Positions 1 through 64,000 of a stretch of DNA of 64,000 bases are shown here, piece by piece. Position 1 is the first letter of the stretch, and every line of letters begins with the position of its first letter. Under the pieces are notes generated by a model. It saw only the letters and a list, made by a program, of their open reading frames with translations, made no database searches and was not told where the DNA came from. Source of the stretch: Methylocaldum szegediense (GTDB lineage Bacteria > Pseudomonadota > Gammaproteobacteria > Methylococcales > Methylococcaceae); contig NZ_OX458333.1 in NCBI RefSeq assembly GCF_949769195.1, forward strand, positions 3,692,001-3,756,000, read 5' to 3'. The position numbers were made by a program, and so were the translations under genes.

Positions 1-254
1 CCATGTTCACAGCCCCGGTAGGGGTTGATAGAGAGCTCGAACGGGATGTCTGGCGAACGGTTATGGGTGATAATGCTGCGAGCGGTCTCATGAGTCACGC
101 TGGTTGTCAGCGGGGGCGCATCCTCGGGCCACCAGCCGTCGTCGATCTTCTCGCGCACGGTCTTCGAATAGCGGGAATCCCGATTGCTCACCGCTCCGCG
201 GCCTTTTCTCGGCATGTTCGGGATACGGATATTTTCGAATCCATCGTCACTCAT
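1..254 (-). CDS. PA0069-type radical SAM protein, N-terminal part (cut by window edge)
   Basis: Reading leftwards from an ATG at 254, the frame stays open for 84 codons to the window edge. The visible sequence carries GRGAVSNRDSRY near residue 18, then PPLTTSVTHETAR, IITHNRSPDIPFE and INPYRGCEHG. These are the conserved N-terminal blocks of the SplB-related PA0069 family of radical SAM proteins, where the next residues normally complete the CxxxCxxC iron-sulphur motif. Only the first of those cysteines (C82) is inside the window. The reaction of this family is not established. The gene is divergent from moeA, with 59 bases between the two start codons. The family call is firm from the N-terminal blocks; completeness cannot be judged. 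Confidence 0.85.
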   Translation of the reverse strand, partial: MSDDGFENIRIPNMPRKGRGAVSNRDSRYSKTVREKIDDGWWPEDAPPLTTSVTHETARSIITHNRSPDIPFELSINPYRGCEH

Positions 255-313
255 ATCTATCACCGATAGTACCATTTCACCGGTACAAAGGTTTCCGAAG
301 AACGGGTTTCGAC

Positions 314-1582
314 ATGACTACGATTATCCAACCGAGTTGCAGCGATAATGAAGAGCCCGGCGCACTTCATGTCGATGACGCTTTAGCCCATATGCTGAGT
401 GCCGTATCGCCGGTCAAGGGTTATGAGCAAGTCGCCTTGCTCGAAGCCGTTTCCCGAGTTCTGCACGAGCCCGTGGTCTCGCCCATTGATGTTCCGTCGC
501 ACACCAATTCGGCAGTCGACGGCTATGCCTTGAGGGGAGAGGATCTGCCGGGACCCGGTGACGTCGCGAGGTTCCAGGTGGTAGGGACGGCTTTGGCGGG
601 AACGCCGTTTGTCGGAGAACTGCTTTCGGGGCAAGCGGTGCGCATCATGACCGGCGCGTCTATGCCGAACGGAGCCGATACCGTGCTGATGCAGGAGCAT
701 GTCGATTTCGATGGGGAGCGGATTTCCGTGACTGGCGGGCGACACCGTGTCGGAGACAATGTCCGCCTGGCCGGGGAAGATATCAAGCAGGGTGAGACCA
801 TTCTGAAACCGGGACGCCGTTTGACCCCGCCGGATATCGGCTTAATCGCCTCAATGGGAATCGGTGAAGTCAAGGTTAAGCGGCGTCCGCGGGTGGCTCT
901 CTTGTCGACCGGAAGCGAACTCCATTCGCTCGGGAAGGCTTTGGGGGGTGGCGGCGTATACGACAGCAACCGATATACCCTCCATGCGGCGCTGAAGCGC
1001 TTGAGCGTCAAGGTGATGGACCAGGGTACCGTACCCGATGATCCAGAATTGCTGACGGAAGCTTTCATGCGAGCGGCTGCTGCGGCCGATGTGGTGATTT
1101 CCACCGGCGGCGTGTCGGTCGGCGAGGCCGATTTCGTCAAAGAAATTCTGTCGTCGATCGGTACCGTCGGTTTTTGGAAAATCGCCATGAAGCCCGGTCG
1201 CCCCCTCGCTTTCGGAAGTATTGGCGGCACAACTTTTGTCGGCTTGCCGGGAAATCCGGTGGCAGCGATCGTCAGTTTCTATCGGTTTGTCCTTCCATTG
1301 CTTGAAAAGAAGATGGGCGTTCAGGAATATTCCGTCATGCCCATGTTGAAGGCCAAGTGCGTCGAACGTTTAGCAAAAAAGCCGGGGCGTACGGAATATC
1401 AACGAGGCATTCTGGAACGGACAGAAACCGGGGACTGGGAGGTTCGTACGACCGGCAGTCAAAGTTCAGGCATCCTTCGTTCGATGAGTTTGGCCAACGT
1501 CCTGATCGCGCTGGAACACGATCGCGCGGATGTCGAACCGGGTGATTTGGTCGATGTCTTGCCTTTGGCCTATTTGATGTAG
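314..1582 (+). CDS. moeA: Molybdopterin molybdenumtransferase MoeA
   Basis: MoeA inserts molybdate into adenylylated molybdopterin, the last common step of molybdenum cofactor synthesis in the cytosol. The 422-residue protein matches the family length (E. coli MoeA 411). Visible motifs are NSAVDGYA (65-72), MTGA (112-115), the MoCF_biosynth block with STGSEL (198-203), TGGVSVGEAD (264-273), KPGRP (293-297) and GLPGNPVA (310-317). I chose the ATG at 314 because homology starts soon after it; the frame is open upstream to 104, but that extension overlaps the divergent radical SAM gene and reads as non-coding. No strong Shine-Dalgarno sequence is visible. No moaA, mobA or molybdoenzyme gene is next to it. 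Confidence 0.96.
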   Translation: MTTIIQPSCSDNEEPGALHVDDALAHMLSAVSPVKGYEQVALLEAVSRVLHEPVVSPIDVPSHTNSAVDGYALRGEDLPGPGDVARFQVVGTALAGTPFVGELLSGQAVRIMTGASMPNGADTVLMQEHVDFDGERISVTGGRHRVGDNVRLAGEDIKQGETILKPGRRLTPPDIGLIASMGIGEVKVKRRPRVALLSTGSELHSLGKALGGGGVYDSNRYTLHAALKRLSVKVMDQGTVPDDPELLTEAFMRAAAAADVVISTGGVSVGEADFVKEILSSIGTVGFWKIAMKPGRPLAFGSIGGTTFVGLPGNPVAAIVSFYRFVLPLLEKKMGVQEYSVMPMLKAKCVERLAKKPGRTEYQRGILERTETGDWEVRTTGSQSSGILRSMSLANVLIALEHDRADVEPGDLVDVLPLAYLM

Positions 1583-1720
1583 GGAGGCAATTGCTTATCG
1601 CCAAGGGCCGGAACATTGATGCCCACCTCTGCGGATCCGAAAGCTCCTCGAGCGGCCCAGGATCAGAGGTTTGCTCCGATAGGCTTTGAAGCCAGGTAGC
1701 CGCGTTGGATCTCGAGTCCA

Positions 1721-2029
1721 TCAGGTTTCGCGAGCACCCGGGGTTTTGCCAGACTGCCAAAAACCGAGGCCGATTCCGTGCTGCGATTCCCGTACGACAA
1801 CGACCGAATACCGAGCCAACCGTATCAGGTTGCCGTGTTCGAGGGTAAAGACGAGCCTGGCCGTCTCACCAATGAGCCGCTTCGACGGTTTCGCGACTTC
1901 GATGAAGACGCCTGAACGGCTTATGTTTTTCGCGATGCCTCGTAAGGGAGCGCTAGCCGGCATGATGAGATAAGCGGAAATTCGCGAATCGAGCCGTGGC
2001 GCACGCCGGCGTTCCTTCTCCGAATTCAT
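1721..2029 (-). CDS. Small PilZ-domain protein (c-di-GMP binding)
   Basis: This 102-residue protein is a single PilZ domain. It shows the RxxxR element (R8 to R12 in RRRAPR) followed by the NxSxxG element (N35, S37, G40), the two parts that bind cyclic di-GMP in PilZ proteins. I prefer the ATG at 2029, which has AGGA seven bases upstream; in-frame starts at 2044 (ATG) and 2053 (TTG) would add a few residues. It has no partner domain, so it probably acts as a stand-alone receptor or adaptor. It is convergent with moeA and divergent from aceE. The target process is not visible from the context. Confidence 0.85.
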   Translation of the reverse strand: MNSEKERRRAPRLDSRISAYLIMPASAPLRGIAKNISRSGVFIEVAKPSKRLIGETARLVFTLEHGNLIRLARYSVVVVRESQHGIGLGFWQSGKTPGARET

Positions 2030-2475
2030 CCTGCTTCCTAACATAGGGGGCAACCGGTTGTCTAAAACAGGGATTCACGCTCGAACGGTGCAACTATGCG
2101 TCCGTTGGCGAGCGAGGATGTTCTTGTGCCCGGGATGGAGTGAGCACCCAGCGATGATAACAGGTGACGGAAGTTCATTAAATCGCCGACCAACTCATTT
2201 TTCACATTCTCTTTTCTGGCGTAATCGGCTCTTAATCTGTAACATTTTCCGATTGGACTTTTTTCCAACAATATCACGTTGACCGCGTTCAGAAGCAAAG
2301 TCAGAGTTGCACGGTTCCGTCATCACTGGATCAACGGTTCGAGAAACATGCCAGGAATTCTTTCGTTAACAACGCGATTTTCAAATCGGTACTCTGACCC
2401 GATGATTTGGAGCGCGCTTGCCCACGTTCGAAAAGATTAACTGGAAGACCTTAAATCACTGGAGGAATCTTTCCT
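2030..2475. other. Intergenic region upstream of aceE
   Basis: These 446 bases separate the divergent PilZ and aceE genes and are more AT-rich than their surroundings, so both promoters should lie here. A 78-codon open frame on the minus strand (2062-2298) resembles no family I know, and I regard it as chance. I could not identify a convincing -35/-10 pair or a PdhR-like operator by eye. The only firm element is the aceE ribosome binding site GGAGGA at 2461-2466. Confidence 0.5.
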
Positions 2476-5163
2476 ATGTCCGCCGTGAGTTTGTCTCACC
2501 CATCACAAATCCTTAAGAGCGAAAACGATATCGATCCCGAAGAAACTCGTGAGTGGCTGGAGGCCCTGCAGGCGGTCATCGAGACGGAAGGTATCGAACG
2601 GGCGCATTTCCTGATCGAAAGCCTGGTCGACCAGGCGCGCCGGGCGGGAGCGAATCTGCCTTATAAGGCGAATACGGCGTACATCAATACCATCCCGCCT
2701 CACATGGAGCCTCGCTTGCCGGGCGATGCCGGTTTAGAGCACCGCATACGCTCTTACATCCGTTGGAATGCGATGGCCATGGTGGTGCGTGCCAACCGCA
2801 AGTCCACCGAATACGGCGGGCACATCGCGACCTTCGCTTCGGCGGCGACGCTTTACGACGTGGGTTTCAATCACTTTTTTCGCGCCCCTAACAAGGACCA
2901 TGGGGGAGACCTCATCTACTTCCAGGGACACGCCGCACCCGGTATTTACGCGCGTGCTTATCTCGAGGGGAGATTGACCGAAGAACAACTCGACAATTTC
3001 CGCGCCGAGATCGGCGGCAACGGTCTTTCGTCTTATCCGCACCCTTGGTTGATGCCGGACTTCTGGCAGTTCCCGACGGTGTCCATGGGCCTCGGGCCGC
3101 TCATGGCGATTTACCAGGCGCGCTTCATGAAATATCTGGAGGACCGGGGGATTTTGAAGACTGCGGGCCGTAAAGTCTGGTGTTTCTGCGGTGACGGAGA
3201 GATGGACGAACCGGAATCCATGGGCGCCATCGGATTGGCCGGTCGAGAAAAACTCGACAATCTCATCTTCGTCATTAACTGCAATCTGCAGCGCCTAGAT
3301 GGGCCGGTACGGGGCGACGGCAAGATCATTCAGGAACTCGAGGCCGAATTCCGCGGCGCCGGATGGAACGTCATCAAAGTTATTTGGGGCTCCTATTGGG
3401 ACCCGTTGCTGGCCAAAGACAAAGACGGGCTCTTGAAAAAACGCATGGAGGAAGCCGTGGATGGCGAGTATCAGGCGTACAAAGCGAAAGGCGGTGCCTA
3501 TACTCGCGAGCATTTCTTCGGCAAGTATCCGGAGCTGAAGGAAATGGTGGCCAATTTGTCCGACGAGGACATCTGGCGCCTGAATCGCGGTGGACACGAT
3601 CCGCACAAGGTTTATGCCGCTTATCACGCGGCGGTGAACCATACCGGCCAGCCAACGGTGATCCTCGCCAAGACGGTCAAGGGTTACGGCATGGGTAGCG
3701 CCGGCGAGGGGCTCATGACCACGCACCAGCAGAAAAAGATGGACGAGCAGGCGATCCGGGCATTCCGCGACCGTTTCAAGATTCCGATTCCCGATGACAA
3801 GCTGGCAGAGGTGCCGTACTACAAACCGCCGGAAGACAGTCCGGAATTGCGCTACATGCACGAGCGTCGAAAAGCTCTCGGCGGTTACCTGCCACAGCGC
3901 CGCCGCGACGCGCCGCTTTTGCAGGTACCGGACTTGGATGTTTTCGAATCTCTGCTGAAAAGCACGGAAGGTCGGGAAATGTCCACGACTATGGCGTTCG
4001 TGCGTTTGCTGACCCTGTTGCTGCGCGACAAGAAGCTGGGCAAGTACATCGTTCCCATCGTTCCGGACGAAGCCAGGACTTTCGGTATGGAGGGACTGTT
4101 CCGCCAGTACGGCATTTATTCATCCGTGGGACAGCTGTACGTCCCTGCGGACGCCGGTGGGGTGATGTATTACAAGGAGGATAAGTCGGGCCAGATCTTG
4201 GAGGAGGGCATTTGCGAGGCGGGTTCCATGTGCTCCTGGCTTGCGGCCGGAACGGCTCACACCAATCACAACATCCAGATGATCCCTTTCTACATCTACT
4301 ACTCGATGTTCGGGTACCAGCGGGTGGGGGACTTCATGTGGGCCGCAGGCGACATGCAGGCACGCGGTTTCCTGATCGGCGGAACGGCAGGGCGTACGAC
4401 TTTGGCGGGCGAAGGCTTGCAACACCAGGACGGACACAGCCATGTGAATATGTCGGCGATTCCCAACTGCGTGGCTTACGATCCGTGCTTCTCCTACGAG
4501 CTGGCCGTGATCATTCAGGACGGACTCCGGCGGATGTACCAGGAGGGCGAGAGCGTCTTCTATTACATCACGGTCATGAACGAGAATTATCCTCACCCGG
4601 AGATGCCGGCGGGTGTCCGAGAGGGGATCGTCAAGGGCATGTACAGATTGAAGGACGCTGGCAAATCGGCGCAAGCGCAACTACTGGCCAGCGGTACGAT
4701 ACTCCGCGAAGCCCTCGCCGCAGCGGAGTTGCTGGAACAAGACTTCGGCGTGAAAGCCAACGTCTGGAGTGTCACCAGCTTCACCGAGCTGCGCCGCGAT
4801 GGATTGGACAAGCAGCGTTGGAATCTTTTGCACCCGGACCAGCCTCGTCGCATCAGTTACGTGGAGGAATGCCTGGCTGGAACCAAGGGGCCGATCATCG
4901 GCGCATCCGACTATATCAAACTTCTCGCCGATCAAATCCGGCCGTTCGTGCCGAGAGCCTATGAAGTGCTCGGTACCGACGGTTTCGGGCGCAGTGATCG
5001 GCGTTCCGAATTGCGGAGGTTTTTCGAGGTGGACCGGCATTACATCGCATATACCACACTGAAGGCTTTGGCCGATGAAGGAAGCGTGGCGATTTCAACC
5101 GTCAAGGAAGCCATGGCTAAGTACGGCATCGACCCGGAAAAGCCCAATCCAGTGAAGGTGTAA
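2476..5163 (+). CDS. aceE: Pyruvate dehydrogenase E1 component, homodimeric type
   Basis: AceE is the thiamine-diphosphate E1 subunit that decarboxylates pyruvate and passes the acetyl group to the lipoyl arm of AceF. At 895 residues it is the large single-chain gammaproteobacterial form (E. coli 887). The ThDP/Mg motif GDGEMDE lies near residue 239 and continues into [11 protein letters not shown]. Conserved E1 blocks [14 protein letters not shown] and [20 protein letters not shown] are intact. The ATG at 2476 has a strong GGAGGA site nine bases upstream. It leads aceE-aceF-lpdA, with 10 bases to aceF, so the complex subunits are cotranscribed. No frameshift or missing motif was seen. Confidence 0.98.
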
Positions 5164-5173
5164 AGGCAACGCT

Positions 5174-6517
5174 ATGGCAGTGTTGAAAGAAGTCGTCGTT
5201 CCCGACATTGGAGATTTCAAGAACGTCGAGATCATCGAGGTGCTGGTCAAACCCGGTGATGTGGTCAATGTCGAAGATTCCCTGATAACTCTAGAGAGCG
5301 ACAAGGCGGCGATGGAAGTGCCGTCGCCTTTCGCGGGTGTGGTGAAGACCATGAAGGTCAATGTCGGTGATCGGGTGAGTCAGGGATCGCCGATATTGCA
5401 GTTGGAGGTCCAAGATCAAGCCGAGGCGAAGCCGGCCGAGGAGCCCGCGCCGGTCGTGGAGGCGAAACCCGAAAAGGTGGTAGCCGAAGAAGTGGAGGCT
5501 AAGCCTGTCGCCGAGCCGACGAAACCGGTTCCAGCGGAGCCCCAGTCAAAGCCCACGCCCTCGCCGGTTATTGCCGAACGAGCTCTGAAAGCCGCCGAAG
5601 AAGATCTTGCGCATCCGCCTCACGCGAGCCCATCGGTTCGGAAGTTCGCTCGCGAGTTGGGCGCTGATCTTAGAAAAATTAAAGGCACGGGGCCCAAAGG
5701 TCGCATCTTGAAAGAGGATGTTCAAGCGTTCGTAAAGGAGAGCTTGAAGCGGGCGGAGCAAGCATTGGCCGGTGGCGTTTTGGCGATGCCGCCCCAGCCG
5801 GAGATCGATTTCGCGCAGTTCGGGGTAATCGACCGCCTGCCATTGTCACGCATCAAGAGACTTTCCGGTCCGAACCTGCATCGCAGTTGGGTCAGCATTC
5901 CCCACGTCACGCAGCACGACGAAGCCGATATCACGGATCTCGAAGCGTTTCGTCAGTCGCTGAAGAGCGAGGCGGAAAAGCAGAACGTCAAACTGACCTT
6001 TCTGCCGTTCGTCATGAAGGCTGTGGTGGCAGCGCTCAAAGCCTTTCCGACGTTCAATTCTTCCCTCGCAGGTAATGGCGAAGAACTGATTCTCAAGAAG
6101 TATTATCACCTGGGCGTAGCCGTGGATACTCCGGAAGGCTTGGTCGTGCCTGTCGTGCGGGATGTCGATCAAAAAGGCATTTTCGACCTGGCTAGAGAGT
6201 TGGCCGAGCTCAGCGCTAAAGCTCGCGGCAAGAAGCTGCGCAGCAATGACCTCGAGGGTGCATCGTTCACCATTTCGAGCCTCGGCGGAATCGGAGGTAC
6301 GGCCTTTACGCCTATCATCAACCCGCCTCAGGTTGCGATCCTCGGCTTGTCCCGAGCGCAAACCAAGCCGGTTTACCAGGACGGGCAGTTCGTCCCGCGC
6401 TTGATGTTGCCCTTGTCCTTGTCCTACGACCACCGTGTGATCGACGGCGCCGAAGCCGCACGCTTCACGGTTTATTTGGCCGGGCTGTTGGCGGAGTTGC
6501 GGCGGGTTCTCTTATAG
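5174..6517 (+). CDS. aceF: Pyruvate dehydrogenase E2, dihydrolipoamide acetyltransferase
   Basis: E2 carries acetyl groups on lipoyl-lysine and transfers them to CoA; it forms the core of the complex. The 447-residue protein has one lipoyl domain (1-75, lipoylated K44 in ESDKAAME), a Pro/Ala/Glu/Lys-rich hinge (about 77-145), an E3/E1-binding domain (about 150-187, [16 protein letters not shown]) and a catalytic domain ending in DHRVIDG (419-425, catalytic H420). E. coli has three lipoyl domains, so this is the short single-lipoyl form common in other bacteria. It lies 10 bases after aceE and 89 bases before lpdA. Confidence 0.97.
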
Positions 6518-6606
6518 AGACAAGCATGCTCTCCCGCAAACGGATTCGAAACGGGAGCGACGGACCGCTGACCAGCAATTTCCCTTAAACAGAAGGTAAA
6601 CAATCG

Positions 6607-8028
6607 ATGTCGGATACATCCAGTTTGCATGCCGAGGTAGTGGTTTTGGGCGGTGGGCCCGGTGGCTACACGGCCGCTTTTCGAGCCGCCGATTTGGGTA
6701 GACAGGTGGTTTTGGTCGAACGCTATCCAGTGCTCGGCGGTGTCTGCTTGAATGTCGGTTGTATTCCTTCAAAAGCATTACTGCATGCCGCCAAAATTAT
6801 TCAAGAGGCGCAGGAAGCGTCGAATTTCGGATTGAATTTCGGTACGCCCAGCATCGACCTGGAGAAACTGCGTGAGTGGAAGGACAAGGTCGTGAAGACG
6901 CTCACGACCGGCCTTGCCGGGCTCGCCAAACAGCGCAAGGTCACCGTCGTAACCGGGGTGGGTAGATTTTCGTCGGATCGATCGCTGACAGTCGAAACAG
7001 CCGAAGGTCCGAGAACAATCAGTTTCGACCATGCGATCATTGCGGCCGGCTCGCAGCCGGTCCGGATTCCCGGCTTTCCCCATGACGATCCGCGGATGAT
7101 GGATTCCACCGACGCCTTAGAGCTGGCCGAGGTGCCCAAGCGTCTTCTGATCATTGGCGGCGGGATTATCGGGCTCGAGATGGCAACGGTCTATCACGCG
7201 CTGGGCTCGAGGATCACAGTGGTCGAACTGATGGATCAGATCATTCCGGGCTGCGATGCGGATTTAGTCAAACCTTTATATCAGCGCATCAAGAAACAGT
7301 ACGAAAACATCTTCCTGAAAACCAAAGTCACGCGCATCGAGGCGAAGTCGGAAGGATTGCAGGCCTATTTCGAAGGCGACGAAGGTGCGCCCGAATCCGA
7401 CCTATTCGACCGGGTTCTGGTCGCGGTTGGCCGGAAGCCGAACGGTCATCTGATCGGTGCTGAAAATGCCGGCGTCAAGGTGGATGAGAAGGGCTTCATT
7501 CCGGTAGACGAGTGTCAGCGGACCAATGTGCCGCATATCTACGCGATCGGGGATATCGTGGGCAATCCGATGCTGGCGCACAAAGCGACGCATGAGGGCA
7601 AGGTAGCGGCTGAAGTCATCTCCGGAGAGCGGACGGCATTCCAGGCACTGACGATTCCCTCGGTCGCTTATACCGATCCGGAGGTGGCCTGGATGGGGCT
7701 AACGGAAACGCAGGCAAAAGCTCAAGGTATCGCTTACGACAAAGCCGCGTTTCCCTGGGCGGCGAGCGGTCGGGCACTGGGCATCGATCGCAAGGAGGGC
7801 ATGACCAAGATTCTCTGCGATAAAGAGACTAGACGCATTCTGGGGGCAGGCATCGTCGGCCCGAACGCGGGGGAGCTGATCAGTGAGGCCGTTCTGGCTT
7901 TGGAAATGGGGGCCGATGTGGAGGACGTCGCCTTGACGATTCACCCGCATCCGACCTTGTCGGAGACTTTCGCCTTCGCCGCCGAGATGCTGGACGGCAG
8001 TATTACCGACCTTTACATTAGAAAATAG
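6607..8028 (+). CDS. lpdA: Dihydrolipoamide dehydrogenase (E3)
   Basis: E3 reoxidises dihydrolipoamide on AceF and reduces NAD+. This 473-residue flavoprotein shows the FAD-binding GGGPGG (15-20), the redox-active disulphide C47/C52 in VCLNVGC, the second dinucleotide fold GGGIIGLEMA and the C-terminal catalytic H448/E453 pair within HPTLSE. Length and motifs are standard for the family. Its place at the end of the aceEF operon suggests it serves pyruvate dehydrogenase, though E3 is often shared with 2-oxoglutarate dehydrogenase and glycine cleavage. A hairpin at 8054-8075 follows and probably ends the operon. Confidence 0.97.
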   Translation: MSDTSSLHAEVVVLGGGPGGYTAAFRAADLGRQVVLVERYPVLGGVCLNVGCIPSKALLHAAKIIQEAQEASNFGLNFGTPSIDLEKLREWKDKVVKTLTTGLAGLAKQRKVTVVTGVGRFSSDRSLTVETAEGPRTISFDHAIIAAGSQPVRIPGFPHDDPRMMDSTDALELAEVPKRLLIIGGGIIGLEMATVYHALGSRITVVELMDQIIPGCDADLVKPLYQRIKKQYENIFLKTKVTRIEAKSEGLQAYFEGDEGAPESDLFDRVLVAVGRKPNGHLIGAENAGVKVDEKGFIPVDECQRTNVPHIYAIGDIVGNPMLAHKATHEGKVAAEVISGERTAFQALTIPSVAYTDPEVAWMGLTETQAKAQGIAYDKAAFPWAASGRALGIDRKEGMTKILCDKETRRILGAGIVGPNAGELISEAVLALEMGADVEDVALTIHPHPTLSETFAFAAEMLDGSITDLYIRK

Positions 8029-8053
8029 GCGGAATCAACGCGAGAAGAGACTA

Positions 8054-8075
8054 CCGGCAGGCGCTCGTCTGCCGG
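8054..8075. terminator. Hairpin between convergent lpdA and ampG-like genes
   Basis: CCGGCAG (8054-8060) pairs with CTGCCGG (8069-8075) across an 8-base loop. It sits between the lpdA stop at 8028 and the end of the converging transporter gene at 8085, so it could stop transcription from either side. The T-run on the plus strand is short (CTTTTC), so efficiency is uncertain. Confidence 0.5.
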
Positions 8076-8084
8076 CAGAGCTTT

Positions 8085-9416
8085 TCAGTCGGGTGACTGT
8101 GAATCGGGTTGCGGTTCGAGGCGAGCGGGTCTTTCGCTTTTGTTTCCGCCGTTCCATGGCGCCACTTTGAATAACAGCAGCATGCCCGGCAGGGTGAGCG
8201 CAAAGCACAACCAGTAAAAGCGCTCCCAGCCTAGCGCTTCGATATGAAGCAGCGAAACATTCCCCACTTTGATGTCCCCACCTTCGACTAGAAAGCCGGT
8301 AAAGGCATTGGCCAGCGTTCGCGGAGTGGCGGCGAGGCTGGTAAATAGCGCAAACTGGGTGGCAGTGTACGCTGGATTGGTCGTAGTGGCGATATAGGCA
8401 ACGAAAGCGGCCGTGCCCAATCCAACACCGAAGGCCTCGGCGCCGATAACCGCAGCCAATCCGGCTATCGTGTGGCCGGCCGTGGCAAGCCAGACGAAGC
8501 CGAGAATCACCAGGGCTTGTAACACGCCGAATATCCATAGGGACCGATGAATCCCCAGGGAAATCATCCAAATGCCGCCGAGAATGCCGCCCGCGACGTT
8601 CGGCCAGAGCCCGGCATGCTTGGCGACCACGCCGATTTCCGTCTTACTGTAGCCCATATCTAAGTAAAAAGGTGTAGCCAGGGCTGTCGCCATGCTGTCG
8701 CCGAGCTTGTAGAAAAATATGAACGCCAGCACGGTCAATGCGCCGCTCCAGCCTTTTCGCTGAACGAATTCACGAAAAGGATCGACCACGGCTTGACGCA
8801 GAGTCGACGGTGTCTGGCTGGAAAATTCTGGTTCGCTGCCGATGATTGTGAGGAGTAGCCCTGGGAGCATGAACAGCGCCGTGATCAAGTAGACGGTATC
8901 CCAGGACAAATAGTCGGCAAGAATGAGTGACAGAGATCCCGGCACGAGTCCGGCGATTTTGTACGCGTTCACGTGGATGACGTTGCCGAGTCCCTGTTCC
9001 TCGTCCTTCAGGATTTCGCGTCGAAACGCGTCTATGGCGATGTCCTGAGTTGCCGAGAACAAAGCTACGGCCACCGCCAGCCAACGAATGGTCGCGATGT
9101 CCGGTATCGGTGTCAGCCAGCCGAACGCCGGAATGGAGAGCAAGAGCGCGATTTGCGTCACGAGCATCCAAGTTCGGCGCCGTCCCATCGGCAAGCCGTA
9201 CCGGTCGCACAGAGGCGCCCACAGGAATTTCCAGATATAAGGAAATTGAACCAAGGCCAGAAGCCCGATTTCTTTGAGATCGACACCACCATCGCGTAGC
9301 CAGGCTGAAATCAGGCTGATCAGCACGAAAAGCGGCAACCCGGAGGAGAACCCCGTGAGGACGCAGATCAGCATCCTCCGGTTGAATACCGCTTCACGCC
9401 AGGAAAGGGTAGTCAT
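8085..9416 (-). CDS. ampG: AmpG-like MFS transporter (muropeptide permease family)
   Basis: AmpG-type permeases import anhydromuropeptides released during wall turnover. The protein (443 residues) opens with SWREAVFNRRMLI, then GFSSGLPLFVLISL and FPYIWKFLWAPLCDRYGLP, the conserved first helix and loop of the AmpG family, and contains about 12 hydrophobic segments. I chose the ATG at 9416, as homology begins almost at once; an ATG at 9437 would add seven residues. Either start overlaps the 3' end of xthA (23 or 44 bases), implying one transcript. No ampD or ampC gene is nearby. Substrate is inferred from family only. Confidence 0.85.
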   Translation of the reverse strand: MTTLSWREAVFNRRMLICVLTGFSSGLPLFVLISLISAWLRDGGVDLKEIGLLALVQFPYIWKFLWAPLCDRYGLPMGRRRTWMLVTQIALLLSIPAFGWLTPIPDIATIRWLAVAVALFSATQDIAIDAFRREILKDEEQGLGNVIHVNAYKIAGLVPGSLSLILADYLSWDTVYLITALFMLPGLLLTIIGSEPEFSSQTPSTLRQAVVDPFREFVQRKGWSGALTVLAFIFFYKLGDSMATALATPFYLDMGYSKTEIGVVAKHAGLWPNVAGGILGGIWMISLGIHRSLWIFGVLQALVILGFVWLATAGHTIAGLAAVIGAEAFGVGLGTAAFVAYIATTTNPAYTATQFALFTSLAATPRTLANAFTGFLVEGGDIKVGNVSLLHIEALGWERFYWLCFALTLPGMLLLFKVAPWNGGNKSERPARLEPQPDSQSPD

Positions 9417-10173
9417 AGTCGATGGTGAGTGGCGCATGGTCCGAAAAACGCTCTTCCTTGTAAATGTATGCCGCTAGAATTCTGTCCCTGAGAGAAGGGC
9501 TGGTCACCTGGTAGTCGATACGCCAGCCCACGTTCTTGGCCCAGGCCTGACCGCGATTCGACCACCAAGTATATTGCTCCGGCTCCTGATTGACGACACG
9601 AAAAGCATCGACCCAGCCATCCTGCTCGAACACGATATCCAGCCAGGCACGTTCCTCAGGCAGAAATCCGGAATTCTTCTGGTTGGAGCGCCAATTCTTG
9701 AGGTCGATCGGTTTGTGGGCGATGTTCCAGTCGCCACAAAAAATGTAAGTCCGCCCCGATTGTGCACACTCGCGAAGGTATGGCAGAAACCGGTTCATGA
9801 AGTCGAACTTCACCGCTTGACGCTCCTCGCTGGACGAACCGGACGGCAAGTAAAGGGAAACGACGCTCAGGGAGCCGAATCTCGCTTCGAGGTAACGCCC
9901 TTCAGCGTCCAAGTCAGGCCAGCCGAGGCCTTGAACGATTTCGTCCGGCTCGCGGCGGCTATACAACGCAACCCCACTGTAGCCTTTCTTGACGGCGTCC
10001 AGGTAGTAGCACCGATAGCCTTTGGGCCAATATATCGGATCTTCCAGTTGGTGTGTCTGAACCTTGGTTTCCTGAAGGCAGACGATGTCGGCGTTTTGTT
10101 TGTCCATCCAGTGGAAGAAGCCTTTGCGCGCCGCTGACCGCACGCCATTCGCGTTGAAGGAGATTATACGCAT
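9394..10173 (-). CDS. xthA: Exodeoxyribonuclease III family AP endonuclease
   Basis: This 259-residue EEP-fold protein should cleave DNA 5' to abasic sites and trim 3' ends. It begins MRIISFNANGVRSA and keeps the metal and catalytic residues: E35 in LQETK, D148 and N150 in GDWN, and D245/H246 in FSDHAPL. Its spacing and blocks (KNWR, PERAWLD, YTWW, WRIDYQV) resemble the Xth branch that also gave rise to the Pseudomonas RNA-binding regulator Crc. Crc has lost these residues, so an active nuclease is expected here. Its 3' end overlaps the ampG-like gene. Confidence 0.93.
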   Translation of the reverse strand: MRIISFNANGVRSAARKGFFHWMDKQNADIVCLQETKVQTHQLEDPIYWPKGYRCYYLDAVKKGYSGVALYSRREPDEIVQGLGWPDLDAEGRYLEARFGSLSVVSLYLPSGSSSEERQAVKFDFMNRFLPYLRECAQSGRTYIFCGDWNIAHKPIDLKNWRSNQKNSGFLPEERAWLDIVFEQDGWVDAFRVVNQEPEQYTWWSNRGQAWAKNVGWRIDYQVTSPSLRDRILAAYIYKEERFSDHAPLTIDYDYPFLA

Positions 10174-10290
10174 TATGGTTTATATCTCAGATGGGCATAA
10201 GACCGCGGAAAGCTACTCGAAACATCGGGCATACCGTTCGATGAGGAGGGTCGGTGTCAGCCCAAAGCGGGAAGATTCGAGTTGCAGACG

Positions 10291-10319
10291 TTGCGGTAAA
10301 AGGTCGTTTTAAGTAAGAT
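10291..10319 (+). promoter_or_regulatory. Candidate sigma-70 promoter for rpmE
   Basis: TTGCGG (10291-10296) and TAAGAT (10314-10319) are separated by exactly 17 bases, a reasonable -35/-10 pair. Transcription would start near 10326, leaving about a 45-base leader before the rpmE ATG at 10371. The call rests on consensus match only. Confidence 0.45.
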
Positions 10320-10370
10320 GAAAAATTTGTCGTCCCTTTGTAGTTCTGATTTGTTGGAGAGTACCTAATC

Positions 10371-10574
10371 ATGAAGCCGGATATTCATCCCGAATATAAA
10401 GCCATTACCGTCCAGTGCAGTTGCGGCAACACGTTCGAAACCAAGTCGACGTTAGGTAGGGATTTGCACATCGAAGTGTGTTCCGCCTGCCATCCATTCT
10501 ATACGGGCAAGCAGAAGATCGTCGACACCGCCGGTCGAGTCGACAAGTTCCGGCGGAAATATGGACGGGGTTGA
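10371..10574 (+). CDS. rpmE: Ribosomal protein L31, zinc-binding type
   Basis: L31 is a small protein of the large ribosomal subunit that contacts the small subunit. The 67-residue protein starts MKPDIHPEY and has the four zinc-ligand cysteines C16, C18, C37 and C40 (CSC...CSAC). This is therefore the C+ form rather than the zinc-free paralogue made during zinc starvation. The HPFYTGKQ block is conserved. It is a single-gene unit: the upstream neighbour is divergent and the downstream one convergent. Confidence 0.97.
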
Positions 10575-10727
10575 TTTTCGGGCCCCATCCAAACCGCTCG
10601 AAACCGCTTGGCCACGTCGATTAAATGACAATAAGCAAGGACCGGCCCTCGCGGTTTAACATCGCCCGTTTGGGAATGGAAGCGAAATCGGCTGGACGGG
10701 AGGGTTCGGTCTGCTCGCACTATTCGC

Positions 10728-11345
10728 TTATGTACCAAGCCGAAGCTTGGACGGTGAGCTGCCGTTAATCAATTTTTCGACATCGTGCAGCGAGCCGCCG
10801 GGTACAGCCTTTTCCTTCCGGTTGATCCGTTGCCCTTTTAATTCCGGCGGCAGTACAGCCAGTTCAACGCGGACGCCGTCGACATAAAAGTCCAGTGCCG
10901 GACAAGTCACGCCTCGCCGATGCCCTAGATTGAACGAAAAGGATCGTTCCCTGAACGGGATGCCGACCTCGATCAGTTTCTTGATGATCTCTTCCGGGGT
11001 TTCGGGATACACATACAAAACAATAGGGCTGTACTTGCTGGCACTGCCGTCCAAGACAGCGCCGACCAAGCGCGGCGAAAATTCTTCCAAGAAACGCATG
11101 GCCTCCAATGCGAGCCTTCGCAGTCGGGTAATGTGTTGTGGCTGCGTATCCGCCCGGTAGAGTCGAAGATATTCTTCTAGCGCCTGGTCGATTTCCTCGT
11201 TACGGGGAAGGCTGCGCGAGTTCGTTATCCCAAGACGGGCCGCAGCCTTATTTTTTGCCGGAAGATAATCATTTATACCTTCCTCTGCGATGATTCGTGC
11301 GGCCTCGTAGGCGATCAATCGTCGGGCTCTGTCTTTTGCGGACAT
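10728..11345 (-). CDS. Nucleotidyltransferase-like conserved protein of unknown function
   Basis: The protein has 205 residues. Its N-terminal third is helical and basic (KDRARRLIAYEAARIIAEEG). The middle holds GAVLDGSASKYSPIVLYVYPE, which resembles the start of a minimal nucleotidyltransferase fold, and the C-terminus is basic (ELKGQRINRKEKAVPGG). I do not recognise a characterised homologue. The ATG at 11345 lies 8 bases after the mrcA stop; a TTG at 11357 would make a 4-base overlap instead. It is the last gene of the mrcA transcript. The fold call is tentative; conserved hypothetical is the safe label. Confidence 0.7.
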   Translation of the reverse strand: MSAKDRARRLIAYEAARIIAEEGINDYLPAKNKAAARLGITNSRSLPRNEEIDQALEEYLRLYRADTQPQHITRLRRLALEAMRFLEEFSPRLVGAVLDGSASKYSPIVLYVYPETPEEIIKKLIEVGIPFRERSFSFNLGHRRGVTCPALDFYVDGVRVELAVLPPELKGQRINRKEKAVPGGSLHDVEKLINGSSPSKLRLGT

Positions 11346-11353
11346 GGCGGAGG

Positions 11354-13822
11354 TCAAAATAGCGATTCGATCGGTTTGTCGGTCGTGACGCTCGGGACTG
11401 TTGGCTCCAGTGGTCGCGGTTGTTCCTCGTCTGCGATAGACTCTGATGGAGGAGGCGCGCTCACGCGCGGCGCGGCGTAGTAGCGGGGCACTCTCCCAGA
11501 AGGAAAGACCTCAAACACTGCATTGGGGCTCCCGGGCAAGGCTAGCATCCCGGTGCTCGGATCCATGCGAGCGATTGTCAGTCCGCTTGGAAGTGGGAAA
11601 GTTTGCTCGGGTACGTCTTTGAGTGCTTCTCGCATGAAGTGGATCCACATGGGAAGTGCGGCTTTGCCCCCGGTTTCGCCTTTCCCTAAGGATTTTGAGG
11701 AATCGAATCCAATCCAGGCGACGGCGGTCAGGGAAGGAACGTAACCGTTGAACCACGCGTCCTTGTAATCATTTGTCGTACCGGTTTTGCCGGCGACATC
11801 ATTGCGCCCCAGTTCCATAGCGCGGACCGCGGTTCCGGTTCGCACCACATCTTGCAGCATAGAATTCATCATGTAGTGGACCTGAGCCGACAGTATGCGG
11901 GGTGCAAAGTTCGTCTGGTGATCATCGGCGTCACTGCAATTTGCGCAAGCGATTTGCGGAGTGGCTTGAAAGACCATGCCACCCGCTTCGGTTTCTATGC
12001 GTTCGATGAAATAGGGCTCGACGCGAAAACCGCCGTTAGCGAAAACCGCGTAGGCCTGTGCCATTCGAAGAGGCGTCGCGGTGCCGCTGCCCAGGGCTAG
12101 CGGAAGGGATCGCGGCAGTTCTTCGGGTTGGAAACCGAAGCGCCGCGCCATATCGATCGCTTTCGTAAGGCCGATGCTCTGAAGTAGGCGGATGGACACG
12201 AGGTTCCGAGATTTGGCCAAGGCTACCCGAAGCCGCGTGGGGCCATAAAATCGACCCGAGTAATTCTGCGGACGCCAAAATCCGCCTTCCTGCGAGGGGT
12301 CGGAAAAAACGACCGGCGCGTCATTGACTACGCTCGCCGGAGTATATCCTTGGGCCAAGGCCGCCGAGTAAAGTACGGGCTTAAAACCGGAACCCGGTTG
12401 TCTTTGAGCTTGGGTTGCTCTGTTGAATTTGCTGATCGCGAAATCATATCCGCCCGCCAGCGCGACCACGGCGCCGCTGGTCGGATCCAAGGCGACCAAG
12501 GCACCCTCGACTTGTGGAATCTGGCTGAGTTTCCAATGGCCGTCGCCGTCCTTGCGAAGTCTGATGAGGTCGCCGGCCTTGAGTATTTCTTTGGCGCTTC
12601 GCGGAAAAGGGCCTTGTGCGTTTTCGGAAATATATCGGCGTGCCCATTTGAGACCATCCCAGTCGAGTACGATTTGTTGTTGATGGCCGAGATAAACGTC
12701 CGCGGAAGTTTCGTTGACAGCCAGGACTAATCCTGGCACCGTCTCCCCGGTTTTCGGGATGCTGGACAACTGCCTGTCCCAGTACTCGCGGCGCTTTTCT
12801 TTCTTTAAGTCTATTCGCTGTGTTACACCTCGAAATCCGTGGCGTTCGTCGTACTCGTGCAGCGCAAGGCGCAATGCCTTGTCGGCGGCCCTTTGTAAAC
12901 GGCTGTCGATAGTAGTGTAAATTCGGAAACCGTTGGTATACGCAGCTTCGCCATACTGGCGATACATCTCGTTGCGGATCAATTCCGCGACATAAGGAGC
13001 GTTTAATTCGATGGGGGTGGTGTGAAGCTTTGCGGTGACCGGTCGCTCGATTGCTTCCTGATAAGTTTGATCATCGATATATCCCAGTTTCCGCATCTGC
13101 TTAAGAACGTAGTTTCGCCGCTCCACGGCCCGTTGCGGATTGGTTATCGGATTGAAAGCGGAGGGGGCCTTCGGTAAACCAGCAATCATCGCGATCTCGT
13201 CTACCTCGAGCTCATTTATCTTCTTGCCATAGTAGACCTGACTCGCGGCAACGACGCCATACGCATGATGACCGAAGTAGATCTTGTTTAAGTACAGCTC
13301 CAAGATCTGCTCCTTTGTCAATTCCGATTCGATTTTGACTGCAAGCACAATTTCCTTGAGTTTGCGATAGAAAGTCTTTTCGCTGCTCAAGAAGAAATTG
13401 CGAGCGACTTGCATCGTGATGGTGCTGCCGCCTTGCTTTTTCTTTCCCGTCCGAAGGAAGGAGAACGTCGCTCGCATCAAGCCGACGTAGTCCACACCAC
13501 GGTGCTTGAAGAAACGATTGTCCTCGGCGGCCAGGAAAGCCTGAATGACCCTGCTCGGGACTTCGGAAAAGGAGACCGGGCTCCGCTTCATTTCGCCGTA
13601 TTGAGCCATCAGCAAGCCGTCTTTGCTGTAGATGCTCATGGGGGTTTGGTATCGAGCATCGCGCAGAACCTCCGTGTTCGGGAGTTGCGGTGCAATGAAG
13701 CGATAAAGCAAAAACGCGGCTAAAACTAAACTCGCAAATCCGCCAAGCAGGAAGAGAAAGATTAGTTTGATAAGGCTCGCGGAACGGGAGCGTGCTTGAC
13801 CTCGATTGTTGCGGGTTCTCAC
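11354..13822 (-). CDS. mrcA: Penicillin-binding protein 1A (bifunctional transglycosylase/transpeptidase)
   Basis: PBP1A polymerises and crosslinks peptidoglycan at the periplasmic face of the inner membrane. The 822-residue protein has one N-terminal membrane anchor (about 18-42), a GT51 domain with catalytic E100 in AEDNRFFKHRG, and a transpeptidase domain with S478-GFK, the S538-R-N motif and K679-T-G. A loop between SRN and KTG contains two cysteines (CANC, 627-630). The start is a GTG at 13822. It is divergent from pilM across 204 bases; the mrcA-pilMNOPQ order is the usual gammaproteobacterial one. It sits upstream of the nucleotidyltransferase-like gene on the same strand. Confidence 0.97.
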   Translation of the reverse strand: MRTRNNRGQARSRSASLIKLIFLFLLGGFASLVLAAFLLYRFIAPQLPNTEVLRDARYQTPMSIYSKDGLLMAQYGEMKRSPVSFSEVPSRVIQAFLAAEDNRFFKHRGVDYVGLMRATFSFLRTGKKKQGGSTITMQVARNFFLSSEKTFYRKLKEIVLAVKIESELTKEQILELYLNKIYFGHHAYGVVAASQVYYGKKINELEVDEIAMIAGLPKAPSAFNPITNPQRAVERRNYVLKQMRKLGYIDDQTYQEAIERPVTAKLHTTPIELNAPYVAELIRNEMYRQYGEAAYTNGFRIYTTIDSRLQRAADKALRLALHEYDERHGFRGVTQRIDLKKEKRREYWDRQLSSIPKTGETVPGLVLAVNETSADVYLGHQQQIVLDWDGLKWARRYISENAQGPFPRSAKEILKAGDLIRLRKDGDGHWKLSQIPQVEGALVALDPTSGAVVALAGGYDFAISKFNRATQAQRQPGSGFKPVLYSAALAQGYTPASVVNDAPVVFSDPSQEGGFWRPQNYSGRFYGPTRLRVALAKSRNLVSIRLLQSIGLTKAIDMARRFGFQPEELPRSLPLALGSGTATPLRMAQAYAVFANGGFRVEPYFIERIETEAGGMVFQATPQIACANCSDADDHQTNFAPRILSAQVHYMMNSMLQDVVRTGTAVRAMELGRNDVAGKTGTTNDYKDAWFNGYVPSLTAVAWIGFDSSKSLGKGETGGKAALPMWIHFMREALKDVPEQTFPLPSGLTIARMDPSTGMLALPGSPNAVFEVFPSGRVPRYYAAPRVSAPPPSESIADEEQPRPLEPTVPSVTTDKPIESLF

Positions 13823-14026
13823 TCGACCATCAAAAAAGCTGTTTTTCCGGCTGTAGCTATCGAACGATCATGAGCTGCGCGTCGCTCGGCTGACCGATAG
13901 CGGGGGTCTCATGGGCAAACTTCCAATCCCTACTATACTACATGACAGCGTTTAGCGGGTGACGAGAAACGGCATTGGGACTCGGTACCGCCCGCGTGAA
14001 GTCAAAGCGAGCTTGGGACGTTATCG

Positions 14027-15088
14027 ATGTTTTTTTTGTACCGCAAGAGACCGCCGCTGCTTGGAATCGACATTAGTACTGCGGCCGTAAAGCTGCTGGA
14101 ACTAACAAAAGACGGACAGCGTTTTCGGGTGGAAAGCTATGCCGTCGCACCGTTGCCGCCAGACGCGGTGATCGACAAAAACATCGCGAAGGTCGAAATC
14201 ATCGCAAACGTCATCAAAACGCTTGTCAAGCAGTCGGGCACGCGACTCAAACATGCTGCCGTTGCCGTACCGAGCTCGTCGGTCATCACCAAGACCATCT
14301 CTATGCCCGCTTCCTTGAGTGAAGATGAGCTTGAGGCCCAGATCGAACTGGAGGCAGATCAGTACATCCCATACTCGTTGGATGAGGTGAGCCTCGACTT
14401 CGAGGTGCAGGGCAGGACCGAGAAAAATCCCGATATGGTCGATGTTCTACTGGTGGCTTCCCGAAAGGAGAATGTGGAAGACCGGGTCGCCGCACTAGAG
14501 ATGGCTGGACTCAAGGCAGAGATCGTCGATGTGGAGTCGTACGCACTGGAGAATGCCTGCAATCTGATCCTGGATCAGTGGCCCGGCTACACCCCTGAGC
14601 AGACTATCGCTGTAGCCGATGTGGGCTCGACTATGACGACCCTGAACGTGATTCATAACCGCCGAATCATCTATACACGCGAACAGGGGTTCGGCGGCAA
14701 GCAGCTGACGGAGGAAATCCAGCGCCGGTATGGGCTTTCATACGAGGAAGCCGGTTTGGCAAAGAAACATGGGGGGCTGCCAGACAATTACTTGCTCGAA
14801 GTGCTGGAACCATTCAAACAGGCCATGGCCCAGCAAATCGGGCGCTCGCTGCAATTTTTCCTTGCTTCGAGTTCACACCGGACTGTCGACGGTTTGGTGT
14901 TAGCAGGCGGATGCGCTTCGATACAGGAAATTGATCGCTTCGTGGAAGGCGTTCTGGGTATTCCCACGGTCACTGCGAATCCGTTTGTCAACATGCATCT
15001 TGCGCCGCGCGTTAAACCACAAAGCTTGAACAATGATGCTCCGGCGTTGATGACGGCCTGTGGGCTGGCTTTGAGGAGTTTGGACTAA
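14027..15088 (+). CDS. pilM: Type IV pilus inner-membrane platform protein PilM
   Basis: PilM is an actin-like cytoplasmic ATP-binding protein that recruits PilN and connects the pilus motor to the alignment complex. The 353-residue product shows the actin-fold blocks LLGIDISTAAVKLLEL (about 11-26), VADVGSTMTTLNV and the late LVLAGGCASI. The start is the ATG at 14027, with no strong ribosome site visible. It is the first gene of pilMNOPQ. Its TAA overlaps the pilN ATG by one base (TAATG), which favours coupled translation and fixed stoichiometry. Confidence 0.96.
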   Translation: MFFLYRKRPPLLGIDISTAAVKLLELTKDGQRFRVESYAVAPLPPDAVIDKNIAKVEIIANVIKTLVKQSGTRLKHAAVAVPSSSVITKTISMPASLSEDELEAQIELEADQYIPYSLDEVSLDFEVQGRTEKNPDMVDVLLVASRKENVEDRVAALEMAGLKAEIVDVESYALENACNLILDQWPGYTPEQTIAVADVGSTMTTLNVIHNRRIIYTREQGFGGKQLTEEIQRRYGLSYEEAGLAKKHGGLPDNYLLEVLEPFKQAMAQQIGRSLQFFLASSSHRTVDGLVLAGGCASIQEIDRFVEGVLGIPTVTANPFVNMHLAPRVKPQSLNNDAPALMTACGLALRSLD

Positions 15089-15672
15089 TGGCTCGGATCA
15101 ACCTACTTCCTTGGCGAACGGAACTCCGTAAACAAAGGCAAAAAGAATTCATCGCAATCACTTTAGCCGCGTTGCTATCGACGGGCGCCTTATGGTGCTT
15201 TGTGCACTACTTCATCGGCAGCATGATCGACTATCAGACCCAGCGGAATAAGTACTTGGAGTCCGAGATCGCGTTGCTCGATAAAAAAATCAAGGAAATC
15301 GAGGAATTGGAAACCAAGAAAAAGCGACTCATCGCCAAGATGGAGGTTATCCAGAGATTGCAAGCGAGCCGGCCCGAGATCGTCCATCTGTTCGATGAGT
15401 TGGCGCGGACCATCCCCGAGGGTGTTTATCTGACGGACCTGACTCAGCTTGAAAACAATCTGACGATGAATGGAATAGCTCAGTCCAATGCCCGAGTTTC
15501 CGCATACATGAGGAATCTCGAGTCTTCGCCTTGGATGCAGGATCCTCTGTTAAACATCATCGAGACCAAACAGGATGCCAACGATAGCCGCAAAGCGCGC
15601 AGCAATCGTTTTACGCTTCAGGTCAAGCAGGGAAGCGACAAAGCAGACAAGCAGGAGAAGAAGCCGTCATGA
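15088..15672 (+). CDS. pilN: Type IV pilus alignment protein PilN
   Basis: PilN spans the inner membrane once; its short cytoplasmic N-terminus (MARINLLPWR) is the peptide bound by PilM. The 194-residue protein then has a transmembrane segment (about 22-45), a periplasmic coiled coil rich in Lys and Glu (about 55-95) and a C-terminal ferredoxin-like domain that pairs with PilO. It overlaps pilM by one base and pilO by four. All features agree with the family. Confidence 0.95.
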   Translation: MARINLLPWRTELRKQRQKEFIAITLAALLSTGALWCFVHYFIGSMIDYQTQRNKYLESEIALLDKKIKEIEELETKKKRLIAKMEVIQRLQASRPEIVHLFDELARTIPEGVYLTDLTQLENNLTMNGIAQSNARVSAYMRNLESSPWMQDPLLNIIETKQDANDSRKARSNRFTLQVKQGSDKADKQEKKPS

Positions 15673-16304
15673 ACCTTTCCGAAATCAACTGGGACTTAGA
15701 AAACGCCGGCGCCTGGCCGCTGCCGATCAAGGCCGCAATTATTGCCCTCCTGTGCTTCATTCTGAGTGGCCTTTGGTACTACCTGGATACGCAGGACCAA
15801 ATGGCGCTGCTCGAAACGGAAGAAAGGAAGGAGCTGGAGCTGAAGACCAAATTTGAGCAACGCCAACAAAAGGCCGCCAATTTAGAGGAATACAAGGCGC
15901 AAATGGCGGAGATAGAAAAAAGTTTCGGCGATTTACTCAGACAACTACCCGATAAGACTCAAGTTCCAGAGCTTTTAGTAGACGTTTCTCAAACTGGACT
16001 CGCGGCAGGCTTGGAGTTCGAGCTTTTCAAGCCGGGTGCTGAAATCGCCAAAGAGTTCTACGCGGAGTTACCTATCGAGATCCGCGTAATAGGTGATTAC
16101 ATGGAGTTCGGAGCGTTTGTCAGCGGATTGGCATCTTTACCGCGCATTGTAACGATCCATAACGTAAAGATTGAACCGCACAAGAAGGATGAGAGAGCGA
16201 AGAAAACGGCTAAGAATCCTTTGGTCATGAGTGCGCTGGTCAGGACTTATCGCTACCTGGATGAGGGAGCCGTGCCGGCGAGCCAAATCAAAAAGTCACG
16301 ATGA
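15669..16304 (+). CDS. pilO: Type IV pilus alignment protein PilO
   Basis: PilO is the bitopic partner of PilN in the periplasmic ring that joins the motor to the secretin. The 211-residue protein has a short cytoplasmic head, one transmembrane segment (about 18-38, IKAAIIALLCFILSGLWYYL), a coiled coil (about 45-90) and a C-terminal domain with the ELPIEIRVIGDYMEFGAF block typical of PilO. Four-base overlaps with pilN and pilP mark it as part of one tightly coupled operon. Confidence 0.95.
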   Translation: MNLSEINWDLENAGAWPLPIKAAIIALLCFILSGLWYYLDTQDQMALLETEERKELELKTKFEQRQQKAANLEEYKAQMAEIEKSFGDLLRQLPDKTQVPELLVDVSQTGLAAGLEFELFKPGAEIAKEFYAELPIEIRVIGDYMEFGAFVSGLASLPRIVTIHNVKIEPHKKDERAKKTAKNPLVMSALVRTYRYLDEGAVPASQIKKSR

Positions 16305-16882
16305 AGAAAAACGCTATGGGTAGGCAGTTGAATTTTTCGATACCGCCGTATCGTTCGCGGCTCCTCGTTTCTTGGCTGATCATTTTCGGATTGACGGGCT
16401 GCGCGGGCGACGATTTGGCCGATCTCAAACACTATGTCGAAGAAGTCAAGGCGCGGCCGAAAGGGTCAGTCGAGCCTCTGCCGGAATTCAAGGCGGTTGA
16501 GCCCTTTGTCTTCAATCCGGAAGATTTGCGCAATCCTTTCATCATTGATGATAAATCCGAACAGACCGAGGACGCGAGGATCAGCAGCAGTATTCGACCG
16601 GACACCAATCGCCCTAAGGAAGAACTGGAATCCTACGAATTGGACACGCTGCGTATGGTCGGGACGGTCGATAAGCAAGGCGTACTCTGGGGCTTGGTGA
16701 AAGCCGCCGATGGGACGATACACCGAGTACGCACTGGTAATTACATGGGAAAGAATTTCGGCAAGGTCGTCAGCATTAAAGAAAACGTGATCGAGTTGGT
16801 AGAAATCGTATCCGACAGTCCTGGAGTATGGCGCGAACGTAAGGCAGCTCTCGATTTGGCGGAAGTGGGGGGAAACAAATGA
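16301..16882 (+). CDS. pilP: Type IV pilus lipoprotein PilP
   Basis: PilP is an inner-membrane-anchored lipoprotein whose HR domain binds the N-domain of PilQ. The 193-residue precursor has a signal peptide ending in the lipobox LTGC (cleavage before C34), an unstructured region, then a beta domain beginning near LRNPF and continuing ELDTLRMVGTV. The N-terminal extension before the hydrophobic core is rather long (about 20 residues), so an internal ATG at residue 6 might be the true start. It overlaps pilO and pilQ by four bases each. Confidence 0.94.
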   Translation: MKKNAMGRQLNFSIPPYRSRLLVSWLIIFGLTGCAGDDLADLKHYVEEVKARPKGSVEPLPEFKAVEPFVFNPEDLRNPFIIDDKSEQTEDARISSSIRPDTNRPKEELESYELDTLRMVGTVDKQGVLWGLVKAADGTIHRVRTGNYMGKNFGKVVSIKENVIELVEIVSDSPGVWRERKAALDLAEVGGNK

Positions 16883-19113
16883 AAACGACACGAAGTATAG
16901 GTATTGCCCCGACCGTATGGCAGCGATACATGAAAGCGGTAGGCTTCATTTTGGCCGGGTTGTTTTTGCATCTTTCCGCCAGTCGAGCGGAAGGACTCGT
17001 TCTCGAATCAGTGGACTTCTCGATCTTGCCTGGAGACAACTTGCAACTGCTGCTGGGTTTGAACGGACCAGCGAACGAGCCGAGAATTTTCCATACGGAA
17101 AATCCTGCCCGCATAGCGCTGGATTTGCCTGGTGTGACGAATGGCCTGAAACAGAAGACAGTGCCCATCAACGTAGGTGCCGCTCAAAGCGTTCAAGCGG
17201 TGGAAGCGGCGGGTCGTACCCGGGTCGTCATCAATTTGACTGATATGATGCCCTACACCAGTCGAGTGGATGGCAACAATATTCTGATCACGTTACAAAG
17301 TGGTACGGCGCCGATCGCTGCAGCAAACGCCACATCCGCGAGTCCACGTTTTAGCGATCGGCCATTCGGCGGAGGAGATCGGCGTATCGAAAATATCGAT
17401 TTCCGCCGAGGAGAAAGAGGCGAAGGCCGGCTTCTGGTGACGCTGAGCGACCCAAAATCCTTAGTGGACATTCACGAAGAGGGGCAGAAAGTCGTCATCC
17501 GATTTGCCAATACCCGGCTTCCCGCTCAGTTGCAACGCAGACTCGACGTTATGGATTTCGCCACGCCTGTCCGTTCGGTCGATGCCACGGTAGAAGGTGC
17601 TCACACACGTATGGTTGTGGCGACGGTTTCCGACGAATACGACTATTCCTCTTATCAGACCGACAACATTTTGACGGTGGAATTCCGTCCGTTAACCAAA
17701 GCGGAAAAGGAAGAGATCAAGAAGAAGGACTTCGCGTACTCCGGTGAGAAGCTAACGCTGAACTTCCAAGATATTCCGGTGCGCTCTGTTCTTCAGATTC
17801 TGGCGGATTTTACCAATCTGAACATCGTCGCCAGCGATACGGTTCAGGGCAATGTCACGCTTCGGCTCAATGATGTCCCATGGGATCAGGCATTGGACCT
17901 GGTTCTCAAATCCAAGGGATTGGGCAAGCGGCAAGAAGGTAACATTATCCGCGTCGCGCCGCTTGAGGAAATCAACAAGCAGGAGAAAGAGGAGCTCGAA
18001 GCGCAGAAGGTGGTAGAAGATCTCGAACCACTACGGACGGAAATTATCCAGATCAATTACACGACGGCCGAGGACATCAAGAAAGTTTTGATCGGCACTA
18101 CGGAACGCATCAGCCAATTGACAACACAGCCAGGAGGTATTAGCGGTGGATCCGGTTCTACGTCGGTGTCGACACTCGATGTCAGTCAATCGGTATTGTC
18201 CGGCCGGGGTAACGTAACCGTCGATCCACGGACCAACCAACTGATCGTGAAGGATACGCCGCGCAATTTGGAACGGGTGCGCGAGCTCGTCCGTCAACTG
18301 GACAAGCCGGTTCGGCAGGTGCTGATCGAGTCTCGGATCGTCATTGCGAGAAACGATTTTCTGAGGGATTTAGGCAGTCGGCTTCAGCTCAACAGATTAG
18401 TTAAAGGGAGAGGTGCCGATTCCTTTTCTTCGAGTGCCGGATCCGAGGGTGTAATCTTCCAACAGCCGGCCTCGGGAGGGGAAAAGTCGACCAACGTCGA
18501 CGTGTTGGTCGACCTTGCGGCGAAAGGCGCGGCGACCGCCGCGACCGGTGGCGCAAGTGCGCTCGGCTTCACCCTCATCAAGGCAGGCGACTATTTGCTC
18601 GATCTTGAGTTATCCGCCGCTCAGCGTGAGGGACGCAGCGAGACGGTGTCCAACCCCCGGCTGATCACCTCGGATCAGACCAAGGCGGTGATCAGGCAGG
18701 GTGTTGAAATTCCTTACCAGACGACTGTCGTAGCGGGCGGGGGTGCTTCGGCGAACATCACCTTCAAGCAGGCCGTGCTCGAGTTGAACGTGACACCGCA
18801 TATCACACCAGACGATCAGGTGTTGATGGAGCTCTTGATCAGGAAGGACGAACAAGGCCAGCAAACGCCGATCGGCCCGGCGATTGATAAGCGCGAGATT
18901 GAAACGACCGCCCAAGTTTCGAACGGGGAAACTGTAGTTTTGGGTGGGGTTTACGAGGGGTTGAATCGTAACAATACGGACAAAGTGCCGTTTTTCGGCG
19001 ATCTGCCGGGAATCGGCTACATGTTCCGCAGAAATAGCGTGGAAGATACGAAGCGAGAGTTGCTCGTTTTCATCACGCCGAAGATCCTCAAACAAGATCT
19101 CGCTTTTCGCTGA
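16879..19113 (+). CDS. pilQ: Type IV pilus outer-membrane secretin PilQ
   Basis: PilQ forms the outer-membrane gated channel through which the pilus passes. The 744-residue precursor has a signal peptide, two AMIN domains that bind peptidoglycan (about 32-125 and 165-260), an STN/N0 domain starting near LNFQDIPVRSVLQI, an N1 domain with DPRTNQLIVKDTP, and the C-terminal secretin barrel (NPRLITSDQTKAVI, VLGGVYEG, FFGDLPGIGYMF). A Gly/Ser-rich linker lies near residue 415. It closes the operon and is followed 21 bases later by a strong terminator. Confidence 0.97.
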   Translation: MKTTRSIGIAPTVWQRYMKAVGFILAGLFLHLSASRAEGLVLESVDFSILPGDNLQLLLGLNGPANEPRIFHTENPARIALDLPGVTNGLKQKTVPINVGAAQSVQAVEAAGRTRVVINLTDMMPYTSRVDGNNILITLQSGTAPIAAANATSASPRFSDRPFGGGDRRIENIDFRRGERGEGRLLVTLSDPKSLVDIHEEGQKVVIRFANTRLPAQLQRRLDVMDFATPVRSVDATVEGAHTRMVVATVSDEYDYSSYQTDNILTVEFRPLTKAEKEEIKKKDFAYSGEKLTLNFQDIPVRSVLQILADFTNLNIVASDTVQGNVTLRLNDVPWDQALDLVLKSKGLGKRQEGNIIRVAPLEEINKQEKEELEAQKVVEDLEPLRTEIIQINYTTAEDIKKVLIGTTERISQLTTQPGGISGGSGSTSVSTLDVSQSVLSGRGNVTVDPRTNQLIVKDTPRNLERVRELVRQLDKPVRQVLIESRIVIARNDFLRDLGSRLQLNRLVKGRGADSFSSSAGSEGVIFQQPASGGEKSTNVDVLVDLAAKGAATAATGGASALGFTLIKAGDYLLDLELSAAQREGRSETVSNPRLITSDQTKAVIRQGVEIPYQTTVVAGGGASANITFKQAVLELNVTPHITPDDQVLMELLIRKDEQGQQTPIGPAIDKREIETTAQVSNGETVVLGGVYEGLNRNNTDKVPFFGDLPGIGYMFRRNSVEDTKRELLVFITPKILKQDLAFR

Positions 19114-19134
19114 TTTCGGCGGGAAGTGAAATAC

Positions 19135-19172
19135 AAAGGCGCCGCCCCGAACGGGCGGCGCCTTTTGTTTTT
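19135..19172 (+). terminator. Rho-independent terminator of pilMNOPQ
   Basis: A 13-bp perfect stem (19135-19147 with 19153-19165) closes a 5-base CGAAC loop and is followed by TTGTTTTT. This is the strongest intrinsic terminator in the window. It separates the pilus operon from aroK, which therefore needs its own promoter in the following 80 bases. Confidence 0.92.
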
Positions 19173-19246
19173 GGGCCGGAGCCTACGCCACGCCCGGTAT
19201 TATCTAGACGCATGGTATGATGACCCGATTTCGCACCTCCTGCAGC

Positions 19247-19777
19247 ATGAGACAGACGCAGAATATCTATTTGATCGGCCCTATGGGAGCGGGCAAGACG
19301 ACCATCGGACGGTTGTTAGCTAAAGCCCTGAACGTTCGTTTCGTCGACAGCGATCGGGAGATCGAGCAGCGCACAGGCGTCTGTATTCCCATGATTTTCG
19401 AATACGAGGGAGAGGAAGGGTTTAGGCGGCGAGAGGCGGAAGTTCTGGCGGAGTTGTGTTGTGAGGAGGGCGTGGTGTTGGCTACGGGGGGCGGATCGAT
19501 TTTACTGCCGAGGAATAGAGAGATACTGCGGGAGCGGGGGTTTATCGTTTATTTGAAATGTTCGGTCGAAAAGCAGCTCGAAAGAACTCACAAGGATTCC
19601 AATCGGCCTCTCCTCCAGACTGAGAACCCGCGCCAGCGGTTACAGGAATTGTTGCGGATACGGGAGCCGCTCTATCGCGCCTTGGCCGATTTTATCGTGG
19701 ATACCGGGACGCACTCCAGCCGCAGCGCCGTCCGTCAGATCTTAAAAGCCTATAACCGAGCGAACGCCAAGTCATGA
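19247..19777 (+). CDS. aroK: Shikimate kinase
   Basis: AroK phosphorylates shikimate at the 3-hydroxyl in the aromatic amino acid pathway. From the ATG at 19247 the protein has 176 residues (E. coli AroK 173). It shows the P-loop GPMGAGKTT (11-19), the shikimate-binding [11 protein letters not shown] and the GGGSIL block. An in-frame ATG at 19217 would add ten residues with no family resemblance. It overlaps aroB by four bases, the usual aroKB arrangement. Confidence 0.95.
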
Positions 19778-20856
19778 AAACCTTAACCGTTAATCTGGGC
19801 GAACGCAGCTATCCGATTTACATCGGTTCGCGAATTTTGGAGTCCGATGAGCTTTTGGCTAGGCATCTGACTTCCAGTCAGGTCATGGTTATTACCAACG
19901 AAACCGTGGCTCCCCTCTATTTGGAGCGAGTCAAGCAGAGGCTGACAGGCAAGGAGACTGCCGAAGTGATTTTGCCAGACGGTGAATCCTACAAGAGTAT
20001 CGAGTCGGCAATGATCATCTTCGATAGGCTGCTCGCCGGAAAAATCAGCCGAGACGCATCTCTCATTGCACTAGGCGGCGGCGTCATTGGCGACCTGGTC
20101 GGTTTTACTGCCGCATGCTATCAACGGGGCGTACCGTTCATTCAAATTCCGACGACTTTGCTGGCCCAGGTCGATTCTTCCGTAGGCGGTAAGACCGCGG
20201 TCAATCATCCGCGCGGCAAGAATATGATCGGGGCTTTTTATCAACCGCAATGCGTTTTGGCCGATACCTCGACTCTTGATACGCTGGCTGACCGGGAGCT
20301 GAGCGCCGGTTTGGCTGAGGTGATCAAGTACGGGCTTATTCGCGACCTTGAATTCTTCGAGTGGCTGGAAGCCAATTTGGAGAGGCTTCTGGCTCGCGAT
20401 GCGGAGGCTCTGGCCTACGCCATCGAGCGATCCTGCCTCAATAAGGCGGAGGTCGTAGCCGAGGACGAGCGGGAATCGGGGTTACGGGCGATTCTGAACC
20501 TGGGGCATACATTCGGACATGCCATCGAAACCGGGATGGGGTATGGAACTTATCTCCACGGCGAAGCGGTCGCTATCGGTATCTGTCAGGCCGCGGATCT
20601 CTCCAGACGGCTCGGTTGGCTGGATGCCGACAGTGTCGAACGCATCGTTTCGCTGCTCGCGCGGGCGCGGTTGCCGGTGACACCGCCGACGGATCTGGAT
20701 GCGGATCGCTATTTGGACTTGATGGCCGTCGACAAGAAGAACGTTGCAGGTAAACTGCGAATGATCTTGCTGGAGAGAATTGGCCGGGCTACCTTGCCGA
20801 TGGCTGTGGATCCGGAGTTGCTTCGCGCCACCTTGAATGAATATGGCCGCCGCTGA
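19774..20856 (+). CDS. aroB: 3-dehydroquinate synthase
   Basis: AroB converts DAHP to 3-dehydroquinate using NAD+ and a divalent metal. The 360-residue protein has the NAD-binding [11 protein letters not shown] block, [28 protein letters not shown] and the metal ligand region [12 protein letters not shown]. Length and motifs are normal. It overlaps aroK by four bases and damX by 20 bases, so the three genes form one transcript that links the shikimate pathway to a cell-division protein, as in many gammaproteobacteria. Confidence 0.97.
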
Positions 20857-22435
20857 GTTGTCATCGTCTGCCAGTGGTCGTGAGGCCGCCGACAGCAGCC
20901 AGTCCTTGCCGCTACTATCCGCGATACGCATGCAAAAGTTCGATCTGCTTTTGCATTTGTCGGTCAACCTGGCTCAGCCCATCGTCGTTTGCGGGCCGGA
21001 AGGCATCGGCAAGACAACCTTCCTGCGTCTCCTGGAGACTCGCTTATCGCCGTTCGCAGTGGTTGCCTATTTGGCGTCGGGGCCGAATATGGGTTACCTG
21101 CGTGTTTTGGACGAACTGTCACGCGCCTTGAATCGGGACCGACCGGGATTGGTTTCTGCGGGGGCGGATTTGGCTGATCTACTGGACGCTTACGCCAAGG
21201 AACGCCGAAGCCTCGTGCTGCTGCTTGATGATGCCGGCAGGCTCGTGCCTGGGGCGCTCGGTACGTTATGGCAGTTCGCGAGTCAGCATCCGGCCTTGCG
21301 TGTGGTGCTGGCAATGCGCACCGATGAGGCGGCGCAAAAGTCGGGGCTCGATAAATCGGCTCTCGCCGACGCATTCACGCTGGAAATCCCCGCCCTTTCC
21401 GAAGACGATTGCGTACTGTTTGCGCGTCAATTGAGAACAACGTGGCCTGAGGCGGCAACCGGGCGACACAGTGCGGAATCCTTGGCAAAACGGTTGTACG
21501 CCGAGAGCGGTGGGATTCCAAGCAAGCTGATCGAGATTCTGGAATCCTCTCATCATTCGACAAGCACGGCGGCTTCGGCCAGATGGTTTATCGCCACGGG
21601 CCTATCGGCTGGCGCGGTGTGTGCAGTGTTCCTGATATTCGCACTGCGATCTTCTGTGTCGGAAAAGTCGGTTCCAAGCAGCCCGGTGTTCGACGACGCC
21701 GCTACGTCTCGGAGCTCGGAACAAGCCGGAATCGTCGAGACATTGAATCCTGCGAAGTCGCTGATAGATACCCAATCTTTTCCGCAGCGTTCGCCGTTAG
21801 CCGATAACGAAAAGACGGAGACGCCTCCGATCTCCGAAACTGCCGCGCCGAACATGATGCCCCCGTCCCAAGTGGAGGGGAATGAAGATCAAAAGCCGAG
21901 GGAAGCGGTCGGCGGGGACGAACCGTCGACACCGCCGATTTCGGAAGAGCCGAAGAGTATACCGGAAGAGCAGCCGGAGATTGCGCGGAAACACTCCGTG
22001 CCAACCGACTCGGTACGCGAAGCCCAGACGCACATGCGGCCACCCATTGAACAAGAGAGCGCGCGTTCGAAATTGTCGGAAAGCGTGGCGGATGGTCTAA
22101 AAGGTACCGAATGGCTGATGCGTCAAAACCCTGATGCCTATACCTTACAGATTGTCGCCGTGTCCCGATTGAGTTCGTTGCTGAAACTGGCCGAGCAATT
22201 TCCGCCGGGTAGTCAACTGGCCAGTTTTCGTTCGCGCAAAGGAAACGCTGAGCTTTATCCGCTTTTTTTCGGTATTTTTCCATCGCTGTCGGCGGCCAAA
22301 GAAGCGGCGGCGAATCTTCCCGTATCGCTCGGGCAGCCTTTACCTAGACAGTTGAAATCCGTTCACCAGGAAATTCGGCGCATGATGCCGCGGCAAGCAG
22401 GGCCGAGCATATCGGCCGATTCCCCGACCCGCTGA
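20837..22435 (+). CDS. damX: DamX-like SPOR-domain protein with ATPase-like N-terminus
   Basis: The 532-residue protein has an ExeA-like AAA domain (about 30-240) with a Walker A motif GPEGIGKTT and an acidic Walker B stretch [10 protein letters not shown] single transmembrane segment follows (about 250-272), then a long Pro/Glu/Ser-rich linker (about 275-420) and a C-terminal SPOR domain starting near [14 protein letters not shown] domains bind denuded glycan strands at the septum. The start at 20837 overlaps aroB; an ATG two codons later is equally possible. In Pseudomonas the corresponding gene is followed by gltBD, which are absent here. DamX is the best label, though the ATPase activity is unproven. 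Confidence 0.88.
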
Positions 22436-22553
22436 AGCGGTCGAATAGGCTCTTATTCCGAAGTGCTACCTATGCCGTTGAAGCTTTTTCCCAACCGGCG
22501 ATTCTTGCTAAACGCTGTAATCCGACCTTTATGCCATTGAGTTGCGTGATGCC

Positions 22554-23621
22554 ATGAATGCACCTACAAACGATTGCCTAATCCGTGCACTGTTGAGACA
22601 ACCCACCGAAAGAACGCCGGTTTGGATGATGCGCCAAGCGGGCCGCTATCTGCCAGAATATCGTCATGTTCGTGAACGGGCCGGCAGTTTCATGACACTG
22701 TGCAGCACGCCCGAACTGGCTTGTGAGGTCACGTTGCAGCCTCTCGCGCGCTTTCGTCTCGATGCCGCCATACTTTTTTCCGATATTCTGACGGTGCCGG
22801 ATGCCATGGGTTTGGGGCTGGAGTTCGTCGAAGGCGAGGGTCCCCGTTTTAGAAACCCGGTTCGCAGCGCGGCCGATGTGCGCCGGTTGTCGGTACCCGA
22901 TCCGGAATCCGATTTGCGCTATGTCATGGATGCTGTTCGCCTGATTCAGCAAAATCTAGCTGGAAGCGTTCCTCTTATCGGGTTTTCGGGCAGCCCCTGG
23001 ACGTTGGCCACTTACATGGTCGAGGGCGGGGGCGGGCAAGAGTTTCGCCGAGTCAAGGGATTGATGTATGAACAACCCGCCGTTCTCCACGAACTTCTTG
23101 AAAAGTTGGCCGATGCGGTAGCGCTTTATCTCAATGCCCAGATTGCCGCAGGCGTCGATGTAGTCATGTTGTTCGACACCTGGGGCGGGATTTTGCCGGC
23201 GGCGCATTACGAAGAATTCTCCCTGGCTTATGCAAAACGCGCACTCGACAAGCTGAATCGGCGTCACGGCGAAAAAACCATTCCGACGATCTTCTTTACT
23301 AAGGGTGGCGGGCAGTGGCTGGAAGCCATGGCGGAAACGGGCTTCGATGCTTTGGGTCTGGACTGGACCACACCCATCGGAGAGGCTCGCCGGCGAGTGG
23401 GACACAAGGTGGCGCTGCAAGGCAATTTGGATCCGATGGCTTTGTATGCACCGATCGAAACCATCCGCACCGAAGTAAAGCGGATTTTGGAGCAGTATGG
23501 TCATGGAGGCGGGCATGTATTCAACCTGGGCCACGGCATATTGCCTGATGTCGATCCCGAGCACGCCAAGGCCATGATTGAGGCTGTACATGAATTCAGT
23601 CCCGCGTTTCACGGACCTTAA
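22554..23621 (+). CDS. hemE: Uroporphyrinogen decarboxylase
   Basis: HemE decarboxylates the four acetates of uroporphyrinogen III to give coproporphyrinogen III in heme synthesis. The 355-residue protein has the signature [16 protein letters not shown] near the start, the FSDIL block with its catalytic Asp, [18 protein letters not shown] and [10 protein letters not shown] near the end. I chose the ATG at 22554; a TTG at 22542 is in frame but unlikely. It is followed two bases later by a Nudix gene, so the two are probably cotranscribed. Confidence 0.97.
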
Positions 23622-23623
23622 CT

Positions 23624-24187
23624 ATGTCCGAACACAACCCTTGGAAACTGATTCGCCGCCGGATGGTTTACGAGAATCCCTGGATTCGCCTCGACGAAGA
23701 CGAGGTGATTAATCCGTCCGGCGGTTTGAGCCTCTATGGCAGAATCCATTTTAAGAATCAGGCTATCGGCATCATACCGATAGATGCTGAAGGCAATACC
23801 TGGTTGGTCGGCCAGTATCGCTACGTTCCCGATGCCTATTTTTGGGAGATCCCCATGGGCGGCTCTCCTGAAGGCGAAGATATTCTCGAGACCGCGAAAC
23901 GCGAACTTAAGGAAGAAACCGGTTTGACGGCCAAGGATTGGACGCTTTTCATGCACTTGCATACCACGAACTCGGTCACCGACGAGGAAGGTTATGTCTT
24001 CCTTGCGGAAGGATTGTTGGAGGGTGATCCGGACTTCGAAGAAACCGAGGCGATTACCATCAAGAAGCTGCCTTTGACGGAAGCGGTGCGTATGGTGATG
24101 GAAGGAGAAATCACCGACTCGATCAGCGCCGCCGGTCTGTTAAAACTCGCCTACGTTAGAAATTTGTTTCCTCCCGCCCACCGTTAA
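23624..24187 (+). CDS. Nudix hydrolase, ADP-ribose pyrophosphatase-like
   Basis: This 187-residue protein contains a complete Nudix box from G79 to L101 (Gx5Ex7REUxEExGU, with RELKEETGL at its end), which binds the metal and catalyses pyrophosphate hydrolysis. The surrounding sequence (VYENPWIRLDEDEV, VGQYRYVPDAYFWEIPMG) resembles ADP-ribose/ADP-sugar pyrophosphatases of the NudF group. The substrate cannot be fixed from sequence. It starts two bases after hemE and is followed by a hairpin terminator at 24317. Confidence 0.9.
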   Translation: MSEHNPWKLIRRRMVYENPWIRLDEDEVINPSGGLSLYGRIHFKNQAIGIIPIDAEGNTWLVGQYRYVPDAYFWEIPMGGSPEGEDILETAKRELKEETGLTAKDWTLFMHLHTTNSVTDEEGYVFLAEGLLEGDPDFEETEAITIKKLPLTEAVRMVMEGEITDSISAAGLLKLAYVRNLFPPAHR

Positions 24188-24316
24188 AGCATTCTCATAT
24201 TGCGGGTACGGGCGAATACACTCGCTCGCTCGGCGCACCGCAGGCGAAGGAATTTGCTTGCTACGCCGCAGTAAATGCCGGAGGAAAATGCTTTTGCCAA
24301 CCGCCTGCCGAACAGC

Positions 24317-24347
24317 AAATCGCCGTTAAATCGGCGGTTTATTGTGA
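24317..24347 (+). terminator. Rho-independent terminator after the Nudix gene
   Basis: AAATCGCCG (24317-24325) pairs with CGGCGGTTT (24332-24340) with one T-G wobble around a TTAAAT loop, followed by the T-rich ATTGTG. It is well placed to end the hemE-Nudix transcript. Confidence 0.7.
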
Positions 24348-24513
24348 TAAATTGGTCCAAATCCTGCATGTGATCGATTAAGGGTACCGGACTGGATTGA
24401 GAAGTAATGCTCCGAGTAAACGATAGCCACTCGAACCACGGCCTCATCATCGACGTCCAATTGTTGACTTGTTTTTTCTCCCAGTGAACCGGAGATGTGG
24501 CCTGTCCGACAGT

Positions 24514-24522
24514 TGGTATACT
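24514..24522 (+). promoter_or_regulatory. Candidate extended -10 promoter for the 24615-25917 gene pair
   Basis: TGG directly followed by TATACT (24517-24522) is an extended -10 element. No clear -35 hexamer stands 17 bases upstream, as is typical of this promoter class. It would give a leader of about 85 bases before the ATG at 24615. Confidence 0.4.
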
Positions 24523-24614
24523 CGGGGAGAATTTTTTACGATCGGCTTGTGATATTACCCATGCAAATCGGTCACTTTGTCAGGTAGATCTTCACTTCTT
24601 GGGAGAGGTTAGAC

Positions 24615-25250
24615 ATGATGGCGCCTGAGAACCTCGACGCGAACTTGATTACGGATGTAAACGTCCAGGAATATTTCAGGGAATCGGTAACAACGGCTTT
24701 ATCGAATCAGAAAGTCGATGCCGGGGAGGATACCGTTTACTACATCGTCAATTTGCTCGCTTATTTTACCGAGGCGGACAAATTGTTTACCCAGACCGCC
24801 GAGGGTGTGATCTTGCAACCGTTGGCCCTGATCTACGCAGAAGCGTTGGAAGCGGCAAGCTTGGAAGAACGGCATCAAATCCTGCGCCGGCTAGGAGACG
24901 TGGCACTCCTGATATCGGGTCTGTTTTCTTCCAGCCTCAATCGTAAGCTCGTCGACGTCGACTATTACATCGCGATGGGAGGCACTGCGTACGGCTATCT
25001 ATCCGATTTGAACCGTGGTACCGTAAGGGGCAAGGCGCTCTGCGCGATTTTCGGCGAGCTTTCCGAGAAATTTCAGTTGTTCGTGGATGTCCTTTCAGAG
25101 GTCGGCGAAAGATCCTCGATAGGTTCGTGCACGGATATTATGCGGCTTTACGAGATTTGGCTCCGAACCGGTAGCAAGCGTGCAGCCGAAAAATTGAGGA
25201 AACTGGGTATAGAACCGGCCCACGGCTCGGTCAGCCGCCGGCACAATTGA
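24615..25250 (+). CDS. Conserved-looking protein of unknown function (first of a pair)
   Basis: I do not recognise this 211-residue soluble protein. It has no signal peptide, membrane segment or known catalytic motif and looks largely helical. Distinctive stretches are DTVYYIVNLLAYFTEADKLF, FSSSLNRKLVDVDYYIAMGG and TAYGYLSDL; the C-terminus is basic (SKRAAEKLRKLG). A good GGGAGAGG site lies just before the ATG at 24615 (a second ATG follows at once). It is 13 bases from the next gene, and the two share a promoter candidate and a terminator. Codon use looks like that of the neighbours. Real gene: very likely. Function: unknown. Confidence 0.82.
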   Translation: MMAPENLDANLITDVNVQEYFRESVTTALSNQKVDAGEDTVYYIVNLLAYFTEADKLFTQTAEGVILQPLALIYAEALEAASLEERHQILRRLGDVALLISGLFSSSLNRKLVDVDYYIAMGGTAYGYLSDLNRGTVRGKALCAIFGELSEKFQLFVDVLSEVGERSSIGSCTDIMRLYEIWLRTGSKRAAEKLRKLGIEPAHGSVSRRHN

Positions 25251-25263
25251 TGGAGGCGCTGTC

Positions 25264-25917
25264 ATGCGCCTGAATGCCCTACAGAAGCTGCTGGAGCGTA
25301 TCTATCGCGTCGAGGTGGGGCTCGACGTGGAAGATTTCCTAATTACCGCCCCGGAGCTTGCCCGACAGCTGGACACGAGCATTAATCCGCGCGAGAGCAA
25401 AGAGAAGCTCTTGGTCTCGCAGCAAGGCGACCAGCTGGACCTTGCCCTGTTTCTGGATGCCTCGGTAATGGCTCGCCTATCCGAGGATGATCCCCTGGTC
25501 AGTCTTCATTCCGAGAATTTCGTCGACTTCCTCTTAGCTGTGGAAGGCGTTAGCCACTTCCTTTATCTCATTTGGAATGCAGGCGTCGAGCGGGGCGTGA
25601 CCTTGTTGGAACTGGAGATGCAGGCCGAGGTGGACAAATTCGTAACGGCCACGTCGCTTTGGAAGCATCAAGGCCGGAATCTCGTGTCCTCAGAGCTTCG
25701 GTATTGTTTGTTCGAAGCGCCGGCTTACGATGCGGCATTGGATCGGGTCCAACGCCAGCGCTACGAAGACGCCAATCATTATGCAGGCAAGTATTGCCTT
25801 AGATTGGAGAATCGTTATCTGAAGACCGCGAGGGCCGGTGCGATGATGGAAGAACTCCGCCGATTCTATCGACTTACGCAAGGCGAAAAGATCCGGCTGA
25901 TCGATTCAGCCGCTTGA
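25264..25917 (+). CDS. Conserved-looking protein of unknown function (second of a pair)
   Basis: A 217-residue soluble protein that I cannot assign. It begins MRLNALQKLLERIYRVEV. It contains a run of charged helices (LELEMQAEVDKFVTATSLW), a hydrophobic patch VEGVSHFLYLIWNAG and a Tyr-rich stretch YEDANHYAGKYCLRLE. There are no membrane segments and no metal-binding cluster. A GGAGG site precedes the ATG. It ends 14 bases before a terminator hairpin. The pairing with the preceding unknown gene suggests one shared process, possibly as interacting partners; that is inference from operon structure. Confidence 0.82.
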   Translation: MRLNALQKLLERIYRVEVGLDVEDFLITAPELARQLDTSINPRESKEKLLVSQQGDQLDLALFLDASVMARLSEDDPLVSLHSENFVDFLLAVEGVSHFLYLIWNAGVERGVTLLELEMQAEVDKFVTATSLWKHQGRNLVSSELRYCLFEAPAYDAALDRVQRQRYEDANHYAGKYCLRLENRYLKTARAGAMMEELRRFYRLTQGEKIRLIDSAA

Positions 25918-25931
25918 CCTGCTAAAAGAAG

Positions 25932-25961
25932 AGGGCGTGCGATGACTCACAAGCCCTTTTT
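25932..25961 (+). terminator. Rho-independent terminator of the unknown pair
   Basis: AGGGC (25932-25936) pairs with GCCCT (25953-25957), extended inward by GTG/CAC, and runs into TTTTTA. It separates the pair from the oppositely oriented tRNA gene that begins seven bases later. Confidence 0.75.
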
Positions 25962-25967
25962 ATTCGA

Positions 25968-26054
25968 TGGTGCCGAGGGCGAGAATCGAACTCGCACTTG
26001 GTTTCCCAAACCAGATTTTGAGTCTGGCGCGTCTACCAGTTCCGCCACCTCGGC
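25968..26054 (-). tRNA. tRNA-Leu (anticodon CAA)
   Basis: On the minus strand the 87-base gene runs from GCCGAGG (acceptor 5' side) to CCTCGGC-A-CCA, with CCA encoded. The anticodon stem CCAGA/TCTGG holds the loop CTCAAAA, giving anticodon CAA, which reads UUG leucine. A long variable arm (class II) and GTTCGATTC in the T arm fit tRNA-Leu. A perfect TATAAT lies just upstream. I see no attachment-site duplication or integrase next to it. Confidence 0.96.
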
Positions 26055-26068
26055 GTGAAAGCAGGCGA

Positions 26069-26097
26069 ATTATAAAGAAACTTCTTTTGAAAAGCCA
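26069..26097 (-). promoter_or_regulatory. Promoter of tRNA-Leu
   Basis: Read on the minus strand, a perfect TATAAT lies at 26074-26069, about 15 bases before the tRNA 5' end. The hexamer TGGCTT 17 bases further upstream is a weak -35. The region between -10 and the gene contains TCGCCTG, a GC-rich discriminator of the kind seen at stringently controlled stable-RNA promoters. Confidence 0.6.
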
Positions 26098-26136
26098 CAT
26101 ACTGCGCTTTCGGTTCTCGCTTGATACTATCCACCG

Positions 26137-27171
26137 ATGCGCAAGAGTGATTTCTTTTTTGAACTTCCCGGCGATCTAATCGCCCAGCATCCTCTGCCCG
26201 AGCGGAGCGCCAGTCGGTTGTTGTGTTTGGATGGAACGACCGGCGAAATTGGCGATCACATGTTTATCGAGTTGCCGGAATTGCTCCAGCCGGGTGATCT
26301 TTTGGTATTCAACGACACCAAAGTAATGCCGGCGCGTTTGTTCGGCCGCAAAGCGTCCGGCGGGCGAGTAGAGATCTTGATCGAGCGAGTGCTCGAACCG
26401 GATACCGCTACGGCCCATGTGCGTGCGAGCAAGGCTCCGAAAGCAGGTAGCGAAATTTTATTGGACGGCGGTTTTCGCTGCGTGGTTCAAGGCCGGCAGG
26501 ACGATCTGTTCGTGTTGGCGATTCTGGATGGTCGAACCGTCGATGAAGTCTTGAACACGGTAGGCCATATCCCTCTGCCGCCCTATATCGACCGCCCGGA
26601 TTCGATGGCCGACTGGGAGCGTTATCAAACGGTGTACGCGAAGGAACCCGGTGCCGTGGCGGCACCTACCGCCGGTCTCCATTTCGATGAAGCGATGTTG
26701 GCGCGTCTAGCGGCGAAAGGTGTCGAGCGGGCTTTCGTCACGCTGCACGTGGGGAGCGGAACGTTTCAGCCTTTGCGTGTAGACGACCTCGATCAGCACA
26801 TCATGCATTCGGAGTATTGCGAAGTCGACACGGAAGTAGTGGAAAAAGTCGACGACGTTCGACGCCGCGGAGGGCGGGTGATCGCTGTCGGAACGACCGT
26901 GGTGCGGACCCTGGAGTCGGCTTCTTCGGAAGGCACGCTCGTGCCATACAAAGGTGAAACCAATTTGTTCATTCGTCCAGGGTTCCGTTTTCGCTGCGTC
27001 GATGCCATGGTTACCAATTTTCATCTTCCAGAGTCTACTTTGTTGACTCTGGTGTGTGCTTTCGCGGGCCATGCGGAGGTCTTAGCGGCGTATCGGCACG
27101 CGGTGGCGCGCAAATACCGGTTTTTCAGTTATGGCGACGCGATGTTTGTCACGCGCAAGCCGCAGGGCTAG
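26137..27171 (+). CDS. queA: S-adenosylmethionine:tRNA ribosyltransferase-isomerase
   Basis: QueA transfers and rearranges the ribose of SAM onto 7-aminomethyl-7-deazaguanine in tRNA to make epoxyqueuosine. The 344-residue protein has the family blocks [51 protein letters not shown] and [11 protein letters not shown]. The length is normal (E. coli 356). The start at 26137 has no clear ribosome site. It is divergent from tRNA-Leu. The usual partner tgt is not downstream; a non-coding or decayed stretch follows instead. Confidence 0.97.
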
Positions 27172-27237
27172 TCGATAGGATTCGATTATCGATCTACATG
27201 TGTAACAGAATGGTCGCCAAGACATCCGATGTTCTGA

Positions 27238-27549
27238 AACCGTTCAACCCCGGGCGGATTTTTGTTACCGATCGCGTTGGGGTTGAACATTGTCGGTTTT
27301 ACGCTATGCGACGAATGGATGAACAGTGATTTACCCGAGCGCGAGGTTCTGGACCGTTTCGCCTGAACATCTCGCTCAAATCATTGGGTAGCCATAGTGC
27401 TTCTGATGATGGTGCTATGCGATGTCGGCTATCTGTGGCGGTTGAGCAGTTACTTTCCTTACTTGGTTTTCGGCGTTTCGGTCATGATCCGCTGGGTCAG
27501 GTGCGTGTACGGTACCGATATCCGACAACCTCAAATCGGTATCGATTGA
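27238..27549 (+). pseudogene. Possible small membrane-protein ORF interrupted by one in-frame TGA
   Basis: Between queA and the HIT gene (385 bases with no recognised gene) one frame is open from 27238 to 27549 apart from a TGA at 27364-27366. Before the stop it reads a hydrophobic segment (LLPIALGLNIVGFTL) from a possible TTG at 27262. After it comes a second hydrophobic stretch (VLLMMVLCDVGYLW, then YLVFGVSVMIRWV) from a possible GTG at 27397, ending seven bases before the HIT start. It may be a decayed two- or three-helix membrane protein, a real 50-residue protein from 27397, or chance. I know no homologue. Confidence 0.25.
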
Positions 27550-27556
27550 ATTCGTT

Positions 27557-27979
27557 ATGTTCGAATTACACCCTCGCTTGTCGCAGGATTGCATCCAATT
27601 GGGCCGTTTTCCCTTGTGTCGGGTTTTGTTGATGAACGAAAGCCGGTACCCGTGGTTTATTCTGGTCCCTGAGCGGGAAAATATCGTCGAGATTCATCAG
27701 TTGACGGACGAGGATCAAGTTCAGCTCATACGGGAGTCATCCCATTTCGCCGGCGTTCTCGCGGAACTGTTCCGTGCGGACAAAATGAATATTGCCGCGA
27801 TCGGCAACCTGGTCCCTCAACTCCATCTTCATCACGTGGTGCGCTACCGGAACGATCCGGCCTGGCCCGGTCCGATCTGGGGACGTTTCGACCCTAAGCC
27901 TTATGATGAGCGCGCCGTCATAGACGTCAAGGAAAAACTCAAGTACTCGCCCTTACGCGATTTTTCTTTTTTCGATTAG
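27557..27979 (+). CDS. HIT-family protein
   Basis: The 140-residue protein is a histidine-triad hydrolase-fold protein. NLVPQLHLHHVV (85-96) carries H90, H92 and H93, the His cluster of this HIT branch, followed by the branch-typical DPAWPGPIWG. HIT enzymes usually cleave nucleotide phosphoramidates or dinucleoside polyphosphates; the exact substrate here is unknown. It starts at ATG 27557 and is followed after four bases by a YkgJ-type gene, so the two are probably cotranscribed. Confidence 0.88.
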   Translation: MFELHPRLSQDCIQLGRFPLCRVLLMNESRYPWFILVPERENIVEIHQLTDEDQVQLIRESSHFAGVLAELFRADKMNIAAIGNLVPQLHLHHVVRYRNDPAWPGPIWGRFDPKPYDERAVIDVKEKLKYSPLRDFSFFD

Positions 27980-27983
27980 GGCT

Positions 27984-28238
27984 ATGGAATGCCGGCCCGG
28001 TTGTGGCGCGTGTTGTATCGCCATATCGATTTCCAGTCCGATGCCCGGAATGCCGGAAGGCAAGCCGGCAGGCGTTCGCTGCCCGCATCTGACCGATGAT
28101 CTGCGTTGTGCCATTTTCGGACAGGCCGGCCGTCCCGCTTGCTGTGCGGGCCTGCAACCTTCTCGAGACATGTGCGGCGACAGCCGGGAAGAGGCTTTCG
28201 CTTTTCTGACTTGGCTGGAAAAGGCGACGCTTCCGTAG
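27984..28238 (+). CDS. YkgJ-family cysteine-cluster protein
   Basis: An 84-residue protein with nine cysteines. C3, C7, C10 and C11 form the CxxxCxxCC start of the YkgJ family (UPF0153), and C33, C42, C53/C54 and C64 follow in spacing typical of it. The family is thought to bind a metal or Fe-S/zinc centre; no reaction is established. It starts four bases after the HIT gene. No membrane or signal segment is seen. Confidence 0.87.
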   Translation: MECRPGCGACCIAISISSPMPGMPEGKPAGVRCPHLTDDLRCAIFGQAGRPACCAGLQPSRDMCGDSREEAFAFLTWLEKATLP

Positions 28239-28304
28239 CGGACGGATCCGAACTCGCGCCGTTCGCGCCAGTCAATATTCAAGGAGTGAAAGGAGGAGAC
28301 AAAG

Positions 28305-29873
28305 GTGGAGGTGATTCGCACGGATGTGGCAATCATCGGTGGAGGACTAGGAGCTTGTGCGGCGGCCCTGGGCGCCGCGCGTGTGGGATACCGGGTCGTT
28401 CTTACCGAGGAAACGCACTGGATCGGCGGTCAGTTGACGAATCAGGCGGTTCCGCCGGATGAGCACCCATGGATCGAGGAGTTCGGGGCGACGGCCAGCT
28501 ATAGGGCGTTGCGGGAAGGTATTCGCCAATATTACCGTGACCATCTTCCGCTCACGCCGGTGGCACGGGCGTCGAAACATCTCAATCCGGGCAACGGCTG
28601 GGTCAGCCGCCTTTGTCATGATCCGCGCGTCGCTGTCGCCGTTCTCCATCAGATGATGGCTCCGTATCAGCTCAGCGGCAAGATGTTCATAATGCACCCC
28701 CACCGTCCGATTGACGCATGGACGCATGGTGATCGAGTGACTGGAGTGGTCGTTAGAGGGCTGGAATCCGGACGCGACACCCTGATAGAAGCCTCTTTTT
28801 TCATCGATGCGACGCCGCAGGGCGAATTGCTTGATCTCGCAGGTGTGGAGCATGTCATAGGGGCGGAGTCACAGGCCGAAACCGGGGAGCCTCATGCATC
28901 CGAAGTGGCCGATCCCAAGGACCAGCAGGCGATTACGGTTTGTTTTGCCATGGAGTATCTTCCGGGCGAAGATCATACGATCGACAAGCCGCGGCAATAT
29001 GAGCTTTGGCGAGATTATCACCCTCCGAATTGGCCGGGGCCCTTGCTCGGATGGACGACGAGTCACCCGGAAACGCACGAGCCGTTGACGCGTTTTCTGT
29101 TCGAAGCCGAGGACGGACGGCCGTGGTGGCACTTCCGTCGAATTCTGGACATCACCAACTTCGAGCATGGCTTCGCGCCGAGCGACATCAGCGTGGTTAA
29201 TTGGCCCCAGAACGATTATTGGTTCGGTCCCGTTTGCGGCGTGGACGAAGTGGAACAGGCACGCAATCTGGAAGCCGCGCGGCAGCTCAGTCTCAGTTTG
29301 CTCTATTGGCTTCAAACGGAAGCTCCGCGACCGGATGGAGGAGTCGGGTATCCTGGGCTTCACCTTCGCCGGGACGTGGTCGGTGGAACTGTTGACGGAC
29401 TAGCGCCGGCACCTTACATCCGGGAATCCAGGCGCATCCGGGCCGAGTTCACGGTGCTCGAGCAGCACATCGCATACCCGCTCCGACCGAAGGGCCCTGA
29501 GTTTTTCCCCGATTCGGTCGGTATCGGCTGCTACCGGATCGATCTTCACCCACGCACCAGCGGTGCCGGTTATCTGGACCTCGGCTGCTGGCCTTTTCAG
29601 ATTCCGCTTGGGTCGCTGCTGCCGGTACGGGTCGAAAACCTCTTGCCGGGTGGCAAGAATCTGGGCGTGACGCACATCACGAACGGCGCTTACCGGGTTC
29701 ATCATGTCGAATGGAATGTCGGTGAAGCGGCTGGACTGCTCGCAGCGTTTTGTTTGAATCGCAGGGTTTTGCCGCGAGCCGTAAGGAACCGCAAGGCGCT
29801 GTTGGACGACTTCCAGTCCTTGCTCCGGCAGCAGGGAATTGCGCTTTCCTGGCCGTCGCTCACTCCGCTGTAG
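28305..29873 (+). CDS. FAD-dependent oxidoreductase, function unknown
   Basis: A 522-residue flavoprotein of the FAD_oxidored (PF12831-like) type. The N-terminus carries the dinucleotide fold IIGGGLGACAAALGAARVG, followed by HWIGGQLTNQ, and the C-terminus has the second FAD block LLPGGKNLGVTHITNGAYR. The start is a GTG at 28305, supported by a very strong AGGAGG site eight bases upstream; no ATG competes. Homologues are often labelled only as FAD-dependent oxidoreductase or xanthan lyase-like. It lies 29 bases before a pyruvyltransferase-like gene, suggesting modification of a shared sugar or glycan, which is inference. Confidence 0.88.
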   Translation: MEVIRTDVAIIGGGLGACAAALGAARVGYRVVLTEETHWIGGQLTNQAVPPDEHPWIEEFGATASYRALREGIRQYYRDHLPLTPVARASKHLNPGNGWVSRLCHDPRVAVAVLHQMMAPYQLSGKMFIMHPHRPIDAWTHGDRVTGVVVRGLESGRDTLIEASFFIDATPQGELLDLAGVEHVIGAESQAETGEPHASEVADPKDQQAITVCFAMEYLPGEDHTIDKPRQYELWRDYHPPNWPGPLLGWTTSHPETHEPLTRFLFEAEDGRPWWHFRRILDITNFEHGFAPSDISVVNWPQNDYWFGPVCGVDEVEQARNLEAARQLSLSLLYWLQTEAPRPDGGVGYPGLHLRRDVVGGTVDGLAPAPYIRESRRIRAEFTVLEQHIAYPLRPKGPEFFPDSVGIGCYRIDLHPRTSGAGYLDLGCWPFQIPLGSLLPVRVENLLPGGKNLGVTHITNGAYRVHHVEWNVGEAAGLLAAFCLNRRVLPRAVRNRKALLDDFQSLLRQQGIALSWPSLTPL

Positions 29874-29902
29874 GCTCTTTGGTTGACATTAGAGGCTTTC
29901 CA

Positions 29903-31036
29903 ATGGAACAGCAAACTCGATTGTTTCGGATCGGCATCTCGGGATCCTACGGCGGGATGAATCTCGGTGACGAAGCCATTCTGGATGGCATCGTGAGCCA
30001 GTTGCGCCAGTCTGTCTCGGCCGAAATCACGGTTTTTTCGCGGAACCCCGAGGATACATTGAACCGGCACGATGTCGACCGCGCCGTTCCGGTCCGCAGC
30101 CTGACCCGGAAAGAGATCAGTCCCGAAATCGAGCGACTCGATTTGTTCATCCTTGGCGGCGGAGGCATTCTTTACGACCGGGACGCCGAGACTTATTTGA
30201 GGGAAGTCTTTCTCGCGCATGAGTTCGGGGTACCCGTGGTCGTTTATGCGGTGAGCGCCGGTCCACTCACTTATCCGAGCTCGCGTAGCGCCGTGCGCGA
30301 GGCTTTGAACGATGCCGCCATCATCACGGTGCGGGATCGGCAAGGCTATCGTTTGCTCGAGGACGTCGGGATCGACCGCGAGATTCATCTGACCGCTGAT
30401 CCCGCTCTACTCATCCATCCCGATCCGCTTCCCATCGATGCTCTCAAATCGGAAGGGGTCGAGTTTGAACGCCATCTCGTCGGTTTTTCGGTCAGAGAGC
30501 CGGGCCCCGCGGCTCCTGATCTCGATCCCGAGCATTATTACGCGCTGCTCGCCAATACGGCGGATTTCATGGTGGATCGGCTCGATGCCGACGTGGTTTT
30601 CGTACCGATGGAAAGGACTGATGTCCAGCACAGCCACGCGGTAGTAGCGCACATGCAGAATTCAGAACGGGCGGAGGTTCTGCGACGGAAATACTCTGCT
30701 CAGCAAACCCTTGGTTTGTTGGGATGTTTCGAGTTCGCGGTGGGTATGCGACTTCATTTTTTGATTTTTGCCGCCCTTCAGGGAACGCCTTTCGTCGCGC
30801 TTCCGTATGCATCCAAAGTCCTGGGTTTTCTCGAGGATTTGGAGATGGAAACACCGCCGTTAGGGGGAGTCGGGATCGGTCAGCTCATTGCCAGGATAGA
30901 CCGTTCCTGGGACACACGCGAGGAAATTCGCGAAAAGATAAGACAACGTCTTCCCGCACTCCAATCTCGCGCACGAGAAACGAATCAGTTTGTGACGAGA
31001 CTGCTGATGGCTTCAAATGATTTATCAGGCCGGTAA
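29903..31036 (+). CDS. Polysaccharide pyruvyl transferase family protein (CsaB-like)
   Basis: This 377-residue protein has GISGSYGGMNLGDEAIL at its start, LDLFILGGGGILYDRD, and the late GMRLHFLIFAALQGTPFVAL, all typical of PF04230 enzymes that transfer pyruvate from PEP as a ketal onto sugar residues. The ATG at 29903 is chosen because family homology begins seven residues later. No polysaccharide polymerase, flippase or other exopolysaccharide gene is nearby, so the acceptor is unknown. A hairpin at 31065 follows. Family confidence is high, substrate unknown. Confidence 0.88.
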   Translation: MEQQTRLFRIGISGSYGGMNLGDEAILDGIVSQLRQSVSAEITVFSRNPEDTLNRHDVDRAVPVRSLTRKEISPEIERLDLFILGGGGILYDRDAETYLREVFLAHEFGVPVVVYAVSAGPLTYPSSRSAVREALNDAAIITVRDRQGYRLLEDVGIDREIHLTADPALLIHPDPLPIDALKSEGVEFERHLVGFSVREPGPAAPDLDPEHYYALLANTADFMVDRLDADVVFVPMERTDVQHSHAVVAHMQNSERAEVLRRKYSAQQTLGLLGCFEFAVGMRLHFLIFAALQGTPFVALPYASKVLGFLEDLEMETPPLGGVGIGQLIARIDRSWDTREEIREKIRQRLPALQSRARETNQFVTRLLMASNDLSGR

Positions 31037-31064
31037 ATACCGTCCTGATATCTACGGGCCACCA

Positions 31065-31093
31065 CCCAGGCCGGTGTACACGCCCGGCCTGGG
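31065..31093. terminator. Strong GC hairpin between convergent genes
   Basis: CCCAGGCCGG (31065-31074) is perfectly complementary to CCGGCCTGGG (31084-31093) around a 9-base loop. There is no T-run on either strand. Its position 29 bases after the pyruvyltransferase stop and before the converging DUF815 gene fits a bidirectional, possibly weak, terminator. Confidence 0.5.
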
Positions 31094-31179
31094 CTCACGT
31101 GGCTGGTCGCCGCACCGGGGCATCCCAGTCCCGGGTTAATAGCCCTTTCGGAGTCGAAGTATTTCGAGTCGGTCTTGGA

Positions 31180-32064
31180 TTATCCGCCGCTCGAGTGGGT
31201 ATCGAGCCGCGTGCGCCCACTCCAGTCCTTCGCGAATTGCCAGGCAACCCGTCCGCTACGGGAACCGCGCTGAAGCGCGAAACGAAGGGCTTCCGTACGC
31301 ACGGTTTCCCAGTCGTTCAAGGGCGTTTGCAGCTTTTCCAACCAATACCGAACGATGCTCAGGTATTGATCCTGGCTGAACGGGTAAAAGGACAGCCATA
31401 AGCCGAAGCGTTCCGAGAGGGATATTTTTTCCTCGACTGCCTCGCTCTGGTGGATTTCCCCCTCGATCTGGCGTGCCATAAGGTTTTCCTCGTGATATTC
31501 GGGTAGCAGATGGCGCCGGTTAGAGGTGGCGTAGATCAACACATTCGTGGGCGGTGCGCTAAGCGAGCCCTCCAGTGTGGATTTCAGAGCCTTGTAACCG
31601 GGGTCGTCCGCCTCGAACGAAAGGTCGTCGCTGAACAGTATGAATTTCTCCGGACGCGGATAGACTAGATCCAGAATGTCGGGTAGTTCCACCAGATGCT
31701 GGCGGTCGACCTCGATGACCCGTAAACCTTCGGAAGCGTACTCGTTGAGTAGAGCCTTAATGAGCGAGGATTTGCCGGTTCCCTTGGAGCCCCAGAGCAA
31801 GACATTATTGGCGGGAAATCCTTTGATGAACTGCCGGGTATTGCGATCCAGTTCGCACTTTTGGCGGTCGACGCACAGGATGTCGTTCAGCCTCAACCGG
31901 TGTGGGTGTCGGATCGGCTGCAATGGATTGGTATGACCGGCGCCGCGCCAGCGGAAGGCGATGGCGTCTTGCCAATCGGGTTCCGCGGCTTCAGGGGGAA
32001 TCCGTCTTTCCAGGCGCTCAAGCAATTCGGATGCTTTGGCGATCAGTTGTGCAAGTGCGTCCAT
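31180..32064 (-). CDS. DUF815-family AAA ATPase
   Basis: The 294-residue protein has a helical N-terminus, then an ATPase core with Walker A GSKGTGKSS (92-100), Walker B FILFSDDLSF (141-150) and a sensor-like IYATSNRRHL (177-186). This is the DUF815 (PF05673) family, widespread but without an assigned role. The ATG at 32064 is chosen over a TTG at 32082. It starts 14 bases after the DEAD-box helicase and ends the ettA-side transcript, so it is probably cotranscribed with the helicase. Confidence 0.9.
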   Translation of the reverse strand: MDALAQLIAKASELLERLERRIPPEAAEPDWQDAIAFRWRGAGHTNPLQPIRHPHRLRLNDILCVDRQKCELDRNTRQFIKGFPANNVLLWGSKGTGKSSLIKALLNEYASEGLRVIEVDRQHLVELPDILDLVYPRPEKFILFSDDLSFEADDPGYKALKSTLEGSLSAPPTNVLIYATSNRRHLLPEYHEENLMARQIEGEIHQSEAVEEKISLSERFGLWLSFYPFSQDQYLSIVRYWLEKLQTPLNDWETVRTEALRFALQRGSRSGRVAWQFAKDWSGRTRLDTHSSGG

Positions 32065-32078
32065 AGCTGAAGGAACGT

Positions 32079-33827
32079 TCAAAGTTGATTCGTCGGGCGG
32101 CGTTGTGCCGCAGATTTATTCTCACTCGAAGCCTTTGGTCTTCCTAATTTACCTGACTTACCTGCTTCGGCCGTGGTGGATTTTCTGTGCGGTTTCCGAC
32201 CGCTATTGTCGAGCAATTGTAGATTGAGGCGCTGGTTTTTGACCCAGGTTTTTTTGAGCAGCCTGAAGAAATCGTCCGGGAGATCGGCCGGAAGCTCCAC
32301 CGTGCTGTAGGCATCGAACAGTTTGATCTGGCCGATCAGCCTGGGGGAAAGGCCGGTTTCGTTGGCGATGGCGCCGACGATGTCTTTGGGCTGTACGCCG
32401 TGTTCCCGACCTACGGCGAGGCTGTAGCGCAGCAATCCGCTCTCCGGGCGTGTCTTTTCCCGCGAGCGTTCGCGAGCGTGTCCCGGAACCGGCGGTTCGG
32501 GCTCTTCGAGCGCTTGCAGCGGGCGCTCCCGGTGCATGAGATAGGCGAGGGCGGCGGCAATGTCGGTGGCATCACCGATGCCTTCGGCGACAAATTTATC
32601 CACTAGATCGCGATAGAAACTCACATCCTGGTCGTCCAGGGCTTGAACTAATTGCGCCTTGAGCTGCTCGATACGGCGGTCGGCGATATCCTGCAGCGTG
32701 GGCAGGCGCATCTGCTGTATCGATTGGCGGGTCGTTTGTTCAATGGTACGCAACATACGCCTCTCACGCGGAGCCACGAACAGGATAGCCTTGCCTTTAC
32801 GCCCGGCGCGTCCGGTGCGCCCGATACGGTGGATATAGGCCTCGCTGTCGTAGGGGATATCGTAATTCACGACGTGGGTGACGCGTTCCACGTCCAGACC
32901 GCGAGCGGCAACGTCGGTCGCCACGACGATATCCAGGGTACCCTTCCTGAGGCGATCGATGACTTTTTCGCGCAAACCCTGGCTCATGTCGCCGTTCAAG
33001 GCGGCGGCTTCGTGCCCGCGGGCTTCCAGTTTCTCGGCCAGCTCCACCGTTTCGGTCTTGGTACGTACGAAGATGATCATGGCGTCGAAGTCTTCCGTGT
33101 CGAGAATTCGGGTCAGGGCTTCGAGCTTTTGCACGCCCGAAACCAGCCAGTATCTCTGGTTGATGGCGTCGACGGTGGCGGTTTTCGCCTTGATTTTTAC
33201 TTCTACCGCATTGTTGAGGTGACGGTTCGCGATCTTCCGGATGACCTCCGGCATGGTGGCTGAAAACAGCGCGATCTGCCGGTGCGGCGGAGTCTGTTCC
33301 AAGATCCATTCGACATCTTCGATGAAGCCCATGCGCAGCATCTCGTCGGCTTCGTCGAGGACCAGGGTGGTCAAGTGGTTCAACGACAGGGTTCCGCGGC
33401 GAAGATGATCCATCACCCTGCCCGGCGTGCCGACGACGACGTGCACGCCCCGGGCAAGTTGCCGCAATTGGGAACCCATGCCTTGGCCGCCGTAAACGGG
33501 CAGGATGTGAAAGCCATCGAGGTGGCGGGCATAGGTTTGAAAGGCTTCGGCAACCTGAATGGCGAGTTCGCGGGTTGGGGCGAGCACCAGGGCCTGGGGT
33601 ACGCGCCGGGACAGATCGATTCTCGTCAGTACGGGAATCGCGAAGGCCGCGGTTTTACCGGTGCCGGTCTGCGCCTGGCCCAGCAAATCCTTCCCCTCCA
33701 GGAGATGCGGGATGCTTTGGGCTTGAATGGGCGATGGGGCTTCGTAACCGATTTCTCGGAGCGCCCGCAGGACGGGTTGGGCGATGGCCAATTGTTCGAA
33801 GGAGGATATTGAGGTGGATGATGTCAT
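32079..33827 (-). CDS. deaD: DEAD-box ATP-dependent RNA helicase (DeaD/CsdA type)
   Basis: The 582-residue helicase has the Q motif (PSPIQAQSIP), Walker A AQTGTGKT (52-59), PTRELA, GTPGR, DEAD, SAT and HRIGRTGRAG, followed by a C-terminal DbpA/CsdA RNA-binding domain (around 480-560) and a basic Lys/Arg/Ser tail. CsdA-type helicases unwind structured RNA during ribosome assembly, especially in the cold. The ATG at 33827 is chosen: the frame is open a further 90 codons upstream to 34097, but that part lacks family similarity. A long untranslated leader is likely. Confidence 0.94.
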   Translation of the reverse strand: MTSSTSISSFEQLAIAQPVLRALREIGYEAPSPIQAQSIPHLLEGKDLLGQAQTGTGKTAAFAIPVLTRIDLSRRVPQALVLAPTRELAIQVAEAFQTYARHLDGFHILPVYGGQGMGSQLRQLARGVHVVVGTPGRVMDHLRRGTLSLNHLTTLVLDEADEMLRMGFIEDVEWILEQTPPHRQIALFSATMPEVIRKIANRHLNNAVEVKIKAKTATVDAINQRYWLVSGVQKLEALTRILDTEDFDAMIIFVRTKTETVELAEKLEARGHEAAALNGDMSQGLREKVIDRLRKGTLDIVVATDVAARGLDVERVTHVVNYDIPYDSEAYIHRIGRTGRAGRKGKAILFVAPRERRMLRTIEQTTRQSIQQMRLPTLQDIADRRIEQLKAQLVQALDDQDVSFYRDLVDKFVAEGIGDATDIAAALAYLMHRERPLQALEEPEPPVPGHARERSREKTRPESGLLRYSLAVGREHGVQPKDIVGAIANETGLSPRLIGQIKLFDAYSTVELPADLPDDFFRLLKKTWVKNQRLNLQLLDNSGRKPHRKSTTAEAGKSGKLGRPKASSENKSAAQRRPTNQL

Positions 33828-34357
33828 GTGTTCGATGGAGTCCGTGTAGGAGATGATCGGCGGACGACGCGGTGGCTTGTCGTAACCGGTGTTTTCACTT
33901 GAAAGAGCGTAGATATTAAGCTTGGCGGTTTTCCTATATGTAATACCTCGCCGCGGGAAACGTATCGGTTCTGCTGATGGACGAATTAGCCGACTGCAAG
34001 AGACCTCGGGACCGACGCGGAATCGATCATTCGGCGCTTCTACGCAAAGGGGTTCTTCGACGGCTCGGTTTTCCGGTGAAACCGAAGTCGAGGTCAAGAA
34101 AAATCGGAATGTGAGTCGATGCGGTGAATCGTCTTGCGATGCGTTTTCCCTGTATTGCCGTTTGCCAACGTTGGACGTCGACTCAGCCTTACTGGCGGGA
34201 TTCGGTTAGCTGTTACCCACCATTCGAGGCAATTCCGGCAGAACGTTTCCGGTGCCGCCCAGCCTCATCGAGTCCCGTCGGCACCAACGGCTGGCGGCGG
34301 ACCGAGCCGCCGCCATAAATCACTTTTCATCAAAAAGAAGTGCGGTTGCGCTCAAAA
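33828..34357 (-). other. Long upstream region of deaD, without recognised gene
   Basis: These 530 bases between ettA and deaD hold no convincing gene. The deaD frame remains open to 34097 and short frames exist on the plus strand, but none resembles a protein family. Two GC hairpin arms, GGCGGCGG (34293-34300) and CCGCCGCC (34307-34314), and a small inverted repeat overlapping the ettA stop may terminate ettA. The remainder may be a long regulatory 5' leader, as known for csdA/deaD in E. coli. Confidence 0.4.
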
Positions 34358-36025
34358 TCAGCGCGTCAAAGGTTTGAATCGGATTCGATGCGGATTTTCC
34401 GCTTCGTCGCCCAGTCGACGCTTACGATCGGCTTCGTAGTCCGCGTAGTTGCCTTCGAACCAAACCACCTTGCTCTCGCCTTCGAAGGCTAGGATATGGG
34501 TGGCAATGCGGTCGAGGAACCAGCGATCGTGCGAGATCACGACGGCACAGCCCGGGAATTCGAGCAGCGCTTCTTCGAGCGCCCGCAGTGTTTCCACATC
34601 CAGGTCGTTAGTCGGTTCGTCGAGCAACAGTACGTTGCCGCCGGCTTTAAGAAGCTTAGCCAAATGCACGCGGTTGCGCTCGCCCCCGGAGAGTTCGCCG
34701 ATGCGTTTCTGCTGATCTGAGCCTTTGAAGTTGAAGCGGCCAACATAAGCGCGGGACGGTGTCTGATATTTGCCTACCGTCACCATGTCCAGGCCGTCGG
34801 AAATTTCCTCCCAAACCGTTTTCTTGTCATCCATGGCGTCACGGAACTGTTCGACATAGGCGAGCTGAACCGTAGGACCGATACGGATGCTGCCGGAATC
34901 GGGCGCCTCAATGCCGGCCATCATGCGGAACAGCGTGGTCTTGCCGGCACCATTAGGGCCGATCACGCCAACGATACCGCCCTGCGGGAGGCGAAAGCTT
35001 AAATCCTCGATTAGGAGCCGGTCGCCGAAACCCTTCGAAACGTTTTCGAACTCGATCACCAGTTCGCCCAGACGCGGTCCTGGGGGAATATAGATCTCGC
35101 GAGTCTCGTTGCGGGCCTGGTATTCGCTGGACGACAATTCCTCGAATCGCTGCAAGCGTGCCTTACTCTTGGCCTGTCGCCCCTTGGGATTGGCGCGTAC
35201 CCATTCCAGCTCTTCTTTCATGGCTTTCTGGCGAGCAGTTTCCTGCTTCTCTTCCATCGCCAGCCGTTTTTCCTTTTGCTCTAGCCAGGAGGAGTAGTTC
35301 CCTTCCCAGGGGATGCCGTGGCCGCGGTCCAATTCGAGAATCCAGCCGGCGACATTGTCCAGGAAATAACGGTCGTGGGTGACAGCAACCACCGTACCTC
35401 GGAAGTCTTGGAGGAAACGTTCGAGCCAAGCGACCGATTCGGCGTCTAAATGGTTGGTGGGTTCGTCCAGGAGCAGCATGTCGGGATTCGACAACAGCAA
35501 CCGGCATAAGGCGACGCGGCGTCGCTCGCCGCCGGAGAGCTTGGTGACGTCGGCGTCCCAGTCGGGAAGCCGCAGGGCGTCGGCGGCGATTTCCAATTTG
35601 CGATCGAGATCCCAGGCACCCGCGGCCTCGATCTTGTCCTGGAGTTCGGCTTGTTCGGCGAGCAATTTGTCGAAATCGGCATCGGGATCCGCAAAAGCAC
35701 TGCTGACCTCGTTGAAGCGGTCGATCAGCGCCTTGATTTCAGCCACGCCGTCCTCAACGTTTCCTCGGACGGTCTTGGTCGGATCGAGTTGAGGCTCCTG
35801 CGGCAGGTAGCCGATTTTGATTCCCGGCTGCGGACGGGCTTCACCGTCGTATTCTTTGTCGACACCGGCCATGATGCGGAGCAGAGTGGATTTGCCGGAA
35901 CCGTTCAGGCCGAGTACGCCGATTTTCGCGCCGGGAAAGAAGGAAAGCGAGATGTCGCGCAAAATCTCTCGTTTGGGCGGCACGATCTTGCTCACCCGGT
36001 TCATCGTGAAAATGTACTGAGCCAT
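34358..36025 (-). CDS. ettA: Energy-dependent translational throttle protein EttA
   Basis: EttA is an ABC-F ATPase that binds the ribosomal E site and gates entry into elongation according to ATP level. From the ATG at 36025 it has 555 residues, the same as E. coli EttA. It has two ABC domains with Walker [10 protein letters not shown] and GPNGAGKTT, signature SGGE twice ([16 protein letters not shown]), Walker [12 protein letters not shown] and [11 protein letters not shown], and the EttA arm insertion in the first domain. The linker between them is highly charged. No antibiotic-resistance extension is visible. Confidence 0.96.
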
Positions 36026-36117
36026 TTTGACAGCAATCTGTTGGCAGAAAAACGTTATTATTTCATGGTTTGGTGAATCGATCACGGCATGCCGCTATTC
36101 GGCAGTTGAGGAGTGAA

Positions 36118-37308
36118 ATGACTGCCCAAGACCAGAAAATTTCGGCGGGTTTGAGCTCGCGCATTGTCCGCCGTATCAGCGCGGTCGATCCTGATGCTTG
36201 GAACGCATTGACCGGAGGCGCTTATCCCTTCTTGCGGCATGAATTCTTATTCGCGTTGGAAGAATACGGATGCCTGGGCAGGCATGTCGGCTGGATTCCC
36301 TATCATTTGCTCATCGAGGATGCGGAGCACGGTCTGATGGCGGCCCTGCCGATGTACCTCAAACTCAATTCATTCGGCGAGTTCGTTTTCGATTGGGCTT
36401 GGGCGGACGCCTATGAACGAGCCGGCATGAACTATTATCCGAAGCTGGTCGTGGCTTCGCCGTTCACTCCCGCAACCGGACCACGCCTTCTTATCCGGCC
36501 CGAGCATTATTCGGAACAGTTGGCGGAAGCTGTGGTCGAGTTGGCGATCAGGGCTGCACAGGATGCGGGCGTTTCTTCGCTGCACTGGTTGTTCACGCAG
36601 GACCGGGTGTTGCTGCAGGCGCCGCAGGTATTGAAGCGACTCGGCTGTCAGTTTCACTGGTACAACCGGGGGTACCGGGACTTCGATGATTTTTTGTCGG
36701 AATTTACCGCCAAGCGACGTAAAGAGGTAAAAAGGGAGCGCCGACGGGTCCGCGAGGCCTCGGTAGAGTTGCGAAGAATCCGGGGCGACGCAGTGCAGCC
36801 GGAGATTTGGCATACGGTGTATCGGCTCTACCGGTCGACCTTTGCGAAGCACGGCAATTATCCGGCGCTGACGGCCAAGTTTTTCGAGGCCATCGCGGCG
36901 ACGATGGGCGAGCAAATCCTGCTGGTTTTAGCCGTGCGGCGCGGACACATCGTCGGAGCGGCCTATTTTCTCGTCGGCCGCGATGCCTTGTACGGTCGAT
37001 ATTGGGGTTGTACGGAGGAGATACCCGCGCTCCACTTCGAGGCATGCTATTACCAGGGCATCGAATATTGCATCGAAGCAGGTCTCCCTAAATTCGAGCC
37101 CGGTGCTCAGGGTGAACACAAAGTTAGTCGGGGGTTCTTGCCGACAGATACCTGGTCTGCCCACTGGCTGGCCGAGGCGGCATTTCGTGACCCGATCGCA
37201 CATTTTTTGGATCGTGAACAGCGCTCGGTGCGTGCCTATATGTCGGAACTGAATGCTCACTCGCCTTTCAAAGGCTTTGACCATGCTGACCGTTCTGAAT
37301 CCTTTTGA
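36118..37308 (+). CDS. FemAB-like GNAT protein (DUF482/PF04339 type)
   Basis: The 396-residue protein has the double-GNAT layout of the FemAB-like family PF04339, with blocks YPFLRHEFLFALEEYGCLG, DWAWADAYERAG, FTPATGPRLL, KRRKEVKRERR and a late FEPGAQGEHKVSRGF. The family is linked by similarity to aminoacyl transfer to peptidoglycan precursors, but its substrate is not known. A GAGGAG site precedes the ATG at 36118. The end overlaps aat by 26 bases, so it is translationally linked to two aminoacyl-tRNA-protein transferases, which use the same kind of donor. That parallel is suggestive only. Confidence 0.88.
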   Translation: MTAQDQKISAGLSSRIVRRISAVDPDAWNALTGGAYPFLRHEFLFALEEYGCLGRHVGWIPYHLLIEDAEHGLMAALPMYLKLNSFGEFVFDWAWADAYERAGMNYYPKLVVASPFTPATGPRLLIRPEHYSEQLAEAVVELAIRAAQDAGVSSLHWLFTQDRVLLQAPQVLKRLGCQFHWYNRGYRDFDDFLSEFTAKRRKEVKRERRRVREASVELRRIRGDAVQPEIWHTVYRLYRSTFAKHGNYPALTAKFFEAIAATMGEQILLVLAVRRGHIVGAAYFLVGRDALYGRYWGCTEEIPALHFEACYYQGIEYCIEAGLPKFEPGAQGEHKVSRGFLPTDTWSAHWLAEAAFRDPIAHFLDREQRSVRAYMSELNAHSPFKGFDHADRSESF

Positions 37309-37987
37309 CCGTAACGAACCTTTTCCGCCGGTGGAAAAGGCTTTGGATGAACCGAACGGACTCCTGGCCGTGGGCGGATGTCTCTCCGCTCGACGGTTGG
37401 TGAACGCTTATCGGAACGGGATTTTTCCTTGGTTCAGCAAAGACGAACCGATACTCTGGTGGTCGCCGGATCCCCGGCTCGTCTTGCGCCCCGAAGGTAT
37501 CAAGATTTCCCGGAGTCTTGGCAAGCGGCTCAGGCGAGGAGAATTTCAGTTCAGTTTCGACGTCTGTTTCGACCGCGTTATAGAGGCCTGTGCAGAGCCG
37601 CGGGACAATGCGATCGGAACCTGGATCACCGAGGACATGAAACGGGCATATTCGAATCTCTTTGATCTGGGTTTGGCCCACTCCTTCGAAGCATGGCAAG
37701 GCGACACGCTTGTCGGCGGACTTTACGGCGTTTCCGTCGGACGCGTGTTTTTCGGAGAATCCATGTTTCATCGCGTCACCGATGCGTCCAAGGCGGCGTT
37801 CGCTTTTGCGTGCAACTGTTTGAAGGAATGGGGGTATGTCCTGATCGACTGTCAGGTCTATACTCGGCATTTAGCGAGTTTGGGAGCTGAAGAGATACCC
37901 CGTGCCGAGTTCGTGAAATTGCTGCGAATCTACTGCGACCAGCCGGTTTCGAGCGAGGCTTGGAAATCGAGGGGCGGAGCATCATGA
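37283..37987 (+). CDS. aat: Leucyl/phenylalanyl-tRNA-protein transferase
   Basis: Aat attaches leucine or phenylalanine from tRNA to proteins with N-terminal Lys or Arg, marking them for ClpS/ClpAP. The 234-residue protein has NGLLAVGGCLS, NGIFPWFSKDEPILWWSPDPR and GGLYGVSVGRVFFGESMF, all hallmark blocks. The ATG at 37283 is chosen from homology; it lies inside the 3' end of the FemAB-like gene. It overlaps bpt by four bases. With bpt, clpA and clpS it forms the N-degron block. Confidence 0.96.
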   Translation: MLTVLNPFDRNEPFPPVEKALDEPNGLLAVGGCLSARRLVNAYRNGIFPWFSKDEPILWWSPDPRLVLRPEGIKISRSLGKRLRRGEFQFSFDVCFDRVIEACAEPRDNAIGTWITEDMKRAYSNLFDLGLAHSFEAWQGDTLVGGLYGVSVGRVFFGESMFHRVTDASKAAFAFACNCLKEWGYVLIDCQVYTRHLASLGAEEIPRAEFVKLLRIYCDQPVSSEAWKSRGGAS

Positions 37988-38709
37988 CATCGATACCGCT
38001 TTATATCAGCTACGAACACGACTGCGATTATCTGCCGGGACGGCGGGCGCAGATGGCGTATGTCTCGCCGCGAGAGAGATTGGATGTCGGTATTTTTTCC
38101 TGGCTCGCAACCCGAGGTTTCCGGCGAAGCGGCGACATGGTTTACCGGCCGCACTGTCCAAGTTGTTCAGCCTGCATCCCGGTGCGGATACCGGTCGCAC
38201 AATTTCGGCCAAATCGGGGACAGCGACGGATTCAGCGGATGAATTCGGATCTGAAGGTCGTGCGGAAACCGGCTCGTTTCGAAGAAGCTCATTACCGACT
38301 TTTCATACGTTATCTCAGGGCGCGCCACTCGGATGGTCATATGGCCGAGTCTTCGCCAGGTGACTACATCCGTTTTCTCGCTTGCGGCTGGGCGGAGACC
38401 GGTTTTTACGAGTTCAGATTGGGCGATCGGTTACTGGCAGTAGCCGTTACCGACCATTTAATCGATGGGCTGTCGGCGGTTTATACGTTCTACGATCCCG
38501 AGTTGCCCGAACGGAGCCTTGGAACCAACGCGATTCTCTGGCAAACAGCCGAGGCCAGACGTCGCGGATTGGATTGGCTGTACCTCGGGTTCTGGATATC
38601 GGATTGCCGAAAAATGAGTTACAAGAGCGCGTTTCGCCCGCTGGAGGCGCTGGTCGGCGAAAACTGGGTACTATTGGGGAAAGGCGAGAATATCGTGCCA
38701 GAAACTTAA
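37984..38709 (+). CDS. bpt: Aspartate/glutamate leucyltransferase
   Basis: Bpt moves leucine from tRNA to proteins with N-terminal Asp or Glu, creating a primary destabilising residue for ClpS. The 241-residue product resembles the ATE1-type fold, with the N-terminal cysteine region CPSCSACIPVRIPV and the late YTFYDPELPERSLGTNAIL and YLGFWISDCRKMSYK. Starting inside the aat stop (ATGA) it should be translated by coupling. The pair means both branches of bacterial N-end tagging are encoded here; E. coli has only Aat. Confidence 0.95.
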   Translation: MTSIPLYISYEHDCDYLPGRRAQMAYVSPRERLDVGIFSWLATRGFRRSGDMVYRPHCPSCSACIPVRIPVAQFRPNRGQRRIQRMNSDLKVVRKPARFEEAHYRLFIRYLRARHSDGHMAESSPGDYIRFLACGWAETGFYEFRLGDRLLAVAVTDHLIDGLSAVYTFYDPELPERSLGTNAILWQTAEARRRGLDWLYLGFWISDCRKMSYKSAFRPLEALVGENWVLLGKGENIVPET

Positions 38710-38711
38710 TG

Positions 38712-38720
38712 TGATATTAT
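38712..38720 (+). promoter_or_regulatory. Candidate extended -10 promoter for infA
   Basis: TGA followed by TATTAT (38715-38720) forms an extended -10 element with no good -35 hexamer. It begins just after the bpt stop and lies 40 bases before the infA ATG, which would let infA be expressed independently of the transferase genes. Confidence 0.4.
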
Positions 38721-38759
38721 TCACCCTTTACCATTTGAGTGCATTTCTGAGAGAGGTTT

Positions 38760-38978
38760 ATGTCGAAAGAAGATCACATCGAAATGGAAGGCAAAGTGAT
38801 CGAAACTTTGCCTAATACGACTTTTCGCGTCCAATTGGATAACGGCCATATCATTACGGCGCACATTTCCGGAAAAATGCGTAAACATTACATCCGCATT
38901 CTTACGGGCGACCGTGTAAAAGTGGAAATGACGCCGTACGATTTAACCAAAGGACGGATCACCTTTCGTCAGCGGTAA
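38760..38978 (+). CDS. infA: Translation initiation factor IF-1
   Basis: IF-1 binds the ribosomal A site during initiation. The 72-residue S1-type OB-fold protein ([40 protein letters not shown]) matches the family end to end. A GAGAGAGG ribosome site lies just upstream. It is separated from the converging clpA by only four bases. The aat-infA-clpA neighbourhood is conserved across gammaproteobacteria. Confidence 0.98.
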
Positions 38979-38982
38979 GCTC

Positions 38983-41250
38983 TCAGACCGCTGCCGTTTC
39001 TTGCACGCTTTCGATGGTGAACGACAGTTGACCATCTGCCACGCCGATTCTCACTATTCCGCCTTCGCTCAGCTTGCCGAATAGGATTTCTTCGGCCAGG
39101 GGCTTTTTGATATTTTCCTGAATGACCCGGGCCATCGGTCTCGCTCCCATAGACGGATCGAAACCGTGTTCGGCCAGCCACTCGCGCGCATCGGGCTCCA
39201 GGACCAGAGAAACCCGCTTTTCGGCCAGCTGCGATTCCAGTTCGAACATGAACTTGTCGACGACCTGGCCAATGGTCTCCAGGCTAAGCGGCTTGAACTG
39301 GATAATGGCATCCAGCCGGTTGCGGAACTCGGGCGAAAACATCCGCTCGATGACCTTCATACTGTCGGTGGAGTGATCCTGCTGGGTGAAACCGATCGAT
39401 GGACGGCCTCCTTCGGCGGCCCCGGCATTGGTCGTCATGATCAGGATGATATTCCGGAAATCGGCCTTGCGTCCATTGTTGTCGGTCAAAGTGCCGTGAT
39501 CCATGACCTGCAGCAACAGGTTGAACACGTCGCTATGCGCTTTCTCGATCTCGTCAAGCAGGAGTACGGCATGAGGATGCTTGTTGACCTCGTCAGTCAG
39601 CAGACCTCCCTGATCAAAACCGACATAACCGGGTGGTGCCCCGATCAAGCGGGAAACGGTATGCCGTTCCATGTATTCGGACATATCGAAGCGGATGAGC
39701 TCGATGCCCAGTACCTTGGCCAACTGACGGGTGACCTCCGTTTTTCCGACACCGGTTGGACCTGCGAACAGGAAGCAGCCTATGGGTTTTTGCGCTTCAC
39801 GAAGTCCCGCGCGCGACAGCTTGATCGCGGAGGCCAGAGTCGAAATGGCTTCGTCCTGACCGAACACCAGCATCTTTAGGTTCTTTTCGAGGTCCCGCAG
39901 TTTGTCTTTGTCGTTGGTGGAGACGGTTTTCGGCGGGATGCGCGCGATTTTCGAGACGATATCCTCAATCTCCAAAGTGCCGATCAGCTTCTTTCGACGC
40001 GACACCGGCAACAGGCGCTGACTGGCTCCGGCCTCGTCGATCACGTCGATCGCCTTGTCCGGAAGATGACGGTCGGTAATGTAACGATCGGACAATTCCG
40101 CTGCCGTGCGGAGCGCCGCCAACGAATATTTCACGTCGTGGTGCTTTTCGAACCGGGACTTGAGTCCGCGCAGAATATGATAGGTCTCGTCGACCGTAGG
40201 CTCATGGATGTCGATTTTCTGAAAACGGCGGGCCAAAGCTCGGTCTTTTTCGAAAATACCGCGATATTCCTGGTAGGTGGTGGACCCTATGCAGCGCAGT
40301 TCACCTGAGGCCAACACCGGCTTAATCAGGTTCGACGCGTCCATCACGCCGCCCGATGCCGATCCGGCTCCAATAATGGTGTGGATCTCGTCGATGAATA
40401 GAATCGAGTTAGGCTCTTTCTTGAGCTGAGCGAGCAGTGCTTTGAGACGCTTCTCGAAATCGCCGCGGTATTTGGTTCCGGCGACCAAAGAGCCGAGATC
40501 CAACGCGTAAATCGTGCTGTCCGCCAGGATTTCCGGCACTTCGTTGTCGACGATCTTCTTGGCCAGCCCCTCAGCGATCGCGGTCTTACCGACGCCGGCC
40601 TCGCCGACTAGCAAAGGATTGTTCTTGCGACGCCGGCACAGGACCTGAATGGTACGTTCGATTTCACCCTTGCGTCCGATCAGCGGGTCGATTTTGCCAC
40701 GTTTTGCCAACTCGTTGAGGTTGGTGGCGAATTTCTCTAGCGGATTGGCGGTGGCGCCGTCACCGTCGTCGCCATCCGACGCGGTGCTGCCTTTCGGGGT
40801 GGTGTCCGAATCTTCGCGAACTTTCGAAATACCGTGGGAAATGTAGTTGACGACGTCTAGGCGGGTCACGTCTTGCTTGTTGAGCAGATAGACCGCTTGG
40901 GAGTCCTGCTCGCTGAAAATAGCGACCAGGATGTTGGCGCCGGTGACCTCTTTCTTGCCCGAAGACTGCACGTGGAACGCCGCCCTCTGGAGCACCCTCT
41001 GAAAACCTAGTGTCGGCTGAGTTTCCCGTTTTACTCCCGGCGGAATTAATGGAGTCGTTTCGTCCAGGAATTCGGTGAGTTCCCTTCTCAATTGATCGAT
41101 GTTCGCGCCGCAGGCTCGAAGCACTTCAACCGCAATCGAGTTGTCGAGCATCGCGAGCAAAAGATGCTCCACGGTAATGAACTCGTGCCTTTTTTCGTAG
41201 GCCGACCGGAATGCCACATTTAATGAATATTCGAGTTCTTTGCTTAACAT
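38983..41250 (-). CDS. clpA: ATP-dependent Clp protease ATP-binding subunit ClpA
   Basis: ClpA unfolds substrates and feeds them to ClpP. The 755-residue protein has the N-domain that docks ClpS (about 1-145), an acidic linker rich in Asp and Gly (about 150-170), D1 with Walker A GEAGVGKT, and D2 with Walker A GPTGVGKT. There is no ClpB-type middle domain. Length matches E. coli ClpA (758). It lies 15 bases after clpS and is convergent with infA. clpP is not in the window. Confidence 0.97.
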
Positions 41251-41265
41251 AGAATCAGGGCCTGT

Positions 41266-41586
41266 TCAGGCTTCCTCCATCGTGCAAAGCAGAGGATGCT
41301 GGTGCTGCCGAGAATAATCGTTCACCAACTGGACCTTGGTTTCTGCAACGTCTTTCGAAAAGACGCCGCAAACGCCGATGCCCCGTGTGTGAACGTGAAG
41401 CATAATCTGGGTAGCTTTTTCCTCGCTCATGCCGAAGAACGTTTTCAATACCAAAACGACGAAATCCATCGGAGTGAAGTCGTCGTTCAACAGAATCACT
41501 TTATAAAGCGGTGGCCGTTTGAGTTTTGGCTTCGCTTCCTGTACCGCAACATCATCTGTGAGTTTGTAGTCAGGATGTTGTGCCAT
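41266..41586 (-). CDS. clpS: ClpS adaptor protein
   Basis: ClpS recognises N-terminal Leu, Phe, Tyr and Trp and delivers such proteins to ClpA. The 106-residue product has a flexible N-terminus and the conserved [31 protein letters not shown] and AETKVQLV blocks that build the residue-binding pocket. It is the first gene of clpS-clpA and has an extended -10 promoter candidate about 40 bases upstream. Confidence 0.97.
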
Positions 41587-41625
41587 TTTTCGCCCTTGAA
41601 CTGCAACAATGTCTAGACCAAGGCT

Positions 41626-41634
41626 ACTATAGCA
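41626..41634 (-). promoter_or_regulatory. Candidate extended -10 promoter for clpS-clpA
   Basis: On the minus strand TGC followed by TATAGT (41631-41626) forms an extended -10 element 40 bases before the clpS ATG. No clear -35 hexamer is present. Confidence 0.4.
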
Positions 41635-41708
41635 TTTGCGCGCTTCCTTGTATTAGACCGTTCCCAGTTGAATGATTTCCCCCATCCAGCGGCTTGCCGA
41701 GCTTGGTT

Positions 41709-42461
41709 TCACGATCGCGTCAAAGCGTTACGCCGATCCGGAAACGGGAGCTTTTTGGGGAGTATCCACATCTCGTACATTGAGACGACCCACATGAATA
41801 CAAATGCCATGGCTAATCCCGCGCCGCCTAGCACGACTAGAAGCGCGAAATTCGGGTTCAATTTAGTCAGCCACCAGGATGTGATGTCAAGCAGTAAGAA
41901 AGCGTAAGGCATGATGATCGCAGCGCTTTTCAGCTTCACGGGAACGCCAGTGGACAGGCCGAATATGAGCCCCACGAACATGAAAATGAAGGAAATGCCG
42001 AATAAATGGATGTGCGACACGCGTGTCAAAGACTGGAAGGTCGCTCCTTCATCCGATGCAGTTCGTGCCTTGATATTCTCGAACTGCGTGAAATCGGGAA
42101 TTCCGCTGGCTTCTGCGTTGTGGCAACTGATGCAACGCTGTTCGAAAATCGGTTTGATGTCTTTCTCGTACGACTTCTCGCTGGCGCCGTCGCGCACCCA
42201 TTGGATGATCTTGAAGCGCTCCTCGTCCGGGGCCATGGGTTTCATGGAGCCGTTCAGCTGGCTTTCCAGGACAGAGCCGGACCGGTTGCCGTAATAGCTG
42301 TACACGATATCTTCGATGGAAAGACCAAACTTACCATCCGCCATGCCGTGGGTGAACAGGATTTGAACCATCGCAACGGCATAGCCGATTGCGATGACCG
42401 TCAAATAACCGGAAAATAACAGCTTTATCGGTAATCCTAGACTGCTCAGGTTTAACGGCAT
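41709..42461 (-). CDS. Membrane-anchored c-type cytochrome-like protein with four predicted helices
   Basis: A 250-residue protein with a predicted helix at about 11-34, a loop of about 110 residues containing one covalent heme motif C110-I-S-C113-H114, and then three further hydrophobic segments (about 150-172, 178-196 and 203-228). The segment after the loop starts SHIHLFG, so H150 and H152 lie at the membrane edge. The heme motif needs a periplasmic loop. I do not recognise a named family; it may be an electron carrier or sensor. GGAG precedes the ATG at 42461 by seven bases. It is monocistronic, divergent from nudJ. Confidence 0.82.
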   Translation of the reverse strand: MPLNLSSLGLPIKLLFSGYLTVIAIGYAVAMVQILFTHGMADGKFGLSIEDIVYSYYGNRSGSVLESQLNGSMKPMAPDEERFKIIQWVRDGASEKSYEKDIKPIFEQRCISCHNAEASGIPDFTQFENIKARTASDEGATFQSLTRVSHIHLFGISFIFMFVGLIFGLSTGVPVKLKSAAIIMPYAFLLLDITSWWLTKLNPNFALLVVLGGAGLAMAFVFMWVVSMYEMWILPKKLPFPDRRNALTRS

Positions 42462-42616
42462 TATTCAGCTCCGGCCGGTAGGGGGAAATTGCAGGTCTGT
42501 CCTGGCCGGCTCACCGGCACCGACACACCTCGTACTTTAGTTTTTTAGTTCTGCTAGCCGGTTTTCTTTTAGCATACGCGAACAGGCTAAGCAATTTGAG
42601 CCTCAGTTAAAAGTTC

Positions 42617-44217
<1,601 letters not shown>

Positions 44218-44264
44218 ATTTCGCTTCCTCATTGCCAAGAATTACCAGAACCAAGGTTTTTTGA

Positions 44265-45626
<1,362 letters not shown>

Positions 45627-45640
45627 ACGATAAACAGACG

Positions 45641-46264
45641 ATGATAAAAAAAGCCTTATTCCTTCTTCTGGTCGCTCTGCCGGTATTTGCAGCCGCGGCG
45701 GAAGTGGCGCCTGTCCAGCGTTTGCGGGATTTTCTGGCGAGGGCAAACACCCTGCAAGCGGAATTTTCGCAGGTGATCATCGATGAAGCCGGCAATCCCG
45801 GGCAACGCACTAGCGGCGTGTTTTATCTTCAACGTCCCGGCAAATTCCGTTGGGATTACAAGAAGCCTTACAGCCAGGAAATCGTTTCAAGCGGCCAGAA
45901 GGTGTGGTTCTACGATGTCGATCTCGAGCAGGTCACAGCCAAGCGCCTGGATGAGGCGATCGGGTCCACGCCGGCTTTGCTTCTGAGCGGCGAAGTCGCC
46001 TTGGAAAACAATTTCAAGATCGAAAATCAAGGAAGCGACGAAGGTTTGTTCTGGATCAAGCTGGTCCCGAAGTCCGAGGACAGCGGATTCAAGTATGTCC
46101 TAATCGGCTTGGACGACAACACGCTGGCGGGCATGGAACTTGGCGACAATTTCGGCCAAGTCACCCGCATTTATTTCAGTAACGTCAAGACGGGAGTCAA
46201 GCTGGATCGCAACCTGTTCGAGTTCCGTCCTCCTCCGGGAGTCGACGTTTTCGAGGAAAGATGA
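45641..46264 (+). CDS. lolA: Outer-membrane lipoprotein carrier protein LolA
   Basis: LolA ferries lipoproteins across the periplasm from LolCDE to LolB. The 207-residue precursor has a signal peptide ([20 protein letters not shown]) and the family blocks [21 protein letters not shown] and [15 protein letters not shown]. The ATG at 45641 gives a normal signal peptide; an upstream TTG overlapping the purB stop is unlikely. It overlaps rarA by four bases, an arrangement (lolA-rarA) common in gammaproteobacteria. Confidence 0.96.
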
Positions 46265-47574
46265 GCACGGATTTCCAGAGACCCTTGGCTGACAGGATGC
46301 GGCCACGCTGCCTTGACGAATACGTCGGCCAGCGGCATTTGATATCGCCCGGGAAGCCGCTCTATGAAGCGATCAAGGCGGGCAAGTTACGTTCAATGAT
46401 TTTCTGGGGGCCGCCCGGCACCGGCAAGACGACCTTGGCGCGTATCGTCGCCCGGCATGCCGACGCCGAATTTCTGCCGATTTCGGCGGTACTGGCGGGC
46501 GTCAAGGAAATTCGGGAGGCGGTGGCGGAAGCCAAGCGGCTTTTGGCAGAACACAATCGACGTACTATTTTGTTTGTGGATGAGGTGCATCGCTTCAATA
46601 AATCCCAACAGGATGCGTTTCTGCCTCATGTGGAAGACGGTACCGTCTATTTCATCGGCGCTACCACCGAAAATCCTTCTTTCGAGCTTAACAACGCCTT
46701 GTTGTCGCGTGCTCGCGTCTACTTGTTGAAGCCTTTATCCGAAGACGATTTGCTCGAGCTTATCGAGCGTGCGCTGTCGGATTCTGAGCGCGGAGTCGGT
46801 CGGCCCGATCTCGTATTTCCGGACGAGCTGCGTGGTTGGTACGCCAGGGCGGCCGACGGCGATGCGAGAAAGGTTCTGAGCCTTTTGGAGATCACTCTCG
46901 ATCTGCTGGAGGCTGGGCAGAACGAAGTCACCCCGGACATCGCCCGGGAAGTGCTCGCCGGTGGTGGGGTCAGGCGATTCGATAAGCAGGGCGAGGATTT
47001 TTATAACCAGATTTCGGCGCTGCACAAATCGGTGCGGGGCAGCGCCCCAGATGCGGCTTTGTACTGGCTGTGCCGCATGTTGGATGGCGGTTGCGACCCA
47101 CTTTATCTCGCACGCCGCATCGTTCGTATCGCGAGTGAGGACATCGGCAATGCCGATCCTCGCGCACTGGAACTGGCGTTGAACGCCTGGGATGCTCAGG
47201 AGCGGCTTGGGAGCCCGGAAGGCGAGTTAGCCTTGGCCCAAGCTGTGCTGTATCTCGCTTGTGCCCCCAAGAGCAATGCGGTATACACCGCTTATAACGC
47301 GGCGCGCGCCGACGCTTCCAAGACCGGCAGTTTGGAAGTGCCGATGCATCTTCGCAATGCTCCCACGCGGTTGATGAAGGAACTCGATTACGGCAAGCAT
47401 TACCGCTACGCTCACGATGAACCTGAAGCGTATGTAGCGGGGGAGAACTATTTCCCTGACGGCTTTCAGCCTCGCTCGTATTACAAGCCGGTTCCGCGAG
47501 GGCTGGAAATCAAGATTGCGGAAAAATTGGAACGGCTAAAAGTCTTGGATGACGCAGCTCGGAACAAGACATAG
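46261..47574 (+). CDS. rarA: Replication-associated recombination protein RarA (MgsA)
   Basis: RarA is a clamp-loader-like AAA ATPase that acts at stalled replication forks. The 437-residue protein has [18 protein letters not shown], Walker [10 protein letters not shown], Walker [10 protein letters not shown] and sensor 1 [10 protein letters not shown], then the C-terminal tetramerisation domain ([25 protein letters not shown]). Length equals the family norm (E. coli 447). It starts within the lolA stop. Confidence 0.97.
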
Positions 47575-47588
47575 CGACTACCAATCGG

Positions 47589-48239
47589 ATGAGTTTTATG
47601 AGCGACGACCAAGCGGGTCATGAAACTGGGAATGGGATAGGACCGGTGACCGGCAGGGAAGTGGAGAAAGAGCGCAGGCGATATTTTCGGATAGAAGACG
47701 AGATCATCCTTTTTTTCAGGGAAATTGCGCCTGACGAGATTCCCGACAATCGAAGTCCGCGGGAGTTTCCCTCGGATGCTTTCGCGCTTTCCGCCAGTTT
47801 GGACTTACTGACCCAAGAATCCCGTAAGCTACTGCGTAAGATTGAGCGGGATTCGCCCGAGGTTAGCGACTTCCTGAAAGTCATGGAGCGCAAAATCGAT
47901 CTCATCGCTCGGGCTTTTCTGAACTACGAAGCCAATTTGCCAGAACAATGCCCCCAGCGCGTGAGCCTCAGCGCGTCCGGTTTGTCATTCGACGTAGACA
48001 AGCCGTGTGCCGCTGGTAAAGTGTTGGAGATCAAGATGGTCTTGCAGCCGGAATTCGTCGGGCTGACCGCTTACGGTCGTGTCGTTTATTGCCAGAAGAA
48101 TGCTCCCAATTCCGAGTTGCCTTACCAGATTTCAGTAGATTTCGTTGGATTGCGCGATAGCGATCGGGAGTTGCTGATTCGGCACGTCGTCAGACGGCAG
48201 TTGCAACAGCTTAGAAATAAGAAGCAGCCGCCGGAATAA
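47589..48239 (+). CDS. PilZ-domain-containing protein with variant c-di-GMP motif
   Basis: The 216-residue protein has RRRYFR near residues 29-34 and, after a helical insert (about 60-105), VSLSASGLSFDV followed by a beta-rich C-terminus. This is the split layout of some longer PilZ proteins. The second element reads SxSxxG instead of D/NxSxxG, so c-di-GMP binding may be weak or lost. The start could be 47589 or the ATG at 47598. It lies between rarA and birA on the same strand. No transmembrane segment is seen. Confidence 0.75.
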   Translation: MSFMSDDQAGHETGNGIGPVTGREVEKERRRYFRIEDEIILFFREIAPDEIPDNRSPREFPSDAFALSASLDLLTQESRKLLRKIERDSPEVSDFLKVMERKIDLIARAFLNYEANLPEQCPQRVSLSASGLSFDVDKPCAAGKVLEIKMVLQPEFVGLTAYGRVVYCQKNAPNSELPYQISVDFVGLRDSDRELLIRHVVRRQLQQLRNKKQPPE

Positions 48240-48264
48240 GCGCTTTTCTGCGTTTTATCCCTTC

Positions 48265-49254
48265 ATGCAATACGATGAGCTGACCAAGACCCTGCTTCAT
48301 GTGTTGTCCGACAATGGCTTTCACTCGGGAACGGAGCTGGCGGGCCGTCTTGGTATCAGTAGGACGGCCGTGTGGAAAGCTGTGCGTGCCTTGGAGCTCC
48401 GCGGAATCGAAATCGCCGCCTTGCCGGGCAGAGGGTACCGGGTAGTGCAGCCCCTGGAGCTGCTCAACGAAACAGCCATTCGTGCCGCTCTGAAACCCGA
48501 GGTCGCGTGCCTGCTTAGCGCGCTACACGTTTACGACGAACTCGACTCGACCAACACGCATTTGATGCGCCTGGCCGCAGAAAGAGCCCCTTCGGGCGTG
48601 GTTTGCCTCGCTGAAACGCAAACGGCCGGTAAGGGACGAATTGGTCGCACTTGGCTTTCGCCCCTGGGAGCCAACGTTTATCTCTCGGTCCTGTGGCGTT
48701 ACGACGATCACGCTTTGATAGCCGGTCTTAGCTTAGCCGTCGGCGTGGCGGTGATTCGGGCACTGGAAAAATGCGGTGTCGTCGGAGTCGGACTCAAATG
48801 GCCAAACGATCTTTTGTGGGAAGGCCGCAAGCTAGGGGGAATCCTGCTGGAGGCGAGCGGGGAGGCCCATGGTGGATGTGCGGTGGTCGTGGGCTTGGGG
48901 ATAAACCGCTATATACCCTCCGCCGTGGGGCGCGAGATCGATCAGGCATGGGTCGATCTCTCTACCGTGGCGGGAGAATCCGCCCCGTCGAGGAACCGCC
49001 TGATCGCCTCGATTCTGAACGAATTGCTGCCATTATTGAACGATTACCAGCATACCGGGCTCCGGCATTATCTTCCGGAGTGGCGCCGCTATCATCATCT
49101 GAACGGCCGCGAGGTGATCGTCCGCCAAGGCGACATTGAAACCGTCGGCACGGTCGCGGATATTACCGAAGAAGGACTGCTCGTCCTAACGTGCAAGGAC
49201 GGAAAACGCCGAGAGTTCGCATCCGGCGATGTGCAGCTCCGCGTCGTTGGGTAA
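48265..49254 (+). CDS. birA: BirA: biotin-protein ligase and biotin operon repressor
   Basis: BirA activates biotin and attaches it to acetyl-CoA carboxylase, and represses biotin genes when charged. The 329-residue product has an N-terminal winged helix (LAGRLGISRTAVWKAVRAL, about 22-40), so it is the bifunctional type. The ligase core shows ELDSTNTHLM, AGKGRIGRTW (biotin loop), LKWPNDLLWEGRKLGGIL, and a C-terminal SH3-like domain (GTVADITEEGLLVL). The next gene, coaX, follows after 13 bases, the common birA-coaX pairing. Confidence 0.96.
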   Translation: MQYDELTKTLLHVLSDNGFHSGTELAGRLGISRTAVWKAVRALELRGIEIAALPGRGYRVVQPLELLNETAIRAALKPEVACLLSALHVYDELDSTNTHLMRLAAERAPSGVVCLAETQTAGKGRIGRTWLSPLGANVYLSVLWRYDDHALIAGLSLAVGVAVIRALEKCGVVGVGLKWPNDLLWEGRKLGGILLEASGEAHGGCAVVVGLGINRYIPSAVGREIDQAWVDLSTVAGESAPSRNRLIASILNELLPLLNDYQHTGLRHYLPEWRRYHHLNGREVIVRQGDIETVGTVADITEEGLLVLTCKDGKRREFASGDVQLRVVG

Positions 49255-49267
49255 GGAAGGGAGCGGG

Positions 49268-50011
49268 ATGTCGCTTCTGGTCGATATCGGCAACAGCCGT
49301 GTGAAGTGGGGTATCGTGCAGGACGATCGAATCGTTTCGGGGCAGCCATTTCCTTCGGCTGCCGAATCGCTGGAAAAATCGCTGAGTCACTACTGGCTTT
49401 CTCTTCCAGTCCCTCATCGCATATACGCCTGCAATGTCGCTGGCAGCAACGCAGAGCAGATCATTACTGCCTGGACGCAACGATACTGGGGGAATGCACC
49501 CCATTTCGTCAGGTCGGCGGAGCGGAGTTATGGCGTCTTAAACGGTTACGAAGAACCGGAAAAATTGGGTGTTGATCGCTGGGTCAGCCTAATCGCCTTA
49601 AGAATGCTCGCTAGGGGACCCGCATGCGTGGTCGACTGTGGAACCGCTTTGACGTTCGATGTGCTTGACGCGGACGGCAGGCATCTCGGCGGTCTTATCG
49701 CCCCCGGTCTCGCAATGATGAAACAGTCGCTGGTGCGGGATACGAAAGGCATCCGCGATATCGACTGCAGCGATTCCCGTTTTTTTGGGCGGAACACGGC
49801 GGCCGCTGTGAAGGGCGGTGTGCTGGCGGCCTGTACGGGATTGATCGAGAGATCCGTCCGAGAGGCCGCGAAAGAATTGGGACAGATGCCCGAGCTGGTG
49901 CTGACCGGCGGCGATGCGAACGAGGTGGCCGACACACTCGAAGCGCCGTGTACGGTTGTTCCGGATCTGATTCTGCGGGGACTGCTCCGCATCGCGAGAA
50001 GCGTTTCATGA
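49268..50011 (+). CDS. coaX: Type III pantothenate kinase
   Basis: CoaX phosphorylates pantothenate, the first step of coenzyme A synthesis, and is not feedback-inhibited by CoA. The 247-residue actin-fold protein has the phosphate loop DIGNSRVKWG at its start, GVDRWVSLIA, VVDCGTALTFDV and GGLIAPGLAMM. The ATG at 49268 has a purine-rich GGAAGGGAG upstream. Its stop overlaps the next gene by four bases. It is cotranscribed with birA, linking two cofactor pathways. Confidence 0.95.
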   Translation: MSLLVDIGNSRVKWGIVQDDRIVSGQPFPSAAESLEKSLSHYWLSLPVPHRIYACNVAGSNAEQIITAWTQRYWGNAPHFVRSAERSYGVLNGYEEPEKLGVDRWVSLIALRMLARGPACVVDCGTALTFDVLDADGRHLGGLIAPGLAMMKQSLVRDTKGIRDIDCSDSRFFGRNTAAAVKGGVLAACTGLIERSVREAAKELGQMPELVLTGGDANEVADTLEAPCTVVPDLILRGLLRIARSVS

Positions 50012-50775
50012 AATACACGTTTTACGGTCTAATTCTGGTGAACATCGTGTTCTTCCTATGGGAGAGCAACATACTCGGGCGAGGTAGCCATAGCGATGCG
50101 CCTTATCGGGAGTTGCAGCTACCCCGCACCGTGGAGCAAATCGTGTTGCTCAGGGAACGCAAAGACTTGCCCGAAAAAAACGCTGACGTGGATCTGGCTG
50201 AGGTATCCGCGACCGCAGCGAAATCGGAGCAGGCCAAAGAGATAGCGCAGTCCTTAAAAGAGATTGCTCCGATGGATGCGCCGTCTGTCCCGATGCTGGC
50301 AACAGTGCCGAACTGTTTTCAATGGGGGCCTGTCACTGATGAAACGCGGGCGCGCGGGATTTTGGAGCAGGTGAAAGTTCGCTCCAATGAGGCCAGCCTC
50401 GTCAAGAAACCTTCGGCGCTGACCGATGGCTGGTGGGTGCTGTTTCCCAAAGCTCACGATATGGACACTGCCAACTCGAATCGGAAGATGCTACTCGAGA
50501 AAGGGGTAACCGATCTGTGGTTGTTCGACAAAGGCCCTTTACAAGGGGCAATATCCCTTGGTCTTTTCAAGACCCGGGTCCGAGCAGAACAGGCGCAGAA
50601 AAAATTTACCGATCAAGGCATCATCACCGAGGTCGTGCCCCGTCAAGTACCAAGAGACGCCTATTGGGTGCGAATTCCCTGGACTGGCCCAACAACGGAT
50701 TTGGACGAACTTTTGAAGGCAACAGCGCGACAAAGTGCGACCGGGATGTCCGCATCGCTCATTCCCTGTGATTGA
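50008..50775 (+). CDS. Single-pass membrane protein with SPOR-like C-terminus
   Basis: The 255-residue protein starts with a membrane anchor (about 4-20, YGLILVNIVFFLWES), then a charged linker and a C-terminal repeat region in which ISLGLFKTRVRAEQAQKKF resembles the SPOR repeat. SPOR-like proteins behind coaX are seen in other gammaproteobacteria. It starts inside the coaX stop. It may bind peptidoglycan at the division site, but the match is weak and only partial. It is the last gene of birA-coaX. Confidence 0.75.
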   Translation: MKYTFYGLILVNIVFFLWESNILGRGSHSDAPYRELQLPRTVEQIVLLRERKDLPEKNADVDLAEVSATAAKSEQAKEIAQSLKEIAPMDAPSVPMLATVPNCFQWGPVTDETRARGILEQVKVRSNEASLVKKPSALTDGWWVLFPKAHDMDTANSNRKMLLEKGVTDLWLFDKGPLQGAISLGLFKTRVRAEQAQKKFTDQGIITEVVPRQVPRDAYWVRIPWTGPTTDLDELLKATARQSATGMSASLIPCD

Positions 50776-50795
50776 TCACTTCGATCAAATCGGCC

Positions 50796-50812
50796 CGGGG
50801 CTTTCAGCCCCG
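50796..50812. terminator. Hairpin between convergent operons
   Basis: CGGGGCT (50796-50802) pairs with AGCCCCG (50806-50812) around a 3-base loop in the 45-base gap between the SPOR-like gene and the converging heme A synthase gene. There is no T-run, so it is a weak bidirectional terminator candidate. Confidence 0.4.
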
Positions 50813-50820
50813 AACGGATG

Positions 50821-51870
50821 TCAGCCCATGCGCGCCACGCCCGTGATCGTCGGACGTTCCGAATACCGCAAGGCGATAAACAGGAAAAACTGCGCGCCGA
50901 AGATCAGGTTGGCCAGGACGAGATGGATCGGCTGGACGAACGCGGGAAATCCGAGACGGTCCAGGGTCACCCCGGTGCCTATAGCGGCCACCACCAAAGC
51001 ACCTAGCCCGATGGCGAAACTGCGGAGCAGGTGCCGACGGTGCAGGCGCTGCACTAGATGCCAGACCAGCCACAGGTTCGTAAAGAGAATGACAGCGGAA
51101 AACGAACGGTGGATATAGAAAATGGTTGGAAACTCTTCTCGCCAAAGGTGGCGTTCGGCTTGATTGAAAGTCGAGGCGATGATGTCCACCGATTCCCGAA
51201 TCTGGGTTCCCATCATGATTTGTAGCAGCGTCATCCCCATGGCTGCCGCCAGGACGGTTTTAAATTTGGGTGATAGGGCGCCGCTATCTAATCGGCATAG
51301 TGTGTCCTGCTGCGATCTCGCGATCGTGTAGATCAGCAGGCAAACGATCACAAAGGCCATGACCATATGGGCGGTGATCATGATAGGCCGCAAATTGCTG
51401 GCGACCACCGCGGAGCCCAGCCAGCCCTGGAAACCTACCAGCAGGAATACGAGTAAGGCCAGGAAAAAGACGGTACGGTCTCGTTTTAGATACGGGACCG
51501 AATAGAGCAGAGTCAGCAGAACGAGTACCCCGATACTCACGCCGACCAAGCGGTTCACATATTCGGTCCAGGTCTTGACCGGATTGAACTCCGTGTCTGC
51601 ATAACCTCGTTCGGCATAAATTTCATGGTAGTTCGGCGGCAACTGGGATTCATCGGTCGGCGGGATCCAGCGGCCAAAGCACGTCGGCCAGTCAGGGCAG
51701 CCCATTCCGGCGCCCGAGGCGCGAACGATACCGCCGACCAAGATCAGAAAATAAACTGCGGCGATCGTGATCAGGCCGATCCGGCGGAACCGCCTGGAAA
51801 TCGCTGCATCGGATGGGTTGGAGGGAAAAGCGTGTTGAGGCTCAAAGGCGGAAGAGACCGTATCGTTCAT
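50821..51870 (-). CDS. ctaA: Heme A synthase (COX15/CtaA family)
   Basis: CtaA oxidises the C8 methyl of heme O to give heme A for aa3-type cytochrome oxidases. The 349-residue protein has eight predicted helices and the family blocks VRASGAGMGCPDWPTCFGRW, TEYVNRLVG, AHMVMAF, HRSFSAVI, and QPIHLVLANLIFG with the paired heme histidines. Presence implies that the organism makes an aa3 oxidase, so it respires oxygen. No coxABC or ctaB gene is in the window. Confidence 0.93.
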   Translation of the reverse strand: MNDTVSSAFEPQHAFPSNPSDAAISRRFRRIGLITIAAVYFLILVGGIVRASGAGMGCPDWPTCFGRWIPPTDESQLPPNYHEIYAERGYADTEFNPVKTWTEYVNRLVGVSIGVLVLLTLLYSVPYLKRDRTVFFLALLVFLLVGFQGWLGSAVVASNLRPIMITAHMVMAFVIVCLLIYTIARSQQDTLCRLDSGALSPKFKTVLAAAMGMTLLQIMMGTQIRESVDIIASTFNQAERHLWREEFPTIFYIHRSFSAVILFTNLWLVWHLVQRLHRRHLLRSFAIGLGALVVAAIGTGVTLDRLGFPAFVQPIHLVLANLIFGAQFFLFIALRYSERPTITGVARMG

Positions 51871-51939
51871 GGCTGATATTTCGACGAACTAGGAACGTAG
51901 AATTTTGCAAGATGGCCTGCGGCTAGCCGTTAACCGCGT

Positions 51940-52410
51940 CTAACGAGCCGGCATGACCGAAAAGGATTCTGAGATGCTGAAGCTGCGGCTGCGAGTACTC
52001 TCGGAAAGGTCCTGATAATACAGCCGAACGCGATAATTTCCGACCGGCAACCGGCCGATCCGATAACTCTGGTAAAGCCCGGCGCCAGGGAGACCCTGCC
52101 CGTGCGGCTGATAGGTATAAAAGCATTGCCCGTAATGACTGACGACGACTTCGATTTCGTTGCCCTTCATTCGGGCATCGACGCGGCTGTCGTGGCAACC
52201 CCGCCGCGGGAAATAAATCAGGATTTCTTCATTGTCGCGAGGGGTGTTCGGTTCGATAAAAATCGTCTCACCCGGCGTTCCGCCAGGCACCCAGTGGTAT
52301 CCCTGGGCACTGGCCAAGAGAGGCGGAAACATCAGGAGAAGCGCTGAAGTATGTCGGCGAATGCGGGATAACCGTACTGACCGAGACCTGGAAAAACGGC
52401 CTTCAGTCAT
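51940..52410 (-). CDS. Small secreted or periplasmic protein of unknown function
   Basis: A 156-residue protein with a basic N-terminus and hydrophobic core (TSALLLMFPPLLASAQ), probably a signal peptide cleaved near residue 36. The mature part is beta-rich, with one GCHDSR and one YGQCFYTY, so a disulphide is possible. The ATG at 52410 overlaps the stop of the CDP-alcohol phosphatidyltransferase gene by eight bases. I recognise no family. It belongs to the DUF2066-pgsA transcript. Confidence 0.7.
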   Translation of the reverse strand: MTEGRFSRSRSVRLSRIRRHTSALLLMFPPLLASAQGYHWVPGGTPGETIFIEPNTPRDNEEILIYFPRRGCHDSRVDARMKGNEIEVVVSHYGQCFYTYQPHGQGLPGAGLYQSYRIGRLPVGNYRVRLYYQDLSESTRSRSFSISESFSVMPAR

Positions 52411-52972
52411 TGCGCATACCCGCAACTCGGGTTTCGCGGTAATAACTGCTTCCCCAGATATACACATACAACGCGCCGCTGGCCAGGGTGGTTACAAACA
52501 CGACCGCGATCAGTCCTGTGATGAGGCCGGCGGGCAACGGCACGAAGCCATTGTGCAGGAGTACGATAAACACCAGAAAAAGCTGAAGCAGAGTATTCAC
52601 TTTGCTGATTAGAAGCGGCTGCCCTTCGAACGGCCTCAGCAAGAAATAATACAGCACCGCGCCTGTGAATATCACCACATCGCGGAGCACCACAGTCGCC
52701 GAGAGCCAAAACGGGAGCAACCCCATGGAGCTCAGCACAATGTAGGACGAAACTAGCAGTAGCTTGTCGGCCAATGGATCGATATAGGAGCCGAGACGGG
52801 ATTGCCAATGAAAATGCTTGGCCAGGAAACCGTCCAGGGCATCTGATACACCCGCGACCACGAATAGCGTCAGCGCCCAATCGAAGCGCTTTTGCAGAAT
52901 CGAGGCGACGACCGGGTAGACGAGTAGGATTCGGCAAACCGAGATGATGTTGGGTATGTGACGTGCTTTCAT
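52403..52972 (-). CDS. CDP-alcohol phosphatidyltransferase family protein (PgsA-like)
   Basis: An inner-membrane enzyme of 189 residues with the family motif DxxDGxxAx8Gx3Dx3D, read here as DALDGFLAK...GSYIDPLADK, and about five hydrophobic segments. It would transfer a phosphatidyl group from CDP-diacylglycerol to an alcohol such as glycerol-phosphate. AK replaces the more usual AR after DG. It overlaps the DUF2066 gene by four bases and the secreted-protein gene by eight. This purM-divergent paralogue is known in many gammaproteobacteria; the alcohol acceptor is not proven. Confidence 0.88.
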   Translation of the reverse strand: MKARHIPNIISVCRILLVYPVVASILQKRFDWALTLFVVAGVSDALDGFLAKHFHWQSRLGSYIDPLADKLLLVSSYIVLSSMGLLPFWLSATVVLRDVVIFTGAVLYYFLLRPFEGQPLLISKVNTLLQLFLVFIVLLHNGFVPLPAGLITGLIAVVFVTTLASGALYVYIWGSSYYRETRVAGMRND

Positions 52973-54006
52973 TCGGCCAATTGGTAGGTTAGCCCGGAAA
53001 AATGCCGGTCTTCGTTGGCGACTGGTCTCAACACGCGCCCTAAAGCCAGGGCCTCTTCCAACGACTTTCTGTCACCGAGCACGGAAAGCTTGAAAAGGGC
53101 ATGGTCGGCGTCCACTCCCAGCCATTCCAATTTTTCGACCTGTGACAAGCGGCTCAGATAGGTCGTTGCCCTATCGATCGCATCGAGAGACGAAAGGCCC
53201 ACGATTTTTAGCTCCAGGGTCGTTTCTTGCGTCGTGCGCGGAATGAATCGTTCGGCCAAGCGCGTGTAGACACCGGACGTGGCCGATTGAAATGCTCCTG
53301 AGAGATCGGAGAAGTTCCCTTGCCATGTCTCATCCGTATTTTGCAGGTAAAGCCGCCAGGTTGCATCCCAAGTGCCCTCTGGCTTATGTGACAGGCGTCC
53401 GGCCAGGACCACATCGGTCTCGTAGCGGGCGGACGCTTGCCGGATCCTTTCCCCGTTCCCGGTTGCCAAATCATCGAGACTCAGACTCTGTTGGTCGGTT
53501 AAATCCCACAAAGGCAACGTCACTGGAACGCCGCTTTCCTCTGCGGCGGCTCGAAGAGCCTGGTCGATTTCGGGCATCTGGTCGGCCACGAACATCGATT
53601 CTTGCGCATTATCCTCAATCGAAAGCCACACCAGCACTTCGGGGCGCTGCTCTCCCCAAGAGCTGATATTCGCTCCGCGCAAGGTCTTCTTGATACGGGG
53701 AGGATCGAAGTCCACGCTCAGATAATTAAGCGGCGCACCGCCGGTCGCCTTGGTGATGTATTCGTACTGCAGAACGAACTGATCGGGCTTTTCCAGCATG
53801 GCGCGTATCGCTTTGGACTGCATGGCATCGGTCCTGACCAATCTCCTGAGGACCATCTCGAGAGCTCTGCGGATGTCTTCGTTGCGCGTCGATTCATCCT
53901 TGCTCTGTACGGCGACGTCCATTCGATACAATCCTTTTATTTCCGCGGCCATAAGGCGCGGGCAAAGCGCTATGAACCACAAACTGACGAGGGCGACGAG
54001 GCGCAC
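52969..54006 (-). CDS. DUF2066 periplasmic protein
   Basis: A 345-residue protein with a signal peptide (about 1-20, cleaved after LMAA) and a conserved domain matching DUF2066, with RRALEMVLRRLVRTDA and GERIRQASARYETDVVLAGRL. The role is unknown. The start is a GTG at 54006 with a GGGAGGA site seven bases upstream. It overlaps the phosphatidyltransferase gene and is divergent from purM, an arrangement shared with Pseudomonas. Confidence 0.85.
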   Translation of the reverse strand: MRLVALVSLWFIALCPRLMAAEIKGLYRMDVAVQSKDESTRNEDIRRALEMVLRRLVRTDAMQSKAIRAMLEKPDQFVLQYEYITKATGGAPLNYLSVDFDPPRIKKTLRGANISSWGEQRPEVLVWLSIEDNAQESMFVADQMPEIDQALRAAAEESGVPVTLPLWDLTDQQSLSLDDLATGNGERIRQASARYETDVVLAGRLSHKPEGTWDATWRLYLQNTDETWQGNFSDLSGAFQSATSGVYTRLAERFIPRTTQETTLELKIVGLSSLDAIDRATTYLSRLSQVEKLEWLGVDADHALFKLSVLGDRKSLEEALALGRVLRPVANEDRHFSGLTYQLAE

Positions 54007-54172
54007 GAGGATCCTCCCGCAGGTTGTCGTAGAGCGTTGTACAATATCACAATCCTTTTAAGCAGCTAAAACCCTCGATGTCCGTTCGTCTACGCGAGAT
54101 TCTGGTCGAATCGGCATCGGTTTCCGGCTTGTTAGAGTCCATTTTTCCGAATTGATTTCCCGGAGATTCAGC

Positions 54173-55216
54173 TTGACCGATTCCAAATCCGTACCCCTCG
54201 ATTATAAAAGCGCTGGTGTCGATATCGAGGCCGGCAGTGCGCTCGTAGAACGGATCAAACCCGTTGCCGCAAAGACGCGTATTCCCGGCGTGCTGGGCGG
54301 ACTCGGCGGATTCGGCTCGCTGTTTGAGCTTCCCGTGGGTCGTTATAAGCAGCCGGTTTTGGTCGCCGGCACCGATGGGGTAGGCACCAAGCTGAGGTTG
54401 GCTATCGATACCGGTCGTCACGGCGGCGTCGGCATCGACCTGGTTGCGATGTGCGTCAACGATATCGTTGTACAGGGCGCCGAACCGCTGTTCTTTCTTG
54501 ATTATTACGCCACGGGCAAGCTGAATGTTGACGTCGCCGCCTCGGTCATCGAGGGCATAAGCAAGGGGTGCGAGTTGGCAGGCTGTGCGCTGGTGGGTGG
54601 CGAAACAGCGGAAATGCCCGGCATGTATGGCGCGGGCGATTACGATCTGGCCGGCTTTTGCGTGGGGATCGTGGAAAAAGAGGAGTTACTTGACGGGAGT
54701 CGGGTTCGTCCAGGCGACAAACTGCTCGGTCTCGCATCCTCCGGTCCGCACTCGAACGGCTATTCCCTGATCCGCAAGATCGTCGAGCGCGAGGGCTGCA
54801 GCCTAACCGAATCGTTGGAAAGCAAATCTCTGGCCGATTGGCTGCTGGAGCCGACCCGAATTTATGTTAAGCCGCTGCTTCAACTGATGCGCCAGGTCAA
54901 GATTCATGCCTTGGCCCACATCACCGGCGGCGGCATCACGGAAAATCTGCCACGGGTCCTGCCGAACGGGTTGGAGGCGGTGGTCGATCCGAACGCATGG
55001 CCGAGCCCGGCCGTGTTCCGTTGGCTCCAGGAAAAAGGCGGGGTAGATGATAGCGAAATGCTGCGTACCTTCAATTGCGGTATCGGAATGATCGTATGCG
55101 TCGCACCGGAAGACGAAGCGAACGCACGCGCGGTGCTGACCGCCGCCGGGGAGACCGTGTACGGGATCGGCGAGATTGCAACGGCCGAGGGCTTGCCCAG
55201 GGTCAAGTACGTCTAG
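54173..55216 (+). CDS. purM: Phosphoribosylformylglycinamidine cyclo-ligase
   Basis: PurM closes the imidazole ring to give AIR in purine synthesis. The 347-residue protein has [44 protein letters not shown] and [14 protein letters not shown] chose the TTG at 54173, with GGAGA seven bases before it; the frame is open to an earlier TTG (54152) but no ATG stands nearby. purN, usually next, is replaced by a glycosyltransferase 30 bases downstream. Confidence 0.95.
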
Positions 55217-55246
55217 GCGTAATACTCGTCTTTGGTTTGAGGCGTT

Positions 55247-55972
55247 ATGGAGCTTAGTGTCGTCGTGCCGGTTCACAACGAAGAAGACAATGTCGCACCG
55301 CTAATTGCGGAGATTGAGCGGGTTTTGGTCGACGCGGGAGATTACGAAATGGTTTTCGTCGACGACGGAAGTACCGATCGTACCTTGGACCGACTCGATG
55401 GTTTACGGGCGCGATACCCGCGGCTCCGTGTCTTGCGCCACCGGCGCTGCTGCGGTCAAAGCACAGCGTTGTTGACAGGCGTTCGCGTGGCTCGAGGACG
55501 AATCATCGCGACCCTCGATGGCGACGGGCAGAATAATCCTGCCGATATTCCCAAGTTGGTCGCCGCTCTCAAGACTTTAGAGGAAGGAGGGACGAAAGGG
55601 ATGGTGGCCGGATTTCGTAAACGTCGCAAGGACACCGTTTGGCGGCGCTTTTCCTCCCGGGTCGCCAATATCGTGCGCGGTTCGCTGCTCGGCGACAACA
55701 CACCGGACACGGGATGCGGTCTCAAGGTTTTCTCGCGCGAGTTGTTTCTTTCCCTGCCGTACTTCGACCATATGCACCGATTCCTACCCGCGTTGGTTCA
55801 GAGGGCCGGCGGAAAGGTAGTGTCGGTGGAGGTCGACCATAGGCCGCGGATGCGCGGAGTCTCCAAGTACGGGACCTGGCAGCGGCTTTGGGTGGGGATC
55901 GTCGACCTGTTCGGGGTTATGTGGTTGCAAAGGCGCGCACAAATTCCCGAGGTGGAGGAAATCGCCGGATGA
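55247..55972 (+). CDS. Glycosyltransferase family 2
   Basis: The 241-residue protein has a GT2 fold with VVPVHNEEDN at its start, VFVDDGSTDRT, and the metal motif DGDGQNNP, resembling dolichyl-phosphate mannose synthase-like enzymes that load sugars on polyprenyl phosphate. GMVAGFRKRRKD and DTGCGLKVF are typical of this branch. No long hydrophobic tail is present, so it is probably peripheral to the membrane. Partner lipid-flippase genes are not nearby. Confidence 0.85.
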   Translation: MELSVVVPVHNEEDNVAPLIAEIERVLVDAGDYEMVFVDDGSTDRTLDRLDGLRARYPRLRVLRHRRCCGQSTALLTGVRVARGRIIATLDGDGQNNPADIPKLVAALKTLEEGGTKGMVAGFRKRRKDTVWRRFSSRVANIVRGSLLGDNTPDTGCGLKVFSRELFLSLPYFDHMHRFLPALVQRAGGKVVSVEVDHRPRMRGVSKYGTWQRLWVGIVDLFGVMWLQRRAQIPEVEEIAG

Positions 55973-56046
55973 TCGGCGTCTTTATCCGCCGCGCGAGATG
56001 GCGTAAGTTTTTAACTTTAACCGGTACAAGAACAAAGGAAAATAAT

Positions 56047-56418
56047 ATGCGACCGAATTCTCTTCTGCTCGTAACTGCCGCTTTTTTCATGGGGGCCGGA
56101 GTAATCCGAGCCGAAGAAGCGACGATGCCGCCCCGCCAAATGCTTTTGGAGAAAGCCGTCGAGCTGCCGACGAACAAGGTTAACGCGCGGGTAGTGCGCG
56201 TCATTTTTCCGGAAGGATACAAAACGCCTCTGCATACACATGAAGGGCCAGGTCCTCGTTATGTCGTGAAAGGCAAGGTAAAAATCGAGGAAGGCGGTCA
56301 GGTGCGGGAATACGGCCCCGGAGAAGTCTTTTGGGAAACTGGCCAGTGGATGACGGCCGAAAACGTCGGGCAGGGCGAAGCCGAACTCATCATCATGGAG
56401 TTGGCGGCTCCGAAGTGA
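56047..56418 (+). CDS. Small periplasmic cupin-domain protein
   Basis: From the ATG at 56047 the 123-residue protein has a signal peptide ending near IRAEEA, then a single cupin barrel with the first metal motif HTHEGPGPRYVVKGKV and the second region YGPGEVFWE. AGGA lies eight bases upstream of the start. The frame continues upstream into the glycosyltransferase gene but without family similarity. The substrate is unknown; a metal-binding or sensor role is possible. Confidence 0.82.
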   Translation: MRPNSLLLVTAAFFMGAGVIRAEEATMPPRQMLLEKAVELPTNKVNARVVRVIFPEGYKTPLHTHEGPGPRYVVKGKVKIEEGGQVREYGPGEVFWETGQWMTAENVGQGEAELIIMELAAPK

Positions 56419-56470
56419 GCCCGATCCACCTATGGGATCGGAACAGCCCGATGAGTAAGGGGCGGCACCA

Positions 56471-57313
56471 TCACTCTTGTTTGTTCCCACTAGGCGTCCG
56501 GGTTTCAGCAGGCGTTGCCGTGATCGAAACGGCACTTGCTTGCAAGTGACTCAGCCAGCCATGAATCCGGTTGAGGAGAAAGTCTTCGCTATCCTGCCAC
56601 CCGCGGTGAGGCTCGTTCAGAACCAACAACTGGTAAGATGGGTTGGCTTTCATGACCGTGCGCTTGCGAGATGCCTCGTCGTTGACGGAGACCGATATTC
56701 GCCGGCTTAGAATTTCCAATATCGGCAGACTGATGGCGCGCAGACTGCCGGCGGAGATGGGTGGCACGTCGAGTTCCCCTACGGGTGCCGGATCGATCAG
56801 CACGGCACCCTTGACGCTGTTGTCGGGGGCGTCGGCGAGATAGCGGAGTGTTCCCCATGCCCCGGTATCGTGAGCTAGCAAGGCGATAGTTCCGATGTTT
56901 TTCTCCTTCAAGTAGGTGATGCCGGACTGCAGCCTCACGATCGCTTCCGGAACGAGATCGGCTTGCCCCTGTAAATCGTCAGGAACCGCGATGGGCATAG
57001 CCAAAGATAAAGTGTTCCAGCCATGTTCAGGCAACCCCCGCCGAAGCGGACGAATCAGATCGGCCGCATCCTGGTTTGAATCTCTCCCGTGCAGCAGGAC
57101 GACGGCGCCGCGCACGTTCTTCGATACCGCCTCCCGATACAATCCCTGGAATTCGAGACCGGACGCTTGTAGCCGCACGACTTCACCCGGGCTTGTACGA
57201 GCGTCGATGTCTTGGGTGATCTGAAGTTCGCGGTACCCATCCGTTGCCCATAGCTCGCCGCTCGCGAGCCAGGCCAAAAGGCCGATGCCCAGAACGGGCT
57301 TAAAAGACGCCAT
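56471..57313 (-). CDS. DUF3530-family alpha/beta-hydrolase-like protein
   Basis: A 280-residue protein with a signal-like N-terminus and a fold resembling alpha/beta hydrolases: VVLLHGRDSNQDA, a nucleophile-elbow region LLAHDTGAW, and GAVLIDPAP. The nucleophile position is Asp rather than Ser in this reading, so it may be non-esterase or inactive. DUF3530 fits the overall pattern. The ATG at 57313 is chosen. It is divergent from the GH57 gene across 125 bases. Confidence 0.8.
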   Translation of the reverse strand: MASFKPVLGIGLLAWLASGELWATDGYRELQITQDIDARTSPGEVVRLQASGLEFQGLYREAVSKNVRGAVVLLHGRDSNQDAADLIRPLRRGLPEHGWNTLSLAMPIAVPDDLQGQADLVPEAIVRLQSGITYLKEKNIGTIALLAHDTGAWGTLRYLADAPDNSVKGAVLIDPAPVGELDVPPISAGSLRAISLPILEILSRRISVSVNDEASRKRTVMKANPSYQLLVLNEPHRGWQDSEDFLLNRIHGWLSHLQASAVSITATPAETRTPSGNKQE

Positions 57314-57438
57314 TTTGTTCACAAATCGTTTCCTTGAAAAAAGCAAACACAGATGGGGTCGCAGCGGTCCAGCAATTTCGATTGGTGTACACTGGCCGGA
57401 CCCGAACAACCCTCGTTATGCATACCGGAGCGTTACTC

Positions 57439-58899
57439 ATGGAAACACTTGCCGAAACCATAGACGGTCTTCCCAATATCTCGGGGTCGGAATTTTTGAT
57501 CGAACAGGTGATTCGAAATCGGCCCGACCCGATCTTCAAGGATTCTAGCCGGATCGATTTCGGCCGCATCAAGAGCGCGGCCGCGATCGCGCTGCATATG
57601 CATCAGCCTTTGATTCCCGCGGGTGGCAGCGACCTGCCGACCGCCAAGATCATCAGCAATCTCAAGTACATGATGGAGAACCAGCATATCGGGGACAACC
57701 ATAATGCTCCGGTTTTCCACTGGTGCTACAAGCGCATGGGCGAATTCGTGCCGCAGCTGATACATGAGGGCAAGGAACCGAGGGTCATGCTGGAATACTC
57801 GGGAACCCTGTTCTACGGCCTTCGTGAGATGGGGCTGCACGATGTGTTCGATAATCTCAAGACCATCACCTTGAATCCGGATTACCGCCGTGCCGTCGAG
57901 TGGCTAGGCGCGCCCTGGGGCCACGCAGTGGCCCCGTCGACGCCAGCCCAGGATTACCGCCTGCACGTCAAAGCCTGGCAGCACCATTTCGCTGCCATCT
58001 TCGGCGTCGAAGCCTTGGAGCGGGTGAGGGGATTTTCGCCGTCCGAGATGGCTCTGCCGAATCACCCGGATGTCGCTTACGAATTTGTGAAGACGCTTCG
58101 GGATTGCGGCTATACCTGGGTTCTAGTGCAGGAGCATACGGTCGAGCGGCCCGAAAACGGCTGGGGGCCGGAACACAAGCATTTGCCGCATCGGCTAGTG
58201 TGCACCAATTCGGAGGGCGAGAGCGTCAGCATCATCGCGATCATCAAGACCCAGGGCAGTGATACCAAGCTGGTGGCTCAGATGCAGCCCTATTACGAGG
58301 CCAGAAGCCTGTCTCGCTGGGAGTTGGCGGGGAAATCGGTTCCACCGCTGGTCACGCAAATCGCCGACGGCGAAAACGGCGGAGTGATGATGAACGAATT
58401 TCCGCCGAAATTCATGGAGGTAGTCCGCGAGGCCAGCGGTTCGGAAACGCCTCTCATGAACGTCACCGAATACCTCGAGTTTCTGGCTGACATGGGAATT
58501 GGAGAAAGTGATTTTCCTGTGATCCAGCCTTTGTTCCAAAAAAAGATTTGGGATCGTTTCAAACCCGGTGACGGCGCCGAAAAGCTGGAAAAGGTCATCG
58601 AAGAAATCAAGAAAGAAGATCACCGGTTCCACATGGAAGGCGGAAGTTGGACCAGCGATATCTCCTGGGTGAAGGGTTATGAAGATGTACTGGGCCCTAT
58701 GGAAGAAGCGAGCTCGCTATTTTACGAAAAGGTCCTGAAAAGAGGCGTGCCGACCGACGATCCGCGCAATCGGAATGCGCTATTCCATTTGATGACGGCA
58801 CAAACCAGTTGTTACCGATATTGGGGGCAGGGTTTGTGGACCGATTACGGGAAGGAGATTTGCCGACGCGCGAAAGAGATCATCAACAACGATTTCTGA
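57439..58899 (+). CDS. Glycoside hydrolase family 57 protein
   Basis: A 486-residue cytoplasmic protein with the GH57 opening IALHMHQPL, the GAPWGHAVAPST block and GFSPSEMAL in the position where GH57 amylases carry GFWLPECA (the Glu there is the nucleophile). FHMEGGSWTSD follows near the end. GH57 members act on alpha-glucans such as glycogen or make branching transfers; the exact activity is unknown. The ATG at 57439 has GGAG eight bases upstream. Its stop overlaps a possible 61-codon ORF. Confidence 0.85.
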   Translation: METLAETIDGLPNISGSEFLIEQVIRNRPDPIFKDSSRIDFGRIKSAAAIALHMHQPLIPAGGSDLPTAKIISNLKYMMENQHIGDNHNAPVFHWCYKRMGEFVPQLIHEGKEPRVMLEYSGTLFYGLREMGLHDVFDNLKTITLNPDYRRAVEWLGAPWGHAVAPSTPAQDYRLHVKAWQHHFAAIFGVEALERVRGFSPSEMALPNHPDVAYEFVKTLRDCGYTWVLVQEHTVERPENGWGPEHKHLPHRLVCTNSEGESVSIIAIIKTQGSDTKLVAQMQPYYEARSLSRWELAGKSVPPLVTQIADGENGGVMMNEFPPKFMEVVREASGSETPLMNVTEYLEFLADMGIGESDFPVIQPLFQKKIWDRFKPGDGAEKLEKVIEEIKKEDHRFHMEGGSWTSDISWVKGYEDVLGPMEEASSLFYEKVLKRGVPTDDPRNRNALFHLMTAQTSCYRYWGQGLWTDYGKEICRRAKEIINNDF

Positions 58900-59084
58900 T
58901 GGCTTTTTGGATATCCCGCTCGTCGAACGCCAAGACGCCCGCAACGTGGCAGGCGCTATGGCGGACGGGAATGACAGGGCTTTACGCGTTTTCCTTCTTT
59001 TCTCTGGGGGTAGCTTGGGCTAAGGAAGCCGAGAAACATCGGTTTCCCTGCAAGCCGCTCCCAGAAAAAGCGGTTCACGCATAA
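58899..59084 (+). CDS. Possible 61-residue protein coupled to the GH57 gene
   Basis: Starting at the TGATG that ends the GH57 gene, a frame of 61 codons runs to 59084. It reads a short polar start, a hydrophobic segment GLYAFSFFSLGVAWA ending in an A-x-A-like site, and a charged tail. It could be a small exported or membrane peptide made by coupled translation. No homologue is recalled and its length makes chance plausible. It is converging with ftsH, 19 bases away. Confidence 0.3.
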   Translation: MAFWISRSSNAKTPATWQALWRTGMTGLYAFSFFSLGVAWAKEAEKHRFPCKPLPEKAVHA

Positions 59085-59103
59085 GTCCTGACTGGTTTCG
59101 ACA

Positions 59104-61113
59104 TCACTGGAGCGTGGGTTCGGCGGTACCGTGTGATGGTGCCTCGGCGCGCGGTTCCATTCTGTGGATGATTTCCTTGATTTCCTCGCCGCTGACGACT
59201 TCCCGGTCTTGCAAAATGCGGGCGATTTCATCCAGTGTTGCACGCCGTTCGGTAAGAATCTCCCGGGCTCTCCGATGTCCTTCCTCGATTATTTCTCTTA
59301 CCTCGGCGTCGATCAGCCGCGCGGTTTCCTCGCTGAAATTCCGTTCCTCGGGCCCTTCGTAGTTTAGGTACGTCAGCTGCTGCCGCTTGCCGTAGGTGAG
59401 GGGGCCGAGTTTCTTGCTCATGCCCAGTTGGCAGACCATCGCGCGTGCGATTTCGCTGGCTTTCTCCAAGTCATTGTGCGTGCCGCTCGATATCGTGCCG
59501 AAAACCAGTTCTTCGGCGGCGCGTCCTCCGAGCAGGATGGCAATCTTGTCGCGAAGTTCGTCCTCGGTGGCAAGGAATTTTTCCTCGATGGGCAATTGCA
59601 GGGTAAAACCCAGGGCGGCTGCGCCGCGAGGAATGATGGAGACCTTGTGCACGGGCTCTCCGGTCGGAACGATTTCGGCCACTAAGGCATGGCCGGATTC
59701 GTGGTAAGCCACTCGGCGCTTCTCCTGCTCGCTGAGGGTACGGCTTTTCTTCTCGGGACCGGCGATGACACGATCTATGGCCGCTTCGAAATGCCTCATG
59801 CCGACCGCATCTTGATTTTCGCGCACCGCGATGATGGCAGCTTCGTTGCAGATGTTGGCGAGATCCGCGCCGACCAGTCCAGGCGTACGCTGGGCCACTA
59901 CCCGAAGATTCACGTCCGGTCCCAGTTTGATGTTGCGGGTGTGAAGCTGGAGTATAGCCACCCGATCTTCGAGCCCGGGTTTGTCGACCACGATCTGCCG
60001 GTCGAATCGGCCCGCCCGTAGCAAGGCTCGGTCCAAGATTTCCGGACGATTGGTGGCCGCCATGACCACGACTCCGATCGAAGGATCGAAGCCGTCCATT
60101 TCGGTGAGCAGTTGATTCAAGGTCTGCTCGCGTTCGTCATGACCGCCCATGACCACCGGGCCTCCGCGTGCCCGTCCGATGGCGTCCAATTCGTCGATGA
60201 AGATCATGCAGGGTGCTTTTTGTCGCGCTTGTTCGAACAGATCGCGCACCCTTGCCGCACCTACGCCGACGAACATCTCGATGAACTCGGAACCGCTGAT
60301 GTTAAAGAACGGTACGCCGGCTTCGCCGGCCACGGCTCGTGCCAACAAGGTCTTTCCCGTACCGGGTGCGCCGACCAGAAGGACCCCTTTCGGCATGCGC
60401 CCGCCCAGCCGCTGTATACGGGCCGGGTTGCGCAAGAATTCGATCGTTTCTTTGAGTTCCTGCTTCGCTTCTTCGGCTCCGGCCACATCCTGAAACGTGA
60501 CCTTGACCGACGATTCCGCATGAATGCGAACCCGGCTGCGGCCGAAGTTGAGAAGCCCGCGGCCGCCGGTCATGCGGCGCGCCATCCAAGTCCATAGCGC
60601 GAACAGGATGCCGATGGGCAGCAGCCAATTGAAGATGAAGTTGCTCAACCAGTTGTCGGTGTAGCGAACGGTATATCTGACGCCTTTTTCTTCCAGGGTT
60701 TGAGCCAAATCCTGGTTCCATAAAGGCACGGTGACGAAGCGACGCCGTTCTTCACCGGGAGCTTTGGGTTTCAGGTAGCCGGTGATGACCTGGTCCATCA
60801 CTACCACGTCCTCGACCTGCTGTTCCTGTACGTATTTCAGAAACTCGCTGTAGGGAATTTCATCCTGGCGGATTTCTTGATAGCCCTGCCAGAAGTAAAG
60901 AGTGGCCAAGATCAGAAGGAGGTAAAGCCATAGGTTGAGGCGCCGCCTGCGTGCGGCCTGCTCATCGTTCTCACCGCCCGCGCGCGGGTTGACTTCAACG
61001 CCACGTTTTCCGGTAGAACCGAGATCTTGCAGAGTGTCCGCGAGCTTCTTCCAGAATTCCTTAACGGTTTTACCCAAGGAATCCAACAAAGAATTTTGTG
61101 AGTTCTTATTCAT
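59104..61113 (-). CDS. ftsH: ATP-dependent zinc metalloprotease FtsH, with N-terminal extension
   Basis: FtsH extracts and degrades membrane and soluble proteins at the inner membrane. The 669-residue protein has an N-terminal extension of about 60 residues, two transmembrane segments (about 62-80 and 145-170) flanking a periplasmic domain, Walker A GAPGTGKT, the second region of homology, and the zinc motif HESGH. The ATG at 61113 has GGGAGAA upstream. It is not in the usual rrmJ-ftsH-folP setting, so it may be a second FtsH copy. Confidence 0.94.
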
Positions 61114-61333
61114 AGCGTTCTCCCAATGGGATAGCCGACGGTAACAGTTTCGAACCCGATGGTCACGATTGGTTCCGCCGCTGGCGGAACGCGTACGAGG
61201 CTTCCTTTTCGAGCCGATCCCAGCAGGTCTCAAAACTATTCGACAGGACTTTCCTGAGCTAAGTCAAAAGCCTCAGACGAGTCCATTGAAGCGACCAGGG
61301 TGAACAGCCTACGGAGATAGGCTCCCGGTCCTG

Positions 61334-62698
61334 TCAAGCCCCGGGGTCGTCCGGAGCTACGACGGTCTTGCGAGCATGCGGCTTTAGCCACTCATTGACG
61401 ATCGCGAAATCGGCCGGATTTAACGTGCCGGCAGCCTGTTTGAGCGTCAAGCTGTTGAGGATGTAATCGTAGCGCGCCCTCGCGTAATCGCGCTTGGTCC
61501 GAAACAGATTACGCTGTTCGGTGAGAACGTCGACCATCGTTCGCGTGCCGACCTCCAAGCCCGCCTCGGTTGCTTCCAAGGCGCTTTGCGACGATACGAT
61601 GGCCGCCTCGAGGGCTTTGACCTGACTGATAGTTGACAGGATACCACGGTAGGCATCTTTTACTTGACGTTGGATGGAACGCCGAACGCCGTCCAAGTTT
61701 TCTTGGGCGGCCTCGTATTCGTGGCGGGCTTGACGAACCCGCGAATTGACGCCTCCGCCCGCGAACATCGGCACATTGACCTGCATCCCGATAATTTGAT
61801 ACTCAGTGGGTATGCCCTGCGGTCGATTGGTGTCGGTGAACCCGGCCGAGCCAACCAAATCCATGGACGGAAGATGGCCGGCGAACTGGAGGTCGATACC
61901 CTTTTTCGCGACCAGGCTACGGTTTTCGGCCGCGATGATGCTGGGGTTGGTCTGCTGAGCCAACTCGGCCCAACTCTCGATGTTTTCCGGGTCCGGACCT
62001 TTCAGCGGGATTTCCTCCGCGAGTTTTGCCAGGTCGAAGTCGAATTCGCCGATGATTTCGCGCAGCGCTTCACGGGCATTGTCCACTTGATTCTCGGCCT
62101 GTATCACATTGGCGTGGGCCTGATCGTACCCGGCTTGGGCTTCGTGCACATCGGTTATGGCGATCAGGCCGACCTCGAACCGAGCCTTAGCCTCTTCGAG
62201 TTGGTGCTCGATGGCGCGCTGTTCGGCCCGCGCGAACTCAAGGCTGTCTTGGGCGAACAGCACATCGAAATAGGCGCGTGCGGTGCGCAGCATCAGGTTT
62301 TGTTGTTCGGCGGCGTAATTGGCCTCGGCCTCGGCGATTTGGTTGTCCGCCTGGCTGAGTTGCACCCAGTAATCGTGGTGATAAATCGGTTGTGTCAAAT
62401 TGATACTGGCCGCGCTGTTCCAGAAGCCGAGATTCCTGCCGCCTGCGATGAAAGCCAGTATAGAGTCTTCGAACTTTGACAGCACCGAGTTGCGGTTGAG
62501 CTCTCCGGTAATCGACAAAGTCGGCAACAGGCGGGCAACGCTTTGAGGCTTGGCTTCCAGCACGGCGTTGCGGGTAGCTTCCGCTTCGCGCAGCCTGGGA
62601 TCGCGTTGCAGCGCGAGTTCCAAGGTTTGTAACAGATCCTGGGCGTTCGCGACTGCGCTCGCCAGCAAGGACACAGCAAGCAAGAGGCTTTTTTTCAT
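61334..62698 (-). CDS. tolC: TolC-family outer-membrane efflux channel
   Basis: TolC proteins form the outer-membrane exit duct of tripartite efflux pumps and type I secretion. From the ATG at 62698 the precursor has 454 residues with a signal peptide (KKSLLLAVSLLASAVANA), the two long internal repeats of the TolC fold (RTARAYFDVLFAQDSLEFARAEQ; QVKDAYRGILSTISQVKALE) and a short C-terminal tail. Its start overlaps the dnaE stop by four bases. No inner-membrane pump or adaptor gene is in the window. Confidence 0.93.
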   Translation of the reverse strand: MKKSLLLAVSLLASAVANAQDLLQTLELALQRDPRLREAEATRNAVLEAKPQSVARLLPTLSITGELNRNSVLSKFEDSILAFIAGGRNLGFWNSAASINLTQPIYHHDYWVQLSQADNQIAEAEANYAAEQQNLMLRTARAYFDVLFAQDSLEFARAEQRAIEHQLEEAKARFEVGLIAITDVHEAQAGYDQAHANVIQAENQVDNAREALREIIGEFDFDLAKLAEEIPLKGPDPENIESWAELAQQTNPSIIAAENRSLVAKKGIDLQFAGHLPSMDLVGSAGFTDTNRPQGIPTEYQIIGMQVNVPMFAGGGVNSRVRQARHEYEAAQENLDGVRRSIQRQVKDAYRGILSTISQVKALEAAIVSSQSALEATEAGLEVGTRTMVDVLTEQRNLFRTKRDYARARYDYILNSLTLKQAAGTLNPADFAIVNEWLKPHARKTVVAPDDPGA

Positions 62699-64000
62699 TG
62701 GTAGTGCAGTTTCACCTTGTCCGCTCCAACACGCTTTTGCAGGCGCGCGATCAATTCGTCGCCAGGATGCACGCGCCAGCTTTCGCCGAGCTGGATCGTC
62801 GTCTGTGCGGCCTTTCCCCGATATTCGATGTAAATCGGACAGGAACCCCCGCGGAACGGCGTGAGTAGATCGACCAGCTCGTTTACCCATTGGTCGCTCG
62901 GGCGATCGGTGCTCGTCCCGGCGGATGGCCATTGAATAAAAAGATGTTTGGCAAAGTGCGCGCGCGCCTCCGCCATGGTAAACAGATTTTCGGCCGTGAG
63001 ACGAAGCTGGCCTGCATAGTCGTCGAAGCTCAAATTGCCCTCGACGACGAGCAGGGTGTCCTTCACCAAATGTTCGCGGTATTTTTCCAAGACTTCCGAG
63101 AACACCGCGACTTCCAGCCTTCCCGTCCGATCGTCCAGAGTGGCGAAAGCCATGCGCTTGCCGTTCTTGTTCTGCCGCGTGCGAAGCTCCACGACCAGCC
63201 CTGCGACCACCACGCGCATTTCCCGCCGTCCCGTTGCCCCCCGCTCGTTGTCGAGCGACAACTTCCCGAGACGCGCGGTAACGAAGTGCTGGATCTCGGA
63301 TTCGTAAGGGCCTATAGGATGGCCGGTGAGATAAAGCCCCAGTGTCATTTTTTCATACGCCAGTCGCTCATCTTCCGGCCAAGGTTCGACGACCATCTCT
63401 GCACGCGGCGTATCATTGGTTACTGCCAAGCCTCCGAGCCCGAATAGATCATCCTGTCCAGTCGCGGCCATGGCGCCGTGCTGTTCGGCGGCCTTGATCG
63501 CATCCGACAGCTCCGCCATATGGCGTGCGCGATTCGGATCGATGGAATCCAGCGTGCCGGAACGGATCAGGGCTTCGATGACCCGTCGATTAACCTTGCG
63601 CAGATCGACCCGACGGCAGAAGTCGTACAGATCCACAAACGGGCCGCCCTTTTGTCGCTCTTCAAGAATGTCGCGGATCGCTGTTTCGCCGACGCCCTTG
63701 ATCGCGCCGAGACCGTACAGGATCGTGCGGTCGTCGAGCACCGCAAACCGGTATTCGGAGCGATTGATATCGGGCGGCTGAACCGTCAACTTCATTTCCC
63801 GGCACTCTTCGATCAGCACAACGACCTTGTCGGTGTTGTCCATGTCCGAGGATAGCACCGCCGCCATGAATGCAGCCGGGAAATGGGCTTTGAGCCAGGC
63901 GGTCTGGTAGGACACCAGGGCATAGGCTGCCGAATGCGACTTGTTGAAGCCGTAGCCGGCGAATTTCTCCATGAGGTCGAAGATGTAGCCGGCGATGCTC
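62695..64000 (-). CDS. dnaE: DNA polymerase III alpha subunit, C-terminal part (cut by window edge)
   Basis: DnaE is the replicative polymerase catalytic subunit. The visible 434 or so residues cover the finger/C-terminal part: SIAGYIFDLMEKFAGYGFNKSHSAAYAL, the helix-hairpin-helix region (GVGETAIRDILEER), the OB-fold (MAFATLDDRTGRLEVAVF) and the tail. The frame is open at the right edge, so the N-terminal PHP and palm domains lie beyond the window. Its stop codon overlaps the start of tolC. Confidence 0.96.
   Translation of the reverse strand, partial: SIAGYIFDLMEKFAGYGFNKSHSAAYALVSYQTAWLKAHFPAAFMAAVLSSDMDNTDKVVVLIEECREMKLTVQPPDINRSEYRFAVLDDRTILYGLGAIKGVGETAIRDILEERQKGGPFVDLYDFCRRVDLRKVNRRVIEALIRSGTLDSIDPNRARHMAELSDAIKAAEQHGAMAATGQDDLFGLGGLAVTNDTPRAEMVVEPWPEDERLAYEKMTLGLYLTGHPIGPYESEIQHFVTARLGKLSLDNERGATGRREMRVVVAGLVVELRTRQNKNGKRMAFATLDDRTGRLEVAVFSEVLEKYREHLVKDTLLVVEGNLSFDDYAGQLRLTAENLFTMAEARAHFAKHLFIQWPSAGTSTDRPSDQWVNELVDLLTPFRGGSCPIYIEYRGKAAQTTIQLGESWRVHPGDELIARLQKRVGADKVKLHYQ

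Follow-up and report, generated by a model that had tools for sequence, protein, structure and literature searches.

The window we analysed, a 64 kb stretch of the Methylocaldum szegediense genome, contains two adjacent genes, here called A and B. The genes and the signals around them are:

24514..24522, plus strand: candidate promoter of the A–B pair, an extended −10 (TGGTATACT), kept in 4/4 same-genus upstream regions aligned
24601..24608, plus strand: ribosome binding site of gene A (GGGAGAGG), before the ATG, read from the sequence
24615..25250, plus strand: gene A, 211 aa, predicted to be mostly helical and cytosolic; belongs to a larger unnamed gammaproteobacterial family
25252..25256, plus strand: ribosome binding site of gene B (GGAGG), before the ATG, likewise read from the sequence
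25264..25917, plus strand: gene B, 217 aa, with a predicted gluzincin-like fold in which EGxSH would replace HExxH
25543..25557, plus strand: codons E94-G-V-S-H98 of B, on predicted helix 83–107, marked by residue invariance
25615..25638, plus strand: codons E118-M-Q-A-E122-V-D124-K125 of B, on predicted helix 114–135, marked by residue invariance
about 25928..25961, plus strand: terminator hairpin 3' of gene B, from folding energy

Both open reading frames (211 and 217 codons), the 13-base gap between them and the good ribosome binding sites before the two ATGs are present as the first-pass annotation had described them. The pair is flanked by a nudix-type gene and a tRNA gene, with a queA-like gene after the tRNA (nudix and queA were named by eye). 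The tRNA gene lies on the minus strand at 25971–26054, directly after the A–B terminator.

The same annotation had proposed an extended −10 and a clear terminator. The promoter candidate sits within the block TTGnTATACTCGnGGAGA, which in our alignment is common to four same-genus genomes despite diverged flanks, and the preservation of this block amid differing bases supports it, although a simple consensus promoter scan upstream of A found no full −35/−10 pair. The hairpin after B folds at −15.1 kcal/mol (z −2.5, with 5 of 200 shuffles equally good) and its 3' arm leads into U's. It is missing from the output of the consensus terminator scan and has no recognisable counterpart in the three relatives aligned.

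Both genes are under purifying selection. Compared with a same-genus locus (L034), gene A has a dN of about 0.065 and a dS of about 1.03, and gene B a dN of about 0.090 and a dS of about 1.96, the latter being near saturation. Against a second locus (L032) the values are 0.020 and 0.30 for A and 0.027 and 0.31 for B. Over these four comparisons dN/dS is about 0.05–0.09. Hence, both genes are translated and constrained, and their coding capacity is not due to chance. The peak 19-residue hydropathy is 1.42 for A and 1.52 for B, so that neither contains a clear membrane segment, as the annotation had stated, and both proteins look soluble. At one further locus (L057, 1495–2119) gene A is broken across two frames and B is matched in one piece; the frame break may be a sequencing error.

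The pair is also conserved. In an order-level draw A is present in 27 of 301 genomes. A class-level draw of 369 gammaproteobacterial genomes gave matches to the B profile in 40 and to the A profile in 157. If close relatives of A are defined by an E of 1e-40 or better (36 of the 369 genomes), then close A and B occur together in 31 genomes, close A alone in five and B alone in nine (9 of 40 B genomes). The cut-off excludes 121 genomes with weaker A-like matches, and seven of these are among the nine B-only genomes. The co-occurrence across the 369 genomes is strong (Fisher p of about 7e-32, with relatedness left in), and in 30 of the 31 genomes that have both close relatives the two genes are adjacent on the same strand. 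A phylum-wide draw matched B in one of 279 genomes, the window's own. Since the genomes listed there share one class, this draw has little bearing on other classes.

A scan of genome contigs found 197 loci that encode an A relative, the best 80 of which we analysed. In 65 of these 80, A is followed on the same strand by B. The gap could be measured in 58 of the 65 A–B loci (in five of the other seven the profile start has no start codon close by, and in two the B match is incomplete); its median is 12 bases, and 53 loci have a gap of 50 bases or less. Among the 15 A loci without an adjacent B are several Methylococcaceae and one locus (L066) with little sequence past A. In two of the 15, rho directly follows A. 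Five A-only loci of Methylococcaceae type have a common neighbour of about 160 aa, and four of these five also have a protein of about 270 aa. The A–B operon is real, conserved and unnamed, and the first-pass description of two unassigned genes that form a real, regulated unit is borne out by adjacency, by co-occurrence and by the absence of a convincing family match in the scans described below. Homologues are not rarely adjacent. That the two proteins act together, which the annotation had supposed, is still something we infer, given that 15 of 80 A loci have no B beside A and 9 of 40 B genomes have no close A.

Two further observations concern the relatives of A in the sample. A is 91% identical to its counterpart in Methylocaldum sp. 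14B (L062). A record titled Methyloversatilis universalis (L061) carries an A that is 96% identical to the window's, and its MAG label looks wrong. In the Methylocaldum sp. 14B genome (L033, 2137–2437, and also L062), a repeat lies between A and B, right before the B start codon; it is dispersed, about 285 bases long and has the inverted ends CCTAGAAACGGCAGTTGG and CCAACTGCCGTTTCTAGG. Four same-genus genomes contain 45 to 56 matches each, many of them partial. The repeat resembles a MITE or REP-like element that has split the A–B operon.

Neither protein belongs to a family that we could name. Scans of A and B with Pfam, NCBIfam and PADLOC gave no convincing match; the single PADLOC match is a weak one of A to HamB (E 0.028), with none for B. 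When the scans were extended to the relatives (Pfam on 78 B and 91 A proteins, NCBIfam on the 78 B proteins), only scattered weak matches appeared, in one to three members each, and over the 78 B members there was no peptidase-family pattern. A sequence search of solved structures returned nothing for B and four weak matches for A (E 0.2 or worse), and collections of phages and plasmids contained no match to either protein. Thus, the profile searches yielded no strong match to known families with unrelated roles. In the portions available to us of the literature on gluzincin pseudo-enzymes, minigluzincin and groEL neighbours, the A–B pair was not found.

A set of residues in B is strictly conserved. 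For the alignments, we first removed incomplete rows and any row containing stops or unknown residues, and then dropped rows more than 92% identical to a kept row (from 130 to 91 for A and from 105 to 78 for B); the L001 and L032 rows were substituted by the window's own proteins. The 78 aligned B proteins are 37–89% identical to the window's B. In all 78 rows E47, E94, G95, S97, H98, E118, E122, D124 and K125 are invariant, as are F150, Y167, A170, A174, R199 and R203. The motif EGxSH-x19-ExxxExDK is found in all 105 fetched B proteins and in six of six more divergent ones, in which R199 and R203 are sometimes lost. H98 comes four residues after E94 on a single predicted helix, which is the distance between the two His of HExxH, and E118 and E122 follow H98 at x19 and x23.

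This arrangement resembles an altered metallopeptidase site. The thermolysin motif has the spacing HExxH-x19-E-x3-D, and judged by its position along the predicted structure, EGxSH would occupy the place of HExxH in B. HExxH itself is present in none of the 105 fetched B proteins and none of the six more divergent ones. Since this defining motif was looked for and is absent, we do not assign B to the gluzincin peptidases. The first-pass annotation had seen no catalytic motif in either protein. This stands for known motifs, but B has the invariant cluster just described. A decayed site would be expected to drift, and the site in B does not, which argues for a retained function other than ordinary peptide cleavage.

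The predicted structure of B is confident (pLDDT 95, pTM 0.92). The model has short N-terminal helices, two neighbouring strands (47–54 and 57–64), a short helix, helices 83–107 and 114–135, and then more helices. VIA-align gave 155 chains with a Z of 2 or more, and the 50 matches listed are all zincin metallopeptidases: 34 are ACE/ACE2, eight insulin-regulated aminopeptidase, five lethal factor, and one each oligoendopeptidase F, collagenase H and VgrG2b. The top match is insulin-regulated aminopeptidase (Z 9.5, rmsd 3.8 over 172 residues, model range 1–217), with a Z below the level of about 13 at which VIA-align advises caution for mostly helical models. The rows were drawn from Foldseek's own pool, which is dominated by ACE2 entries, and the absence of a family from the fold lists does not exclude it. 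The best Foldseek E-values for B, 0.47 and 0.34 in the two libraries, are non-significant. Among the 50 matches listed (of 220) from the viral structure library, seven carry the name of a zincin or peptidase, and IrrE and SprT-like proteins take ranks 2 and 3. Taken as a prediction, B probably has a gluzincin/zincin-like fold.

Homology at the level of sequence profiles is a different matter. In hhalign comparisons B reached probabilities of 0.2–1.3% against 20 M1 peptidases and 0.1–0.4% against 20 M3 peptidases, and nine control families, at 0.0–3.3%, scored as well or better (A was also compared). As these values of 0.1–1.3% are no better than the controls, we see no profile link between B and M1 or M3.

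Gene A is less informative. Its model is mostly helical with moderate confidence (pLDDT 77), and in the fold search it matched TPR-like and other helical proteins only in part, the best with a Z of 7.0 over 85 residues. We take these model-based matches to be uninformative. There is also a distant A-like family of the LRDVGDxCLLYSGLFP type, which is of similar length and matches the A profile at an E of about 1e-20. In contrast to A, these proteins do not have B beside them in the loci viewed, and they are a separate unnamed family. In 10 of the 20 loci viewed (L167, L169–L175, L178 and L185) their genes have glyQ/glyS or an ATP-pyrophosphatase-like gene nearby, and twice a TusA-like gene follows the latter (all names given by eye).

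The genomic setting offers one lead. groESL lies near A in at least 21 of the 80 loci, many of which have short flanks: 17 times upstream and codirectional, three times divergent and once downstream. Other A loci are beside rho/trxA or degP/ntrBC-like genes. On the A tree, the near or far position of groESL requires 10 changes, which is below all 50 shuffles (13–21); this count covers 58 loci (21 near, 37 far), after 22 of the 80 were excluded for short flanks. Hence, the position is inherited, yet it has been gained or lost many times. A test among the groESL arrangements only gave three changes for the 17 codirectional rows, with 19 of 500 shuffles as low; for all groups together 45 of 200 shuffles were as low. 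This test has no bearing on near versus far. With a midpoint root and weakly supported deep branches, the codirectional arrangement is found near the root as drawn and on several other branches, and the divergent one in two separate clades and one outgroup.

Could A and B then help GroEL or deal with its client proteins, and could this be why they are kept beside groESL? The frequency of this neighbourhood and its inheritance on the tree speak for the idea. However, common ancestry of the position may suffice as an explanation. Clear terminators lie between groEL and A at two of the four loci checked (they are not clear in the other two), which implies separate transcripts there, and the 64 kb window has no homologue of GroEL, GroES, Rho or thioredoxin. 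We consider the explanation quite improbable, and a chaperone link is only a lead. It is harder still to believe that A and B are a toxin–antitoxin or phage-defence pair. They are two small adjacent genes with their own promoter and no known function, as such a pair would be, but apart from the one weak PADLOC match of A, nothing in the defence scan, or in the phage and plasmid collections, matches them, and their neighbours are often housekeeping genes. We would be very surprised if this were the answer.

Two other explanations concern B itself. B could be an active metalloenzyme with Glu94, His98, Glu118 and Glu122 as new ligands and another residue activating water, and A could be its regulatory or substrate-recruiting subunit. 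A fully invariant cluster of carboxylates and His, carried by two predicted helices next to each other, is what one typically sees in catalytic or metal sites. Yet in every B sequence the place where the canonical general base would be is taken by Gly, and B matches no known enzyme family in the scans run, so that we regard an active enzyme as somewhat unlikely. Alternatively, the invariant residues could form a buried structural network or a surface that binds A, no metal would be involved, and the gluzincin likeness would reflect a common arrangement of helices and a hairpin. The non-significant Foldseek E-values, the lack of a profile link to M1 or M3 and a Z that is moderate for a helical protein all fit this explanation. 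A generic helical arrangement would not be expected to give 50 listed VIA-align matches from six peptidase groups that are all zincins, nor zincins at ranks 2 and 3 in a second library. On balance, we think it unlikely.

Our best reading, which we hold tentatively, is that A and B make up a cytosolic unit of two proteins: B, a gluzincin-like protein that has been rewired and is no peptidase, and its mostly helical partner A. B would be an isolated gluzincin catalytic-domain fold (thermolysin/M1-like). In its HExxH helix, altered to EGxSH, the first metal-binding His would have become Glu and the catalytic Glu would have become Gly, with His98 and the downstream Glu118 and Glu122 retained. Such a protein would not be an ordinary peptidase; its groove and the Glu/His/Glu/Glu cluster would more likely bind a metal or a peptide or protein ligand. 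Contact between A and B is presumed here, and the groESL neighbourhood suggests that the unit may have a role in protein handling.

One could go further and argue that B founds a gluzincin-fold family whose protease site was rebuilt as an invariant Glu/His/Glu/Glu cluster with a new, non-proteolytic function, and that B and its partner A are an old module of the Gammaproteobacteria. This stronger claim is conceivable, although we are inclined to doubt it. In any case, two families without a Pfam or NCBIfam model have been kept adjacent across methanotrophs and many other Gammaproteobacteria. If B has a protease fold whose site was indeed rebuilt and not merely lost, it would clearly exemplify a peptidase put to a new use. 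Eight invariant residues would then be immediately testable, and the partner gene would point to where the function lies.

How does B compare with known proteins? Gluzincin metallopeptidases include M1 (insulin-regulated aminopeptidase), M2 (ACE2), M3 and M4 (thermolysin), and the fold predicted for B resembles their catalytic domain. As in gluzincins, an i/i+4 pair ending in His lies on a helix and a Glu follows at the family spacing on a downstream helix, but HExxH reads EGxSH in every B sequence seen. B also differs from these enzymes in being a stand-alone protein of 217 residues, without detectable profile similarity to M1 or M3. E118 trails H98 by the thermolysin spacing, and E122 is found where thermolysin has its second-shell Asp. 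A further parallel is the match to residues 60–255 of 1pwv (Z 5.1), which we take to be the non-catalytic first domain of anthrax lethal factor. That domain belongs to a secreted multi-domain protein, and its likeness to B is one of predicted fold. Like B as predicted, it is a zincin-like domain without a working HExxH, and it serves protein binding.
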